Shown: in pieces, positions 1-56,048 of the stretch
How positions within the stretch are numbered: the stretch's first letter is position 1
Layout of the letters: each line of letters opens with the position of its first letter
Assembly: GCF_000217935.1 (NCBI RefSeq)
Contig: NZ_AFHI01000024.1
Location: 1 to 56,048 of the forward strand
Direction of reading: 5' to 3'
DNA from: Rheinheimera sp. A13L
GTDB lineage: Bacteria > Pseudomonadota > Gammaproteobacteria > Enterobacterales > Alteromonadaceae
Length of the DNA: 56,048 nt
The notes under the pieces: generated by a model
What the model was told of the DNA's origin: nothing
Database searches by the model: none
The model's input: the letters and a program-made list of their open reading frames with translations, nothing else
Made by a program: the position numbers and the translations under genes

Positions 1-3
1 GCC

Positions 4-26
4 AAAGCCACCTTCACGGTGGCTTT
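4..26 (+). terminator. Rho-independent terminator of a gene left of the window
   Basis: A 9-bp perfect stem (positions 4-12 with 18-26) with a 5-base loop is followed by GTTATTT. It should end transcription of a gene lying to the left. accC is the usual neighbour of prmA, but that gene is not visible here. Confidence 0.7.
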
Positions 27-47
27 GTTATTTGCGCCACCTAAGCG

Positions 48-76
48 CTGATTTTAAGCCGCCAAACTGCTACAAT
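48..76 (+). promoter_or_regulatory. Candidate sigma-70 promoter for prmA
   Basis: TACAAT at 71-76 matches the -10 consensus at five of six bases. A poor -35 (CTGATT, 48-53) lies 17 bp upstream. Its position after the terminator at 4-26 and before prmA makes it plausible, but the -35 is weak. Confidence 0.35.
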
Positions 77-110
77 TCGCGCCCATTTCCAGAAAGTGAA
101 GAGCAACGCC

Positions 111-995
111 ATGCCGTGGATCCAATTACGCGTAAACAGCACTGAAAAACAAGCCGAGCAGGTCAGCGATATGCTGATGAGCTGGGGAGCGCAAGCAGTC
201 AGTTTTGTTGACGCCAAAGACACCCCTATTTACGAACCTATGCCGGGTGAAGTCTTGTATTGGGAAAATACGGTTGTGGTAGGTTTGTTTGACGCTGAAC
301 ATAACATGGATAAAGTGGTTCGCCAGCTGGAAAAAGCCGCCATTTTCAAAAACGGTGTGCAGTACAAGCTGGAACAACTGGAAGACAAAGACTGGGAAAG
401 GGAATGGATGGATAACTTCCACCCTATTCGTTTCGGTCACAGATTATGGGTCTGTCCAAGCTGGCGCGATATTCCGGATCCAACGGCAGTGAACGTGATG
501 CTGGACCCGGGCTTAGCTTTTGGTACCGGCACTCACCCAACCACAGCACTTTGTATGGAATGGCTGGATGCACAGGAATTGTCGCAAAGTTTAGTGGTCG
601 ATTTTGGTTGTGGCTCAGGTATTTTAGGTATTGCGGCATTAAAGCTTGGTGCTAAGCGTGTGGTCGGTATCGACATTGACCCACAAGCTATTGAATCCAG
701 CCTCGCCAACGCCACCCGTAACAGTGTAGAGCAACAAATTGAGTTGTATTTGCCGAAGGATCAACCTGCTTCATTAGAAGCCGATGTAGTAGTGGCGAAT
801 ATTCTGGCCGGCCCTTTAGCACAGCTTTCTGGCATTATCAGTGCTTACGTCAAACCAGGTGGCCTGCTGGCGCTGTCCGGTATTCTGGAAAGTCAGGCTC
901 AGTCGGTGATCGATGCTTACGCGGCAGAATTTGAGTTTGACCCTGTAGCGGTCAAAGAAGAATGGGTGCGCTTAACGGCACGGAAGAAAGTTTAA
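111..995 (+). CDS. prmA: Ribosomal protein L11 methyltransferase PrmA
   Basis: SAM-dependent enzyme that methylates ribosomal protein L11 (uL11) in the cytoplasm. The 294-residue product matches the usual family length (E. coli 293). The N-terminus begins MPWIQL as in E. coli, which sets the ATG at 111 rather than the in-frame GTG at 96. The substrate-recognition segment around residues 90-145 holds [16 protein letters not shown] and [15 protein letters not shown]. The SAM-binding motif [20 protein letters not shown] starts near residue 162, and [11 protein letters not shown] follows. It is followed by a strong terminator and then by genes on the opposite strand, so the dusB-fis neighbours known from enterics are absent. 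Identification is firm. Confidence 0.97.
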
Positions 996-1030
996 GGCCT
1001 CATCGTTCGATCTATAGCCTGACTGCTCTA

Positions 1031-1057
1031 CAGGCGACCTGCCCATCAGGTCGCCTG
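1031..1057 (+). terminator. Terminator of prmA
   Basis: An 11-bp perfect stem (1031-1041 with 1047-1057), loop CCCAT, is followed by TTTCT. It lies between the converging prmA and pspC-like genes and mainly serves prmA. Confidence 0.8.
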
Positions 1058-1074
1058 TTTCTAACAAACTCATA

Positions 1075-1284
1075 TCAGTACACCCAACGTTCTGGCAGTA
1101 TTAACGCAGCGGCGATATAAGCTACTACCACAGCAACCGGAAAACACAGCGCCAGCAATACCACTACAGTGCGGATTAACCAGATTGGTTGCTCATAAAA
1201 AGCAGCAAAACCTGCACACACACCTGAAATTTTACGTTTAGCCTTGTTCACAAACCAGGCACTTTTATCTTTTTCTAAACTCAT
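1075..1284 (-). CDS. PspC-domain envelope-stress membrane protein
   Basis: A 69-residue protein with the PspC domain (phage shock protein C family, inner membrane). Residues 14-27 hold the typical KAKRKISGVCAGFA segment, followed by a hydrophobic stretch of about 25 residues ending ALILPERW. In E. coli PspC works with PspB in sensing membrane damage and releasing PspF from PspA. Here the protein is little more than the domain itself, without the long C-terminal part of E. coli PspC. The ATG at 1284 is chosen because GGAGAG lies 7 bases upstream; the TTG at 1299 has no such site. The stop codon of the 31-residue gene upstream lies just after this ribosome-binding site, so the two are probably coupled. 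No pspA, pspB or pspF is visible nearby. Confidence 0.85.
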   Translation of the reverse strand: MSLEKDKSAWFVNKAKRKISGVCAGFAAFYEQPIWLIRTVVVLLALCFPVAVVVAYIAAALILPERWVY

Positions 1285-1288
1285 ATGC

Positions 1289-1384
1289 TTACTCTCCAAT
1301 CTTGTTATAAACCGCTCTGTCTAACAACCAGAGCAAACCAGCTAAAGCCCAGACCACGACAATATTGATAATAATCAGTGACAT
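1289..1384 (-). CDS. Small membrane peptide, 31 residues, upstream of the PspC gene
   Basis: The frame reads MSLIIINIVVVWALAGLLWL followed by LDRAVYNKIGE. It is one hydrophobic segment of about 20 residues with a short charged C-terminus, so a single-pass inner-membrane peptide. The start has a strong ribosome-binding site, GGGAGAGG, eight bases upstream. Its last codons carry the ribosome-binding site of the PspC-domain gene (GGAGAG then TAA), which argues that it is translated. PspB, the usual partner of PspC, also has an N-terminal membrane helix but is longer (about 74 residues) with a coiled coil that is missing here. I do not recognise the family. Confidence 0.6.
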   Translation of the reverse strand: MSLIIINIVVVWALAGLLWLLDRAVYNKIGE

Positions 1385-1412
1385 GTTCTGCCTCTCCCTA
1401 AACGCTTTTTGT

Positions 1413-1487
1413 TCAGACTTCGTCTGCAGCCCAGCTGCCAACAATGCCAAACCATGCTAATACAACCATCAGTGCTGCTATTTCCAT
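1413..1487 (-). CDS. Tandem 24-residue membrane peptide, copy 1 (promoter-distal)
   Basis: The peptide begins MEIAALMVVLAWFGIVGSWA and ends ADEV. It is a single predicted membrane helix with an acidic C-terminus. GGAGAG lies 6 bases before the ATG. It is the last of three gene copies spaced exactly 140 bp apart, and the three peptides are identical. Compared with copies 2 and 3 this one has GCA instead of GCT for Ala11, a silent change. That the changes are silent is the main evidence that the frame is translated. Function unknown; I recognise no family. Confidence 0.65.
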   Translation of the reverse strand: MEIAALMVVLAWFGIVGSWAADEV

Positions 1488-1552
1488 TTTGACTCTCCTC
1501 ACCTTTGTTTATGTTTTTCACTTTTTGCTGATACTCATCAGCGCTTAGTTAT

Positions 1553-1627
1553 TCAGACTTCGTCTGCAGCCCAGCTGCCTACAATGCCAAACCAAGCTAA
1601 TACAACCATCAGTGCTGCTATTTCCAT
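1553..1627 (-). CDS. Tandem 24-residue membrane peptide, copy 2
   Basis: Same 24-residue product as copies 1 and 3. Codon 16 is GTA here rather than GTT, again silent. It has the same GGAGAG ribosome-binding site at the same spacing. The spacer between this copy and copy 1 carries a 6-bp hairpin (1527-1542, GCTGAT with ATCAGC), repeated at the equivalent place between copies 2 and 3. The hairpin has no U-tract in the direction of transcription, so it is more likely an RNA processing or stability element than a terminator. Confidence 0.65.
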   Translation of the reverse strand: MEIAALMVVLAWFGIVGSWAADEV

Positions 1628-1692
1628 TTTGACTCTCCTTACCTCTGTTTATGTTTTTCACTTTTTGCTGATACCCATCAGCGCTTAGTTAT

Positions 1693-1767
1693 TCAGACTT
1701 CGTCTGCAGCCCAGCTGCCAACAATACCGAACCAAGCTAATACAACCATCAGTGCTGCTATTTCCAT
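1693..1767 (-). CDS. Tandem 24-residue membrane peptide, copy 3 (promoter-proximal)
   Basis: First gene of the run, about 55-60 bases downstream of the predicted sigma-54 start site. It encodes the same 24-residue peptide, with TTC and GGT instead of TTT and GGC at codons 13 and 14, both silent. GGAGAG precedes the ATG by 6 bases. A short membrane peptide in several tandem copies also recalls type I toxins such as Ldr and Ibs; no antisense RNA promoter is convincing here. Confidence 0.65.
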   Translation of the reverse strand: MEIAALMVVLAWFGIVGSWAADEV

Positions 1768-1834
1768 TTTGACTCTCCTTAACCTTAGTTAGTGGTTTAA
1801 TTCATCATCAGTTCATCTGTTGATATCTATACAT

Positions 1835-1851
1835 TGCAGCTGTTATGCCAA
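1835..1851 (-). promoter_or_regulatory. Sigma-54 promoter of the peptide-PspC operon
   Basis: The minus strand reads TTGGCATAACAGCTGCA. It has the invariant GG and GC dinucleotides 12 bases apart and a good fit to TTGGCAC-N5-TTGCA. It uses the same -24 element, TTGGCATAA, as the glnA promoter at 38043. A start site near 1823 would give a leader of about 55 bases before the first peptide gene. In E. coli the psp operon is sigma-54/PspF dependent, which agrees with the PspC gene at the end of this unit. Confidence 0.65.
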
Positions 1852-2109
1852 CTTAAAAATTAATTTCAAGCCACTGTTTTAAATCATTATTTTATGAAAA
1901 ACATCAAAGCAAGGTTGTTGTTTGAATTATAGTCAAAACACAAAAGTAGCGTTTTTAACCATTTTTTAGTTATTTTTAAATAAGGCAATTTCAATCAAAT
2001 TCAAACAAGCAGGTGCAACCGACTTGCACTAAAGAGGGATCAGAAAATCAGGGGTATAAAAGGAGCCAGAGAAACAAACTTAGCCATGGAAAAGGACTTA
2101 AAAAAACAA
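1852..2109. other. AT-rich upstream region with a 17-bp inverted repeat
   Basis: No gene seen. The stretch is AT-rich with A and T runs that would favour bending. At 2013-2029 lies a perfect inverted repeat, GTGCAA-N5-TTGCAC, about 165-175 bp upstream of the sigma-54 promoter. That is a suitable distance for an enhancer-binding protein. Whether it serves that promoter is inference; the sequence is not a clear PspF or NtrC site. Confidence 0.45.
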
Positions 2110-2135
2110 AACCCGGTACTACTTAAAACCGGGTT
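2110..2135 (-). terminator. Terminator of the two-gene small-protein operon
   Basis: An 8-bp stem (2110-2117 with 2128-2135) is followed on the minus strand by TTTGTTTTTTT. The stop codon of the 41-residue gene at 2123 lies inside the loop of the hairpin. Confidence 0.8.
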
Positions 2136-2248
2136 GAAGCAGGAATATCGAACGGGGGTAATAACCAATGCCAGATCACAGATACCAGGCCAACACTAAC
2201 GACGGGCAATAAAAACAGCCCCAACAAGCCTAATGTTAAGCTCAGCAT
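2123..2248 (-). CDS. Small membrane peptide, 41 residues
   Basis: The frame begins MLSLTLGLLGLFLLPVVSVG and continues with a second apolar stretch around WHWLLPPF, ending PASTRF. It is one long or two short membrane helices. The ATG lies two bases after the TAA of the 88-residue gene, and AAGG lies about 10 bases upstream, so translation is probably coupled. The terminator begins inside its last codons, so the transcript is built to include this frame. No family recognised. Confidence 0.5.
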   Translation of the reverse strand: MLSLTLGLLGLFLLPVVSVGLVSVIWHWLLPPFDIPASTRF

Positions 2249-2250
2249 CC

Positions 2251-2517
2251 TTAGTTCACCTTAGCTGCCGCAACAACTGTTTGTTTATCAGTTTCAGTGC
2301 TGGTGACTAAAGTTGCTTCCAGTTCGGCCAGAGCTTTTTTACTTTGTTCAGCAATGGCCGCTTTTAATTCAGTCATTTGCTGACTCATCAATTCTGTCGC
2401 AAAATTGCTGATCGCTTGTGTATTGACTGAAGGTAAGCTCAGCTCATTGGCTTGCGCTACAGGGGTAACAGCAAAAGCTGCAGAGGTAATCAGGACTAAC
2501 GTAGCGAGTGTTTTCAT
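2251..2517 (-). CDS. Small secreted protein, 88 residues, unknown function
   Basis: The N-terminus is a clear Sec signal peptide, with cleavage likely after AQA near residue 23. The mature part, about 65 residues, is a polar helix rich in Ala, Glu, Gln and Lys with no cysteine. It is preceded by AGGAGCACGACC before the ATG at 2517, a good ribosome-binding site. It is co-transcribed with the 41-residue membrane peptide and ends at a shared terminator. I see no motif that gives a function. A periplasmic helical protein acting together with the membrane peptide is possible but unsupported. Confidence 0.75.
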   Translation of the reverse strand: MKTLATLVLITSAAFAVTPVAQANELSLPSVNTQAISNFATELMSQQMTELKAAIAEQSKKALAELEATLVTSTETDKQTVVAAAKVN

Positions 2518-2663
2518 GGTCGTGCTCCTTAATGAGTAATGAAGTTCACTATCTCTATTTCAAGGTGCGTGCCATACTAATAATATTTTTTAAGTTATTG
2601 ATAATAAACAACTTAACTAAGATTAAAAGGGGTTTTCAAAATCAAATAAAAAACCAATAAAAC

Positions 2664-2693
2664 AAAAAAGTAGGTGAAATTCACCACTTTTTT
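2664..2693 (-). terminator. Terminator of dusA
   Basis: A 13-bp stem with one bulged A (arms 2664-2677 and 2681-2693, loop AAT) has A6 on one side and T6 on the other. It can work in both directions; the gene it follows is dusA on the minus strand. Confidence 0.8.
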
Positions 2694-2703
2694 GTTTTCA
2701 ACG

Positions 2704-3705
2704 TTAAAGCTGTGGCACCTTTTTCAGCGCATCCAGCATCACTTGTGGACCACTGGTCGGCAGATGACCTATTTCACTTAAATGCCGGCGCCATAAACGG
2801 GCACCTGGTACGCCCTGAAACAGCCCCAGCATATGGCGTGCTATATGCCAGAATCGTGCACCTTGAGTCATTTGTCGTTCAATGTAAGGCAACATCAACT
2901 CAACCACCTGATGGGGTGTAGGTACAGCTCGTGGGTTGTTATAAATAGCAGCGTCGATTTGCGCCAGCATTAGCGGGTTGCTGTACGCCTCGCGGCCTAC
3001 CATCACACCATCCACATGCTGTAAATGGGTTAAACAATCAGCCAGGGTTTTAACGCCACCATTGATGGAGATATCTAAATGCGGGAAATCTTTTTTCAGC
3101 TGATAAACGCGCTCATAATCCAGTGGCGGAATTTCACGGTTTTCTTTAGGGCTTAAACCACTTAACCAGGCTTTACGGGCATGCACAATAAACTGGTTAC
3201 AACCGGATTCAGCGATAGTGCCGATAAAATCGACTAAAAACTGATAGCTGTCGTGATCATCAATACCAATGCGGCTTTTTACCGTGACAGGAATATCCAC
3301 TACAGCACGCATTTCATGAATACAGGCAGCCACTAATTCAGGTCTGGCCATCAGGCAAGCGCCAAACATACCATTTTGTACTCTGTCCGAAGGGCAACCT
3401 ACATTGATATTAATAGCGTCGTAGCCCCTTTCCTGACAAAGCTTAGCGCTATGCGCCATATCTTTAGAGTCTGAACCACCCAGCTGAACTACGACCGGAT
3501 GTTCTTCGTCATTAAAACCAAGATAATCCCCCTGCCCATAAATAATGGCCCCTGTGGTCACCATTTCGGTATAAAGCACCGCATGTTCAGACAATAAACG
3601 GTGGAAATAACGACAATGTTTATCCGTCCAATCCAGCATAGGGGCAATGGAGAAACGGTGATCCATAGTCACAGGCTTGGAGGAGGAAGTATTCGAACTA
3701 GTCAT
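2704..3705 (-). CDS. dusA: tRNA-dihydrouridine(20/20a) synthase DusA
   Basis: Flavoenzyme that reduces U20/U20a in the D-loop of tRNA. The 333-residue product has the FMN-binding TIM barrel start [10 protein letters not shown] (residues 19-28), the catalytic cysteine C117 in NGMFGACLM, the FMN contacts VKSRIG and ISINGGVKT, and the C-terminal RNA-binding helical part with [19 protein letters not shown]. These are DusA rather than DusB or DusC features. The region before the ATG has no strong ribosome-binding site; the next ATG, 13 codons in, is an alternative. It is a single-gene unit with its own terminator. Confidence 0.95.
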
Positions 3706-3940
3706 AAACGGCTGCCATTTGGTTAATCTGCTGTTTTCTGCAAACTCTGAGCACAGAGTGTAGAAAAATCGCGCGAGTATACACCAGAAGGCCAGGCTTT
3801 TCAGTGCAAAGCTTCTGGCTATACTGATTTTTAGCCTTGCTGCATTATGTGACTACAATAGAAATGCAGCTACAGTCAGATGCTGGAGCCTGACAAAATT
3901 ACAGATTTGTAAGGCAAAAGACTAAAACAAAGGAGCTTGT

Positions 3941-4981
3941 ATGCGTAACTTTCTGGTGTTTATCTTTACATTGATTTGTACCCTTAGCCTGATCTCAACA
4001 GCTGAAGCCTGTACCAGAGCTGTTTATAAGGGTCCTGAGCAACTGGTGCTTACTGCCCGTTCGATGGATTGGCGTGATGAGATCCCGGTGAATCTTTGGC
4101 TATTTCCCCGAGGTATGCAACGCCAGGGAGAAGTTGGCCCTAACTCAGTGCGCTGGACCTCGCGATATGGCAGCGTAGTCGCCAGTGCCTTTGATATTTC
4201 AAGCACTGATGGTTTGAACGAAAAAGGCCTGGTCGCTAATCTGTTGTGGTTAGTGGAGTCACGTTATGCCGACTATGACGGCAGTCAACCCGGTTTGAGT
4301 ATTGCTGCCTGGGTACAATATATGCTGGATAATTTTGCGACAGTCTCTGAAGCTGTAGAGGCCATGCAGAACGAACCTTTTGTTGTTGTCTCTGCAAATA
4401 TTCCAGGAACTGACCGTTTAGCCACCTTACATTTATCTTTATCAGACGCTTCAGGCGACAATGCGGTGTTTGAGTATATCAATGGAAAGCTGGTGATCCA
4501 TCACGATCCGTCTTATACCGTGATGACCAACTCCCCCGTATTTGAAAAACAGCTGGCAATCAACGAATACTGGCGTGAATTGGGAGGCACCACTATGCTG
4601 CCGGGAACAAACAGAGCAGCAGACCGTTTTGTCAGAGCCTCGTTTTACCTGCAAGCAATACCTCAGACCAGTGATCCCTGGATTGCGGTAGCCAGCCTGT
4701 TCAGTGTGATCCGTAATGCTTCAGTGCCCTTTGGCATTTCATCACCCACTGAGCCCAATATTTCATCTACCCGCTGGCGCTCTGTTTCTGATCATAAAGC
4801 ACTACGTTACTACTTTGAGACTGTATTAACACCGAATACCTTCTGGGTTGACCTGAAACAAGCTGACCTGCAAAAGGGGCAGCCCGTGCGTAAACTTGCC
4901 TTGTCAGAACATCAAACCTACGCAGGAAATGCGGTTTCACAATTCAGGCCAGCCGAAGCTTTTCAGTTTGCAGGCTTGTAG
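3941..4981 (+). CDS. Periplasmic Ntn-hydrolase, choloylglycine hydrolase / penicillin V acylase family
   Basis: Linear-amide C-N hydrolase of the conjugated bile salt hydrolase and penicillin V acylase family, 346 residues. A signal peptide ends at AEA, directly before C24, so that cleavage exposes the N-terminal nucleophile as the family requires. C24-T-R26 and the segment LTARSMDWR follow, supplying the catalytic Cys, Arg and Asp. The conserved Asn lies in VMTNSPVF and a later Arg in NRAADRF. Gram-negative members are reported to hydrolyse N-acyl homoserine lactones as well as penicillin V, so the substrate cannot be read from sequence. A strong AAAGGAGC precedes the ATG. It is a single gene with no acyl-homoserine lactone synthase nearby. 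Confidence 0.85.
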   Translation: MRNFLVFIFTLICTLSLISTAEACTRAVYKGPEQLVLTARSMDWRDEIPVNLWLFPRGMQRQGEVGPNSVRWTSRYGSVVASAFDISSTDGLNEKGLVANLLWLVESRYADYDGSQPGLSIAAWVQYMLDNFATVSEAVEAMQNEPFVVVSANIPGTDRLATLHLSLSDASGDNAVFEYINGKLVIHHDPSYTVMTNSPVFEKQLAINEYWRELGGTTMLPGTNRAADRFVRASFYLQAIPQTSDPWIAVASLFSVIRNASVPFGISSPTEPNISSTRWRSVSDHKALRYYFETVLTPNTFWVDLKQADLQKGQPVRKLALSEHQTYAGNAVSQFRPAEAFQFAGL

Positions 4982-5112
4982 ATGGCAACTGAACCATAAC
5001 AACTGCAGTAAAACTTAACTTTTGTTTTGTATAAGGAATTACCAATTCAAAGGCTGGAGCAGACAAACTTCTGTGATAAACTGCCGCCATTGCTACCGGA
5101 GTGAGCTACCTT

Positions 5113-5562
5113 ATGTCGATTGAATCTTTGGTCACCAGAGCCCGCCATATTTGTGATGTGAATGGTGCCCGCTTTACCAGCATTCGTGAAAAAGTGTTTC
5201 GTTTATTAGCGCAAACTCACGGTGGTATTGGTGCCTATGAATTACTGGAGCAATTAAAAGCCAGTGAACCCGCAGCTAAACCTGCCACTATTTACCGTGC
5301 TTTGGATTTTCTGACCGAACAGGGGTTCATTCATAAAATTGAATCGACTAATGCATTTTTGCTCTGCCATCACTTTGAGCAACATCATCCGGCGCAGTTG
5401 CTGATCTGTGATCAATGTGGCCATGTGGAAGAATTACATTCATCCCCATTACAGCAAGAGTTCGTAAAATTAGCCTCAGAAAAAGGCTTTTTAATTCAAC
5501 GACAAACTGTAGAAGCTCACGGAAGTTGCCAAAGCTGCCTTAAAAAAGCGTCAATTGACTGA
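5113..5562 (+). CDS. zur: Zinc uptake regulator Zur (Fur family)
   Basis: Zinc-responsive transcriptional repressor, 149 residues. The N-terminal winged helix has GARFTSIREKVFRLL and the Zur-type recognition segment KPATIYRALDFLTEQGFIHK. The dimer domain has IESTNAFLLCH, then CDQCG and a second CQSC pair for the structural zinc. The sequence ESTNAFLLCH is close to E. coli Zur (ESTNSYVLCH) and unlike Fur. I use the ATG at 5113, with GGAG 11 bases upstream; the GTG at 5101 lies on the ribosome-binding site itself. The gene stands alone with no znuABC beside it. A candidate Zur operator is at 34211 in this window. Confidence 0.93.
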   Translation: MSIESLVTRARHICDVNGARFTSIREKVFRLLAQTHGGIGAYELLEQLKASEPAAKPATIYRALDFLTEQGFIHKIESTNAFLLCHHFEQHHPAQLLICDQCGHVEELHSSPLQQEFVKLASEKGFLIQRQTVEAHGSCQSCLKKASID

Positions 5563-5740
5563 ATCCGCTTGACGCCTTGCTACCTCAGTGGCTATTTTAG
5601 TGATTAGAACCGAATAAAATTGTAAATATTTTAGAAAAAATCATACCAAAACAATAAGCTAGACTTGTGTTATACGACATAGCCACCTAATCTTGAAGTT
5701 GGCAATGCACTCAGGTCCAGACTCCGAACAGGCTAATTAA

Positions 5741-6205
5741 ATGAATGTTGAGTATGTAAATCCGTTTCTCTCTTCGTTAGTCAATGTGTTAGGTACCATG
5801 GCCAATACTAAAATTGTGCCAGGGCAGCCACGGTTGAAGAAAGACGAGCAGGCTCGCGGCGAAGTATCAGGTTTGATTGGTATGATAGGCCCTACCACAA
5901 AAGGGTCATTTTCAGTCACTTTTGAAGAATCCTTAGCGCTGGAAATCATGTCCAGAATGTTGGGAGAGAAACCTGACACTATTAACGCTGATGTGACTGA
6001 TATGGTGGGTGAAATTACTAATATGGTGACAGGTGGCGCTAAGCGTATTTTGGGTGAAAAAGGCCATGAATTCAGTATGGCGACCCCTGTTGTCGTATCA
6101 GGCAAAGGCCATACCATTACTCATAAAACCACTGGTGCTAAAATTTTGATGCCATTTGATTCAGACTTCGGCAAAGTTTTTATTGAAGTCAGCTTCGACG
6201 AATAA
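5741..6205 (+). CDS. CheX-like chemotaxis phosphatase
   Basis: A 154-residue protein of the CheX/CheC fold, which dephosphorylates response regulators such as CheY-P. The key helix carries E91 and N94 in DMVGEITNMVTGGAK, the ExxN catalytic pair of CheX. The flanking pattern (N-terminal VNPFLSSLVNVL, central GLIGMIGPTTKGSFSVTF, C-terminal FIEVSF) fits the stand-alone CheX-like family common in Shewanella, Vibrio and Alteromonas. It is not near chemotaxis genes, which is usual for this subgroup. The ribosome-binding site is weak (AGG 9 bases upstream). Its target regulator cannot be told from the sequence. Confidence 0.82.
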   Translation: MNVEYVNPFLSSLVNVLGTMANTKIVPGQPRLKKDEQARGEVSGLIGMIGPTTKGSFSVTFEESLALEIMSRMLGEKPDTINADVTDMVGEITNMVTGGAKRILGEKGHEFSMATPVVVSGKGHTITHKTTGAKILMPFDSDFGKVFIEVSFDE

Positions 6206-6222
6206 TTTGATCTGCACCTACA

Positions 6223-6248
6223 AAAAAGCCGACTTCAGTCGGCTTTTT
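6223..6248. terminator. Bidirectional terminator between cheX-like and alr
   Basis: An 11-bp stem (6223-6233 with 6238-6248) has loop TTCA, an A-run on the left and a T-run on the right. The stop codon of alr lies in the loop. It serves both converging genes. Confidence 0.85.
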
Positions 6249-7332
6249 GCTGTTCAGCATTCATATATCTGAACTCGACCCTGCTGGTGATATTACACAG
6301 TAACTCATAAGGAATAGTCTGGGCCTGCTCTGCAATTTCTTCGACCGGCAAATCAGTACCCCATAACAGCACTTCATCACCAATCTGCACATCGGCTTTG
6401 CCAATATCCACTGTGGTCATATCCATAGAGACACGCCCAACTATCGGATAACGCTCACCTTTAATCAGCACAGGGCAGCCATTGCCGGCCGCTCTTGGAT
6501 AACCATCGCCATAACCTACAGCCACTACAGCCAGGCGGGTATCTGTTGGCGCAATCCAGGTACCGCCGTACCCTACTTTGTCGCCTTGCTTCACGTCACG
6601 CACCGCAATCACGCTGCTGCTAAAGCTCATCACGGCTTTTAATTGATGTTGCTCTGCTCTGCCCCGCTCCATCGGCGAAACGCCGTACAAAGCCAATCCA
6701 GGCCGGATCCAGTGACCATGACTTTGAGGCCAGGCCAAAGTTCCTGCGGAATTTGCCAGACAATGCTCACCAGCCAAACCTTCAACTGTTTTAGCAAAGA
6801 GATCAATCTGCTGCTGAGTGCTATCCTGCGCCAGCTCATCGGCGCTGGCAAAATGAGTCATCAGCCGCATCGGCTGGATCACATTGGGGCTGTGGCACAA
6901 CTGCTGGTAGGCCTGTAGAAATTGCTCTGGCAATAAACCTAAGCGGTGCATACCACTGTCCATTTTCAGCCAGACATGGATGGGTGAATCCAGCTCTGCC
7001 GAAACTAAAGCCTCAACCTGACTTTCATGATGCACTACCACTTGTAAGTTGCTGGCGACGATCTGTGGTAATTCGTCTGCGTGAAAAAAACCTTCCAGCA
7101 GCACTATAGGTTTAACTATGCCACCGGCGCGCAGCATCAGCGCTTCGTCGATACGGGCTACACCAAAAGCGCTGGCGTCTTTTAGCTGTTCGGCCACTTT
7201 TAATAAACCATGACCATAAGCATTGGCTTTTAATACCGCCAGCACTTTGCTATTTGGCGCGGCAGCACGCACTTGTTGTAAATTATGCAGTAAGGCCGCT
7301 AAATCAATGCGGGCCTGTGGACGACGACTCAT
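6235..7332 (-). CDS. alr: Alanine racemase
   Basis: PLP enzyme that makes D-alanine for peptidoglycan, 365 residues, the usual length. K35 in VLAVLKANAYGHG binds PLP. The second catalytic residue is the Tyr of KVGYGGTW near residue 255, and the PLP phosphate loop is around GVSPMERG. The active-site motif VSMDMTTVD is present. The ATG overlaps the dnaB stop codon by one base (TAATG), so it is translationally coupled to dnaB. dnaB-alr order is the same as in E. coli. Confidence 0.97.
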   Translation of the reverse strand: MSRRPQARIDLAALLHNLQQVRAAAPNSKVLAVLKANAYGHGLLKVAEQLKDASAFGVARIDEALMLRAGGIVKPIVLLEGFFHADELPQIVASNLQVVVHHESQVEALVSAELDSPIHVWLKMDSGMHRLGLLPEQFLQAYQQLCHSPNVIQPMRLMTHFASADELAQDSTQQQIDLFAKTVEGLAGEHCLANSAGTLAWPQSHGHWIRPGLALYGVSPMERGRAEQHQLKAVMSFSSSVIAVRDVKQGDKVGYGGTWIAPTDTRLAVVAVGYGDGYPRAAGNGCPVLIKGERYPIVGRVSMDMTTVDIGKADVQIGDEVLLWGTDLPVEEIAEQAQTIPYELLCNITSRVEFRYMNAEQQKAD

Positions 7333-8723
7333 TAATACTCGTCCTCAAAACGGGCTGTACCGGCGTAATTATCAAAACGTGAATAGCGGCCATGGAAAGT
7401 CAGGCGAATACGACCTATAGGGCCGTTACGTTGTTTACCTATAATGACTTCGGCCGTGCCTTTATCCGGGCTGTCGTCGTGATACACCTCATCACGGTAG
7501 ATAAACATAATTAAGTCGGCATCCTGCTCGATAGAACCGGATTCACGTAAGTCAGAGTTCACCGGGCGCTTGTCGGCTCGTTGTTCCAAACTACGGTTAA
7601 GCTGCGATAAGGCAACGACCGGCACTTTTAACTCTTTGGCGAGAGCTTTTAATGAACGCGAAATTTCGGCGATTTCTAAAGTACGGTTTTCCGATAAACC
7701 CGGTACTGTCATCAGCTGCAGATAGTCGACCATGATCATGCTCAGGCCACCATGTTCACGTGCTACACGACGGGCACGGGAGCGCACTTCAGTCGGTGTT
7801 AAACCTGAAGCATCATCGATATACATTTTGCCTTTGCTGTTCAGAAGTTCGATGGCGGAGGATAAACGCGCCCAATCTTCATCATCCAGCTGGCCTGTCC
7901 GCACTTTGGTTTGGTCAATACGGCCTAAAGATGCCAGCATCCTCATCATAATTTGTTCGGACGGCATCTCTAAGCTGAAAATAAGCACCGGCTTATCGCT
8001 GGTAATAGCGGCGTGTTCACACAAGTTCATCGCAAAAGTGGTTTTACCCATAGAAGGACGGGCCGCAACAATAATAAGATCCGACGGCTGCATACCATTG
8101 GTCATTTTATCCAGATCCATATAACCCGTGGAGACACCAGTTAAACCACCAGCGCTTGGGTTACGGAACAGCTCATCTATTTTATCTATGGTTTTCGACA
8201 AAATGCTGTTGATAGGCTCAGGGCCTTCATTGGAATTGGCGCGCTGTTCTGCAATTTTAAAGACTTTGGTTTCTGCAAAGTCCAGAAGCTCGGCACTGTT
8301 GCGGCCTTGTGGGTCGTAACCTGCATCAGCAATATCGTGCGCTACAGAAATCATATCCCGAACCACAGCACGTTCACGCACTATGTCGGCATAGGCCAGA
8401 ATATTGGCCGCACTGGGAGTGTTTTTGGCAATTTCGCCTAAATAGGCAAAACCACCAACGTCGGCTAATTGCTGGCTGCGTTCTAAAGTTTCAGAAACGG
8501 TAATTAAGTCGATAGGCTGGTTGGCTTCAGCCACCCGTGACATCGCAGAGAAAATAAAGCGGTGTGAACGTAAATAGAAGTCGTGCTCAACCACTTTTTC
8601 CGAGACCTTGTCCCAGGCATCGTTGTCCAGCATTAAGCCGCCTAAGACGGATTGCTCAGCTTCAATGGAATGTGGCGGCATTTTTACCGCTGCGACTTGT
8701 TTATCTCTTTGCTTATTGTCCAT
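7332..8723 (-). CDS. dnaB: Replicative DNA helicase DnaB
   Basis: Hexameric 5'-3' helicase at the replication fork, 463 residues. The N-terminal domain (residues 15-120) begins PPHSIEAEQSVLGGLM. The RecA-like domain has Walker A ARPSMGKTTFAMN with K227, the catalytic Glu in FSLEMPSEQ, Walker B MIMVDYLQLM, the SQLNRSLEQR segment and the arginine finger region near the C-terminus. No intein is present. The gene starts with ATG, and 190 bases of intergenic sequence precede it. It forms an operon with alr. Confidence 0.98.
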   Translation of the reverse strand: MDNKQRDKQVAAVKMPPHSIEAEQSVLGGLMLDNDAWDKVSEKVVEHDFYLRSHRFIFSAMSRVAEANQPIDLITVSETLERSQQLADVGGFAYLGEIAKNTPSAANILAYADIVRERAVVRDMISVAHDIADAGYDPQGRNSAELLDFAETKVFKIAEQRANSNEGPEPINSILSKTIDKIDELFRNPSAGGLTGVSTGYMDLDKMTNGMQPSDLIIVAARPSMGKTTFAMNLCEHAAITSDKPVLIFSLEMPSEQIMMRMLASLGRIDQTKVRTGQLDDEDWARLSSAIELLNSKGKMYIDDASGLTPTEVRSRARRVAREHGGLSMIMVDYLQLMTVPGLSENRTLEIAEISRSLKALAKELKVPVVALSQLNRSLEQRADKRPVNSDLRESGSIEQDADLIMFIYRDEVYHDDSPDKGTAEVIIGKQRNGPIGRIRLTFHGRYSRFDNYAGTARFEDEY

Positions 8724-8882
8724 AACACCAGAAATTCTAGAAATTGCGCGACAGGTTTATATAGCTTAGATACAGCACCTGCATGGGAGCGATAGCCTAC
8801 CATTAAAGCATGCTTAAAGGCTTGGAAAAATCAGTAAAGCGGAATTTTTTTAACGTAAAACGAAGGCAAAACGGGGGAAGGA

Positions 8883-8908
8883 TTGGGCACACAAATTTGT
8901 GTGCCCAA
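8883..8908. repeat. 26-bp perfect palindrome after rplI
   Basis: TTGGGCACACAAA is followed immediately by its reverse complement. It lies nine bases after the rplI stop on the minus strand. As RNA it would fold into a strong hairpin, but there is no U-tract, so it is either a weak terminator or a 3'-end stabiliser. Confidence 0.6.
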
Positions 8909-8916
8909 AAGGCTTA

Positions 8917-9369
8917 TTAAGCCTCAGCAACCACTACTACTTTGATAGTAGTTGTTACTTCTGCGTGTAACTGCAGCGCGATGTCGAATTCGCCAGTTTC
9001 ACGGATAGTACCGTTAGGTAACTTCACTTCTGCTTTCGTTACTGCAACACCTGCAGCAGTGATAGCATCAGCAATATCACGTGTACCAACTGAACCGAAC
9101 AATTTGCCTTCGTCACCAGCTTTAGAAGCTAAAGTCACTTCAGCCAGAGCAGCGATTTTCTCAGCACGAGCTTGAGAAGTTGCTAAAGTTTCAGCCAGTT
9201 TGGCTTCTAACTCAGCACGACGCTGTTCAAATTTTTCGATGTTAGCTTTGGTCGCTGGAACTGCTTTTCCCTGTGGGAATAAGAAGTTACGAGCATAACC
9301 AGATTTAACAGTTACGTTGTCGCCTAAACCACCAAGGTTAGCGACTTTGTCCAACAGAATAATTTCCAT
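8917..9369 (-). CDS. rplI: 50S ribosomal protein bL9
   Basis: 150-residue ribosomal protein that binds 23S rRNA at the base of the L1 stalk. The N-terminal domain starts [19 protein letters not shown] and has [18 protein letters not shown] long linking helix is rich in Ala, Glu and Arg, and the C-terminal domain contains [15 protein letters not shown]. It is the last gene of rpsF-priB-rpsR-rplI, the usual order. Confidence 0.98.
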
Positions 9370-9408
9370 TGTAATACCCTCTCTGTATACGGTTTAACCA
9401 GTCGCTGC

Positions 9409-9636
9409 TTAGCTGTGTGAATCGCTGTATGGTAACAAGGCCAGGTAGCGTGCGCGTTTGATAGCGCGAGCTAATTGACGTTGATACTTAGCGCTGGTAC
9501 CAGTGATACGGCTTGGGACAATTTTGCCACTTTCAGTGACATAATTTTTTAACGTAGCTGTATCTTTGTAATCGATCTCAATCACGCCTTCTGCAGAGAA
9601 ACGGCAGAATTTACGGCGACGGAAATAACGAGCCAT
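9409..9636 (-). CDS. rpsR: 30S ribosomal protein bS18
   Basis: 75-residue small-subunit protein. It begins [17 protein letters not shown] and contains [19 protein letters not shown] and the arginine-rich helix [18 protein letters not shown], almost the same as E. coli S18. It pairs with S6 on 16S rRNA. Transcribed with rpsF and priB, with AGGAGAAGTTTC before the ATG. Confidence 0.98.
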
Positions 9637-9646
9637 GAAACTTCTC

Positions 9647-9952
9647 CTAACTTAATATTTCAATCTGTTGGGCATGCAGCACCAGTTTAGACTGACCGCT
9701 GCGGCTCTGATGCCGGTTTAAAAAACCTGTCACCCGAACTTTGTTTCCCAGTTTCAAATTGTGAGTTTGTTGCGTCAACCCGGTTCCTGCACAGACTACT
9801 TGTAATCTGACATAAACCTGACGGTTAAAACCGGCTTCCTGCTGCACTGATTGGTGCTCAATCACTAAATAACTGTGAGGAATACCGGCCGGACTTTCGC
9901 TGTGGTCAACCTGACGGCATATAGTGCCAGTCACGACCAGGCTATTGTCCAT
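9647..9952 (-). CDS. priB: Primosomal replication protein N, PriB
   Basis: Single-stranded DNA-binding protein of the PriA-dependent restart primosome, 101 residues from the ATG at 9952. It is a single OB fold: [11 protein letters not shown], then the family segment [23 protein letters not shown], and the end [12 protein letters not shown]. The alternative TTG at 9958 adds two residues and would begin one base after the rpsF stop. Its place between rpsF and rpsR is the normal position in gammaproteobacteria. Confidence 0.95.
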
Positions 9953-9959
9953 CTGCAAA

Positions 9960-10337
9960 TTACTCGTCGTTTGCTACCAGCTCATCTGAATCACGAGGAG
10001 CACGGTCACGACGTTCGTCACGTACCTTGGCCATTGGTGATGGCTCAGTCACGGCAGTGTTAGTGCGCATGATCAGGTTACGCAATACAGCGTCGTTGAA
10101 GCGGAAGTTAGTTTCCAGCTCGTCAATTACTGCCTGTGGCGCTTCTACGTTCATCAGAACATAGTGAGCTTTGTGCAGCTTTTCGATTGGATAAGCTAAT
10201 TGACGACGGCCCCAGTCTTCTAAGCGGTGAATTGAACCACCAGCTTCTTTGATCGCGCCAGTGTAACGCTCGATCATTCCTGGAACTTGTTCACTTTGAT
10301 CTGGGTGAACCATAAACACGATTTCGTAATGACGCAT
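9960..10337 (-). CDS. rpsF: 30S ribosomal protein bS6
   Basis: 125-residue ribosomal protein that binds the central domain of 16S rRNA as a dimer with S18. It begins [20 protein letters not shown] and has [27 protein letters not shown] and a C-terminal tail rich in Asp, Glu and Arg ending VANDE. That acidic end is the target of RimK glutamylation in E. coli. First gene of its operon, with AAGGAGCTACA before the ATG. Confidence 0.98.
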
Positions 10338-10370
10338 TGTAGCTCCTTACGGTTAGTTAGCCTCGGGTGA

Positions 10371-10418
10371 GCTCGACCAGACTCGCATAGAGGCAAGGAA
10401 CGTTCTGGATGGTCGAAG
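10371..10418 (-). promoter_or_regulatory. Candidate rpsF leader RNA structure
   Basis: The untranslated leader before rpsF can form a stem between 10373-10379 and 10410-10416 (7 bp). Part of the same bases can pair instead as CCAGA (10377-10381) with TCTGG (10404-10408). S6:S18 binds its own mRNA leader in many bacteria; whether this is that structure needs covariation analysis. Confidence 0.35.
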
Positions 10419-10570
10419 GGGCGGTATTCTAGGGGTTTCTTGCTGTTAAAACAAGCTACAGAACAGATTTTTATTAGCGCTGCCCTTAGTCTGGTTGCAC
10501 TTTGTTGCTATTTAGGCAAAAAGCCCCCATAACCTTTGCAACTGAGCAAAAAACAAACAGGAATAAAGTC

Positions 10571-11935
10571 ATGGTTTTCAGAACTGAACGCGACAGTATG
10601 GGGGACGTAAAACTACCGGCAGAGGCTTTGTATCAGGCACAAACGCAGCGGGCTTTGGATAATTTTCAAATCAGTCAGTTGACTATGCCTCCGGCTTTTA
10701 TTAAAGCCGTGCTTCGAGTTAAACAAGCAGCTGCTGCCGCTAATCTTGAGTTGGAGTTACTGCAACCAGAAATTGCTTCGGCCATTAGTTCTGCTGCAGA
10801 GCAACAACTGCTCAAGCTGGATATGGCGCACTACCCTATCGACCTGTTTCAGACGGGCTCTGGCACCAGCACCAATATGAATGTCAATGAAGTGCTGGCG
10901 ACTTTAGCCAGTAAAAGTTCAGGCCTTAACATCAGCCCTAACGATCATATTAATCTGGGCCAAAGCAGCAATGATGTGATCCCAACAGCTATTCATTTAA
11001 GTGCAGCTGTTGCCAACCATCAGTTAATTGAGACACTCACCAAACTGGAAGCTGTCATAACCACTAAAGCTCAGGCAATTGGTCATATTGTCAAAACAGG
11101 CCGTACTCATTTAATGGATGCGATGCCTGTGACTTTTGCTCAGGTGCTATCCGGCTGGCAGGCCCAAATTGCCCATGCCCGGCAGCAACTGGAGTTTGCA
11201 CAGCAGCAGGTATTAGCATTAGCTCAGGGCGGCACAGCTGTGGGTACTGGTATTAATGCCCATCCGGATTTTGCTGCTTTGTTTTGCCAGAAGCTAAGTA
11301 GCCAGACAGGTTTAAAATTTAAACCCAGCTCTAATTTCTTTTTCAGTTTAGGCTCGCAAGACTCTATTGTTGCTTTATCAGGCGCCACCAAAGTGTTGGC
11401 TGTGGCTTTACTAAAAATAGCCAATGACTTGCGCTGGATGAACTCTGGCCCGTTGGCAGGTTTAGGCGAAATAGCATTGCCTGCTTTGCAGCCTGGTTCT
11501 TCCATTATGCCGGGCAAAGTCAATCCGGTTATCCCTGAAGCTGTGGCCATGGTGGCCGCTCAGGTGATAGGCAACGATGCCACTATTACAGTGGCTGGCC
11601 AGTCCGGTAACTTTGAGCTGAATGTGATGTTGCCCGTCATAGCCCATAACATCTTACAAAACCTCGAGCTGTTAAGTTCGGCAAGCTCTGCTTTAGGTGA
11701 AGAGGCCATAGCAGGTTTTACAGTGCAAAAAGACAAGATAGACGAAGCCTTGTCGCGTAACCCTATTCTGGTGACGGCACTCAATCCATTAATTGGTTAT
11801 TTAAAAGCAGCGGAGATTGCAAAGCAGGCTTATAAAGAAAAGCGGCCTGTGATTGATGTGGCAATAGAACAAACCAGTTACAGCAGAGCAGAGTTAGAAA
11901 AGTTATTGGACCCGGCCTTGCTTAGCAAGGGTTAG
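10571..11935 (+). CDS. fumC: Class II fumarate hydratase
   Basis: Iron-independent, oxygen-stable fumarase of the TCA cycle (fumarate to L-malate), 454 residues from the ATG at 10571, which has AGGA upstream. The start fits the family N-terminus (FRTERDSMGDVKLP). Superfamily signatures are QTGSGTSTNMNVNEV, the substrate site GRTHLMDAMPVTF, and GSSIMPGKVNPVIPE with the flexible catalytic loop. The end NPLIGYLKAAEIAKQA is FumC-like. It is a single gene with a weak inverted repeat after it. Aspartase shares the fold, but these motifs and the ends fit fumarase better. Confidence 0.95.
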   Translation: MVFRTERDSMGDVKLPAEALYQAQTQRALDNFQISQLTMPPAFIKAVLRVKQAAAAANLELELLQPEIASAISSAAEQQLLKLDMAHYPIDLFQTGSGTSTNMNVNEVLATLASKSSGLNISPNDHINLGQSSNDVIPTAIHLSAAVANHQLIETLTKLEAVITTKAQAIGHIVKTGRTHLMDAMPVTFAQVLSGWQAQIAHARQQLEFAQQQVLALAQGGTAVGTGINAHPDFAALFCQKLSSQTGLKFKPSSNFFFSLGSQDSIVALSGATKVLAVALLKIANDLRWMNSGPLAGLGEIALPALQPGSSIMPGKVNPVIPEAVAMVAAQVIGNDATITVAGQSGNFELNVMLPVIAHNILQNLELLSSASSALGEEAIAGFTVQKDKIDEALSRNPILVTALNPLIGYLKAAEIAKQAYKEKRPVIDVAIEQTSYSRAELEKLLDPALLSKG

Positions 11936-11941
11936 AAGGCT

Positions 11942-11968
11942 TGGGGTCTGGCCACAAGGCTGACCCCA
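11942..11968. terminator. Stem-loop between fumC and rlmB
   Basis: TGGGGTC pairs with GACCCCA, with inner GCC/GGC pairs, between two converging genes. There is no clear T-run on either side, so termination efficiency is uncertain. Confidence 0.4.
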
Positions 11969-11976
11969 TAACCGGA

Positions 11977-12711
11977 TTACTGGCGCTGACGCACTGCTTC
12001 AAATAAGCAGATACCGGTCGCTACCGATACGTTTAAGCTGGAGACTGAACCAAACATCGGGATCTTCATCAGCGAATCACAGAGCTCGCGGGTCAGACGA
12101 CGTAACCCATCACCTTCAGCACCTAAAGCTATAGCCAAAGGGCCATTGAGTTTCGTTTGATATATAGTGGTGTCAGTTTCACCTGCAGCCCCTACCACCC
12201 AAATACCAGCGTCTTTTAACTCACGAATAGTGCGGGCTAAGTTCGTCACCGTAATAAAAGGCACCACTTCTGCTGCACCACAAGCCACTTTACGCACCAC
12301 AGGTGTGACTTTGACTGAACGGTCTTTTGCTGCAACCACAGCATGCACACCGGCAGCGTCGGCACTTCGTAAAATAGCGCCTAAGTTATGCGGGTCGGTA
12401 ATGCCATCTAAAATCAGAATAAAAGGGCTAGATTGCTCAGAAATAATACGGGCTAAATCCTGCTCGTTACCTGATTGCTGAGCTCGGGCTCTCGCTACCA
12501 CGCCCTGATGCTGTGCACCATTCACCTTTTCATCCAAAGCTCTGCGGTTGCAGTACTGCACTGACACGCCAAAATCACGGGCGAATTTCAGCAGCGGCTG
12601 TAAACGCTGATCGTCTTTGTCTTTTAAGATAAAAAGTTCAAGAACATCTTCCGGCGCACGTTCAAATAACGCACTTACCGCATGAATACCAAATACAAAA
12701 TCTGCGCTCAT
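11977..12711 (-). CDS. rlmB: 23S rRNA (guanosine(2251)-2'-O)-methyltransferase RlmB
   Basis: SpoU/TrmH-type (SPOUT) methyltransferase acting on G2251 in the peptidyl-transferase P-loop. The 244-residue protein starts at the ATG 12711, with AAAGAGG upstream, matching the E. coli N-terminus (DFVFGIHAVSALFERAPED). The N-terminal substrate-binding domain ends near residue 85. The catalytic domain has ILDGITDPHNLGAILRSADA, VACGAAEVVPFITVTNLAR, and the knot motifs ALGAEGDGLRRLTRELCD and IPMFGSVSSLNVSVATGICLFE. It follows rnr as in E. coli, but a 130-bp repeat element separates the two. Confidence 0.97.
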   Translation of the reverse strand: MSADFVFGIHAVSALFERAPEDVLELFILKDKDDQRLQPLLKFARDFGVSVQYCNRRALDEKVNGAQHQGVVARARAQQSGNEQDLARIISEQSSPFILILDGITDPHNLGAILRSADAAGVHAVVAAKDRSVKVTPVVRKVACGAAEVVPFITVTNLARTIRELKDAGIWVVGAAGETDTTIYQTKLNGPLAIALGAEGDGLRRLTRELCDSLMKIPMFGSVSSLNVSVATGICLFEAVRQRQ

Positions 12712-12733
12712 CGCAACCTCTTTGAAAATGACC

Positions 12734-12754
12734 GAGCCCGGTAACACCGGGCTC
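12734..12754 (-). terminator. GC-rich stem-loop in front of rlmB
   Basis: A perfect 9-bp stem (12734-12742 with 12746-12754) with a three-base loop lies 23 bases before the rlmB start. On the minus strand it is followed by GGTCATTTTC, not a full U-tract. It could be a leaky rnr terminator that sets the rlmB level. Confidence 0.4.
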
Positions 12755-12768
12755 AGTTTAACTAGCGT

Positions 12769-12898
12769 CTATACCCTTCTTACTTGAAGCCGCAGCTTTG
12801 TTGACTGCGGTATCTCGCCCCAATCACATAGGAAAACTATGCTCTTGGGGTCTCGAACGCTTGTCGCCGCGCTGCAACTCCAATTAATTTGGGTATAG
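12769..12898. repeat. MITE-like palindromic element, copy A
   Basis: A 130-bp element with perfect 8-bp terminal inverted repeats CTATACCC/GGGTATAG. The next bases of each end are imperfectly complementary (GCAGC/GCTGC region). Inside is a central hairpin (CCCCAA-N3-CATAG with CTATG-N3-TTGGGG, 12818-12850) and a side hairpin CCGCAG/CTGCGG. Related copies lie at 27686 and 55926. It separates rnr from rlmB. No target duplication is obvious. Confidence 0.75.
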
Positions 12899-12923
12899 TG
12901 TAGCAAAAACACTGACCTGGCTG

Positions 12924-15329
12924 TTACTTACGCTTACGTGGCGCTTTGCCAGGACGTGGACCAGCCGGGCTTTTGGCCGCAGGTTTACCAGTAGCTGGTT
13001 TTTTCGCTGCAGGCTTTTTATCACCAGCTTTAACCGAAGCTGCTTTACCGGCACCGGCTTTACGGGCACCTTTTTTACGCATCGAGGCTTTTTCTTCCGC
13101 AGGTGTCATCGCCGCTTTTTTACTGGCGCTGACTTTGCGATTCGAGGTTGTGCGTTTTTCCATGCCCACTATGCCTAAATCAATTTTGCGCGCTTCCAGA
13201 TTGACCGCCAGCACTTTGACTTCAATCAGGTCACCCATACGGTATTGCACATTGCTGTGCTCGCCTTTCAGCACCTGACGTTCGGTATCAAAGTGGTAAT
13301 AATCGTTTTGCAACGAGGTGACATGCACCAGACCTTCAATATACAAGTCGCTGATCCGGACAAACAAACCAAAGTTAGTGACGGTAGACACCACACCTTT
13401 AAAGCTGTCGCCTATGTGATCCTGCATATACTCACATTTCAGCCAGTCCGCTACTTCACGGGTCGCATCGTCAGCACGGCGTTCTGTCATCGAACATTGT
13501 TCACCCAAAGGATGAATTTGTTTTTCAGTGTAGCCTTTAGGCCCTGTCACTTTCTGACCCTGAGTTTGCAAAATGGCTTTAATAGCACGGTGCAATACCA
13601 GATCCGGATAACGACGAATAGGCGAGGTAAAGTGCGCATACGCTTCTAACGCCAGACCAAAGTGACCTAAGTTGTCGCCCTGATACACCGCCTGCTTCAT
13701 TGAACGCAGCATCGTAGTTTCAATCAGCTCTTTATCCGGTCTGTCCTGCAGTTTTTGCAAAGTCAGCATCAGATCCAAAGGCGTGGGTTCCACCGGCAGA
13801 TTGGCTTCAATACCTAATTCGGCAAGGAAACGTCTGAAGTTGGCAAACCGATCCGCATCCGGGCGCTCATGCACACGGAACAAAGCAAAAGCTTCATGTT
13901 TTTCAATCAGCTTCGCCGCTGAAACGTTGGCTAAAATCATACATTCTTCAATGATCTTATGCGCTTCGTTGCGGTGAATTGGCACTATCTGTTCAATTTT
14001 ACGATGGCTGTTAAAGATAAAACGGGTTTCGACCGTTTCAAATTCAATAGCGCCCCGTTCGGCCCGTACTTTCGCCATTTGTTTATACAGCGAATACAGG
14101 TTATCAATATTGGTTAAGTTGGCTTCGTATTGCTGACGCAACTTCGGCTCGCCTTCTAAAATGGCGTGCACTTTGTTGTACGTCAGACGGGCACTGGAGT
14201 GCATCACAGCTTCATAAAACTGGTAACCATCCAGTTTACCTTGTTTGCTGATATGCATTTCAGCGACAAAACAAAGTCGGTCTGTATGCGGATTCAGTGA
14301 ACATAAACCGTTGGATAACACTTCAGGCAGCATAGGGACTACGTGATCCGGGAAATACACCGAGTTACCACGTTCCAGCGCTTCTTTATCCAGCGGAGTA
14401 TCCGGCAGTACATAAGCGCTGACATCAGCAATGGCTACCCATAAATGCCAGCCACCATCGGCTTTACGTTCACAGTACACTGCATCGTCGAAGTCGCGGG
14501 CATCTTCACCATCTATGGTGATTAAGCCCAGTTGCGTCAGATCCACCCGGCCAGCTTTAGCTTCCATCGGTACTTCAGCACCATAACCAGCTACCTGCTG
14601 TTCAACAGCCTGAGAGAACTCGTGTGGGATCTGGTGGTTACGAATAGCGATTTCGATTTCCATACCAGGCGCCATATGTTCGCCCAGCACTTCAATCACT
14701 TTACCTACCGCATTGACTCTTTTGCTTGGACGCTGGCTGATTTCAACCAGTACCACCTGACCATGACGCGCTGCGCCTTCTTCACCTGGAGGTATCACTA
14801 TGTCCTGGCTCAAACGTGGATCGTCTGGTACCACAACACCTAAAGCAAAATCTTTAAAGTAACGGCCTACTATAGGTTCATTACGGGCTTCTAAAATGCG
14901 GACTATACGGGCTTCCACTTTGTCGCGGCTGGCAAAATCACTTTTTGATGCCAGCACCACGTCGCCATGCAGCAGACGTTTCATTTCAAAGTTAGGAATA
15001 AACCAGTCAGGACCACCTTGTTCCAGCTTTAAGAAGCCAAAACCATCACGGTGACCTAATACAGTACCTTTGACTAAATCCAGGTCGTCGACCAGACCAT
15101 AACGTTTGCTTTTGTTAAACAGCAACTGGCCGTCACGTTCCATGGCGCGCAGACGTTTTTTCAGCGCAAACATAGCTTCATCGTCTGTCAGCTTTAATTC
15201 AGCGGCCAACTCTTCAAAGTAGGCAGGTTGTTGCCGCTGCTTTAAGTGTTCGAGGATAAATTCCCGACTAGGGATGGGGTTTTCATATTTTTCTTGCTCA
15301 CGCGCAAGATGCGGATCTTTGACCGTCAT
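12924..15329 (-). CDS. rnr: Ribonuclease R
   Basis: 3'-5' exoribonuclease of the RNase II/R family, 801 residues, that degrades structured RNA. The order is an N-terminal winged-helix region (residues 25-90, SREFILEHLKQR...), two cold-shock domains (to about residue 240), the RNB catalytic domain with the metal-binding Asp cluster in TIDGEDARDFDDAVYCE, the S1 domain (GDSFKGVVSTVTNFGLFVR), and a Lys/Ala/Pro-rich basic tail of about 80 residues. The tail is low-complexity and is expected in RNase R but not RNase II. Order purA-motX-rnr-rlmB agrees with Vibrio. Confidence 0.97.
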   Translation of the reverse strand: MTVKDPHLAREQEKYENPIPSREFILEHLKQRQQPAYFEELAAELKLTDDEAMFALKKRLRAMERDGQLLFNKSKRYGLVDDLDLVKGTVLGHRDGFGFLKLEQGGPDWFIPNFEMKRLLHGDVVLASKSDFASRDKVEARIVRILEARNEPIVGRYFKDFALGVVVPDDPRLSQDIVIPPGEEGAARHGQVVLVEISQRPSKRVNAVGKVIEVLGEHMAPGMEIEIAIRNHQIPHEFSQAVEQQVAGYGAEVPMEAKAGRVDLTQLGLITIDGEDARDFDDAVYCERKADGGWHLWVAIADVSAYVLPDTPLDKEALERGNSVYFPDHVVPMLPEVLSNGLCSLNPHTDRLCFVAEMHISKQGKLDGYQFYEAVMHSSARLTYNKVHAILEGEPKLRQQYEANLTNIDNLYSLYKQMAKVRAERGAIEFETVETRFIFNSHRKIEQIVPIHRNEAHKIIEECMILANVSAAKLIEKHEAFALFRVHERPDADRFANFRRFLAELGIEANLPVEPTPLDLMLTLQKLQDRPDKELIETTMLRSMKQAVYQGDNLGHFGLALEAYAHFTSPIRRYPDLVLHRAIKAILQTQGQKVTGPKGYTEKQIHPLGEQCSMTERRADDATREVADWLKCEYMQDHIGDSFKGVVSTVTNFGLFVRISDLYIEGLVHVTSLQNDYYHFDTERQVLKGEHSNVQYRMGDLIEVKVLAVNLEARKIDLGIVGMEKRTTSNRKVSASKKAAMTPAEEKASMRKKGARKAGAGKAASVKAGDKKPAAKKPATGKPAAKSPAGPRPGKAPRKRK

Positions 15330-15386
15330 GTTTTCTCTTTTTCACTAATTCAGCCTGCAGTGTAGCAGTCGCAGGTGAATTTTTCA

Positions 15387-16004
15387 CTACAATGGCCTTT
15401 TGGCCCTCGTTAGCGCAGCACCCGGCATTTTGTTTGCCAGCTGAGCTAACAGCTGTTGCACCTGTTGGTGCGTTTTGGTGTCGGCGATCACTGAGTGATG
15501 CAGCCAACGGTAACAATCTTCCATATCCAATGGACTGGCGTCGCCTTTGATCAGCATTTGAGCAAAACGCATTTGCGCTTTTAAGTTGCCCAAGCCTGCG
15601 GCTTCACGCAGATATAACACAGCTTTGCTGTTGTCCTGCTGAACAAAACGACCAATGTGGTAATAACGCCCTACTTGCTCCAGTGCTTCAGGTAAACCCT
15701 GAGATGCAGCCTGTTGCATTAAATCCCAACCTCGTTCAACGTCTTTTTTCACACAAACACCAAAGGCCAGCATATCACCATATAAAAATTGATAGGCTGG
15801 CACTTTCATCACATCTGCTCTGGCCTGAATATCATTCACCAGCTGGCAGTCGTCTTTTTGCACCCGCTGTAAGTGACTATTTTGTTTGATTAAGTCCAGT
15901 AATTCATCCTGAGTATAAAGCTGCACTACTGTGACTTCCTGCGCTTTGACAGGTAAGCCAAGCAGAGCAATGACTGAACTTAAAACGAAAAAACAAAACT
16001 TCAT
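15387..16004 (-). CDS. motX: MotX, sodium-driven flagellar motor T-ring protein
   Basis: A 205-residue secreted protein with a signal peptide (cleavage likely after VKA, residue 21). The mature part has Sel1-like repeats: KVPAYQFLYGDMLAFGVCVKKD, DLMQQAASQGLPEALEQVGRYY and LYLREAAGLGNLKAQMRFAQML, then CYRWLHHSVIADTKTHQ. This agrees with what I recall of Vibrio MotX, including its end. MotX with MotY forms the periplasmic T-ring that holds PomA/PomB stators on the Na+ motor. Its position between purA and rnr is the same as in Vibrio cholerae. A generic Sel1 protein is the alternative, but the synteny makes MotX likely. Confidence 0.85.
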   Translation of the reverse strand: MKFCFFVLSSVIALLGLPVKAQEVTVVQLYTQDELLDLIKQNSHLQRVQKDDCQLVNDIQARADVMKVPAYQFLYGDMLAFGVCVKKDVERGWDLMQQAASQGLPEALEQVGRYYHIGRFVQQDNSKAVLYLREAAGLGNLKAQMRFAQMLIKGDASPLDMEDCYRWLHHSVIADTKTHQQVQQLLAQLANKMPGAALTRAKRPL

Positions 16005-16331
16005 AGTTACCCCGGGCTATAGCCACTGATATTTATACACTTAGATAAAATCTATACAAAAATCAGGCCATCGCAAAAGACAGTGTTCTGACACCAGCTT
16101 ATCCTGTTTAGTTCGCAGAGCAAATAGCTCATGCCCCCCGATAACAAAAAGGTCGGGAACCTTTTTCACTCACATCATCCATGACGTTCGCCTTCGGCAG
16201 CTAAAGCTGTGCAAAACGGCTGTCCTGCCGTTTTTTGAACAACGCGTCAGCGTTGGCCTGGAAGGCATTTTACAGGATAGTAAAATGCAAAAAACGCTGC
16301 ACATGGCAGCGTTTTTTCTTTTTACCGAAGA
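16005..16331. other. Intergenic region with four consecutive hairpins
   Basis: No gene seen. Four adjacent inverted repeats occupy 16213-16317: AAAACGGC/GCCGTTTT (16213-16234), AACGC/GCGTT (16241-16254), GCATTTTAC/GTAAAATGC (16265-16288) and the purA terminator (16289-16317). Upstream sequence near 16020-16070 is AT-rich and probably holds the motX promoter. Confidence 0.6.
16289..16317 (-). terminator. Terminator of purA
   Basis: AAAAAACGCTGC (16289-16300) pairs with GCAGCGTTTTTT (16306-16317) with a 5-base loop, so it has U-tracts in both directions. It lies 15 bases after the purA stop. Confidence 0.85.
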
Positions 16332-17666
<1,335 letters not shown>

Positions 17667-17702
17667 CTACCAAATTAACAACCAAAGTTCAGCGCGATTG
17701 AG

Positions 17703-17732
17703 AAAAAAAAACCAGATATTTTCTTTCTGGTT
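17703..17732 (-). terminator. Terminator after yjeT
   Basis: A 7-bp stem AACCAGA/TCTGGTT (17710-17716 with 17726-17732) is followed on the minus strand by a run of T. It separates the hfl/yjeT unit from purA. Confidence 0.75.
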
Positions 17733-17763
17733 CTTTTTCAACAACTAAAGGGGCAAAAAATGC

Positions 17764-17952
17764 TTAAGGCGCAAAGAAAATCAGCAGTAAAACTCCGGCG
17801 ATCACTAAAAAACCACCCAGCTGTTGCATCTGCACTGTAGATTGATCTGCAATTTTTCGCAGGTATGAACGCCATCTGTTCGGAAAAAACATAGGGCCCA
17901 AACCTTCAATGATCAGGACCAAGCCTAAAGCAGCCCACCAGTAGTCCGCCAT
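17764..17952 (-). CDS. yjeT: YjeT family (DUF2065) inner-membrane protein
   Basis: A 62-residue protein with two membrane helices. The first is WWAALGLVLIIEGLGPMFFP and the second is LGGFLVIAGVLLLIFF, joined by a basic loop NRWRSYLRKIADQ. This is the DUF2065 pattern. The gene normally sits between hflC and purA, as it does here. Its ATG follows directly on the stop codon of the PLP-enzyme gene. Function is not known. Confidence 0.88.
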   Translation of the reverse strand: MADYWWAALGLVLIIEGLGPMFFPNRWRSYLRKIADQSTVQMQQLGGFLVIAGVLLLIFFAP

Positions 17953-19116
17953 TTAGCTAATATCCTTTAAACAAGACAAATTGTAATCTGTTGCATTGTG
18001 ATACAAAGCGAATCCAAATCTTAGCCTGTCACCCCGGTAATCCGTCATAATGCCCTGCTGTTTTAATGCAGAAGCAATACGGGCGACATCTTCGGCGGCA
18101 AAACGAAAAGTTAAAAACTGGCCTTGTTGCTGATTTTGTTTATCCAGTAAATGCCGGCGATTCAGCAGTGGATGCTGCATCTCATCCAACAGAAGAAGAA
18201 AAGCCTGCTGCAGACTGTGAATATAAGCCTGTGCCTTTTCTACTGTGATTTGCTGCTGGTGATACAAATCAAACACAGCCAATACACGGTACAAAGCAGA
18301 GCAATCCATAGTAGCACCGGCGAAGCGATAACCATTGTTGGCGTATTGCACCTGGCCTTGTTTGGCCTTTGCCAGTTCACCAAATTCAGCAAACCAGCCT
18401 GTGTAGATGGGTCTGTGTTCACTACTTTGTGGCACAGCCATAAAACAGCAGCCTTCCCCACCCTGTGCATACTTATAACTGCCAGCCAGATAAAAAACAC
18501 GCTTTGCTATAGCAGATAAATCAGTTGGCACTGCCATAAAACCATGGTAACCATCGACCACTATCATAGCGTCAGTGACTTTATCCAGCGTCTGCACCAA
18601 AGCTGTTAAATCTTTGATACCGACACCAGAGTTAAAAAACACCTGACTGAAAAAGACCAAATCTGTGTGCTGTGCAGCCACTGCAGCTTCTAATCGCTCT
18701 GGCAAAGTAGCAAAAGGTTCTGTGGGCACCCGAATCACATTAACTGTATTTAATTCAGAGAGGCGGTTGATTTGACGATGAAAGCTATGAAACTCACTGT
18801 CTGTAGTGACCACGGTCAAAGGGGTGGACCAGTCAAAACAACTTAATAAACGCATGACAAATTCATGAGTATTAGGCGCAAACACAATTTGCTCTGGTTC
18901 AGGCAGCTTTAAAATACGGGCTATATGTTGCTGTACAGCCGGCACCTTTTCACCAAACACCAGCTCCCATTTGTCGTCCACCAATCTGGCACTGTCATCC
19001 CAGTAGGCCAAAGTGGCATCACGGGTGACGTCAGGCCAATAGTGGTGGGAATGGCAGGCAAAATGTTGTTTACCAGGGTTGGCTTTTAAGAAGTGCTGAT
19101 AAAACTGCTGATACAT
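17953..19116 (-). CDS. Class V PLP-dependent aminotransferase-fold enzyme, kynureninase-like
   Basis: A 387-residue fold-type I PLP enzyme. K215 in AGSYKYAQGGEG is the likely PLP lysine. D188 in MIVVDGYHGF binds the pyridine nitrogen, with H191 next to it. APNTHEFVMRLL near residue 80 is the phosphate-binding loop. The overall pattern resembles kynureninase and cysteine-desulfurase-like members, but the substrate is not evident. The start has AAGGA 8 bases upstream. It is wedged between hflC and yjeT, which are adjacent in most gammaproteobacteria, and is separated from hflC by a strong palindromic terminator. It therefore probably has its own promoter at 19117-19160 and is an insertion into a conserved cluster. 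Confidence 0.75.
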   Translation of the reverse strand: MYQQFYQHFLKANPGKQHFACHSHHYWPDVTRDATLAYWDDSARLVDDKWELVFGEKVPAVQQHIARILKLPEPEQIVFAPNTHEFVMRLLSCFDWSTPLTVVTTDSEFHSFHRQINRLSELNTVNVIRVPTEPFATLPERLEAAVAAQHTDLVFFSQVFFNSGVGIKDLTALVQTLDKVTDAMIVVDGYHGFMAVPTDLSAIAKRVFYLAGSYKYAQGGEGCCFMAVPQSSEHRPIYTGWFAEFGELAKAKQGQVQYANNGYRFAGATMDCSALYRVLAVFDLYHQQQITVEKAQAYIHSLQQAFLLLLDEMQHPLLNRRHLLDKQNQQQGQFLTFRFAAEDVARIASALKQQGIMTDYRGDRLRFGFALYHNATDYNLSCLKDIS

Positions 19117-19164
19117 AAAGAGATCCTTACATAAGATGCAGCCAGAGTAACCGAAAGCAGTTCA

Positions 19165-19196
19165 AATAGAAAAGGCCCCGCGGGGCCTTTTCTATT
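19165..19196 (-). terminator. Terminator after hflC
   Basis: A perfect 32-bp palindrome (16 bp per arm, AATAGAAAAGGCCCCG then its complement) has T-rich flanks in both directions. It lies 24 bases after the hflC stop. Confidence 0.8.
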
Positions 19197-19220
19197 TAGT
19201 GAAAACCAGCTGTTGTCAGC

Positions 19221-20105
19221 TTAGTTTTGCACTTTGTCCGACTTCATATATTTGAAGAAGTCGTTGTCTGGCTGAATAACCATCACATCGTTTTTGTTTT
19301 GGAAGCTGTTTCTGTAGGCCTCTAAACTACGAACAAAACTGTAGAACTCGCTGTTTTTGCTGTACACGTCTGCATAAACTTTTGCAGCAGAAGCATCACC
19401 TTCACCACGCACAGTACGGGAGTTACGTTCAGCGTCAGCTACCATAATAGTTACGCGGGCATCCACGTCAGCTTTGATAATTTCAGACTGTTCCATACCA
19501 CGGCTGCGGTGTTCTTTTGCCACAGCAGTACGTTCAGCACGCATACGTTGGAAAATCGAGTTACTGATTTCATCAGGTAAGTTGATTTTCTTCACGCGAA
19601 CGTCAAGGATATCTATACCTAATTCTTTTGCACCAGCAGCAGCTTGTTCCATCGCTCGTTGCATCAACTGAGTACGTTCACCTGATACAATTTCCTGAAT
19701 GGTACGGCTACCAAACTCTGTACGTAAACCGTTGTTGATATACTGCTTTAACAGCACTTCAGCCTGAGACAAATTACCGCCTGTTGATAAGAAATACTTA
19801 CCAAAGTCGGCAATACGCCATTTCACGTAGCTGTCAACCAATAAGTCTTTTTTCTCGGCAGTTACAAAACGATCAGATGACGGATCGGCCAATGTCTGGA
19901 TACGGGCATCAAGCTTACGAACGTTTTCAATCAGCGGCATTTTAAAGTGCAGGCCTGGTTCAAATACACGCACCAGTTCTGCGTCATCACGCTGGATTTT
20001 ACCAAAACGGATCACAATACCGCGTTCGCCTTCAGGGATAACAAAGACTGAAGACACTGCAACAATACCAAGGATAGCAATTAAGGCTAATACTAAATTT
20101 TTCAT
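19221..20105 (-). CDS. hflC: HflC, subunit of the FtsH modulator complex
   Basis: A 294-residue SPFH/band-7 protein with one N-terminal membrane anchor (LVLALIAILGIVAVSSVFVI) and a large periplasmic domain. Family motifs are EGERGIVIRFGKI, EPGLHFKMPLIENVRKLDAR, DLLVDSYVKWRI and RMRAERTAVAKEHRS. It forms the HflK-HflC cage around FtsH and modulates its proteolysis. I take the ATG at 20105, with AGAGG upstream, rather than the GTG right after the hflK stop. Confidence 0.96.
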   Translation of the reverse strand: MKNLVLALIAILGIVAVSSVFVIPEGERGIVIRFGKIQRDDAELVRVFEPGLHFKMPLIENVRKLDARIQTLADPSSDRFVTAEKKDLLVDSYVKWRIADFGKYFLSTGGNLSQAEVLLKQYINNGLRTEFGSRTIQEIVSGERTQLMQRAMEQAAAGAKELGIDILDVRVKKINLPDEISNSIFQRMRAERTAVAKEHRSRGMEQSEIIKADVDARVTIMVADAERNSRTVRGEGDASAAKVYADVYSKNSEFYSFVRSLEAYRNSFQNKNDVMVIQPDNDFFKYMKSDKVQN

Positions 20106-20108
20106 CAC

Positions 20109-21272
20109 TTAACCTCTGCCAGTTCTGGTGCTGTCAGCACGGCTTGCTTCAGGACGCAGATCCGGAGTTCTGCCATCGTTACTATTGGTTCTGCTGTTTG
20201 GCGACAAAGGATTTATAGCAGGAGCTTTGGTATCGCCGCTGTTATTGATCATTTTGTCCAAAGGTAAATACATAATGTTGTTACCATTTTTCACATCAAC
20301 CAATACCTTCGAGCTGTTGCCATACACCTGTTCCATAGTCTCTAAGTACATACGGTCACGGGTCACTTGCGGTGCAGCCAGATATTCAGGTAAAAGTTTC
20401 TCGAAACGAGCCACTTCACCCTGAGCTTTTAACAAAATTTGTTGTTTATAGGCTTCTGCTTCCTGCATCATCCGGTTCACCTGACCACGGGCACGTGGTT
20501 CAATTTCACGGGCATAAGCTTCAGCTTCACGGATATAACGTTGTTCATCTTCCTGTGCTGAAATCGCATCATCAAAAGCTTCTTTCACTTCTTCTGGTGG
20601 ACGGGCATCACGGAAGTTCACATCAACTAATTCCAGACCCATAGTGTACAAAGAGATAATTTGTTCAAGCTCGGTTCTGGTGTTTTGACGGATCACTTCA
20701 CGACCTTTCGTCAGTACGTCATCCATGACAGAGTGACCTACGACATAACGTAAGGCTGCGTCTGTGGCTTCACGTAAGCTGCTGTCGGCATCGACTACAG
20801 AGAACTTGTAAGCACGGGCGTCAAACACACGGTACTGAATTTCAAAGGTGACACGAACCAGGTTTTGATCCTGAGTCAGCATAAAACCATCAGTACGTAA
20901 TGAACGAACGCTGGTGATATCAACTGGCGTCACTGTATCGATAAAAGTGGGTTTCCAGTGAATACCTGGCATCACTTCTGAGTGATACTGACCAAAACGT
21001 AAGATCAAACCACGTTCTGATTCTTTAATGGTATAGAAACCGCTGAAAGCCCAGACCAGTAATGCAACCACCAGTATCAATATCAGCGCGGCAGAACCAC
21101 CACTGTTATTACTGTTGCTGTTACCGCTGTTTTTATTGCCACCAAAGATACCACCGAACTTTTTGCTTAAGTTGCGGAAGACTTCATCTAAATCGGGCGG
21201 GCCTTGATCACGACCACCTTGTTTCCAAGGGTCTTTATCTTTGCCGTTATTGCCCGGCTCGTTCCAAGCCAT
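20109..21272 (-). CDS. hflK: HflK, subunit of the FtsH modulator complex
   Basis: A 387-residue SPFH/band-7 protein. The cytoplasmic N-terminus MAWNEPGNNGKDKDPW and the Gly/Asn/Ser-rich stretch around residues 45-58 precede a membrane helix (ALILILVVALLVWAFSGFYTI). ESERGLILRFGQYHSEVMPG, the coiled region EDEQRYIREAEAYAREIEPRA and a Pro/Asn/Arg-rich C-terminal tail follow. Works with HflC, whose gene follows 3 bases later. Order hfq-hflX-hflK-hflC is standard. Confidence 0.96.
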   Translation of the reverse strand: MAWNEPGNNGKDKDPWKQGGRDQGPPDLDEVFRNLSKKFGGIFGGNKNSGNSNSNNSGGSAALILILVVALLVWAFSGFYTIKESERGLILRFGQYHSEVMPGIHWKPTFIDTVTPVDITSVRSLRTDGFMLTQDQNLVRVTFEIQYRVFDARAYKFSVVDADSSLREATDAALRYVVGHSVMDDVLTKGREVIRQNTRTELEQIISLYTMGLELVDVNFRDARPPEEVKEAFDDAISAQEDEQRYIREAEAYAREIEPRARGQVNRMMQEAEAYKQQILLKAQGEVARFEKLLPEYLAAPQVTRDRMYLETMEQVYGNSSKVLVDVKNGNNIMYLPLDKMINNSGDTKAPAINPLSPNSRTNSNDGRTPDLRPEASRADSTRTGRG

Positions 21273-21344
21273 GCTTCACTCCATCTCTAATTGTGATATT
21301 GAAACTAATGTATCAAAAAAAGCTCAGGGCTGACGATAAAAAAA

Positions 21345-22631
21345 CTAAGTTCGGACTATATAGTTTTGTAACAGTCCGTCACTTTGTTTCAGTAAACGTG
21401 CCCACTCTGCTTTTGATAACGCTATTCTCACCTGAGTTTCACCCAGATCGGTAAAAGATTCAGTCTGAACCGCTGATAATTCATGTAAACGTGCCCGCCA
21501 CACAGCTGCATCGGCAGGCAACTTTAAATCCAGCTGCATATAATCATCAGCTAAACGCTCGCGGATCACTTGCAGCAGCAATTCGATACCCACACCTTGC
21601 TTTGCAGAAATATATACGGCAATGGGTTCAGCCTGCTCGTTGTATTCTATACGGGCCTGCTGCTCAGTCTGGTCAATTTTATTAAACACCAGTAACTGTG
21701 GCACCTGATCAGCGTCAATCTCATGCAGCACCAGTTGCACTTGCTTGATATTGTCCGCCATACGCTGGTCGGCCACATCAATCACATGCAATTGTAAGTC
21801 TGCATCACGGCTTTCCTGCAAGGTTGACTTAAAAGCCGCAACTAAGTCGTGAGGCAAGTGCCGGATAAAACCAACGGTATCGGCAAAAATGATAGAGCCA
21901 AACTCCTGCAGTTTAACTTGCCGCAATGTTGGGTCCAAAGTAGCAAACAGCTGATCGGCTGCATACACATCCGAACTGGTCAGGCGGTTAAATAAAGTAG
22001 ATTTACCAGCATTGGTGTAGCCTACCAAAGACACCACAGGAATTTCAGCACGCTGCCTGGCTTTACGGCCTTGTTCGCGTTGCTTACTGACTTTATCCAG
22101 CTTCAGTAACAAAGCCGTGATTTTATCCCGCAGTAAACGTCTGTCGGTTTCGAGGCGGGTTTCCCCCGGCCCTCTCATGCCTATGCCGCCTTTTTGCCGC
22201 TCAGCATTATCCCAGCCACGCACTAAACGTGACGACAAATGTTTCAGCTGAGCCAGTTCAACCTGCAGCTTACCTTCGTAACTGCGGGCGCGCTGGGCAA
22301 AAATATCCAGGATCAAAGTGGTACGATCAATAACCCGGCACTGACAAAGCAATTCCAGGTTACGGGTTTGAGCTGGGGTTAAAGAGTGATTAAAAATAAT
22401 CAGATCAACTTGTAGCTCAGCGACAGCTTGCGCTAGTTCTGCCGCTTTGCCACTACCAAGAAAAAATTTGGCGTCGATCGTACTACGGTTGGCAGTCATC
22501 ACAGCACGTGATTCAACTCCAGCCGACGAAACAAGCATCTCCAGTTCCTGCAAATCTTCACTGGCACTGTCTTGTGAAAGATAGATATGCACAAGGATCG
22601 CTTGCTCGGGCACCATATCGCTGTCAAACAA
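21345..22631 (-). CDS. hflX: Ribosome-associated GTPase HflX
   Basis: GTPase that splits stalled or heat-damaged 70S ribosomes. The homologous N-terminus (LFDSD...EQAILVHIYLSQD) starts at a TTG codon at 22631, with AGGAA about 9 bases upstream; the first in-frame ATG is at 22616. This gives 428 residues. The HflX domain has FFLGSGKAAELA and the glycine-rich GGIGMRGPGETRLETDRR. The G domain carries G1 GYTNAGKST, G3 DTVGFIRHLPHDLV and G4 NKID. Sixteen bases separate it from hfq. Confidence 0.94.
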   Translation of the reverse strand: MFDSDMVPEQAILVHIYLSQDSASEDLQELEMLVSSAGVESRAVMTANRSTIDAKFFLGSGKAAELAQAVAELQVDLIIFNHSLTPAQTRNLELLCQCRVIDRTTLILDIFAQRARSYEGKLQVELAQLKHLSSRLVRGWDNAERQKGGIGMRGPGETRLETDRRLLRDKITALLLKLDKVSKQREQGRKARQRAEIPVVSLVGYTNAGKSTLFNRLTSSDVYAADQLFATLDPTLRQVKLQEFGSIIFADTVGFIRHLPHDLVAAFKSTLQESRDADLQLHVIDVADQRMADNIKQVQLVLHEIDADQVPQLLVFNKIDQTEQQARIEYNEQAEPIAVYISAKQGVGIELLLQVIRERLADDYMQLDLKLPADAAVWRARLHELSAVQTESFTDLGETQVRIALSKAEWARLLKQSDGLLQNYIVRT

Positions 22632-22647
22632 GCTGTAGAATTCCTGG

Positions 22648-22905
22648 TTATTCCATCTCGTCCATATCGCCTGTACCAGTACCATGGCTAGCCATAGTAT
22701 TGACAGCACGAGCTGGGACTACAGTAGAAATGGCATGTTTATAGACCATTTGACTGACTGTGTTTTTAAGAAGGATCACAAATTGATCAAAAGACTCGAT
22801 TTGTCCCTGCAGTTTAATACCGTTCACCAGATAAATAGAGACTGGGATACGCTCGCGTCTTAAAGTATTTAAAAACGGGTCTTGTAACGATTGGCCCTTT
22901 GCCAT
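22648..22905 (-). CDS. hfq: RNA chaperone Hfq
   Basis: An 85-residue Sm-like protein that pairs small RNAs with mRNAs. Sm1 is [20 protein letters not shown] and Sm2 is [12 protein letters not shown]. The proximal-face residues Q8, Y55, K56 and H57 are present. The C-terminal tail after Sm2 is short (about 20 residues) and acidic, ending GDMDEME. The conserved miaA-hfq-hflX order is kept. Confidence 0.98.
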
Positions 22906-22936
22906 TTTCGCTTTCCTTATTTCTAATTATGTTTCT

Positions 22937-22965
22937 CTATATATGGATTATTATATTATTTTCAA
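22937..22965 (-). promoter_or_regulatory. Candidate hfq promoter
   Basis: In the very AT-rich miaA-hfq spacer, TTGAAA (22965-22960) and ATATAG (22942-22937) are 17 bp apart on the minus strand. hfq has its own promoters in other species. The low sequence complexity makes chance matches likely. Confidence 0.3.
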
Positions 22966-23001
22966 GTCGTTAAATAACAACTTTTTTTCAATTATCTTCA
23001 A

Positions 23002-23922
23002 CTAGCTTAGCGAAGTTAAAATGGCTTGCAAGTTTTCTGCCTGTTTGTCTTCGGTTTTTAACCAATTTAATTCAGGCCAACTGCGTAACCAGGTCAATTG
23101 CCGTTTCGCCAGTTGACGTGTTGCAGCAATACCTTGCTCCAGCATCTCCTGCTCAGACAACTGTCCTTGCAAGTGTAACCACATCTGGCGATAACCAACA
23201 CAGCGCATCGAAGGTAAATCCAAATGCAGATCAGAACGTTGCATCAAAGCTTTTACTTCATCCGCAAAACCACAATCTAACATTTGCCGGAATCTGACAG
23301 CTATACGGTGGTGAAGTTCAGACCGATCTGTTGGATTGATAGCAAATTGTTGCACTGGGTATGGAAAAGGCTCACCTTTGTGCTCCGTCAGTTCCGTCAG
23401 GCTCTTGCCTGTTAATCGGTAAACCTCTACAGCCCGGTTTACCCTTTGTGGATCATTAGGGTGAATACGAGCCGCCGACACTGGATCAAAGTCTGCCAGT
23501 TGCTGATGTAAATAACCCCAGCCATGCTGTGCAGCTTCTGCTTCTATCTGTTGCCGTATTTCCGGATCCGCTTCGGGCAAAGGCGATATACCCTGCAACA
23601 AAGTGCGGAAATACAACATGGTGCCGCCCACCAGAATAGCGGTTTTGCCCCTGCTGTGGATATCAGCAATAAGTCGTAATGCATCAGTACGAAAGTCAGC
23701 TGCAGAATAAGCCAAAGCAGGGTCCAGGATATCAATTAAATGATGAGGCGCATCTGCAAGCTCTGCCGCAATTGGCTTGGCGGTGCCTATATCCATGCCT
23801 TTATAAATTAAAGCACTGTCGACACTAATCAGCTCAGACGGGATGCTTTTGTACAGATCAATCGCCAGTGCAGTTTTACCGCTGGCGGTAGGCCCCATTA
23901 AAAAAATAACTTTAGGATCCAT
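23002..23922 (-). CDS. miaA: tRNA dimethylallyltransferase MiaA
   Basis: Adds a dimethylallyl group to N6 of A37 in tRNAs reading UNN codons. The 306-residue product starts [20 protein letters not shown] with the P-loop. The catalytic region is [19 protein letters not shown], followed by [31 protein letters not shown] and [12 protein letters not shown] near the C-terminus. Its start overlaps the mutL end by 11 bases. The length and order are as in E. coli. Confidence 0.97.
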
Positions 23923-25657
23923 CTGAGTCCTGTAATAACTGAATAGAAGCTGTTAAATCCAGCGGTACAGCGTGCCAATATGGCCCTTGCTGGCTTAACA
24001 GTGGGAAATTTTTGATTAAAACTACAGCCTGCAACAGAGCGGAACTCAGTAGCTGCTGCAGTAACAAGCTTAGCAGTTGATGGTCCTGCTGTTGCAACCA
24101 GCCTTGCAACCACAAAGGTAACCACTGCGCTACCGCACTTTGACGTAACCAGGCAGGCACAGCTCTGACAATCAGTGTCTGGTTATTGACCAAAAAATCA
24201 AAGCCCAGATGGCTTAATAAATCCGCTTTGCTTAACAAAAACTGCTGTTCTGCCTGTTGCAACGTTAACCGCACCGGCATTAACAGAGGCAAAGGATCTG
24301 CACCTTGCTCCAGCCATAAGCTGGCTGTGCTGGCAGCTATATCGATGACCCATAGTTGATCTGAAACAGAGCACAGCAGATAACGATTCTGGCTTATCAG
24401 AGCTTCCCGTAGTACAACAGAATCTGATTGCTCCATTCGCTGAGTTTTTTCAGCAAAAACTGGCCAGCTTGGTGCGACAGGTTGCGCCACAGCAGGTCTG
24501 TAGGGTTGACCTGCATAAGCTGAAGGTCGCGCGGCATAAGCGGGTGCACTTACGGCCTGCTGTCGTTGTTCAGCTCCTCTTTGCTGTGCAGCAGTTTCAG
24601 CTCTGGATAAAGCGGCTGGTTCAGTTGTGCTTGCGACCTCAACACTGTGTTGTTGTGGTTCTAACTGCAGCAAAGCATTGGTTAAAGCAGAGGCAACAAA
24701 GTCGTGTACTAAACGGGCCTGATGAAACCGTACTTCGTGTTTGGCCGGATGCACGTTGACATCCACCTGACGTGGATTAATGTCCAGATAGAGCACAAAA
24801 GCGGGTTGTTGTTCAGCGCTTAGCAGAGAGCCATAAGCCTGACGTATCGCATGATTGAGCAATTTGTCTTTCATCATACGGCCATTGACATAGCTGTACT
24901 GGCACTGTAGCTGTTCTTTACAGGCTGAAGGTTGCAACACCCAGCCCCAGAGTTTTAGATCGTCGTACGCCACTTCGACAAAAGCAGCCTGCTCCAGAAA
25001 ATTTTTACCGCATAAAGCAGCAACTCGTTTTTGCTGTGCTTCACGGCTTTCGGCTTTTTTCAGTTGTCGAACTGTCTGGCCGTTATGAATTAAAGTCCAG
25101 CTGACATCAAAGCGGCTTAAAGCTAAACGTTTGACCAGCTCGTCTATATGAGCAAATTCAGTCTTATCACTGCGTAAAAACTTACGCCGCGCCGGAGTAT
25201 TAAAAAACAGATCCAGCACTTCAATACTGCTGCCATCCGGATGAGCTGCTGGTTTAATTTGCACCTGCATATCACGACCTTCGGCATAAGCCTGCCAGGC
25301 TTTATCCTGAGCTGCAGGCTTGGAAGTTAAAGTCAGACGGGAAACTGAACTGATGGAGGCTAAAGCTTCACCTCTGAAACCGAGGCTGACAATTTGTTCT
25401 AAATCATCCAGAGAACTGATTTTACTGGTGGCATGCCGGCTTAACGCCAGGCCTAATTCAGCTTCAGCTATGCCTGAACCATTGTCGCGGATCAGAATTT
25501 TTTTACTGCCACCGCGCTCAATCTCAATCAAAATTTGATCGGCACCTGCATCCAGGCTGTTTTCGACCAGCTCTTTAACGACAGAAGCTGGCCTTTCTAC
25601 CACTTCGCCTGCGGCAATCTGGTTCGCCAGTTGAGGAGGTAAAATTTGAATAGGCAT
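23912..25657 (-). CDS. mutL: DNA mismatch repair protein MutL
   Basis: GHKL ATPase that links MutS to downstream nicking, 581 residues. The ATPase site has [23 protein letters not shown], the [11 protein letters not shown] motif and [13 protein letters not shown] linker of low complexity, rich in Gln and Ala, spans roughly residues 330-400. The C-terminal dimerisation domain lacks the DQHA...E endonuclease motif, so this is the MutH-dependent type known from Enterobacteria and Vibrio. The ATG overlaps the amiB stop by one base (TGATG). Confidence 0.95.
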
Positions 25658-27084
25658 CAGGGGATCCTAAGCACCTGACCAATCAGAATATTGTCGCTTT
25701 TCAGATTATTGTGCCGGCGCAGTTCCGCCATGCTGACGCCATACTGTTTCGCCACTCGGGATAAAGACTCACCGCGTTTTACTTTATGAGTACGGTTACC
25801 ACTGCTGGCAACGGCTGTACTTCTGTTTTGTGCAGTTGGCATCACAGTAGGCACGGAACGGCCGTTATTTTTATGTGCGGCAAATAATGAATCTGCCGGT
25901 GGTGATTTTTCAAAATAACCTTTTACAGCCCTGAAAATAGCCTGTGCCAGCTTATGCTGATGATTTGGATCTTTGAGTAAACGCTCTTCGTTGTAGTTAG
26001 AAATAAAACCGGTTTCTACCAAAATTGACGGAATATCAGGTGCTTTTAATACCGCAAGACTGGCCGCTTGCGGCTCTTTTTTATGTAAATGCGCCACTGT
26101 CGACATTTCACGCAATACTTCTTTGGCCACTTCAAAACCAGTCACCATCGAATGGTTCATCGACAAATCCAATACGGTTTGCGCCAGATAACGTTCGTTG
26201 GCTGAATCTTTGATAACTTCAGCTACACCACCTAACAACTCTGAATGCTGCTCAGTTTGCTCCAGCATCCGGCCAACTTCAGTAGTAGCGCGGCGCATAG
26301 ACAACACCCAGACCGAAGCGCCATGAGCTTTGCGGTTTTGCACTGCATCAGCATGAATAGAGATTAATAAATCGGCCTGCTTTTGCCTTGCTATCTCAGG
26401 TCTTTTATTTGGATGGATGTAATAATCACCGGTACGGGTTAACACAGCTTTTAAACCAGGCTGTTTATTGATCATCGCTGCTAACTGGCGTGATACCGAC
26501 TGAGTAATAATTTTTTCGTGGGTACCTTTAGGCCCAACAGCACCGGGGTCCTGACCACCATGACCTGCGTCAATCGCAATAATAATATCTCGGCCAGTGA
26601 CTCTGCTGCTTGTTGCTGATTGAGCAGGCTGAGACACCACAGGCGCAGGTTTTGCTGAACTCACAGGTGCGCCTTGACTGGCGGAAGAAGCACTCCCCTG
26701 AGCTTTTAAATCAACAACTAAACGGTGGCCATAAGGAGGTGAAGGTGGCAAAGAGAAAATGCTATCGCTGACAGGGAAAGACAGTTCAATGACTACTGCT
26801 GTGGCAGCACTTGGAGTGCGGCTGGCATACACACGTTTAACTAAGGGCGAGTCACCAGTAACAGCACCTATATTTAAGCTGTTTACACCGGCCAGTTCGA
26901 TTTCCAACCGGCTTGGGTTACTTAAGCGTTTTACTTTATGAGACGGTGCGTTCGCTAAATCCAGCACTAGTCTGGTGTTATCAGGAGCATGCCAAATCCG
27001 CACTCCCTTGACACTGTTCACTGCCCAGCTGTGACTGCATAGCAGCAACAGCATCAGGCTAAACACCCGCACTATCAGACTCAT
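25657..27084 (-). CDS. amiB: N-acetylmuramoyl-L-alanine amidase AmiB/AmiC type with LysM
   Basis: Periplasmic zinc amidase that splits septal peptidoglycan at division. From the ATG at 27084 (475 residues, overlapping tsaE by four bases) the order is signal peptide (about 1-22), AMIN domain ([19 protein letters not shown]...), linker, Amidase_3 domain and one C-terminal LysM ([19 protein letters not shown]). Zinc ligands are in [11 protein letters not shown] and HADAV, with the catalytic Glu in [10 protein letters not shown]. The EnvC/NlpD-controlled helix region around [10 protein letters not shown] appears present. The LysM resembles Vibrio-type AmiB rather than E. coli AmiB. Confidence 0.93.
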
Positions 27085-27566
27085 TGAGCCTGACTCCACT
27101 GAAGGGCAATAGCGTCCATCCATACCACAGCGTCCGGCTTATTCGCTGTCACGCTCAACTGGCGTTGGTTCTGATCAATCTGTAATTTCAGCTCCAAATC
27201 GGCATCAGCCAATAAACCATAACCACGTTCTGGCCATTCAATCAGACACAAGTTCCCTTTAGAGAAATAGTCACGGATGCCCATAAACTCCAGCTCTTCC
27301 GGGTCGCGCAGGCGGTATAAATCAAAATGGAATACGGGCTGGTCAGCAATAGTGTAAGGTTCAACCAAAGTGTAAGTTGGACTTTTTACATTGCCCTGAT
27401 GGCCCATAGCCTGCAACAAACCGCGGCTGAAGGTGGTTTTACCTGCACCTAAATCGCCTTGCAAATAAAGCACAGCACCCTGCCGTAAATGAGGGGCAAA
27501 TAAGGCAGCCAATGCCAAAGTAGCGGCTTCATCCGTTAAGTGAAAAGTGTAACTTTGAGCTGTCAT
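27081..27566 (-). CDS. tsaE: tRNA threonylcarbamoyladenosine synthesis ATPase TsaE
   Basis: P-loop ATPase of the TsaBDE complex that makes t6A37 in ANN-reading tRNAs, 161 residues. Walker A is [18 protein letters not shown], followed by the family segment [29 protein letters not shown] and CLIEWPERG. It is the first gene of the tsaE-amiB-mutL-miaA-hfq run. In E. coli nnr precedes it; here there is no nnr, only the repeat region at 27567-27937. Confidence 0.96.
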
Positions 27567-27937
27567 CTGTACCTAAGCTGAGTGATCTCAGTCATAACTA
27601 TTTTATAAGCGCACATGCTGTTCAAGTACAGCAGATGAATTGGCCGCTATGCTAACAAAAACAGCGCAAAGCAGCCAGTTTCTTTCTATCCCCTTCGTAC
27701 TTGAAGCTGCAGCTTTGTTGGCTGTGAGCTCTCGCCCCAGTAGTTTGTGGCATATGATGGTTGGCAGACCTGCGAGTTCTCGCTTCAATCCAATTTCACA
27801 TAGGACTACTATGCTCCTGGGGTCTCAATCACTTGCCGCCTCGCTGCAACTCCAATTACTTTGGGGAGGTATAAAAGGCAAAGCAAAATCCTGATTGGCT
27901 TTTATGCTAAAGTGCGCAGCGAAAAACAGCGGATTTT
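27567..27937. other. Divergent tsaE-queG intergenic region
   Basis: No gene seen. It contains a MITE-like repeat copy (27686-27873) and must hold the promoters of tsaE and queG at its two ends. In enterics the nnr gene lies in this interval, so its absence here is notable. Confidence 0.6.
27686..27873. repeat. MITE-like palindromic element, copy B, with a 55-bp insertion
   Basis: It has the same left end (TACTTGAAGCTGCAGCTTTG), central hairpin (CACATAGGACTACTATG flanked by GGGG) and right end (GCTGCAACTCCAATTACTTT) as copy A. The continuity is broken at 27741-27795 by 55 bp absent from copies A and C. Without that stretch the length is 133 bp, close to the 130 bp of copy A. The outermost bases are less perfect than in copy A. 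Confidence 0.7.
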
Positions 27938-29104
27938 ATGATGACCAGCAACAGCCTCAGTACTACAAACAGCGACATCAATTGGCTGCATCTTGCAGAG
28001 CAAATCAAAGTCTGGGGCCAGCAATTGGGTTTCCAGCAGATAGGCATTACCGATACAGATTTAACCTCGGAAGAAGCTAAATTGCAGCAGTGGCTGGATG
28101 CTGGTTTTCACGGTGACATGGACTATATGGCCGCGCATGGCATGAAAAGAGCCCGCCCTGCTGAACTGCATCCAGGCACTCTGCGCGTGATCAGCGCACG
28201 AATGGACTATCTGCCAGAACATGCGCAGTTTGCCGCTAATCTGGCCGATCCCTCCATGGCTTATATCAGCCGTTATGCGCTGGGACGGGATTATCATAAG
28301 CTGATTCGTAACCGCTTAAAGCAGCTGGGCGAACGCATTGAAAAAGAGTTAGGGGCCTTGGGTTTCCGGCCTTTTGTGGACTCAGCCCCTATTCTGGAGC
28401 GGCCTTTAGCAGTCAAAGCAGGCTTGGGCTGGCAAGGCAAACATAGTCTGGTGCTGAATCAGGATGCGGGTTCATGGTTTTTCCTGGGTGAATTGCTGGT
28501 TGATATTCCCCTGCCTGTCGATACACCTAATTCGGAAGATTGCGGCACTTGTGTCGCATGCATCACTATCTGTCCTACTCAGGCCATAGTAGCACCTTAC
28601 ACTGTGGACGCCAGACGTTGTATCTCCTATCTGACGATAGAACTGCAAGGCGCTATTCCGGAAGAATTCCGGCCTTTACTGGGCAACCGTATTTATGGCT
28701 GCGACGATTGCCAACTGGTGTGCCCTGTCAACAGGGCGGCAGATATCACTAAAGAGCAAGACTTTCAGCGCAGACCACAGTGGCTGAATAAATCGCTGCT
28801 GGATTTATGGCACTGGACTGAAGCCGAATTTCTAAACTACACCCAAGGTTCAGCCATTCGCCGCATAGGCTATCAACGCTGGCAACGTAATATTGCTGTG
28901 GCTTTGGGTAATGCACCTTATGATCTGGCCATTATTGAAGCTTTGCAGCAACAACTACCGCAAAGTGAAGAGTTGGTAGCGGAACATATTCAGTGGGCTT
29001 TGCTACAACAGCAGAAAAAAAGTCTGTTGCAACAGAATTTATTAAGCCGCCAGACTGACCGTTTAGTAAGGGTTATTCAGAAGGGTTTACCACGGGATGC
29101 CTGA
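27938..29104 (+). CDS. queG: Epoxyqueuosine reductase QueG
   Basis: Cobalamin- and iron-sulphur-dependent enzyme for the last step of queuosine synthesis in tRNA, 388 residues. The N-terminal B12-binding part includes GMKRARPAELHPG, ALGRDYHKLIR and LAVKAGLGWQGKHSLVLNQDAGSW. Two 4Fe-4S motifs follow: CGTCVACITICPTQA and the pair around CDDCQLVCPVN, with a further Cys in ARRCISYLTIEL. The C-terminal HEAT-like part is short. The start is ATGATG at 27938 or 27941; the ribosome-binding site is weak. It converges on the DUF1289 gene with a 32-base overlap. Confidence 0.95.
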   Translation: MMTSNSLSTTNSDINWLHLAEQIKVWGQQLGFQQIGITDTDLTSEEAKLQQWLDAGFHGDMDYMAAHGMKRARPAELHPGTLRVISARMDYLPEHAQFAANLADPSMAYISRYALGRDYHKLIRNRLKQLGERIEKELGALGFRPFVDSAPILERPLAVKAGLGWQGKHSLVLNQDAGSWFFLGELLVDIPLPVDTPNSEDCGTCVACITICPTQAIVAPYTVDARRCISYLTIELQGAIPEEFRPLLGNRIYGCDDCQLVCPVNRAADITKEQDFQRRPQWLNKSLLDLWHWTEAEFLNYTQGSAIRRIGYQRWQRNIAVALGNAPYDLAIIEALQQQLPQSEELVAEHIQWALLQQQKKSLLQQNLLSRQTDRLVRVIQKGLPRDA

Positions 29105-29276
29105 GGTCAAACTGGGGCTTGGCAGTCAAACGTTGTTGCGAATTTTGTAAAATTTGTAGTTTTTGCGTGCGATCGGCGGTATGCCAGTCTTTAATTTCCT
29201 GCAAAGTACGGCCACAACCTAAACAGACGTCAGAGTGGTTTAAACAACAAATACGGTTACAAGGTGATGCAGGCAT
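29073..29276 (-). CDS. DUF1289 cysteine-rich small protein
   Basis: A 67-residue protein with the DUF1289 pattern SPCNRICCLNHSDVCLGCGRT, four or five cysteines likely to bind a metal, then LQEIKDWHTADRTQKLQIL. The ATG at 29276 has an excellent GGAGGA five bases upstream; the ATG at 29303 lacks one. Its 3' end lies inside the queG coding region on the other strand. Function of the family is unknown. Confidence 0.82.
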   Translation of the reverse strand: MPASPCNRICCLNHSDVCLGCGRTLQEIKDWHTADRTQKLQILQNSQQRLTAKPQFDLRHPVVNPSE

Positions 29277-29327
29277 AGGCTCCTCCGTTAGCAGATTAAG
29301 CATAGCCTGCAATCCACCATCCATCCC

Positions 29328-29822
29328 CTACTTACGCTGTTTTGGCACCCAGGCCCAGACAAACTCTGCAATCACTGGCTCCACATTCACTTCGTCAGTA
29401 ATTTTCACCAGAATAGTGATGTCGCCTTTTTCAGTGTCGCGGATAAACTGGATCTGCTCTTCAGTTAACGAAGTGGTCGCAACCAGTTTGCCAGTGGCTC
29501 TTTTGACATAGTTCAGCTGCATCGACTTTAACAACGGAATACGGTCGTCCGCCACATGCAAACCTACCAAAAAGCCACTGGCCGACTCGCCCAACAAAGC
29601 CATAGCAGCTGCATGCACTGAACCAATGTGGTTTTGTACCTTGGTTTTATTCGCCAGGCTCAACTGCGCTTGCTGGAAATTTAATACATCTACTTTCACC
29701 GAAGCAGTACCGGCAAACTTCACTGCTTTGCCAAATAACAAGGTCAATAAAGGTGAACGTAACCAGGGCGAGTAGTGATTGATTTTGGCAACATAACGGC
29801 CAAGTTTATTGATGGCTTTCAT
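29328..29822 (-). CDS. DUF4442 hotdog-fold thioesterase-like protein
   Basis: A 164-residue protein of the DUF4442 / YiiD C-terminal type hotdog fold. The central helix region is QNHIGSVHAAAMALLGESASG, the place of the active-site residues in hotdog thioesterases, followed by the strands KSMQLNYVKRATGKLVATTSL and DITILVKITDEVNVEPVIAEF. The ATG at 29822 has AGGTAAG upstream. The reading frame stays open further upstream only because it runs through the tRNA genes, so the long version is rejected. Substrate unknown. Confidence 0.8.
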   Translation of the reverse strand: MKAINKLGRYVAKINHYSPWLRSPLLTLLFGKAVKFAGTASVKVDVLNFQQAQLSLANKTKVQNHIGSVHAAAMALLGESASGFLVGLHVADDRIPLLKSMQLNYVKRATGKLVATTSLTEEQIQFIRDTEKGDITILVKITDEVNVEPVIAEFVWAWVPKQRK

Positions 29823-29946
29823 ACTGGTCTTACCTGTAAGTTTTAGTCTGGCAAAGATAGCAGTAATAAAATCAGGCAGCAAGTTAGACGCAGGACAAAG
29901 AAGAGTAAGTTTGAATTTAAGTTGGAAACAGAAAAGCGATAAAATT

Positions 29947-30022
29947 TGGAGCGGGCAACGAGGCTCGAACTCGTGACCTCGACCTTGGCAAGGTCGCGCT
30001 CTACCAACACAACTATGCCCGC
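29947..30022 (-). tRNA. tRNA-Gly(GCC), divergent copy, possibly not functional
   Basis: 76 bases with encoded CCA. The acceptor, anticodon arm (GCC at 34-36) and T arm are identical to the two upstream copies. Three substitutions hit the D arm: C11 to T, C13 to G and A14 to T. The 13-22 pair becomes G-G, 11-24 becomes a wobble, and the conserved A14 that pairs with U8 is lost. It is the promoter-distal copy of the trio. It may be a decaying copy or a tRNA with a role outside normal translation. Confidence 0.75.
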
Positions 30023-30072
30023 ATGGGTAGTGTTTGAATAGAGTGAATTGATTACTTAACAAGATTGAAATT

Positions 30073-30148
30073 TGGAGCGGGCAACGAGGCTCGAACTCGT
30101 GACCTCGACCTTGGCAAGGTCGCGCTCTACCAACTGAGCTATGCCCGC
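30073..30148 (-). tRNA. tRNA-Gly(GCC)
   Basis: 76 bases with encoded CCA. It has acceptor stem GCGGGCA/TGCCCGC with U73, D arm GCTC/GAGC, anticodon loop TTGCCAA, and T arm with TTCGAGC. It is identical to the copy at 30204. The three-copy arrangement downstream of orn matches glyV-glyX-glyY of E. coli. Confidence 0.97.
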
Positions 30149-30203
30149 TTAGGGGTATTACTGATTTTTGTCTCAAACTGGTTATTGGTGGACCAATTTG
30201 ATT

Positions 30204-30279
30204 TGGAGCGGGCAACGAGGCTCGAACTCGTGACCTCGACCTTGGCAAGGTCGCGCTCTACCAACTGAGCTATGCCCGC
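30204..30279 (-). tRNA. tRNA-Gly(GCC)
   Basis: Promoter-proximal copy of the trio, identical in sequence to the one at 30073 and with encoded CCA. About 55 bases separate it from the next copy. The shared promoter probably lies in the stretch 30280-30335, after the orn terminator. Confidence 0.97.
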
Positions 30280-30330
30280 ATCCTGTTTTCGTAATCTGTG
30301 CTCTTTACGTTGGAATTAAAGAAGATTACT

Positions 30331-30367
30331 AAAAACACCGCTTCAATTGAATTTTCGTTCGAAGCGG
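30331..30367 (-). terminator. Terminator after orn
   Basis: CCGCTTC (30338-30344) pairs with GAAGCGG (30361-30367) and is followed on the minus strand by TGTTTTTAG. The 16-base loop can pair further in part. It separates orn from the tRNA trio. Confidence 0.65.
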
Positions 30368-30406
30368 CGCGCATTTTACAAAATTCCCTGCCCTTTGCAA
30401 GAGATT

Positions 30407-30958
30407 TTATTCAGGAATTTTGAAAAAATGTGTTTTATAAACTGCTAATTCAGCAATAGATTCCCGAATATCATCCAAAGCTAAATGACTTGATGACTTT
30501 TTAACCAGCTTAGTCACTTCCGGATACCATCTTCTGGCCAACTCTTTCACTGTGCTGACATCCAGATTGCGGTAGTGGAAAAAAGCCTCAAATTCCGGTG
30601 CATACTTGACTAAAAAGCGTCTGTCCTGACCAATGCTATTGCCGCACATGGGAGATTTGCCTGCAGGCACATAATCAGACAAGAAGCTGATGGTCTGTGC
30701 CATAGCGTCGGCTAATTCAACTTCACTTTCCAGGCAACGTTTGGTTAAACCGCTTTTGCCATGGGTTTCAGTGCACCATGCATCCATGCCGTCTAAAACT
30801 TCTTTTGGTGTTTTAATAGCAAACACCGGGCCTTCAGCAAGGATATTTAACTGGCTGTCGGTCACTATAGTGGCCATTTCTAAAATCACATCCTTTTCCG
30901 GATCCAGACCTGTCATTTCCAGATCGATCCACACCAGATTATTGTCGTTGCTCGCCAT
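30407..30958 (-). CDS. orn: Oligoribonuclease
   Basis: DEDDh 3'-5' exonuclease that degrades RNA dinucleotides, including pGpG from cyclic-di-GMP breakdown; 183 residues. ExoI motif [18 protein letters not shown] holds D and E, ExoII is [11 protein letters not shown], and the ExoIII region [14 protein letters not shown] holds H and D. It is adjacent to and divergent from rsgA, as in E. coli. The link to cyclic-di-GMP is of note because an EAL protein is encoded at 51804. Confidence 0.97.
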
Positions 30959-31086
30959 GCTGTATACCTTTGATTAGTGCAGCCAGTTTTGCTGCTTTGT
31001 AACTTGCCCGAATAGCGGTATCATACTATGCCTTAAGCAAAGTAAAAACCGCCGCAGTCAGGCGACAGTAAAGGCACAAGGCCACA

Positions 31087-32130
31087 GTGACCAAAAAAAA
31101 GCATCTTAATCAACGCCAGCATCAACGTATAGCCGCCAATCAGGATCGTCGTTTAGCCCGGGCTCAGAATAAAACCAACAAAAAAGAGCTGGATTCAGAC
31201 TTATTGGCTGAAGCTGAACATGGCTTAGTGATCAGTCGTTTTGGTCAACATGCCGATATTGAAGATAGCTCAGGCCAGATTTTCCGCTGCAATATCCGTC
31301 GCACTATCAACTCCTTAGTCACAGGCGACAAAGTCGTATTCTGCCGAACTAAAGTACCGGGCGGTGGCCCAGAGGGTGTGGTGGAGGCCGTAGCAGAACG
31401 TGAGTCTGTTTTACTGCGCCCGGATTTTTATGATGGTTTAAAACCTGTAGCGGCCAATATAGATTTAATGATTATTGTCTCAGCCGTTTTGCCAGCTTTT
31501 TCACTGAATATTGTCGACCGTTACTTGATAGCCGCCGAAGCCATGCATATCAAGCCGTTGTTACTGCTGAATAAAATTGATTTATTAACCGAAGAGCAGC
31601 GCGCTGAAGTCGATCAGCAACTGGCGATTTATCAGAACATTGGTTACGAGTTTTTATTACTGAGTGCTAAAACCGGTGAAGGTACAGCTCAGCTGGATTC
31701 TTACCTGAAGCAAGGCGTCAGTATTTTTGTCGGTCAGTCTGGTGTAGGTAAGTCCTCTTTAGTGAATAACCTGCTGCCTGATTTGGGTGTAGAAACCCGC
31801 GAAGTATCAGAAAACTCAGGTTTAGGCCAACACACCACCACCACAGCACGTTTGTATCATTTACCGGATGGCGGCGATTTAATAGATTCGCCCGGTATCC
31901 GCGAATTCGCGCTGTGGCATTTAGAACCAGACCAGATTGTTTTGGGTTTTCCGGAATTTAAAGACTGGCTGGGCCGCTGTAAATTCCGTGACTGTAAACA
32001 TTTGAATGACCCGGGCTGTGCACTGCAACATGCGGTCAGTATTGGTGAAGTTCACCCGGAACGTTTTGCCAGTTATCATAAAATCCTGCTCAGTATGGCG
32101 CAGGATAAACCGAATTATTTTCAACCCTGA
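31087..32130 (+). CDS. rsgA: Small ribosomal subunit biogenesis GTPase RsgA
   Basis: Circularly permuted GTPase involved in late 30S maturation, 347 residues. The start is GTG at 31087, giving the basic N-terminus [20 protein letters not shown] that matches the family. OB fold next ([17 protein letters not shown]), then G4 LLNKIDLL before G1 [17 protein letters not shown] and G3 DSPGIREF. The permuted order is diagnostic. The C-terminal zinc finger is [14 protein letters not shown]. It is followed 14 bases later by psd. Confidence 0.97.
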
Positions 32131-32144
32131 GGTTTAAATCCACC

Positions 32145-33011
32145 ATGGATAAAGTCAAAATCGCATTGCAATATGCAATGCCAAAGCATTTGTTGTCCCG
32201 TCTTGTTGGCTATTTGGCGGCGGCGCATTTAGGTTTTATCAGCCATGCACTGATCAGCCTGTTTATCAAGGCCTATAAAATTAATATGGCCGAAGCCCAA
32301 TTTGAAAAGGCTTCTGACTACGCCAGCTTTAATGAATTTTTTACCCGTCCATTAAAAGAAGGTATACGCCCAATCAATACCGACGCTGATATCGTTTGTC
32401 AGCCGGTTGATGGCGCTATCAGTCAGTTGGGTGATATTGTCGACGGCAAGTTGATTCAGGCGAAGAACCACAACTATTCATTGCAGGCATTATTAGGCGG
32501 CGATGCGGCTACGGCAGCGCCTTATGCTGGCGGTAAGTTTGCCACTATTTATTTAGCGCCCAAAGACTATCACCGTATTCATATGCCAATCACCGGCACC
32601 TTACGTGAAATGATTTATGTGCCTGGTGACTTGTTTTCAGTGAACCCTTTAACCGCAGAAAACGTGCCGGATTTATTTGCCCGTAATGAGCGTGTAGTAG
32701 CGATTTTTGATACTGAATTGGGCCCTATGGCGCTGGTGTTAGTGGGCGCAACTATAGTGGCCAGCATAGAAACTGTCTGGGCTGGTACAGTGACGCCACC
32801 TGCTGGTAAAGACGTGTTCCGCTGGACTTACCCTGCCACAGGGCCACAAGCTGTTACTTTAGAAAAAGGCGCAGAAATGGGCCGCTTTAAACTGGGTTCC
32901 ACAGTGATCCTGGCGTTCCAGGCTGGTCAGATTGAATTTACTGACAAACAATATCCAACAGCGGTCACCCGAATGGGCGAGCCCTTTGCCGATATAGTCT
33001 CGAAAGATTAA
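32145..33011 (+). CDS. psd: Phosphatidylserine decarboxylase proenzyme
   Basis: Inner-membrane enzyme that makes phosphatidylethanolamine, 288 residues. The proenzyme cuts itself within LGST ([11 protein letters not shown], near residue 252), turning the Ser into the pyruvoyl group. The catalytic Asp/His triad regions are [10 protein letters not shown] and [11 protein letters not shown]. The order orn/rsgA-psd is conserved with E. coli, though the mscM gene that follows psd there is absent here. Confidence 0.97.
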
Positions 33012-33018
33012 ATACATC

Positions 33019-33045
33019 AAGCAGAGCCTGGCTCTGCTTTTTTTT
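33019..33045 (+). terminator. Terminator of rsgA-psd
   Basis: AAGCAGAGC pairs with GCTCTGCTT across a CTG loop and continues into eight T residues in total. It is placed right after the psd stop. Confidence 0.85.
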
Positions 33046-33093
33046 AATCTGAACTTTTGATTTGTGTGTTGCTTCAGGTTACGGAGAATACAA

Positions 33094-33777
33094 ATGCAGA
33101 TTATTGCCCACCGTGGTGCCAGCGGATCCTATCCGGAAAATACCTTGCTGGCGATAGAACAGGCTTTACTGGCAAAGGCCGATGGCATTGAAATTGATGT
33201 ATTTTGTGTCGAAAATACTCTGGTGGTGATCCATGACCAGAATGTCAGCCGCACCACCAACGGTACAGGTTTTTTGTCGGATTTCACCTTAAAGCAACTG
33301 CAGCAACTGGACGCAGGTTCAGGCCAGCAGGTGCCTACTTTATGGCAAGTGCTGCAACTGGTGAACAATCAAACGCTGCTGAATATTGAACTCAAAGGCG
33401 CCGATACTGCAGAAGCGTTATTACAACTGATCGAAAAAGCTGAAACTGAACTAGGCACAGAGCCGGATAAACTGCTTATTTCTTCTTTTAATCATCCTCT
33501 GCTAAAATACATTAAAACACAGAGGCCAGATTTAAAAACCGGCGCTTTAACAGCTTCATTACCGCTGGATTATGCCGCCTTTGCATCAGAACTGGGCGCC
33601 TGGTCAGTGAATTGTGATAAAGATTTTATTGATCAACAGATGGTTGCGGATGCACATCAACGTGGCTTAAAAGTACTGGTTTACACAGTCAACGATGCTG
33701 TCACTGCCGCAAAAATGCAGCAGTTAGGAGTAGATGGGATTTTTTGTAATTATCCGCAGCAAGCCAGAAGCTGGTAG
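33094..33777 (+). CDS. Glycerophosphodiester phosphodiesterase (UgpQ type)
   Basis: A 227-residue cytoplasmic GDPD-family TIM barrel that splits glycerophosphodiesters into glycerol-3-phosphate and an alcohol. Motif HRGASGSYPENT (residues 6-17) has the catalytic His and Glu; EIDVF and VVIHDQNVSRTTNGTG follow, with the second His. Metal-binding Glu is in LNIELKG. The ATG at 33094 has CGGAG upstream. It lacks a signal peptide, unlike GlpQ. Its place after psd fits phospholipid turnover. Confidence 0.92.
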   Translation: MQIIAHRGASGSYPENTLLAIEQALLAKADGIEIDVFCVENTLVVIHDQNVSRTTNGTGFLSDFTLKQLQQLDAGSGQQVPTLWQVLQLVNNQTLLNIELKGADTAEALLQLIEKAETELGTEPDKLLISSFNHPLLKYIKTQRPDLKTGALTASLPLDYAAFASELGAWSVNCDKDFIDQQMVADAHQRGLKVLVYTVNDAVTAAKMQQLGVDGIFCNYPQQARSW

Positions 33778-33792
33778 CAGTTCAACAGAAGA

Positions 33793-34188
33793 TCAGCCTT
33801 TGTGGCTATCACAGCTATGACACTGATTACACAAACGAATATTGAGTATGTGCGCCAGCACCACAAAAGATGCACCGACAATCAGAATGTAATGTTCATA
33901 GTCATGGCCAAAGATGTCTTTTTGCCAATAGATAAAGCCACCTAAAAACAACGAATAAAAAGGGTAAATCTTTTTATGGTAACGGTGGAAACCAGCAAAC
34001 AAGGTAATAAAACCCAAGGCCATAGTGATCAACAGGATAATCTGCTCAAAGGCATGATTATGCCAGGCGCTTAAGCCCAACAGTGGCAACACGGGCAATA
34101 ACACAGGCAGCATAATGCAATGGATAGCACACAAAGATGTGATAGCTATGCCTACTTTATCCAATGTACTACGAACCTGACTTAACAC
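33793..34188 (-). CDS. MerC-domain membrane protein, probable metal transporter
   Basis: A 131-residue protein with four predicted membrane helices. The first holds the MerC metal motif SLCAIHCIMLPVLLP (Cys-x3-Cys followed by Pro), and the C-terminus is rich in Cys and His (CNQCHSCDSH). The family was named for mercuric ion uptake, but chromosomal members without merA or merR nearby are probably not mercury genes. I start at the GTG 34188, with GGAG 9 bases upstream; the frame continues upstream only through the promoter. A Zur-like operator sits in that promoter (34211-34233), which suggests zinc control. Transport of zinc is inference. Confidence 0.75.
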   Translation of the reverse strand: MLSQVRSTLDKVGIAITSLCAIHCIMLPVLLPVLPLLGLSAWHNHAFEQIILLITMALGFITLFAGFHRYHKKIYPFYSLFLGGFIYWQKDIFGHDYEHYILIVGASFVVLAHILNIRLCNQCHSCDSHKG

Positions 34189-34195
34189 GAATTGA

Positions 34196-34216
34196 CACTC
34201 CGTTTTTGAAGGAGTG
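34196..34216 (-). promoter_or_regulatory. Stem-loop masking the ribosome-binding site of the MerC gene
   Basis: CACTCC (34196-34201) and GGAGTG (34211-34216) form a 6-bp stem across nine bases. On the minus-strand transcript the GGAG at 34201-34198 is the ribosome-binding site of the GTG start. It would be hidden in the folded form. Short, so it may be chance. Confidence 0.35.
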
Positions 34217-34233
34217 AGATAATATAACAAATC
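34211..34233 (-). promoter_or_regulatory. Candidate Zur operator over the MerC-gene promoter
   Basis: The plus strand reads TGAGATAATATAACA at its core. It differs at two positions of 15 from the E. coli znu operator core as I recall it (TGTGATATTATAACA). Both flanks also fit the GAAATGTTATANTATAACATTTC palindrome in part. The -10 candidate TATTAT lies inside, with TTGTTT 16 bp upstream, so binding would block the promoter. Confidence 0.55.
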
Positions 34234-34352
34234 AAAAGAAAAACAAACCGCCTGTCCTATTCTTTTCCTAGCTGCAGAGAAAAGCTGGCTGACTGAATCG
34301 GTTTCTGGCCTCTGCTATGGCATAATGCGGAAAATTTTTTGGAGGCAAAGTC

Positions 34353-34661
34353 GTGGATCAATTATTGGATCAATTGGATCAGAACTTAAAAGAGTTGTAC
34401 CGCAAAGCTTTGGATGCAGACGCTCTACTGGATGAAGTGCAACAGCAGGGTCATGGTAAATATCAACGCATTTTTGTTGATGACAAAAGTTTTCAGGTCA
34501 GCAGCGACAGATTTATGCCTTATTTAAGCGAAGCGGCTGAACAAGTTGCCGCTATGCGTCAGACTCAGCAATTTAATACCGCAACTTTGCAGCGGGTGGT
34601 CAAACAAATTCAGTTATTACACAAGACCTTAGCTGAGTTTCGTCAGGCCATTACAAAATAG
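34353..34661 (+). CDS. Small helical protein, possibly PriC-like
   Basis: A 102-residue all-helical protein. It starts with GTG at 34353, with GGAGG seven bases upstream. The middle (GKYQRIFVDDKSF, then SEAAEQVAAMRQ and a VVKQIQLLHKTL helix) has the layout of the N-terminal domain of primosomal protein PriC. However, the basic C-terminal half of PriC is missing. The match is by pattern only and could be wrong. It stands alone between divergent merC and the 99-residue gene. Confidence 0.5.
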   Translation: MDQLLDQLDQNLKELYRKALDADALLDEVQQQGHGKYQRIFVDDKSFQVSSDRFMPYLSEAAEQVAAMRQTQQFNTATLQRVVKQIQLLHKTLAEFRQAITK

Positions 34662-34744
34662 CTCATTTTTTGACCTGCTTATAAGAAACTATTCTAACGC
34701 AAAAAGGCCGTTGCACTACTCTAACAGAGGAGAAGGAGTACGCT

Positions 34745-35044
34745 ATGGCCACTTTAACGACTTCATTAGACAGCATCAAACTGGAAGCCAGACAATTAGC
34801 CTTGTCAGGTAATCAGGCTCGTGCAAATCCCGCAGCTTCGCTCGCAAAGGAGCTTGAGCCCGCAGTACAGCAAAACAAATTTCAACAGGCTTTTTCCAGC
34901 TTGCCACAAGAGCAACCCCAGAAAGAAGAAACCCGGCAGGATTCAATTCGGGTGACAAGCACTATAGGAAAAGCAGCCTCCAGTGGTCAGTTAAGCCGGG
35001 AGGAGGCCGTTGCCATTTACAGAGAAATCGCTAATCTGATTTAG
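34745..35044 (+). CDS. Hypothetical protein, 99 residues
   Basis: No family recognised. AAGGAG lies six bases before the ATG, an excellent signal. The N-terminal half is low-complexity, rich in Ala, Gln, Leu and Ser. The last 30 residues (TIGKAASSGQLSREEAVAIY then REIANLI) look like a short ordered helix pair. No signal peptide or membrane helix. Its stop overlaps the DUF3016 gene by 14 bases on the other strand. Confidence 0.7.
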   Translation: MATLTTSLDSIKLEARQLALSGNQARANPAASLAKELEPAVQQNKFQQAFSSLPQEQPQKEETRQDSIRVTSTIGKAASSGQLSREEAVAIYREIANLI

Positions 35045-35564
35045 CCGTTTTTTGCTGATGTGAAGCAACGGCAGGAGTCATAGTGTCTTTAAACCAACGC
35101 TCCAGCATCACCTTTTCGTATTCAAAAGCACGGTCAGATCTGCTCACGCTGCTTCTGCTCATAAAGCCCATATCTTTTAACTTCAGATCTTTTTCTTCAG
35201 CGACCACCACTTTGTTTTGGTCAAGCAGGCTGTAACTGAAATTAATACGCGGGATAAAGATGTCTTTGATCACGCGGATCTGTTGACCTGTCTGAGTAAA
35301 CATATGATTCACATCACCCGCCAAATCTATATCTGTCACTACCACATTCCAGCTATAACCTTCTGGTAATTCTTTGGCTAAGTCTGCAAATATTTTGTCG
35401 AAGCTGGCCATAGTTCTTTTTTCAAAAGCACCACGGGCTTCGTTGGCTGGTTTCATATCGGTAAATTTTTTGTAGTCTTTGTATTCCACTTTGACTTCAC
35501 CTGCCATCGCAGCACTGATCGCAAGTAGGGAAAGTATCACTACACCTGATTTCATAAAACGCAT
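35031..35564 (-). CDS. DUF3016 periplasmic protein
   Basis: A 177-residue exported protein. From the ATG at 35564 (GAGG about 6 bases upstream) a signal peptide ends near SAAMA, residue 21. The mature part follows DUF3016: VEYKDYKKFTDMKP, then ELPEGYSWNVVVTDIDLAGDV and the strand IRVIKDIFIPRINFSYSLLD. No enzyme motif is evident. The family is common in Shewanella, Alteromonas and Xanthomonas; its function is unknown. Confidence 0.8.
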   Translation of the reverse strand: MRFMKSGVVILSLLAISAAMAGEVKVEYKDYKKFTDMKPANEARGAFEKRTMASFDKIFADLAKELPEGYSWNVVVTDIDLAGDVNHMFTQTGQQIRVIKDIFIPRINFSYSLLDQNKVVVAEEKDLKLKDMGFMSRSSVSRSDRAFEYEKVMLERWFKDTMTPAVASHQQKTAKSD

Positions 35565-35818
35565 AACACACCTCTTCTTTTTTGCACCTGCCACACTATT
35601 GGTTCAACAAAGTCTGTGGCTGGTTACTCTGAATAAATGATCCAGGATCTCTTACTCTACTGACATCACTATAGCTTAGTCCGTTCCTTTGTCTGAAGTG
35701 ATTAATTGTGCCAAGAAGTGTTCAGATGTAATAGCTTGCTGACAAAGCCTGACACTTGGATTTGTTCAGCTTTTGCTGACTTTTATGAGCTGTATTTTTT
35801 TAGAGGATACTGATAACA

Positions 35819-35842
35819 AAAAACCGCCCGGAGGCGGTTTTT
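35819..35842 (-). terminator. Terminator of typA
   Basis: ACCGCC pairs with GGCGGT across CGGA, with A and T runs on both sides, 20 bases after the typA stop. It works for the minus strand and can also stop plus-strand transcripts. Confidence 0.8.
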
Positions 35843-35861
35843 ATTTAACTAAAACAACGTA

Positions 35862-37694
35862 TTAACCAGCACGGCCAGCACGTTTACGGTCGTTTTCAGT
35901 TAAGTGGCGTTTACGGATACGAATAGAAGCTGGTGTTACTTCAACCAGTTCGTCGTCATCGATAAATTCCAGAGCTTGTTCTAAAGCGTAACGGATTGGC
36001 GGAACCAGGTTAATGGCTTCGTCAGTACCAGAAGCACGTACGTTGGTTAACTGTTTACCTTTTAAGCAGTTTACAGTTAAGTCGTTGCTACGGCTGTGAA
36101 TACCAATGACCTGACCTTCATACACTTCTTCAGCATGGCTGATAAACATACGGCCACGTTCCTGCAGAGAGAAAATGGCGTAACCAGCAGCTTTACCTGT
36201 AGCGTTAGAAATTAATACACCGTTCATACGCTGACCTATAGTACCGCCTTTGTACGGGCCGTAGCAGTCGAAGCTGTGGTACATCAGACCAGTACCTGAA
36301 GTCAGAGTCATAAATTCAGTACGGAAACCAATTAAACCACGGCTTGGCATGTTGAAGTCCATACGAATACGGCCTTTACCATCTGGTTGCATATTGGTCA
36401 GGTCAGCTTTACGCTCACCCATTTTTTCCATGATAGAACCCTGGTGTTGTTCTTCAACGTCAATGGTCACGTTTTCCATTGGTTCAGTTTTTACACCGTC
36501 TTCCACTCTCATGATCACTTCAGGACGAGATACAGCCAGTTCAAAACCTTCACGACGCATGTTTTCAATTAACACGCCTAAGTGCAATTCACCACGGCCT
36601 GATACTTTGAACTTGTCACCGTCTTCAGTTTCTTCAACACGTAAAGCCACGTTGTGTTTCAGTTCAGCATTTAAGCGATCTAAGATCTGACGTGAAGTAA
36701 CAAATTTACCTTCTTTACCCGCGAACGGAGACGTATTGACCTGGAAGGTCATAGTCACTGTTGGTTCATCTACCTGCAGAGCTGGCAATGGATCCAGATT
36801 GTTTGGAGCACAAATGGTATCAGAGATTTTCAGCTCGCCTAAACCAGTGAAGGCAACAATATCACCTGCGTTGGCTTCAGTGGCTTCAATACGCTCCAGA
36901 CCTAAGTAACCAAAAACCTGACCTACTTTAGCGTTACGTTTATTGCCATCGGCACCAATCACTGTGACTTGCTGGTTAGGCTTTAAAGTACCGCGCTTGA
37001 TACGACCGATACCGATAATGCCTAAGTAGCTTGAGTAATCCAGCTGAGACACCTGAATCTGGGTATCACCGTTCAATTCAACTTTTGGTGGAGCTACGTG
37101 CTCAACAATGGCTGCGAACAAATCGTTGATATCTGTTTTTGGCTCGTTGTAATCCAGAGTCGCCCAACCATTGATGGCTGAGGCGTAAACGATAGGGAAA
37201 TCTAACTGCTCGTCAGTTGCGCCTAAGTTGTCGAACAGGTCGAATACCTGGTCGATAACCCAATCCGGACGTGCACCCGGACGGTCAATTTTATTGACAA
37301 CAACAATAGGCTTTAAACCGTGAGCAAAAGCTTTTTGAGTTACGAAACGTGTTTGTGGCATTGGGCCTTCAACAGCGTCAACTAATAACAATACAGAGTC
37401 AGCCATAGACAATACACGTTCAACTTCACCACCGAAGTCGGCGTGGCCTGGTGTGTCCAGAATGTTGATGTGGTAACCGTTCCAGCGTACTGAGGTATTT
37501 TTTGCCAATATTGTTATACCGCGTTCGGATTCCTGGGCATTAGAGTCCATTACACGTTCCTGCAACTTAGCGCGGGCATCAAAAGTGCCTGACTGTTGCA
37601 GCAATTTGTCTACCAAAGTTGTTTTACCATGGTCAACGTGCGCGATAATGGCGACATTACGCAGTTTTTCGATCGCTGAAGCGGTTCCGCTCAT
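35862..37694 (-). CDS. typA: Ribosome-associated GTPase TypA/BipA
   Basis: Translational GTPase of 610 residues needed for 50S assembly and growth at low temperature. G1 is [16 protein letters not shown]2 lies in [14 protein letters not shown]3 [10 protein letters not shown] and G4 NKIDRPGAR. After domain II come the EF-G-like domains III and V and the BipA-specific C-terminal domain with [17 protein letters not shown]. The N-terminus has a short extension MSGTASA before IEKLRN. It is divergent from glnA, the same arrangement as in E. coli. Confidence 0.97.
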
Positions 37695-37923
37695 TTATAT
37701 TTCCTCTGTGGCACTAGCTGACCATAATCTTGACTACTAGGCATTGACTAAAAGTTGTTCGAATTCAAGGGCGCGTATTCTACTCTGTTTTTACGCAGAA
37801 AGAAAAAATAACTGTGATCTGCAGCGGCTTATTTTTACTCCACTGTAACTAAACGATGAATTTCAACGCTTTTCAATGACAACAGGATGAAACTTGCTAT
37901 TTTAAGGCGTGTTTATTTGAAAA

Positions 37924-37980
37924 AGCACCAGGCTGGGGCTTTTGCATCACAATGAAGCAACATTGCACCAATATAATGCA
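37924..37980. promoter_or_regulatory. NtrC enhancer array upstream of glnA
   Basis: Three 17-bp sites resemble TGCACC-N5-GGTGCA: 37924-37940 (AGCACC/GGGGCT), 37943-37959 (TGCATC/GAAGCA) and 37964-37980 (TGCACC/AATGCA). The centres are 19 and 21 bp apart, roughly two turns of the helix, so the sites face the same side. The third is closest to consensus. The promoter lies about 65-120 bp downstream. Confidence 0.6.
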
Positions 37981-38042
37981 CAGGCATGAATCATTGCGGA
38001 GCAGCACAACTGAAAGTCGTTACAAATCAACACCATAAATCT

Positions 38043-38059
38043 TTGGCATAAGAATGGCA
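38043..38059 (+). promoter_or_regulatory. Sigma-54 promoter of glnA
   Basis: TTGGCATAAGAATGGCA has GG and GC in the required 12-bp register. Transcription should begin near 38070, giving a leader of about 75 bases. Together with the NtrC sites it repeats the E. coli glnAp2 arrangement. Confidence 0.75.
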
Positions 38060-38146
38060 TTACAAAGCGCAAAGCTTTGGCCTAAGCCAGCATTATAAAA
38101 ACAGGTGCTTTATCGCACCCGTCAACAGCACAAACCGGAGGAATGC

Positions 38147-39556
38147 ATGTCTGCATCTACAGTACTGAGTTTTATCAAAGAGAACGACGTAAGATTCGTT
38201 GATTTACGCTTTACAGATACCAAAGGTAAAGAACAACACGTGACTATTCCAGTCAGCCAGATCAACGAAGATTTCTTTGAAGACGGCAAAATGTTCGACG
38301 GTTCTTCTATTGCCGGCTGGAAAGGTATTAATGACTCAGACATGATCCTGATGCCTCAGGCCGACACCATGTTACTGGACCCGTTTTCAGAAGAAACGAC
38401 AGTAAACATCAGCTGTGACGTTATCGAACCAAGCACTATGCAAGGTTACGAGCGTTGCCCTCGCTCTATCGCTAAACGTGCTGAAGAGTACCTGAAGTCT
38501 ACCGGTATTGCTGACACTGTATTGTTTGGACCTGAGCCAGAATGGTTCATGTTTGATGACGTGCGTTTCAAAAACACTATGTCTACTGCTTTCTTCGCTA
38601 TCGATTCAGCAGAAGCTGCATGGAACTCAGATAAAGTATACGAAGGCGGTAACAAAGCTCACCGTCCTGGTATCAAAGGCGGTTACTTCCCGGTACCACC
38701 AGTAGATCAACACCACGATATCCGTAGCGCCATGTGTGTGGTGCTGGAAGAAATGGGTCAGGTAGTTGAAGCTCACCACCACGAAGTGGCTACTGCGGGT
38801 CAGAACGAAATCGCAACTCGTTTCAATACCTTAACTAAAAAAGCGGATGAAATTCAGGTTCTGAAATACGTGATCCACAACGTAGCTAACCTGTACGGCA
38901 AAACTGTAACCTTTATGCCAAAACCTTTAGTAGGCGATAACGGTTCAGGTATGCACTGTCACCAGTCATTAGCAAAAGATGGTGTCAACCTGTTTGCTGG
39001 TGATAAATATGCTGGCTTGTCTGAAACTGCGCTGTACTACATCGGCGGTATCATCAAACATGCTAAATCAATCAATGCCTTCACTAACCCTTCTACCAAC
39101 TCGTACAAGCGTTTAGTGCCACATTTCGAAGCTCCTGTGATGCTGGCTTACTCAGCCCGTAACCGTTCAGCTTCTATCCGTATCCCATTGGTACCAAGTG
39201 CGAAAGCACGTCGTATCGAAGTGCGTTTCCCGGATCCGGCAGCTAACCCTTACTTAGCTTTCGTCGCTCAGTTAATGGCTGGTTTAGATGGTATTCAGAA
39301 CAAGATCCACCCAGGCGATGCCATGGATAAAGACTTGTATGACCTGCCACCAGAAGAAGAAGCACTGATCCCTCAGGTTTGTGGTTCTTTAGACGAAGCT
39401 CTGGATGCTTTAGATTCAAACCGCGCTATCTACACTAAAGGCGGCGTAATGTCTGACGCGATGATCGATGCCTACATCGAACTGAAACGTGCTGAAGCCA
39501 AACGTGTTTCTATCGCAGTTCACCCACTGGAATATGAACTGTACTACAGCGTGTAA
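38147..39556 (+). CDS. glnA: Glutamine synthetase type I
   Basis: Dodecameric enzyme that joins ammonia to glutamate, 469 residues, the E. coli length. The start ATG at 38147 has GGAGG five bases upstream. Signatures are [38 protein letters not shown] with metal ligands, and the ATP loop [16 protein letters not shown]. The adenylylation tyrosine Y398 is in DLYDLPPEE, so the GlnE switch is likely. [10 protein letters not shown] is conserved. Transcribed from a sigma-54 promoter and ending at its own terminator. Confidence 0.98.
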
Positions 39557-39582
39557 TCCACGAATTACTCTGTAGACTTATG

Positions 39583-39607
39583 AAAACCCGCGCCTGCGCG
39601 GGTTTTT
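39583..39607 (+). terminator. Terminator of glnA
   Basis: AAAACCCGCG pairs with CGCGGGTTTT across CCTG, and a fifth T follows. Between glnA and the ntrBC genes. Confidence 0.9.
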
Positions 39608-39680
39608 CTTTGGCTGGAATTTGAGATCCCCGCCCGGACAGATTAGAGTGAATACAGCTGCACCCCTAATCCGGATTTAC

Positions 39681-40208
39681 ATGAACAAGCTGATCCTGTT
39701 TTTTGTTTTACTCTGCACCACTGCATTTTGCACCAGCCTGTTTGCACAGCAGGTTTATGTCAGTGTTGATGAAAATGGCGTTCCGCTGTATTCAGACAAA
39801 GCCAGCGCAGGGGCTAAAAAAATAGAACTGAAAGTATCACTGCAAAGCCAACAGCCACAACAAGCCACTCAAATAGACCCTCTTGCCTCTTTAACTGAGG
39901 AAGCGCCACTGTATCAGTTGACCATATTGACACCAGCTGCAGAAGACACAGTGATTTCCAATCAGGGTGAAGTGGTAGTACAAAGCGACGTCAGCCCGGA
40001 ACTTGCCGACCACCACAAATTACGTTTAGTGCTGGATAACAGTCAGCACAGCCCGCTGCAACAAAGTAGCAACTTCCGTTTACTTGGCGTTGAACGGGGG
40101 GAACATCAACTTCAACTTCAAGCCCTTGATCAAAACGGCAAGCTAATTGCAGAAAGTCCTGTCACAACCTTTTATTTACGTAAAACTACAATAGCTACAC
40201 CAAAATAG
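39681..40208 (+). CDS. DUF4124-domain exported protein
   Basis: A 175-residue protein with a signal peptide ending at FAQ (residue 23) and then the DUF4124 domain QVYVSVDENGVPLYSDKASA. A linker rich in Gln follows, then a beta-sandwich-like domain with TILTPAAEDTVISNQGEVVV and LRLVLDN. DUF4124 genes often sit in front of ntrB in gammaproteobacteria, and that is the case here. ATG at 39681 fits the signal peptide; the upstream extension does not. Function unknown. Confidence 0.82.
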   Translation: MNKLILFFVLLCTTAFCTSLFAQQVYVSVDENGVPLYSDKASAGAKKIELKVSLQSQQPQQATQIDPLASLTEEAPLYQLTILTPAAEDTVISNQGEVVVQSDVSPELADHHKLRLVLDNSQHSPLQQSSNFRLLGVERGEHQLQLQALDQNGKLIAESPVTTFYLRKTTIATPK

Positions 40209-40214
40209 TGCGTT

Positions 40215-40242
40215 TTGACGGAGATCCGTCTGATTTTACAGT
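40215..40242 (+). promoter_or_regulatory. Candidate sigma-70 promoter of ntrBC
   Basis: TTGACG (40215-40220) and TACAGT (40237-40242) are 16 bp apart. The start would fall near 40249, just before the NtrC site at 40258, so bound NtrC would block it. E. coli glnL is arranged in the same way. Confidence 0.5.
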
Positions 40243-40257
40243 ACACTGTGAAATCAA

Positions 40258-40274
40258 AGCACCATTTTGGTGCA
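40258..40274. promoter_or_regulatory. NtrC binding site in front of ntrB
   Basis: AGCACCATTTTGGTGCA is a near-perfect NtrC palindrome; only the outermost base departs from TGCACC-N5-GGTGCA. Its position immediately after the candidate promoter suggests negative autoregulation. Confidence 0.75.
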
Positions 40275-40287
40275 ACAGGTGAGCGCA

Positions 40288-41373
40288 GTGACCCAACAAC
40301 AAAAGACGATGGACTTTTCCACCACCGACTTTACCGATCAGCTCAGTACCGCCATTTTGGTGCTGGATAGCCAATTACAGGTGCAGTATTTTAATACCGC
40401 CAGTTCGGCAATGTTTGGTGTGGGCGAAAAACGACTGGCGCAGCAGTATTTTTTTACCTTGTTTCAATACACAGATTTAACCTCCAGTTTCTTTTTAACC
40501 GCACTGCAAAACCGGCAGGGTTTTGGCATCAGTGATGTGCAGGCAGTTTTACTGGATGGGCGGCATATTCTGCTGGATGTCACAGTTAATCTGATTGAAC
40601 AGCCCCATTTAGCTTTGATGCTGGAACTACGTCAGGTGGATCAGCAACGCAAAATCAGTCTGGAAAGTTTACAACAGCACCAGCACTTAGCTGCCCGTGA
40701 ATTGATCCGCGGTTTAGCCCACGAAATTAAAAACCCTTTAGGGGGTTTGCGCGGTGCGGCCCAGTTGCTGGAAGAGTCGCTGAATGAGGATCAAAAAGAA
40801 TACACTCAGCTGATTATTGCTCAGGCTGACCGGTTGCGTAATCTGGTGGATCGCTTGCTGGGGCCTTATAAAGCGCCCAATAAAAAATCGTCTAACGTGC
40901 ATCAGGTGCTGGAAAGAGTCAGCCAACTGGCTCAAATGGATAACCCGACTCAGGTGCAGTTTGTGCGCGATTACGATCCGAGTATTCCGGACTTTTCATT
41001 TGACCCCGAATTGATAGAACAAGCCTTACTGAACATAGTTGGCAATGCTCAGCAGGTGCTGACTGAAGGTGGCCAAATCACCTTACAAACCCGGATTTTA
41101 AATCAGCATACCATTCATGGTCGTCGTCACCGCTTAGTCGCAGCCGTCAAAGTGATAGATAACGGCCCTGGTATTCCACCTGAAATTAAAGACACCTTAT
41201 TTTTCCCTATGGTCACAGGCAAACCTGGTGGTACAGGTTTGGGCTTGTCGATAGCTCAAACCCTGATCCATCAACATGGTGGCTGGATTGATTGCGAAAG
41301 CTGGCCGGGGCAAACCGCTTTTACTTTGTATTTACCGCTCAATAACTCTGGAGAAGAAGAATGCAGCAAGTAG
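40288..41373 (+). CDS. ntrB: Nitrogen regulation sensor kinase NtrB (GlnL)
   Basis: Cytoplasmic histidine kinase/phosphatase for NtrC, controlled by PII. From GTG 40288 (AGGTGA five bases upstream) it has 361 residues; ATG 40309 is an alternative that lacks a good ribosome-binding site. The PAS domain spans about residues 15-115. H145 in GLAHEIKNPLGGLRGAAQLL is the phosphorylation site. The ATPase part has N box IVGNAQQVL, G1 DNGPGIP and G2 GGTGLGLSIA. Its end overlaps ntrC by 13 bases. Probably repressed by NtrC at 40258. Confidence 0.95.
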   Translation: MTQQQKTMDFSTTDFTDQLSTAILVLDSQLQVQYFNTASSAMFGVGEKRLAQQYFFTLFQYTDLTSSFFLTALQNRQGFGISDVQAVLLDGRHILLDVTVNLIEQPHLALMLELRQVDQQRKISLESLQQHQHLAARELIRGLAHEIKNPLGGLRGAAQLLEESLNEDQKEYTQLIIAQADRLRNLVDRLLGPYKAPNKKSSNVHQVLERVSQLAQMDNPTQVQFVRDYDPSIPDFSFDPELIEQALLNIVGNAQQVLTEGGQITLQTRILNQHTIHGRRHRLVAAVKVIDNGPGIPPEIKDTLFFPMVTGKPGGTGLGLSIAQTLIHQHGGWIDCESWPGQTAFTLYLPLNNSGEEECSK

Positions 41374-42770
41374 TCTGGATTATTGATGATGACAATTCGA
41401 TCCGCTGGGTATTGGAAAAGGCGTTAGCCAGGGCAGATATTGCCTGCGAAAGTTATGCTTCTGCCGATTTGATGTTGCAACGTCTGCAGTATGAACAACC
41501 TACAGTGGTGGTATCCGACATTCGGATGCCAGGCACTGATGGTATGGCGCTGTTAACCAAGTTGCAGGAACTCTCCCCTGAATTGCCTGTGATTATTATG
41601 ACAGCGCATTCGGATCTGGACAGTGCAGTCAATGCCTTTAAAAAAGGCGCTTTTGAGTACCTGCCAAAACCTTTTGATATTAATGAAGCTGTATCGCTTA
41701 TTCAGCGTGCTTTGGCGCACAGTCAGGCGAAACAGCCAAAACAACAGGCTGTAGTACAGACTGAAGTGCCGGAAATTATCGGTGAAGCTCCGGCTATGCA
41801 GGAAGTATTTCGTGCTATTGGCCGCTTATCACGCTCCAGTATCAGCGTGCTGATCAACGGTCAGTCCGGTACAGGCAAAGAACTGGTGGCTCATGCACTG
41901 CATAAACACAGCCCACGTTCAGAACAGCCTTTTATTGCGTTAAATATGGCGGCTATTCCAAAAGACTTAATAGAATCTGAGCTGTTTGGTCATGAAAAAG
42001 GCGCATTTACCGGCGCTGCCAACTTGCGTAAAGGTCGCTTTGAACAAGCAGATGGTGGCACGTTATTTCTCGACGAAATAGGTGATATGCCGCTGGACGT
42101 GCAAACCCGTTTGTTAAGAGTGCTGGCTGATGGTCAGTTTTACCGGGTCGGTGGTCACCAGGGCATCAGCGTGGATGTACGCATTATTGCGGCCACTCAC
42201 CAGAATCTGGAAATACTGGTGGCTGAAGGCAAGTTCCGCGAAGACTTATTCCATCGCCTGAATGTGATCCGCATTCAAATTCCTGCACTGAAAGATCGCA
42301 AACAGGATATTCCCAAACTGGCGCAGCATTTCCTGCAGCAGGCAGCCCGTGAGCTGAATGTGGAAGCAAAAAATCTGGCGCCTGAGACCGAAAAATTTAT
42401 AGCTCAGCTCGACTGGCCTGGTAACGTGCGCCAACTGGAAAACAGCTGTCGTTGGTTAACAGTGATGGCCAGTGGCAAACAAGTGCTGTTATCCGACTTA
42501 CCGCCTGAACTCACCAGCGCACCTAAAGTCATAGTAAGCTCCACAACTGGCGGTCAACAAAGCTGGCAAGATGCGTTAGCGGCCTGGGTCAGTCAAAAAC
42601 TCAATGCCGGTGAAGAAAACATTCTGGCTGAAGCAGGGCCTGAATTTGAAAAAATAGTGCTGCAACAGGCATTACATTACACCCATGGTCATAAACAAGA
42701 TGCAGCTAAACGTTTGGGCTGGGGCCGAAATACTCTGACCCGTAAGTTAAAAGAACTGAACATGGAATAG
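41361..42770 (+). CDS. ntrC: Nitrogen regulation response regulator NtrC (GlnG)
   Basis: Sigma-54 activator of nitrogen-assimilation genes, 469 residues. The receiver domain (1-120) has D53 in [10 protein letters not shown], plus T and K at MTAHSD and LPKPFD. The AAA+ domain has Walker [14 protein letters not shown], the sigma-54 contact loop [11 protein letters not shown] and Walker [13 protein letters not shown]. The C-terminal Fis-type helix-turn-helix is [20 protein letters not shown]. Likely acts on the sites at 37924 and 40258. The operator at the peptide-PspC operon (2013) is not an obvious NtrC site. Confidence 0.97.
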
Positions 42771-42799
42771 GGGATTTTGTTCTCCCCCTGCTCAGCCAT

Positions 42800-42837
42800 A
42801 AAAAAAACCAGCCAGATGGCACATCTTTCCATCTGGC
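42800..42837 (-). terminator. Terminator of the lipoprotein gene
   Basis: GCCAGATGG pairs with CCATCTGGC across nine bases. On the minus strand it is followed by TGGTTTTTTTTATGG. Confidence 0.75.
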
Positions 42838-42858
42838 CGGCAGGAAACTGAATTGCGT

Positions 42859-43554
42859 TCAAAAGGGTTCGAGCGCAATTTCGATGCTTTTGTAATACAA
42901 CGAGGTTAAGCCTTCGAACCCTGAGTCTGTACCTACAAAAACCCAGACTTTGCCTTGCCCATCACTGTATAAAGGAATGCGCTGACTGGTTGTGGTTTGG
43001 ACTGTTTTTTCAGCGAATGCAGAACCATCACAGGCTGCACCTTGGGCGGCAACATTGCCTATCACTTTGGCATGACTGCCTGACTGTGACTGCTGCCCCT
43101 TGTCCAGGTTTAAATAGTAACCCTCTTGTTTGGGTTCTTTGTCGCCGTAACCAAACTTCAGATAAACGCTTTCACCTGGTGCGCCCCCTACTCCGGCACA
43201 ATCAACACCGGCATTGGATAAAAAGCTCAGACGAACCCTGGCGTAATATTTAGTGGAAGGTTCCAGCCCGGAAAACTGGTTTTTCAGAAACATAAACAAA
43301 TCATCACTGCGATTCATACCAGACAGGTAAAAGCCATTAGCTGATGTCTCACCAGGCAAAGTGCGGATCCCCGACTCCAACTGGTAAATAGCTGCATTGT
43401 CGGCAGGATAATCTGAAAAGCCAGCGGTCCAGCCCTGAGCTCCTGAGTTGAAATTAAAATTGTAGGCTTTGTCCTTAGCTGATATCAGCTCCACATCACA
43501 GCCTGAAAGGAACACCCCACTAAAAACCATTACGAAAGCCAAACGCTGCATCAT
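42859..43554 (-). CDS. Predicted lipoprotein, 231 residues, unknown function
   Basis: AAAGGAG precedes ATGATG at 43554/43551. The signal peptide ends in the lipobox LSGC (Cys near residue 19), and Asp is the next residue, which in E. coli would favour retention in the inner membrane. The mature part is a predicted beta-sandwich: FNFNSGAQGWTAGFSDYP at the start resembles carbohydrate-binding-type jelly rolls, and VWVFVGTDSGFEGLTSLYY is near the end. There are two further cysteine-containing Gly-rich segments. No known family is recognised. It is a single gene with a terminator. Confidence 0.7.
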   Translation of the reverse strand: MMQRLAFVMVFSGVFLSGCDVELISAKDKAYNFNFNSGAQGWTAGFSDYPADNAAIYQLESGIRTLPGETSANGFYLSGMNRSDDLFMFLKNQFSGLEPSTKYYARVRLSFLSNAGVDCAGVGGAPGESVYLKFGYGDKEPKQEGYYLNLDKGQQSQSGSHAKVIGNVAAQGAACDGSAFAEKTVQTTTSQRIPLYSDGQGKVWVFVGTDSGFEGLTSLYYKSIEIALEPF

Positions 43555-43692
43555 CGATCTCCTTTTTGCTGCCTTGAGTCTAAGGGCAAGAAAAAGTGAG
43601 GCTGTGACCATTTGTAATGGTTAGGTTGGCAAAAGTTACCGGATACAACCAAAGGTAAAACCAGCCGCCGGACACGGCTGGTTTATGCAGTA

Positions 43693-44910
43693 TTAAGCAA
43701 AAGGCTGCTCAATACTGACTGCAGGTTCTGTAAACCAGCGAGGGCCAGCAGCTGTCATGTAAAAATGATCCTCCAGCCGCACGCCAAATTCACCCGGCAC
43801 ACAGATCATAGGCTCGTTACTGAAACACATACCTGGCGCCAGTAAAGTCTGTTCATTGCGCACCAGATAAGGCCCTTCATGAATATCCATGCCTATACCA
43901 TGGCCAGTTCTGTGCGGTAAACCGGGCAGTGCATAATCCGGCCCTAAACCAAAAGCTTCTATCACTTCACGTGCAGCAACATCCACCAGACCACAAGCCA
44001 TTCCAGGCTTTGCAGCATTAAAAGCGGCGGCCTGAGCGGCTTTTTCCACTGCCCAGATTTCGCGTTGACGTTCTGAAGGAGTGCCAAAGACATAACTGCG
44101 GGTGATATCAGAGACATAACCTAATAAACGACAACCTGTATCTATTAACACCATATCGCCGCTTTCAAGATTTTTTGGTGTTTTCACGCCATGCGGATAC
44201 GCCGAATCCGGTCCAAACAACACAATACAAAAATACGAGCCACTGGCCCCTACTTTGCGGTGTGCTTCGTTGATAAAGGCTTCCACTTCAGAGGTGCTGA
44301 TGCCTTCATACAAGATACTGGCGACGGCTTTATGTACTGCCAAAGTCATATCCATAGCCCGCTGCATAATAGCCAGTTCAGCCGCTGATTTTTGCGATCG
44401 AGAGCCCTGAGTAATAACCTTACCACTGAGGATTTGTTGCTCCGGATTGACCTGACGTAAGCCTTCGAAAATAAAAAATGCGCTGCTGTCATCCAAAGCC
44501 AGCACTGGCTTTGGCTTATTGCAACATTGCTTCAGGGCATTGAGCATTAATTGATACGGGTTTTCATCTTCATGCCAGCCCCGCACTTCACCCTGCACCA
44601 CCTGAAAACCGCTGAGCGTAGGAATTTCAAACACAGGGCTGATATACAAGAGTTCACCTTCAGCCGGCCCTTCTGCAAATAGCAAGGCCCCCACTAGCCT
44701 TTCGCTGGCATACCAGACTGTGCCGGTGAAATAACTTAAATTAGTGCCGGCATTCAGATACAAAGCATCTATGCCGTGCTGACGCATCAGTTGCTGCGCT
44801 TTTTTGATCCGGGACTGGTATTCCGCAAGCCCAACAGGCAACAGGCCCGCCGTCATTGAGCTTAAGCTGTCCAGCGCCTGTTGTTTGGTTTGACCACCTA
44901 TCTGACTCAT
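43693..44910 (-). CDS. M24 family metallopeptidase (Xaa-Pro peptidase type)
   Basis: A 405-residue pita-bread-fold peptidase. The N-terminal creatinase-like domain begins near IKKAQQLMRQHGIDALYL. The catalytic domain has the metal ligands in VLIDTGCRLLGYVSDITRSY (two Asp), HRTGHGIGMDIHEGPY (His), FSNEPMICVPG (Glu) and GVRLEDHF (Glu). The ATG at 44910 has GGAG upstream. It is probably a cytoplasmic Xaa-Pro dipeptidase or aminopeptidase P relative; the exact substrate cannot be told. It is divergent from a LysR regulator 97 bases away, which probably controls it. Confidence 0.9.
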   Translation of the reverse strand: MSQIGGQTKQQALDSLSSMTAGLLPVGLAEYQSRIKKAQQLMRQHGIDALYLNAGTNLSYFTGTVWYASERLVGALLFAEGPAEGELLYISPVFEIPTLSGFQVVQGEVRGWHEDENPYQLMLNALKQCCNKPKPVLALDDSSAFFIFEGLRQVNPEQQILSGKVITQGSRSQKSAAELAIMQRAMDMTLAVHKAVASILYEGISTSEVEAFINEAHRKVGASGSYFCIVLFGPDSAYPHGVKTPKNLESGDMVLIDTGCRLLGYVSDITRSYVFGTPSERQREIWAVEKAAQAAAFNAAKPGMACGLVDVAAREVIEAFGLGPDYALPGLPHRTGHGIGMDIHEGPYLVRNEQTLLAPGMCFSNEPMICVPGEFGVRLEDHFYMTAAGPRWFTEPAVSIEQPFA

Positions 44911-45007
44911 TATGCACTCCGCTTTTAAACTGATGTGTTGAGTATGCGACTGTGATTGCATGAATTAAAATGATATAAACTCAACAACCCATGAATTGAG
45001 CTCATCC

Positions 45008-45901
45008 ATGTTACCTCCACTAAAAGCACTGCAGGCTTTTGAAGCCACAGCCCGACTAAAAAGCTTCAGCAAAGCAGCAGAGCAGCTATTTGTCACACAA
45101 AGCGCTATTAGTCATCAGGTGAAGCAGTTGGAAGATTTTATCGGCCAGCCTTTGTTGCTGCGGCAAAACAAAAGTGTAGAGCTGACCCAGTCTGGCGATA
45201 TGTTGTATTCAGTGGTGCGGGATTGTTTTGTCCGGCTGAACTCTGTCACTCAGCATTTATTAAATCAGCCTCCGGTGCAGTTAAAAATTCTGGCGCAAAC
45301 TTCTATTGCAGTGGAATGGCTGGCACCCCGGCTGGAATTATTTAAACAGCGTTACCCTGATTTGGACACCTTATTGGATATGGCCTCTATGGCGCACCAC
45401 GCCGACGCCGAGCAATACGATATGATCCTTGGCACCTGGCCGGCCCCTGCCGGTTTTGTCAGCCGGCAATTGCGCACTGAGTTTTGGTACCCGGTTTGTG
45501 CACCGGCCCAGTTTCAGTTATTAACTGGCACAGAAGCAGCAGAGCTACTGGATTACCCACTGTACAGTTCGGAAACAGGAGAAGACTGGCAGTTATGGTG
45601 TCAGCATCAACAACTGCGCAGCCCTGCGGCTTTGCAGTTGCGTTATGTCAATCTGGCGTTATTGGCAACTAAAGCCGTCAGTTGTGGCAGTGGCTTTGCA
45701 TTGTCGAATGATTTTATTGCCGGACCTGCAGTAGCTACAGGTCAGTTGATTGCCTTGCGTCAGTTTAGTTACCAGTTGCCCTGGGGCCAGTATCAGTTGC
45801 ATTACAAAGCCGACAGTGTGCAAGCCACTGCTGTAGAGCAGTTTATTCAATGGCTGACAGAGCAATTGCAGCCACAAGACGTTCAGAATTCAGTGCGCTG
45901 A
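45008..45901 (+). CDS. LysR-type transcriptional regulator, GcvA-like
   Basis: A 297-residue regulator. The helix-turn-helix is in FEATARLKSFSKAAEQLFVTQSAISHQVKQLEDFIG, very close to the GcvA/AmpR branch. The C-terminal effector domain runs from about residue 90, with ILAQTSIAVEWLAPRL. The ATG at 45008 has only a weak GAG upstream; the TTG at 44996 is an alternative. Divergent to the M24 peptidase, so peptide- or amino-acid-responsive control of that gene is possible. The last 19 bases overlap the next gene on the other strand. Confidence 0.9.
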   Translation: MLPPLKALQAFEATARLKSFSKAAEQLFVTQSAISHQVKQLEDFIGQPLLLRQNKSVELTQSGDMLYSVVRDCFVRLNSVTQHLLNQPPVQLKILAQTSIAVEWLAPRLELFKQRYPDLDTLLDMASMAHHADAEQYDMILGTWPAPAGFVSRQLRTEFWYPVCAPAQFQLLTGTEAAELLDYPLYSSETGEDWQLWCQHQQLRSPAALQLRYVNLALLATKAVSCGSGFALSNDFIAGPAVATGQLIALRQFSYQLPWGQYQLHYKADSVQATAVEQFIQWLTEQLQPQDVQNSVR

Positions 45902-46398
45902 GCGTAGGCCCGCCAGAACATCACACCACAGATTAAAAACATAAAAGCCAGCACCAGCGGCAGACTATTCCACTTTTGCATCACAATAATGTTGTCCTCT
46001 GGCCACAGCAGCTTTTTGTTGGTCGCCGCAGAGCGGATACCATGGATTAAAAAGTCGCCAACTTTATTTTCAATAAAAAATATCAGCTGATTTTCTCTGT
46101 TTAAAAAACCATATAACTGCTGGGTATTGTCGCAGTCCTGTCTGTCCTGCAGCGGCAACCATTCGGTCGACAAGCTGCTTTTTAAGTAAATAATGCCTTT
46201 GCGATCTGCACCTGCATCACAGCTCATGCCACTTAAAACAGCGGGAACCTGCAATAAATCGGAGCCATCACTTTGCACTGTGTATTTGGGAAACCAGACA
46301 AAGACAGCTACTGCGGCAGCTGCAAGCAAAAAACTGAACAGACTGCTCCATTTTAAACGCCGCAAACTCCAGTTCAGATAAGACAGGCTTTTTTTCAT
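45883..46398 (-). CDS. Hypothetical membrane protein with two helices
   Basis: A 171-residue protein with a short basic N-terminus, a membrane helix (about 18-36, SLFSFLLAAAAVAVFVWF), a periplasmic loop of about 105 residues with two cysteines that could form a disulphide, and a second helix near the C-terminus (LPLVLAFMFLICGVMFW). The loop sequence is not recognised. No close partner gene; its 3' end overlaps the LysR gene. Confidence 0.65.
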   Translation of the reverse strand: MKKSLSYLNWSLRRLKWSSLFSFLLAAAAVAVFVWFPKYTVQSDGSDLLQVPAVLSGMSCDAGADRKGIIYLKSSLSTEWLPLQDRQDCDNTQQLYGFLNRENQLIFFIENKVGDFLIHGIRSAATNKKLLWPEDNIIVMQKWNSLPLVLAFMFLICGVMFWRAYAQRTEF

Positions 46399-46506
46399 CG
46401 CTTCACCCCAAGACTGTAAAAGCCGCTAAGGTAGCAGTGTCGTGGGTTTTAGGAAAGCAGAAAACAATCTTGCGTCTGATCAGTAAGCCTTTTCCCCCTC
46501 CATAAA

Positions 46507-46539
46507 AAAACGGCAGCCTGTTAAGCAGACTGCCGTTTT
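46507..46539 (-). terminator. Terminator of the CpxP/Spy-like gene
   Basis: AAAACGGCAG pairs with CTGCCGTTTT, and on the minus strand the second arm continues into seven T. It is 13 bases after the stop codon. Confidence 0.85.
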
Positions 46540-46552
46540 CTAAGACTACAAA

Positions 46553-47020
46553 TTAAGACTTGGCTTCAGCTCTGGCTTCTGCCTTTGCTTTGGCTTTTTC
46601 CTGCCATTTCTGTTGGCGTTCTGCCTGTTTAGCTTTTTGTTCAACCGTCAGTACCTGATTGATCTCAAACTGTAATTTGGCACGGGCCACTTCGTGATCC
46701 AGTCTGTCTTTTTGTTTGGACTCTAATAAAGCCCGTACCGCTGCTTCGTCAAAATGATCAGCTTGTACCAGCGCTTTTAACTGCTCCATTTCTGGTTTTG
46801 CTTCACCACGTTTTGGCATAGTGGCCCGGTGTTGTTCCATCAGAGTTTTGATCTGTGTTTTTTGCGCTTCGGTTAAATCCAGGCCTTTTAAGGCTTTCAT
46901 ATGGAAGCCTGCTGCCGGGCCATGGCCTTGATGACCTCGTTCTGGACCTGCAAAGCTGCTTATGCTGGTTGCGGCAACTAAACCACTGAATAATAATGCA
47001 ATCACTGTAGAATGTTTCAT
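46553..47020 (-). CDS. CpxP/Spy family periplasmic chaperone-like protein
   Basis: A 155-residue protein with a signal peptide (cleaved near SSFA, residue 24). The mature part is helical with the LTxxQ-type repeats of the Spy/CpxP family: GLDLTEAQKTQIKTLMEQHR and INQVLTVEQKAKQAERQQKW. The tail is rich in Ala, Lys and Glu. The ATG at 47020 has GAGGAAAG upstream. It is divergent from cpxR, as cpxP is in E. coli. In that role it would bind CpxA and misfolded envelope proteins. Confidence 0.88.
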   Translation of the reverse strand: MKHSTVIALLFSGLVAATSISSFAGPERGHQGHGPAAGFHMKALKGLDLTEAQKTQIKTLMEQHRATMPKRGEAKPEMEQLKALVQADHFDEAAVRALLESKQKDRLDHEVARAKLQFEINQVLTVEQKAKQAERQQKWQEKAKAKAEARAEAKS

Positions 47021-47096
47021 AGTGTCTTTCCTCGTTTGGGCTGTATTGCGACAGTGATAGCTTACGACACTGAATGCAAAGCAGCGCAAAGCCAAC

Positions 47097-47112
47097 GTAA
47101 AGGTTGTGTAAA
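47097..47112 (+). promoter_or_regulatory. CpxR box between cpxP and cpxR
   Basis: GTAAA-N6-GTAAA (starts 11 bp apart) is a good match to the CpxR consensus of two GTAAA half-sites with a short gap. It lies 59 bases before the cpxR ATG and about 77 bases before the cpxP-like start, so it can serve either gene. Confidence 0.65.
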
Positions 47113-47170
47113 GGACTGCAACAAGATGGCCTTGTCTTTTACACTGGCAAAAAAACAGCCCGGAGCTGAA

Positions 47171-47866
47171 ATGACTTCTATATTGATGATTGATGATGAT
47201 GTAGCTCTGACCCAACTGGTGGCGGAATACCTGCAGCTGGATGGTTATCAGTTTACGGCTGTGCATCAGGGGCCTGAAGGTCTTGAACTTGCCAAATCCA
47301 ACGCCTTTCAATTGGTATTGTTAGATATTATGTTGCCCGGTATGGACGGTTTAACTGTGCTGAAGCAATTGCGCCAGCACAGCTATTGCCCTGTGCTGAT
47401 GTTAACAGCCCGGGGGGATGAAATAGACCGGGTGGTGGGTCTGGAGCTGGGTGCTGATGATTATCTGGCAAAACCTTTTAGCCCAAGAGAACTGGTGGCG
47501 CGCATTAAAGCTATTTTGCGCCGGGTCGAGCTGGTACAACAACAGCAACAACCCCAAGCCAGTTCTTTGCAGGTGAATCAGCTGAAACTCGATAGCGCCA
47601 AACGCCAAATCTCTGTGTTGGATAACCCACTGGTATTAACAGCCACCGAATATCAAATTCTTGAGTTGTTAATGCGCCATGCGGGTGATGTGGTCAGTAA
47701 AGAAGATTTAAGCCAACTGGCTTTAGGGAAAAGACTACAGCTGTACGATCGCAGTCTGGATATGCATATCAGCAATATCCGCAAAAAAATTGCTCAGTAT
47801 GATGAAGGTGAAAAAATTCAGACCTTAAGAGGTTTAGGTTATCTGTTACTTCAGGGTGAGAACTGA
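47171..47866 (+). CDS. cpxR: Envelope-stress response regulator CpxR
   Basis: OmpR-type regulator, 231 residues from the ATG at 47171 with GGAG five bases upstream. The receiver domain has D52 in LVLLDIMLPGMDG and K at DDYLAKPFSPREL. The winged-helix domain runs from about residue 135, with LVLTATEYQILELLMRHAGD and SLDMHISNIRKKI. CpxR identity rests on the divergent cpxP-like gene, the CpxA-like kinase and the CpxR box. Confidence 0.92.
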   Translation: MTSILMIDDDVALTQLVAEYLQLDGYQFTAVHQGPEGLELAKSNAFQLVLLDIMLPGMDGLTVLKQLRQHSYCPVLMLTARGDEIDRVVGLELGADDYLAKPFSPRELVARIKAILRRVELVQQQQQPQASSLQVNQLKLDSAKRQISVLDNPLVLTATEYQILELLMRHAGDVVSKEDLSQLALGKRLQLYDRSLDMHISNIRKKIAQYDEGEKIQTLRGLGYLLLQGEN

Positions 47867-49245
47867 TGAACTGGTCGCGCTGTAACCCGGTAAATTATCT
47901 GGCTGGCCGCATATTTTTATGGTTCTGGCTGGTCTTGTCTGTGGCTGTAGCTGGCGCTATTTTATTGGCCAGAGGCTGGCCTGAACAAACGGAAATACGG
48001 CGTTTACCCCACCCTGTGGCAGAACAATTCAGGCATCTGAAAGAACATTTTCAGCCAATTGCCAATCTCACCCGATTACAACAGGATTTGGAACGCAAAT
48101 ACAAAGGCCGCTGGCTGATGGTCGATGTAGACAATAATCAGTTGCTGAATCCAGAGGCCTTGCCAAAAAACTTCGACCCGAACTGGCTGACTGAGCTATC
48201 GCAACTCAACAGGCCTCGTATGCTGGTGTATAAAAATACTTTTGTGATGGGGCCATTAGTGATCGTGGCTTCGGATAAAAATGTCGCCTTATTTCAGCTA
48301 AAACAACGGCCTGAACAAGCCTGGTGGCAACTGCATACACTGCCGGAAGGCTTTTTACTGATCTTACTGCTGGCCGTTTCTGCCGTTGCCAGCTTAATTC
48401 TGGCCTTGTCCATCACACGACCTTTGCGCGAGCTTAGCAGCAGTCATTTAAAATTTGCCCAAGGTGAGCTGGACAACAGGGTCACAGCTCTGGCCGCCCG
48501 TAAAGATGAACTGGGTGATTTAGGCCGGGGTTTTAATACCATGGCCGCTCAGATAGAAAACCTGATCCATAACCAGCAGCGTTTATTGCGGGATGTGTCG
48601 CATGAATTACGATCCCCCCTGACCCGATCGCAACTGGCGCTGGCATTGCAACAACGACAAGGGGATCATCCTCAGTTACAACGTATTGAAATGGAACTGA
48701 AATTACTGGATCAACTGCTGGATGAATTGTTAACCTTCAGTAGGCTGGACGCAGGTCAATACCCATTGGAAAAACAGCAACTGGATTTAACTGAGTTACT
48801 TTATGCCATTATTGAACTGAATCAGCTCGAAGCCGATGCTAAACAACAGCAGGTACATCTGAATGCTCCTGAAGAGTGCTGGCTGGATGCCGATCAACGT
48901 TTATTGGGTCGTGCCATTGAAAACGTGCTGCGTAACGCCATTAAATACAGTCCGGCAGAAAGCCTGATTTTATGTACACTGAAACAGCACGAACACCAGT
49001 TGGAATTACTGATTCAGGATCAGGGGCCTGGCGTGCCAGCAGAGAGCTTATCGCAAATTTTTGCACCTTTTTACCGGGTGTCCGCAGTGCGTGAACACCA
49101 GAATGGCACAGGCCTTGGTTTGGCTATTGCAGCTTCAGCCATACGGCAACATCAGGGCAGCATTAGTGCTACAGTGCCTGAAACCGGCGGTTTAGTGATC
49201 CGCATTTTGTTACCTTTGAGCAACGAAGGACGACCCCTTGCCTGA
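47866..49245 (+). CDS. cpxA: Envelope-stress sensor kinase CpxA
   Basis: A 459-residue membrane histidine kinase. Membrane helices are near residues 14-35 and 163-183, with a periplasmic sensor between. HAMP follows, then the dimerisation domain with H246 in RDVSHELRSPLTRSQLAL. The ATPase part has VLRNAIKYSP (N), DQGPGVP (G1) and NGTGLGLAIA (G2). Starts within the cpxR stop (TGATG). It overlaps the next gene at its 3' end. Confidence 0.92.
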   Translation: MNWSRCNPVNYLAGRIFLWFWLVLSVAVAGAILLARGWPEQTEIRRLPHPVAEQFRHLKEHFQPIANLTRLQQDLERKYKGRWLMVDVDNNQLLNPEALPKNFDPNWLTELSQLNRPRMLVYKNTFVMGPLVIVASDKNVALFQLKQRPEQAWWQLHTLPEGFLLILLLAVSAVASLILALSITRPLRELSSSHLKFAQGELDNRVTALAARKDELGDLGRGFNTMAAQIENLIHNQQRLLRDVSHELRSPLTRSQLALALQQRQGDHPQLQRIEMELKLLDQLLDELLTFSRLDAGQYPLEKQQLDLTELLYAIIELNQLEADAKQQQVHLNAPEECWLDADQRLLGRAIENVLRNAIKYSPAESLILCTLKQHEHQLELLIQDQGPGVPAESLSQIFAPFYRVSAVREHQNGTGLGLAIAASAIRQHQGSISATVPETGGLVIRILLPLSNEGRPLA

Positions 49246-50236
49246 ATCCCGCTTTCCCCCTTTGTCCGCCCGTTTTAGCGAAGAGCAACTGGCATCAGCA
49301 TTGCCCGTTTTGCAGCAATTCTGGCAACAAGGCCAGCATCAGTCTTTTTTAAGTTTTGATCAAACCCGGCTTTGTTACAGCAGTTTTCGCCATCCAAAGC
49401 CCAGAGCTGAAATAGTGCTGTCACCAGGACGGATTGAAGCCAGCCAGAAGTATCAGGAATTCTGTTTTGATTTATATCAGGCCGGTTTTACTGTGCATCT
49501 GATTGATCACAGAGGTCAGGGCTTGTCTGACAGACTCAATCCGGATCGGCATTTAGGCGACGTGGCGGACTTCCAGCATTATGTGCAGGATTTTGCACTC
49601 TGGTTACAGTGCCATATACTGCCGCAGCAACAGGCACCGCTGCTGGGACTGGCTCATTCAATGGGCAGCGCCATTTTATGCCGTTATCTGCAGCAGTATG
49701 CACAGCATGGGCTTATCGGTGCTGTGTATTGCTCCCCTATGTTTGGTATTCGAAGCCATCCTTTACCAAAAGCAATAGCTGAGCCTTTTGCCCGCCTGAT
49801 GGCAAGACTAAACAGGTTGTGCAGTACGCAAAACTGGTATTTTCCGGGTCAATCCCGCTATAAAGACAAGCCTTTTACCGGCAATCATCTGACGCACAGC
49901 CAGGTACGTTATCAGCAGTTTCGACAACTCTATCTTGAGCAGCCTGAACTGCAATTAGGCGGAGTATCCTGCCGCTGGCTGGCACAGGCTCTGCTTGCAA
50001 TTGAAGAACTACAGCAAGCGCCGGCTTTGTCTTTACCACAGCTGCTTATTCAGGCCACAGCAGACCCTGTGGTGGATAACCAGATGCATCAAAGCTATCA
50101 GGACAAACATCAGGAGCAGTACTGTGAGTTAGTGAAAATTGAAGGCGCCTTGCACGAAATTATTTTTGAAAGCGATGCACTGCGTAACCCATTGTTCAGA
50201 GAACTAAATCGGTTTTTTCTTCAGCTTGGACTTTGA
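49238..50236 (+). CDS. Alpha/beta hydrolase, lysophospholipase L2 (PldB) like
   Basis: A 332-residue serine hydrolase. The nucleophile is the Ser of GLAHSMGSAILCRYL, the acid is the Asp in ATADPVVDN, and the base is His in GALHEIIFE. The oxyanion region is VLSPGRIEASQKY and HLIDHRGQGLSDR. There is no signal peptide. Translation appears to start at TTG 49238, with GAAGGA seven bases upstream, inside the end of cpxA. The tight coupling implies that a lysophospholipid- or monoglyceride-cleaving enzyme is made with the Cpx stress proteins. Exact substrate unproven. Confidence 0.82.
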   Translation: MPESRFPPLSARFSEEQLASALPVLQQFWQQGQHQSFLSFDQTRLCYSSFRHPKPRAEIVLSPGRIEASQKYQEFCFDLYQAGFTVHLIDHRGQGLSDRLNPDRHLGDVADFQHYVQDFALWLQCHILPQQQAPLLGLAHSMGSAILCRYLQQYAQHGLIGAVYCSPMFGIRSHPLPKAIAEPFARLMARLNRLCSTQNWYFPGQSRYKDKPFTGNHLTHSQVRYQQFRQLYLEQPELQLGGVSCRWLAQALLAIEELQQAPALSLPQLLIQATADPVVDNQMHQSYQDKHQEQYCELVKIEGALHEIIFESDALRNPLFRELNRFFLQLGL

Positions 50237-50242
50237 TAATCA

Positions 50243-51157
50243 TCACTTTCGCTTCAATTCGGAGTATGAATAAGGCTCGGCATGAATAATGACTTCCGCC
50301 TGCTTATACAAGGCCATCAGTTGTTGCTCGGCCCTATCCACTATGGCGTGAGCGGCCAGCAAAGATAAATCATCCTGCAACACCAGCCGCAGTTGAATAA
50401 ATACCGCAGGCCCGGCCTGGCGGGTTTTCAGTTGTTCGACCGCCAGCACTTCGGTTTGGGCCAATACTGTGTCTTTGATACGCTGCAATTGTTCAGCAGG
50501 CAGTTGCTCATCCAATAAATGCTGCAAGGCTTCTTTAGCCAGCACTGCAGCGCTGTAGAGTAAATAACCACAAATCAGTGTGGCCACCAGATTATCTACC
50601 CATAAAAAACTCTGACTGGTCAAAAACAAAGCTACCAGCACCAACAGGTTCATTAGTAAATCACTGCGGTAATGCAATAAATCAGCTTTTACCGCCAAAG
50701 AACCGGTACGCCGGATAATCCAGCGCTGGATCAGCACCAGAGTTAAAGTTAAGCCAGCACAAAGCACAGTGATCCACATACCAAAAGCCAGTTGCTGCAC
50801 CATACCGGTTTGATGAAAACGGCTCACCGTTTGAGTGAATAACAGCAAAGCGGCTCCGGCTAAAAAAGCCGCCTGCAACAAGGCCATCACTGCTTCGGCT
50901 TTACCATGACCAAAACTATGGTTCTGATCCGCAGGACGCAGTGCGTAACTCAATACTGAAAAATTTAATACCGACACCAATAAATCCAGTGATGCGTCGG
51001 TAAATGACGCCAGCACAGAACTGGAATTCGTGACTATCACAGCCCACAACTTCAGCACTAAGATAGTGAATGCGATGGTCAGGGTCAGATAACCAGAACG
51101 CTTAACCCAGAGCCGATAATCTGTGCTTTGGTTCTTTTGTGTATTCAAGGTGCTCAT
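50243..51157 (-). CDS. fieF: Cation diffusion facilitator, FieF (YiiP) type
   Basis: Inner-membrane divalent-metal/proton antiporter, 304 residues. The ATG at 51157 has GAGG upstream. Six membrane helices are predicted. The intramembrane zinc site is D54 and D58 (FTDASLDLL) with H162 and D166 (LHYRSDLLMN), the DD-HD set of YiiP. The cytosolic domain after residue 205 ends with QAEVIIHAEPYS. In E. coli fieF is next to cpxP, so this neighbourhood is conserved. Confidence 0.93.
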   Translation of the reverse strand: MSTLNTQKNQSTDYRLWVKRSGYLTLTIAFTILVLKLWAVIVTNSSSVLASFTDASLDLLVSVLNFSVLSYALRPADQNHSFGHGKAEAVMALLQAAFLAGAALLLFTQTVSRFHQTGMVQQLAFGMWITVLCAGLTLTLVLIQRWIIRRTGSLAVKADLLHYRSDLLMNLLVLVALFLTSQSFLWVDNLVATLICGYLLYSAAVLAKEALQHLLDEQLPAEQLQRIKDTVLAQTEVLAVEQLKTRQAGPAVFIQLRLVLQDDLSLLAAHAIVDRAEQQLMALYKQAEVIIHAEPYSYSELKRK

Positions 51158-51241
51158 GCCGGCCTCTTTCATCATCTGCATCCATAGGCATTGTACGCCA
51201 ATTTTGATACACTCACCGGGCTTCAAATACTGGAAATCATC

Positions 51242-51709
51242 ATGCTGGACATAGTGTTATACGAACCTGAAATCCCGCCAAATACCGGCAACATTATCCG
51301 CCTTTGTGCCAATACAGGCTTTCGCCTGCATTTAATTGAACCGCTGGGTTTTGCCTGGGACGATAAACGCATAAAAAGAGCTGGCCTGGACTACCACGAA
51401 TTTGCTGATGTGAAACGTCATGCGAACTTTGCAGCCTTTTTAGCGGAAGTTCAGCCAGGACGGGTTTTTGCCTGTACCACCAAAGGCAGCAATCATCATA
51501 GTGATGCGCAGTACCAGTTAGGAGATGCCTTAGTATTTGGCCCTGAGAGCCGGGGTTTACCTGCGGATCTGCTGGCCACTTTACCAAAAGAGCAGTGGTT
51601 ACGTATTCCAATGACGCCAGACAGCCGTTCTATGAATCTGTCCAATGCGGTCTCGGTATTTGTTTATGAATCATGGCGTCAGCTGGGTTATGCAGGCGCC
51701 AGAGCCTGA
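51242..51709 (+). CDS. trmL: tRNA (cytidine(34)-2'-O)-methyltransferase TrmL
   Basis: SPOUT-class enzyme that methylates the wobble base in tRNA-Leu, 155 residues. It begins [20 protein letters not shown], then [21 protein letters not shown], the SAM knot [10 protein letters not shown], and [20 protein letters not shown], all nearly as in E. coli TrmL. The ATG at 51242 agrees with the family start. It is divergent from fieF, with an 84-base gap. Confidence 0.96.
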
Positions 51710-51803
51710 GTTTGCCAAGCTCTGAATCCTAGAGCTATAGTGATACTCAGCCTGCTGATTTATCAGTATTTTTAATAAAAAATTATCCAGGGAATAGATT
51801 CAG

Positions 51804-54800
51804 ATGCTGCTGCGTTGCCTAAAATTTTGTCTGGCGCTTTGGCTTGCTTGCAGCAGCGCTGGTCTGCAAGCTTATTTGCAAGTGCAACCTATAGTGCATT
51901 CGCGTCAGTCGCAGCATTTGGCCATAGAACTTTTTACTCAGGATAAATCAGGCCTGTTATGGTGGAGCACCAGTACCCAACTGCACCGCTTTGATGGTCA
52001 TGATCACCGATCTTACACTTTACCTGCCGAATTACAAACTCAGGCTTTGGTGCAATTGCTGACGCTGGATCAGCATAAATTATGGCTTGCCAGTGTTGAT
52101 CAGCTCTGGTTATTTGAACAACAAAGTGGTGAGTTTCGCCAGATTTGGCAAAGCAAAGCCCCAATTAAAGCGCTGTTTTTATCCGGTAGATCCACCCCAC
52201 TGATCTTAACAGAACAGGAAATCTGGCAATGGTCGGCTGAATCCACTGATGCCCAGTTATTGTGGCGCGGTAGCAGTACAGCAGCAGGCTGGGCTCAGGG
52301 CGTCAGTGATGGCGGCTACTTATGGTTATGGTCCAAAGATGCAAAATTAGCCCGCTATGATTTAGTCGATCAAAGCTGGCAACATTATCCGGTGAATTTA
52401 CCCCAGCAAACCGATTTAGCTTTAGGTCCGGACCAACAGCTATGGCTGCTGGCGCAAAATCAAACACTTTATCAGTTAAAAGAACAACAGCTACAACTGG
52501 TAAAAACTCCAGAGCACTTTTACGCCACAGCCTTTGAAGTTGATCCATTAGGCCAGGTCTGGCTGTTATCGGCTCAAAAACTTTACCTCTATCAGCATGA
52601 CAGCCAAAGCTGGCAAACACAGCAGTTGGCTCAACCCTGGATTCAGCTGTTTGCCGACCGGCACCAGAATATCTGGCTGGCCGACCCGGGCGGTGCCTTA
52701 GCTCTGGCGCAATCTTCTGCTTTAGAAGTGCAAGCCAGAGGTAAGTCTGTCGTCTTGGATCACAAAGGCCAAAGCTGGCAACTGGAACAACAGCAATTAA
52801 CTCAGGTAACACCAGAACAAAACAACAAGCCAGTACTGGTTTTTCCTTTTGCTTTGGAGCAGGTGAAAAAATTCTGGTACCAGCAACAGTATTTTGTTTG
52901 GGTTGATCAGCAAATCTGGCGTTATAACGACAGCACAGCCAACTGGGTATCAGTGGAAGAAGAGCCCGTATTGGATCTGACTCTGGCGGATGAGCAATTC
53001 TGGTATCTGACGCATCAGGGACTTTGGCAATGGGAGCAGGCTTCGGTTGGATCCACTTTACTGACCGACCAGGCCAGCTGGTTTTTAGTACGTTATCAGT
53101 CCGGACAACTCTGGCTCTCTGGCAGCAACAGGTTGTATTCATACCAACTGGCTGATCAACAGTTGCGTACTTACGACATCAGCCCCTGCGCCTCCTCTCC
53201 CTGTCTGGATGCAAGGCAAATACTGGATATAGTGCCGGAGCAACAACAGTTATGGCTGCTAACGCCGGATCAGCTTTACCACTATGAAGCTCAGCAAAAC
53301 AATTCTAAGCTGACGCTGGTACTGCAAAACAAATGGCAGGTGCCCTGGCAACAACAGCATATGCTAAAGCAGGACCAGCAGGTTTGGCTTTGGTCCAGAC
53401 AACGCCTGAGTTTATTGGATCTGACCGATAAGTCTCTGCTGCAATGGCAACTGAATCAGGCAGAACAGCTGAACCCCTTTCAGGTTCAGGTAGTGGATCA
53501 GCAACTGCATATCAACAGCTCCATAGGTCATTACCAACTGCCGCTGGCTCAACAAAAAAGCAGCTTTATAGCAAATCCTTTGCGTCTTGAACTCATTGCA
53601 GAAAATGGACAGCGATTAAAACAGCAGGACCATTTGTTGCAGCTGGACAGTTGGGGCCCACAGCTACAGTTTCGTGTAAGCCATTACCCTACTGCAGGTA
53701 AGCAATGGAATTATTTCCGTTACAGTCTGGATAACGCCCAGCCAGTGATGCTGACCTACCCTCAACGCCAGTTCAAATTGTGGCTGGATAACAGTGCTGC
53801 CTATCTGTTGTCTATCGAAGCCAGTCAGGATGGCTTGAGCTGGCAACGGGTGGGTGACTACCAACTGCAATTTAACCGCTACTGGTGGATCCAACAAAGC
53901 TGGCTCTGGTTGATGTTGTTTGCTTCAGTCCTGATGTTGGCTTTGTTGTTATGGCGTTACAAAAAACACCAGTATCGTTTGCATCAGGCGATGGAACAGC
54001 AACTGATGATAAGCTCCCTGTTCGACAATACGCAGGATGCAGTCTGGTTAGGCGATGAGCAATTGCGGATAGAAAAAGTAAACCAGGCCTTTTGTCAGAT
54101 CACCGGCTTTGCGCCAGCTCAAATTGAAGGTAAAACCCTACAGCTTTACACAGCACAAGGACATCAGACTGAACTGCTGAAAACCATAGTGCAGCAGTTA
54201 CAACAATTCAGCTTCTGGCGGGGTGAAGTCTGGAGTAAAAAAGCCAATGGCGACAGCTTTGCTTTGTCGTTAGCTATTACTTTGTTGTCTGGTAAAGGTG
54301 CTCTGGAACCCAAACTTTATCTGGCGATCTTCTCGGATGTGACCAATCGTAAGCTGAATGAACGTGAGCTACGTAAACTCAGCACCAGAGATCCTCTGAC
54401 CCAACTGCCTAACCGTGCCTTGTTTCTGGAACATCTGGACAGAGCATTTTTTAGTTGCAGCAGTCGTTTTCCGCACTTTGCTGTGCTGCTGGTTGACCTG
54501 GACCGTTTTGCCAAAATAAACGATTCCTTAGGCCACGACAGCGGCAATATGCTGCTGCAAATGGTGGCTGAACGCCTGCAAAAACAACTGCCAGCAGGCT
54601 ATATTCTGGCAAAACTAGGCGTTGATGAATTTGCTGTTCTGGTCCCTTCCCATTTTAGTGTTGAACAGTTTGATCTGTTACTGAACCGGCTGAGTTTACA
54701 ATTGTTGTTGCACATCAGGCAGCCGCTGTTATTAGGTGATTTGGAAATCACCCTGACCGCAAGTATTGGTATAGCGGTTTACCCAGACGATGGCCGCTCG

Positions 54801-55688
54801 TCAGACATTTTGTTGCGCAGCGCCGATACAGCGCTACACCATGCCAAACAAATGGGTCGCAATAACGCACAGTTCTTTAATGACAAGATGCTGCAACGCA
54901 CTCCTGAATATCTGGCATTGGAAAGTGACTTATGGCGGGGCATCAGTCAGGGCGAATTTAAAGTGGTGTACCAACCCAAATACAATGTCAGCACCAATAC
55001 CATAGTGGGTTATGAAGCTTTATGTCGTTGGCACAATCCAAGTCGCGGTATGGTGTCTCCTGCAATGTTTATCCCTATAGCAGAAGAAAATGGCGTTATT
55101 ATTCAGCTGGACCGGCTGGTATTCAGTCAGGTCTGTGCTCAGATCCGACAATGGCAACAACAAGGCCGGATGCGGGGTCGTGTCGCAGTGAACCTGTCGG
55201 TACAACAACTGCAGCAACCGGACTTATTAGATTTTTTACAGCAGGAACTGCAGCATTACCAACTGGACGCCAGTTTACTGGAACTGGAAATTACCGAAAC
55301 CGCCATGATGCGCGATGCAGAGCATTGCCTTGAGGTGATGCATCAACTGAAAGCCCTTGGTTTTACGTTGGCGCTGGACGATTTTGGCACTGGTTATTCA
55401 TCTTTGGGTTACCTGAAGCGTTTCCCTATCGACACCTTAAAAATTGACCGGGCTTTTATTAAAGACATGGATAGCTCAGAGCAGGATCGCAATATCACCT
55501 CCACTATAATCCGGCTGGCCAGTTATCTGAAAATTGCAGTAGTGGCCGAAGGTGTGGAAACTGAAATGCAGGCCTATTTGCTGCATGTAATGGGATGCCA
55601 GGTGGTGCAGGGATACTTATTCAGCCCACCAGTGCAACCAGAACAGATTGCTTTGCTGCTGGATAAAGAACCGAAGAAAGAAAGCTAA
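51804..55688 (+). CDS. Membrane sensor with beta-propeller, PAS, degenerate GGDEF and EAL domains
   Basis: A 1294-residue cyclic-di-GMP enzyme. In order: signal peptide (1-23), a periplasmic part of about 590 residues rich in Trp/Leu strand repeats typical of a two-component-type beta-propeller, a Y_Y_Y-like domain (about 600-695), one membrane helix (about 699-720), PAS (735-850), GGDEF (about 855-1015) and EAL (about 1030-1280). The GGDEF motif reads GVDEF (939-943), so cyclase activity is doubtful. The EAL part is intact: E1071-A-L, NLSVQQL, EITETAMM, DDFGTGYSS, KIDRAFI and AEGVE. It is therefore probably a phosphodiesterase, perhaps GTP-modulated through the GGDEF. The ligand of the propeller is unknown. 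Confidence 0.93.
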   Translation: MLLRCLKFCLALWLACSSAGLQAYLQVQPIVHSRQSQHLAIELFTQDKSGLLWWSTSTQLHRFDGHDHRSYTLPAELQTQALVQLLTLDQHKLWLASVDQLWLFEQQSGEFRQIWQSKAPIKALFLSGRSTPLILTEQEIWQWSAESTDAQLLWRGSSTAAGWAQGVSDGGYLWLWSKDAKLARYDLVDQSWQHYPVNLPQQTDLALGPDQQLWLLAQNQTLYQLKEQQLQLVKTPEHFYATAFEVDPLGQVWLLSAQKLYLYQHDSQSWQTQQLAQPWIQLFADRHQNIWLADPGGALALAQSSALEVQARGKSVVLDHKGQSWQLEQQQLTQVTPEQNNKPVLVFPFALEQVKKFWYQQQYFVWVDQQIWRYNDSTANWVSVEEEPVLDLTLADEQFWYLTHQGLWQWEQASVGSTLLTDQASWFLVRYQSGQLWLSGSNRLYSYQLADQQLRTYDISPCASSPCLDARQILDIVPEQQQLWLLTPDQLYHYEAQQNNSKLTLVLQNKWQVPWQQQHMLKQDQQVWLWSRQRLSLLDLTDKSLLQWQLNQAEQLNPFQVQVVDQQLHINSSIGHYQLPLAQQKSSFIANPLRLELIAENGQRLKQQDHLLQLDSWGPQLQFRVSHYPTAGKQWNYFRYSLDNAQPVMLTYPQRQFKLWLDNSAAYLLSIEASQDGLSWQRVGDYQLQFNRYWWIQQSWLWLMLFASVLMLALLLWRYKKHQYRLHQAMEQQLMISSLFDNTQDAVWLGDEQLRIEKVNQAFCQITGFAPAQIEGKTLQLYTAQGHQTELLKTIVQQLQQFSFWRGEVWSKKANGDSFALSLAITLLSGKGALEPKLYLAIFSDVTNRKLNERELRKLSTRDPLTQLPNRALFLEHLDRAFFSCSSRFPHFAVLLVDLDRFAKINDSLGHDSGNMLLQMVAERLQKQLPAGYILAKLGVDEFAVLVPSHFSVEQFDLLLNRLSLQLLLHIRQPLLLGDLEITLTASIGIAVYPDDGRSSDILLRSADTALHHAKQMGRNNAQFFNDKMLQRTPEYLALESDLWRGISQGEFKVVYQPKYNVSTNTIVGYEALCRWHNPSRGMVSPAMFIPIAEENGVIIQLDRLVFSQVCAQIRQWQQQGRMRGRVAVNLSVQQLQQPDLLDFLQQELQHYQLDASLLELEITETAMMRDAEHCLEVMHQLKALGFTLALDDFGTGYSSLGYLKRFPIDTLKIDRAFIKDMDSSEQDRNITSTIIRLASYLKIAVVAEGVETEMQAYLLHVMGCQVVQGYLFSPPVQPEQIALLLDKEPKKES

Positions 55689-55925
55689 TTGCAGGGGCCG
55701 GGTTCATCCCCGCCCGTTTCAAATTCCAATTCAATAAATTGTAGGGGCGGGTTTATCCCCACCCGAACGCTGCGGCGCCAAATACGACGACGGGTAATAA
55801 AATTGATTAAAAACTACGGGCGACCATAAAGGTCGCCCCTACAATAACTCTAATTAAATTCAATAAATTGTAGGGGCGGGGTTTATCCCCGCCCGAACGC
55901 TGCAGCGCCAAATACGGCGGGGATT
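55689..55925. repeat. Cluster of GC-rich intergenic repeat units
   Basis: Four related palindromic units built on GTAGGGGCGGG-N-CCCGCCCG follow the sensor gene. They lie at 55691-55716, 55741-55795, 55814-55842 (with CGACC/GGTCG arms) and 55870-55921. The second and fourth share about 65 bp, including the preceding ATTCAATAAATTG and the following GAACGCTGC-GCGCCAAATAC. They look like REP-type elements found in many gammaproteobacteria and other phyla. No gene seen. Confidence 0.7.
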
Positions 55926-56048
55926 TTAGCCTAAGTAATTGGAGTTGCAGCGCGCCGGCAAGAGATTGAGACCCCTGGAGCATAGTAGTCCTATGTGACT
56001 GGGGCGAGCAGCGCAGCCAACAAAGCTGTGGCTTCAAGGACGACGGGG
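55926..56048. repeat. MITE-like palindromic element, copy C, cut by the window end
   Basis: Inverted relative to copies A and B. It starts with TAGCCTAAGTAATTGGAGTT, the complement of the right end of the others, and has the central hairpin CATAGTAGTCCTATG flanked by CCCC/GGGG. It reaches GCTGTGGCTTCAAGG near the last base. The outer left end of the element lies beyond the window. Confidence 0.7.

Follow-up and report, generated by a model that had tools for sequence, protein, structure and literature searches.

Results

A tandem array of three p24 genes

The window analyzed here, the whole stretch of 56,048 nucleotides from Rheinheimera sp. A13L, carries three tandem units of 140 bp on the minus strand of positions 1413-1767, each of which contains one 75-bp frame. 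All three copies (copy 1 at 1693-1767, copy 2 at 1553-1627 and copy 3 at 1413-1487) encode an identical hydrophobic peptide of 24 residues, MEIAALMVVLAWFGIVGSWAADEV, which we refer to as p24. The tandem-repeat array extends over 1412-1781 with 96% matches. Each frame is preceded by a ribosome-binding site in the same register: that of copy 1 is AAGGAGAG at 1773-1780 (minus strand), and those of the other copies are found at 1633-1640 and, as GAGGAGAG, at 1493-1500. The four coding bases at which the copies differ are third positions (codons 11, 13, 14 and 16) and all are synonymous, for which the chance with four random changes is about 0.002. These results agree with a preliminary description of this DNA, which had claimed an exact 140-bp period (measured as 140 and 140), a single peptide from all three units, a ribosome-binding site before each ATG and exclusively synonymous base differences. 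A search of the whole genome found exactly three p24 copies, all of them in the window. The peptide has a net charge of -3 and contains neither Lys nor Arg, residues that were also absent from all 31 copies identified in the genus.

Between the array and a pspC-like gene lies the gene for a single-span membrane peptide of 31 residues, p31 (1289-1384, minus strand). The pspC-like gene (1075-1284, minus strand) encodes 69 residues with a PspC domain only, which matched Pfam PF04024 at 50.7 bits (cut-off 25), in keeping with the PspC gene earlier proposed for this apparent operon, and fell below both NCBIfam PspC equivalog cut-offs (47.4 bits versus 104 and 37.7 versus 136). The p24, p31 and pspC genes thus appear to form one operon, and it is proximity that ties p24 to p31 and PspC. 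We considered p31 as a truncated PspB and ruled this out: NKIGE is the sole shared stretch (shuffle p 0.064), and it is present in the p31 of one of the 12 carriers of p24. Three residues, W12, W19 and D22, coincide in position between p24 and p31 (shuffle p 0.00015, for a feature chosen post hoc). Neither the overall identity of the two peptides (p 0.21) nor their local score (p 0.39) was significant as evidence of paralogy.

Selection on p24 and turnover of the array

Full-length p24 was found in 12 of 22 Rheinheimera genomes, six of them having two copies, five having three and one having four, 31 in all. These copies were selected with a motif (ATG, ME, ALMVV) that is blind to badly broken copies, and an independent search gave the same 31. 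Thirty copies are intact; the exception has a stop at Trp19 and is one of the four copies in L008, taken as the genome of R. faecalis. Frames broken by indels in relatives, set beforehand as the observation that would speak against genes here, numbered none of 31, with the one nonsense codon as the only lesion. Indels were present in the spacers, and a GGA-containing site precedes all 31 p24 starts.

Calculated by the Nei-Gojobori method, pN/pS for p24 was 0.083 over the 27 pairs from the same genome and 0.108 over the 438 pairs from different genomes, the pairs not being independent. The preliminary description had proposed selection on the peptide and suggested counting copies and substitution ratios in relatives, and the ratio of about 0.1 over 31 copies in 12 genomes bears its proposal out. 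In the same genomes (66 pairs for each gene, again not independent) the ratios were 0.170 for p31, 0.107 for pspC, and 0.266 and 0.104 for p88 and p41, the genes of a neighboring operon. Synonymous divergence (pS) was 0.26 for p24, 0.20 for p41 and 0.35-0.38 for the other three neighbors. Among the 11 intact variants of the peptide, 18 of 24 alignment columns are invariant. We conclude that the p24 frames are very probably coding.

The spacers have a mean identity of 93.8% within genomes (8 pairs) versus 73.0% between genomes (163 pairs), and the p24 coding sequences one of 92.9% within versus 92.0% between. Since the spacers are alike within and unlike between genomes while coding identity is nearly equal, the arrays appear to have been homogenized or re-expanded within lineages, with the peptide kept.

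RNA features of the locus

A hairpin, GCTGAT-N4-ATCAGC, is found in the spacer between copies 1 and 2 (1667-1682, minus strand), with a second at 1527-1542. Over 14 distinct spacers, 96.4% of cells were paired, with two double-sided changes, and 12 of 500 shuffles reached as high a value. This alignment comprised 14 of 19 spacers; the five omitted were a near-identical spacer from each of L007, L008, L009 and L014 and that of L015, which has no spacer hairpin. The fold energy was not unusual (z -1.06, one fold). The hairpin was listed in the scan as a plus-strand terminator, a role we rejected as its tail, CTTAGTTATT, lacks a T run and as no promoter of the sigma-70 type was found ahead of it. 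An open reading frame antisense to p24 on the plus strand was likewise discarded, its start and length varying from none to 41 residues over the 31 units.

A scan for sigma-70-type consensus promoters on either strand of 1000-2750 found none, versus 3.4 expected, and an Rfam search of 1-4200 (E up to 1) gave one chance match at the edge of the window and nothing else. The ribosome-binding sites of 28 of 31 copies, in 12 genomes, were predicted to be more open than the transcript mean, with the transcription start assumed. The 5' leader from the sigma-54-like site described below to the first p24 start (1768-1834) is nearly invariant in all 12 carriers; it contains tiny start-stop frames and has no Rfam match.

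Genomic place of the p24 operon

The neighboring operon, also on the minus strand, encodes a small exported-looking protein, p88 (2251-2517), and a membrane peptide, p41 (2123-2248). Of the two, p88 evolves fast, as its pN/pS of 0.266 indicates. Behind p41, a terminator-like hairpin (AACCCGG..CCGGGTT followed by a T run; 2095-2135, minus strand) was identified by eye; its loop is longer than the limit of the hairpin scan, in whose listing it is absent. The gene dusA (2704-3705, minus strand; identified from its translation) is a syntenic anchor, as 20 of the 22 genus loci have a dusA homologue next to them, the other two (L008 and L016) being ones in which the examined stretch ends before the expected position of dusA. 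It was also present at two of eight loci outside the genus (L027 and L033). About 3.6 kb beyond dusA there is a frame with a DnaB-like translation (7332-8723). In E. coli K-12 the gene order is dusA-pspG-pspH-qorA-dnaB, and PspG (domain PF09583, E 0.001) was found in none of the 22 genus genomes in a search that did find the E. coli control. From the adjacency to dusA, the lack of a PspG match and the E. coli gene order, the locus thus corresponds in position to pspG and differs from it in content. Where E. coli has pspG, the window has the p88-p41 operon (2123-2517), whose PspF-type site is clear. Elsewhere in the window, three tandem tRNA-Gly (GCC) genes are found at 29947-30279.

Sigma-54-like promoters and PspF-like sites

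Both operons are preceded on the minus strand by a sequence with the pattern of a sigma-54 -24/-12 promoter, TGGCATAACAGCTGCA at 1835-1850 for the p24 operon and TGGCACGCACCTTGAA at 2559-2574 for the p88-p41 operon. The pattern TGGCAYRNNNNYTGMA has only two matches in the 56-kb window, one upstream of each operon, versus 0.23 expected, and three of 100 shuffles had two or more; the pattern was written post hoc, with both sites already seen. In each of the 12 carriers, TGGCA-N7-TG is located at -83 relative to the start of the first p24 frame, and in all ten genomes without p24 it is located upstream of pspC. The promoter of pspA in A13L, TGGCAAGAAACCTGAA, departs from the textbook GC at -12, as do the pspC promoters of the non-carriers. 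On these sequence patterns, a sigma-54 promoter for the p24 operon is well supported.

Our query for PspF sites was the 22-mer upstream of E. coli pspG (L139), chosen with the word comparison in view. Upstream of p88-p41, a site at 2674-2695 (minus strand) shares 18 of 22 bases with this 22-mer, a score reached by none of 400 shuffles. The possible site of the p24 operon (1949-1970, minus strand) shares 15 of 22 bases, and with 40 of 400 shuffles as good it is not significant alone. Across the carriers the p24 promoters had 15-17 matches, the best match occupying a constant position in 11 of 12; seven of the 12 scored at six or fewer of 400 shuffles and five, including A13L, above. The same threshold was attained by the pspC promoters of four of ten non-carriers, the other six lying above it. 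We also aligned the region upstream of pspA for the 22 genomes and made a matrix from seven distinct canonical pspA sites, which scored 50.7 for the pspA site of A13L, 3.2 for the p88 region and 0.4 for the p24 region. Within the window the last two regions took the second and third ranks, the top score going to an unrelated position, 52106; with shortened matrices their ranks were first and seventh, and fourth and fifth.

A PspF over the profile cut-off and PspA were present in all 22 genus genomes, with PspA of G008 split over two contigs. In A13L, the canonical pspF-pspABC genes are on another contig and have a sigma-54-like promoter. The PspF profile had 14 matches in this genome, one of them over the cut-off, which indicates that other enhancer-binding proteins are present. 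One NtrC-family sigma-54 activator is encoded in the window itself (41775-42752; 281 bits, under the cut-off of the PspF profile). Judged by these sites, control by PspF is fairly well supported for the p88 operon and moderately to weakly for the p24 operon.

Distribution and history of p24

The PspC query was run against 60 genomes, including A13L; 51 had a match, the best 30 loci were scanned for small frames and 13 of those were read further. The nine close pspC loci comprised seven Rheinheimera records (including R. soli, R. tangshanensis, R. mesophila and R. faecalis) and two Gammaproteobacteria MAGs. In one comparison of 16 pspC loci, seven were PspC genes from Clostridia and related groups.

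A p24 profile built from 11 variants had full-length matches in 12 of 395 genomes of a family sample, which were the 12 carriers, and in A13L only among 394 genomes of an order sample. Two matches were dropped from the genus count, a partial one in G005 (E 0.41) and a surplus one in G015 (E 0.59). Weak matches in 12 of the 395 family genomes (E 0.019-0.097) and seven of the 394 order genomes (E 0.005-0.044), with G030 in both sets, were also dropped, as none spans all 24 positions and several have stops; no PspC motif was found at the 14 weak-match loci examined. Searches of phages, plasmids and IMG/VR gave no p24 match, eight IMG/VR stretches fitting a pattern with none confirmed. Pfam, NCBIfam, PHROGs and the PDB sequences gave no match for p24, in line with the earlier statement that no such family was recognized.

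In a PspF tree of 22 rows, whose root serves for drawing only, the 12 carriers are separated from the rest by a branch with support of 100/100. The ten non-carriers have a p88-like frame and a p41-like frame, then the sigma-54-like site shortly before pspC. Their p41-like frames had a BLAST match to p41 in nine of ten cases; their p88-like frames, likened to p88 by place, size and signal-like start, had a BLAST match to it in none of ten. Outside the genus, L027 has dusA, frames of 89 and 41 residues and pspC, spaced too closely to accommodate an array. Considering the single carrier branch together with the layout of the non-carriers and L027, the simplest history is therefore a gain of p24 within Rheinheimera.

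Two other loci outside the genus, L028 and L030, have frames for membrane peptides of 30 and 36 residues just before a pspC-like gene, that of L028 sitting behind a PspA-like end. It is possible that these are other unannotated Psp micropeptides.

Discussion

We propose, as the probable explanation of the locus, that the phage-shock (Psp) response has a second, satellite operon here, the p24 operon. Stress at the inner membrane would lead PspF to activate sigma-54 polymerase at 1835-1850, producing one mRNA with the three p24 cistrons, p31 and the PspC-domain gene. Translation of each p24 cistron would start from a separate ribosome-binding site, with the message probably insulated or stabilized by the spacer hairpins. 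Repeating the cistron would yield more of one peptide from one promoter, probably for dose. The acidic p24 is expected to insert in the inner membrane as a single span, where together with p31 and the small PspC it may be a stress effector with a role like that of E. coli PspG. In Rheinheimera sp. BAL341, the mRNA of pspABC is reported to rise on phage infection (PMC9305737), an observation that concerns pspABC and not p24.

The locus resembles that of E. coli pspG in lying beside dusA, in its sigma-54-like promoter and its small membrane products, and in having a PspF-type site, here upstream of the adjacent p88 operon; E. coli pspG itself has a PspF enhancer, as described in an excerpt of PMC3709507. 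Unlike in E. coli, the locus has p88, p41, tandem p24, p31 and a second pspC in place of PspG. The PspC domain is shared with the canonical pspF-pspABC genes, whereas the p24 locus is without pspA or pspB, has a PspC of 69 residues with one domain and adds a micropeptide array. A further likeness is to E. coli YohP, a membrane protein of 27 residues tied to stress and lowered membrane potential (PMC12719787), in the excerpted text of which control by PspF is not mentioned. In its mode of action p24 may resemble PspG or YohP, though it is neither of them. We know of no sequence relation between p24 and YohP.

A different function within the same control was also considered, in which p24 is a dose-amplified weapon or brake: PspF would sense damage, for example by phage, and the identical acidic peptides, released together, would, with the small PspC, shift the membrane potential, as arrest of the infected cell or as the sealing of a leak. 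We regard this role as unlikely.

The preliminary description had weighed type I toxins and thought envelope stress the better fit. In size, hydrophobicity and tandem identical copies p24 does resemble loci such as Ibs, Ldr and Zor, some of which are tandem, and tandem duplication is a search criterion that found Zor (PMC8309996, in part). Its lack of positive charge is still compatible with a membrane-depolarizing toxin of the Ibs/Zor kind repressed by a plus-strand antisense RNA, IbsC, ShoB and DinQ being exceptions to the cationic C-terminus of type I toxins according to the same excerpt. An overlapping RNA could also cause the pS of p24, which is under that of three of its four neighbors. 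However, no consensus sigma-70-type promoter, antisense or otherwise, was found on the two strands around the array, in a scan of a kind that can miss one, and Rfam gave nothing save its chance match. The array instead heads an apparent operon with pspC and encodes peptides devoid of Lys and Arg in every copy, and the p24 ribosome-binding sites are predicted to be open, whereas that of Zor is sequestered (which is not so in every type I system). With the sigma-54-like site fixed in all carriers, PspF in all 22 genomes and the dusA/pspG-equivalent place, this evidence sides with envelope stress, and we consider a type I toxin-antitoxin array quite unlikely, and less likely than a stress operon under PspF and sigma-54.

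An envelope operon using sigma-54 might answer to an enhancer-binding protein other than PspF, given the several NtrC-family regulators per genome and the weak PspF-like site in the p24 promoter of A13L. Another activator is made less plausible by the presence of pspC, by the location equivalent to that of pspG and by the neighboring operon's clear PspF-type site, and its involvement seems to us unlikely as well. It is very unlikely that the copies are regulatory leader cistrons, the translation of which only tunes p31-pspC translation or mRNA level with the peptide itself irrelevant. The p24 copies do precede pspC in one apparent message, and the leader and spacer hairpins are conserved, but amino acids are conserved while codons vary, copy number varies freely, and in non-carriers the sigma-54-like site is followed directly by pspC. 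Tandem units would also result from a non-coding repeat with a frame open by chance, as turnover of repeats may duplicate any sequence; the third-position differences in the window trio, the low pN/pS, the site before every start and the frames free of indels beside spacers that have them make this extremely improbable.

Among the explanations weighed, the satellite Psp operon under PspF and sigma-54 is the one we prefer. No earlier description of p24 was found in the open-access literature, which was searched by topic rather than by peptide sequence. Genes as short as p24 are commonly passed over in annotation (PMC7667032, in part), and the PspF regulon of E. coli has been described as only pspABCDE and pspG (PMC2763126, in part). 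The way in which Psp effectors safeguard the membrane is a matter of continuing debate. A multiplied and strongly selected peptide of 24 residues would be a minimal, easily manipulated candidate Psp effector, and its array an example of tandem cistrons as a possible means of dose control.
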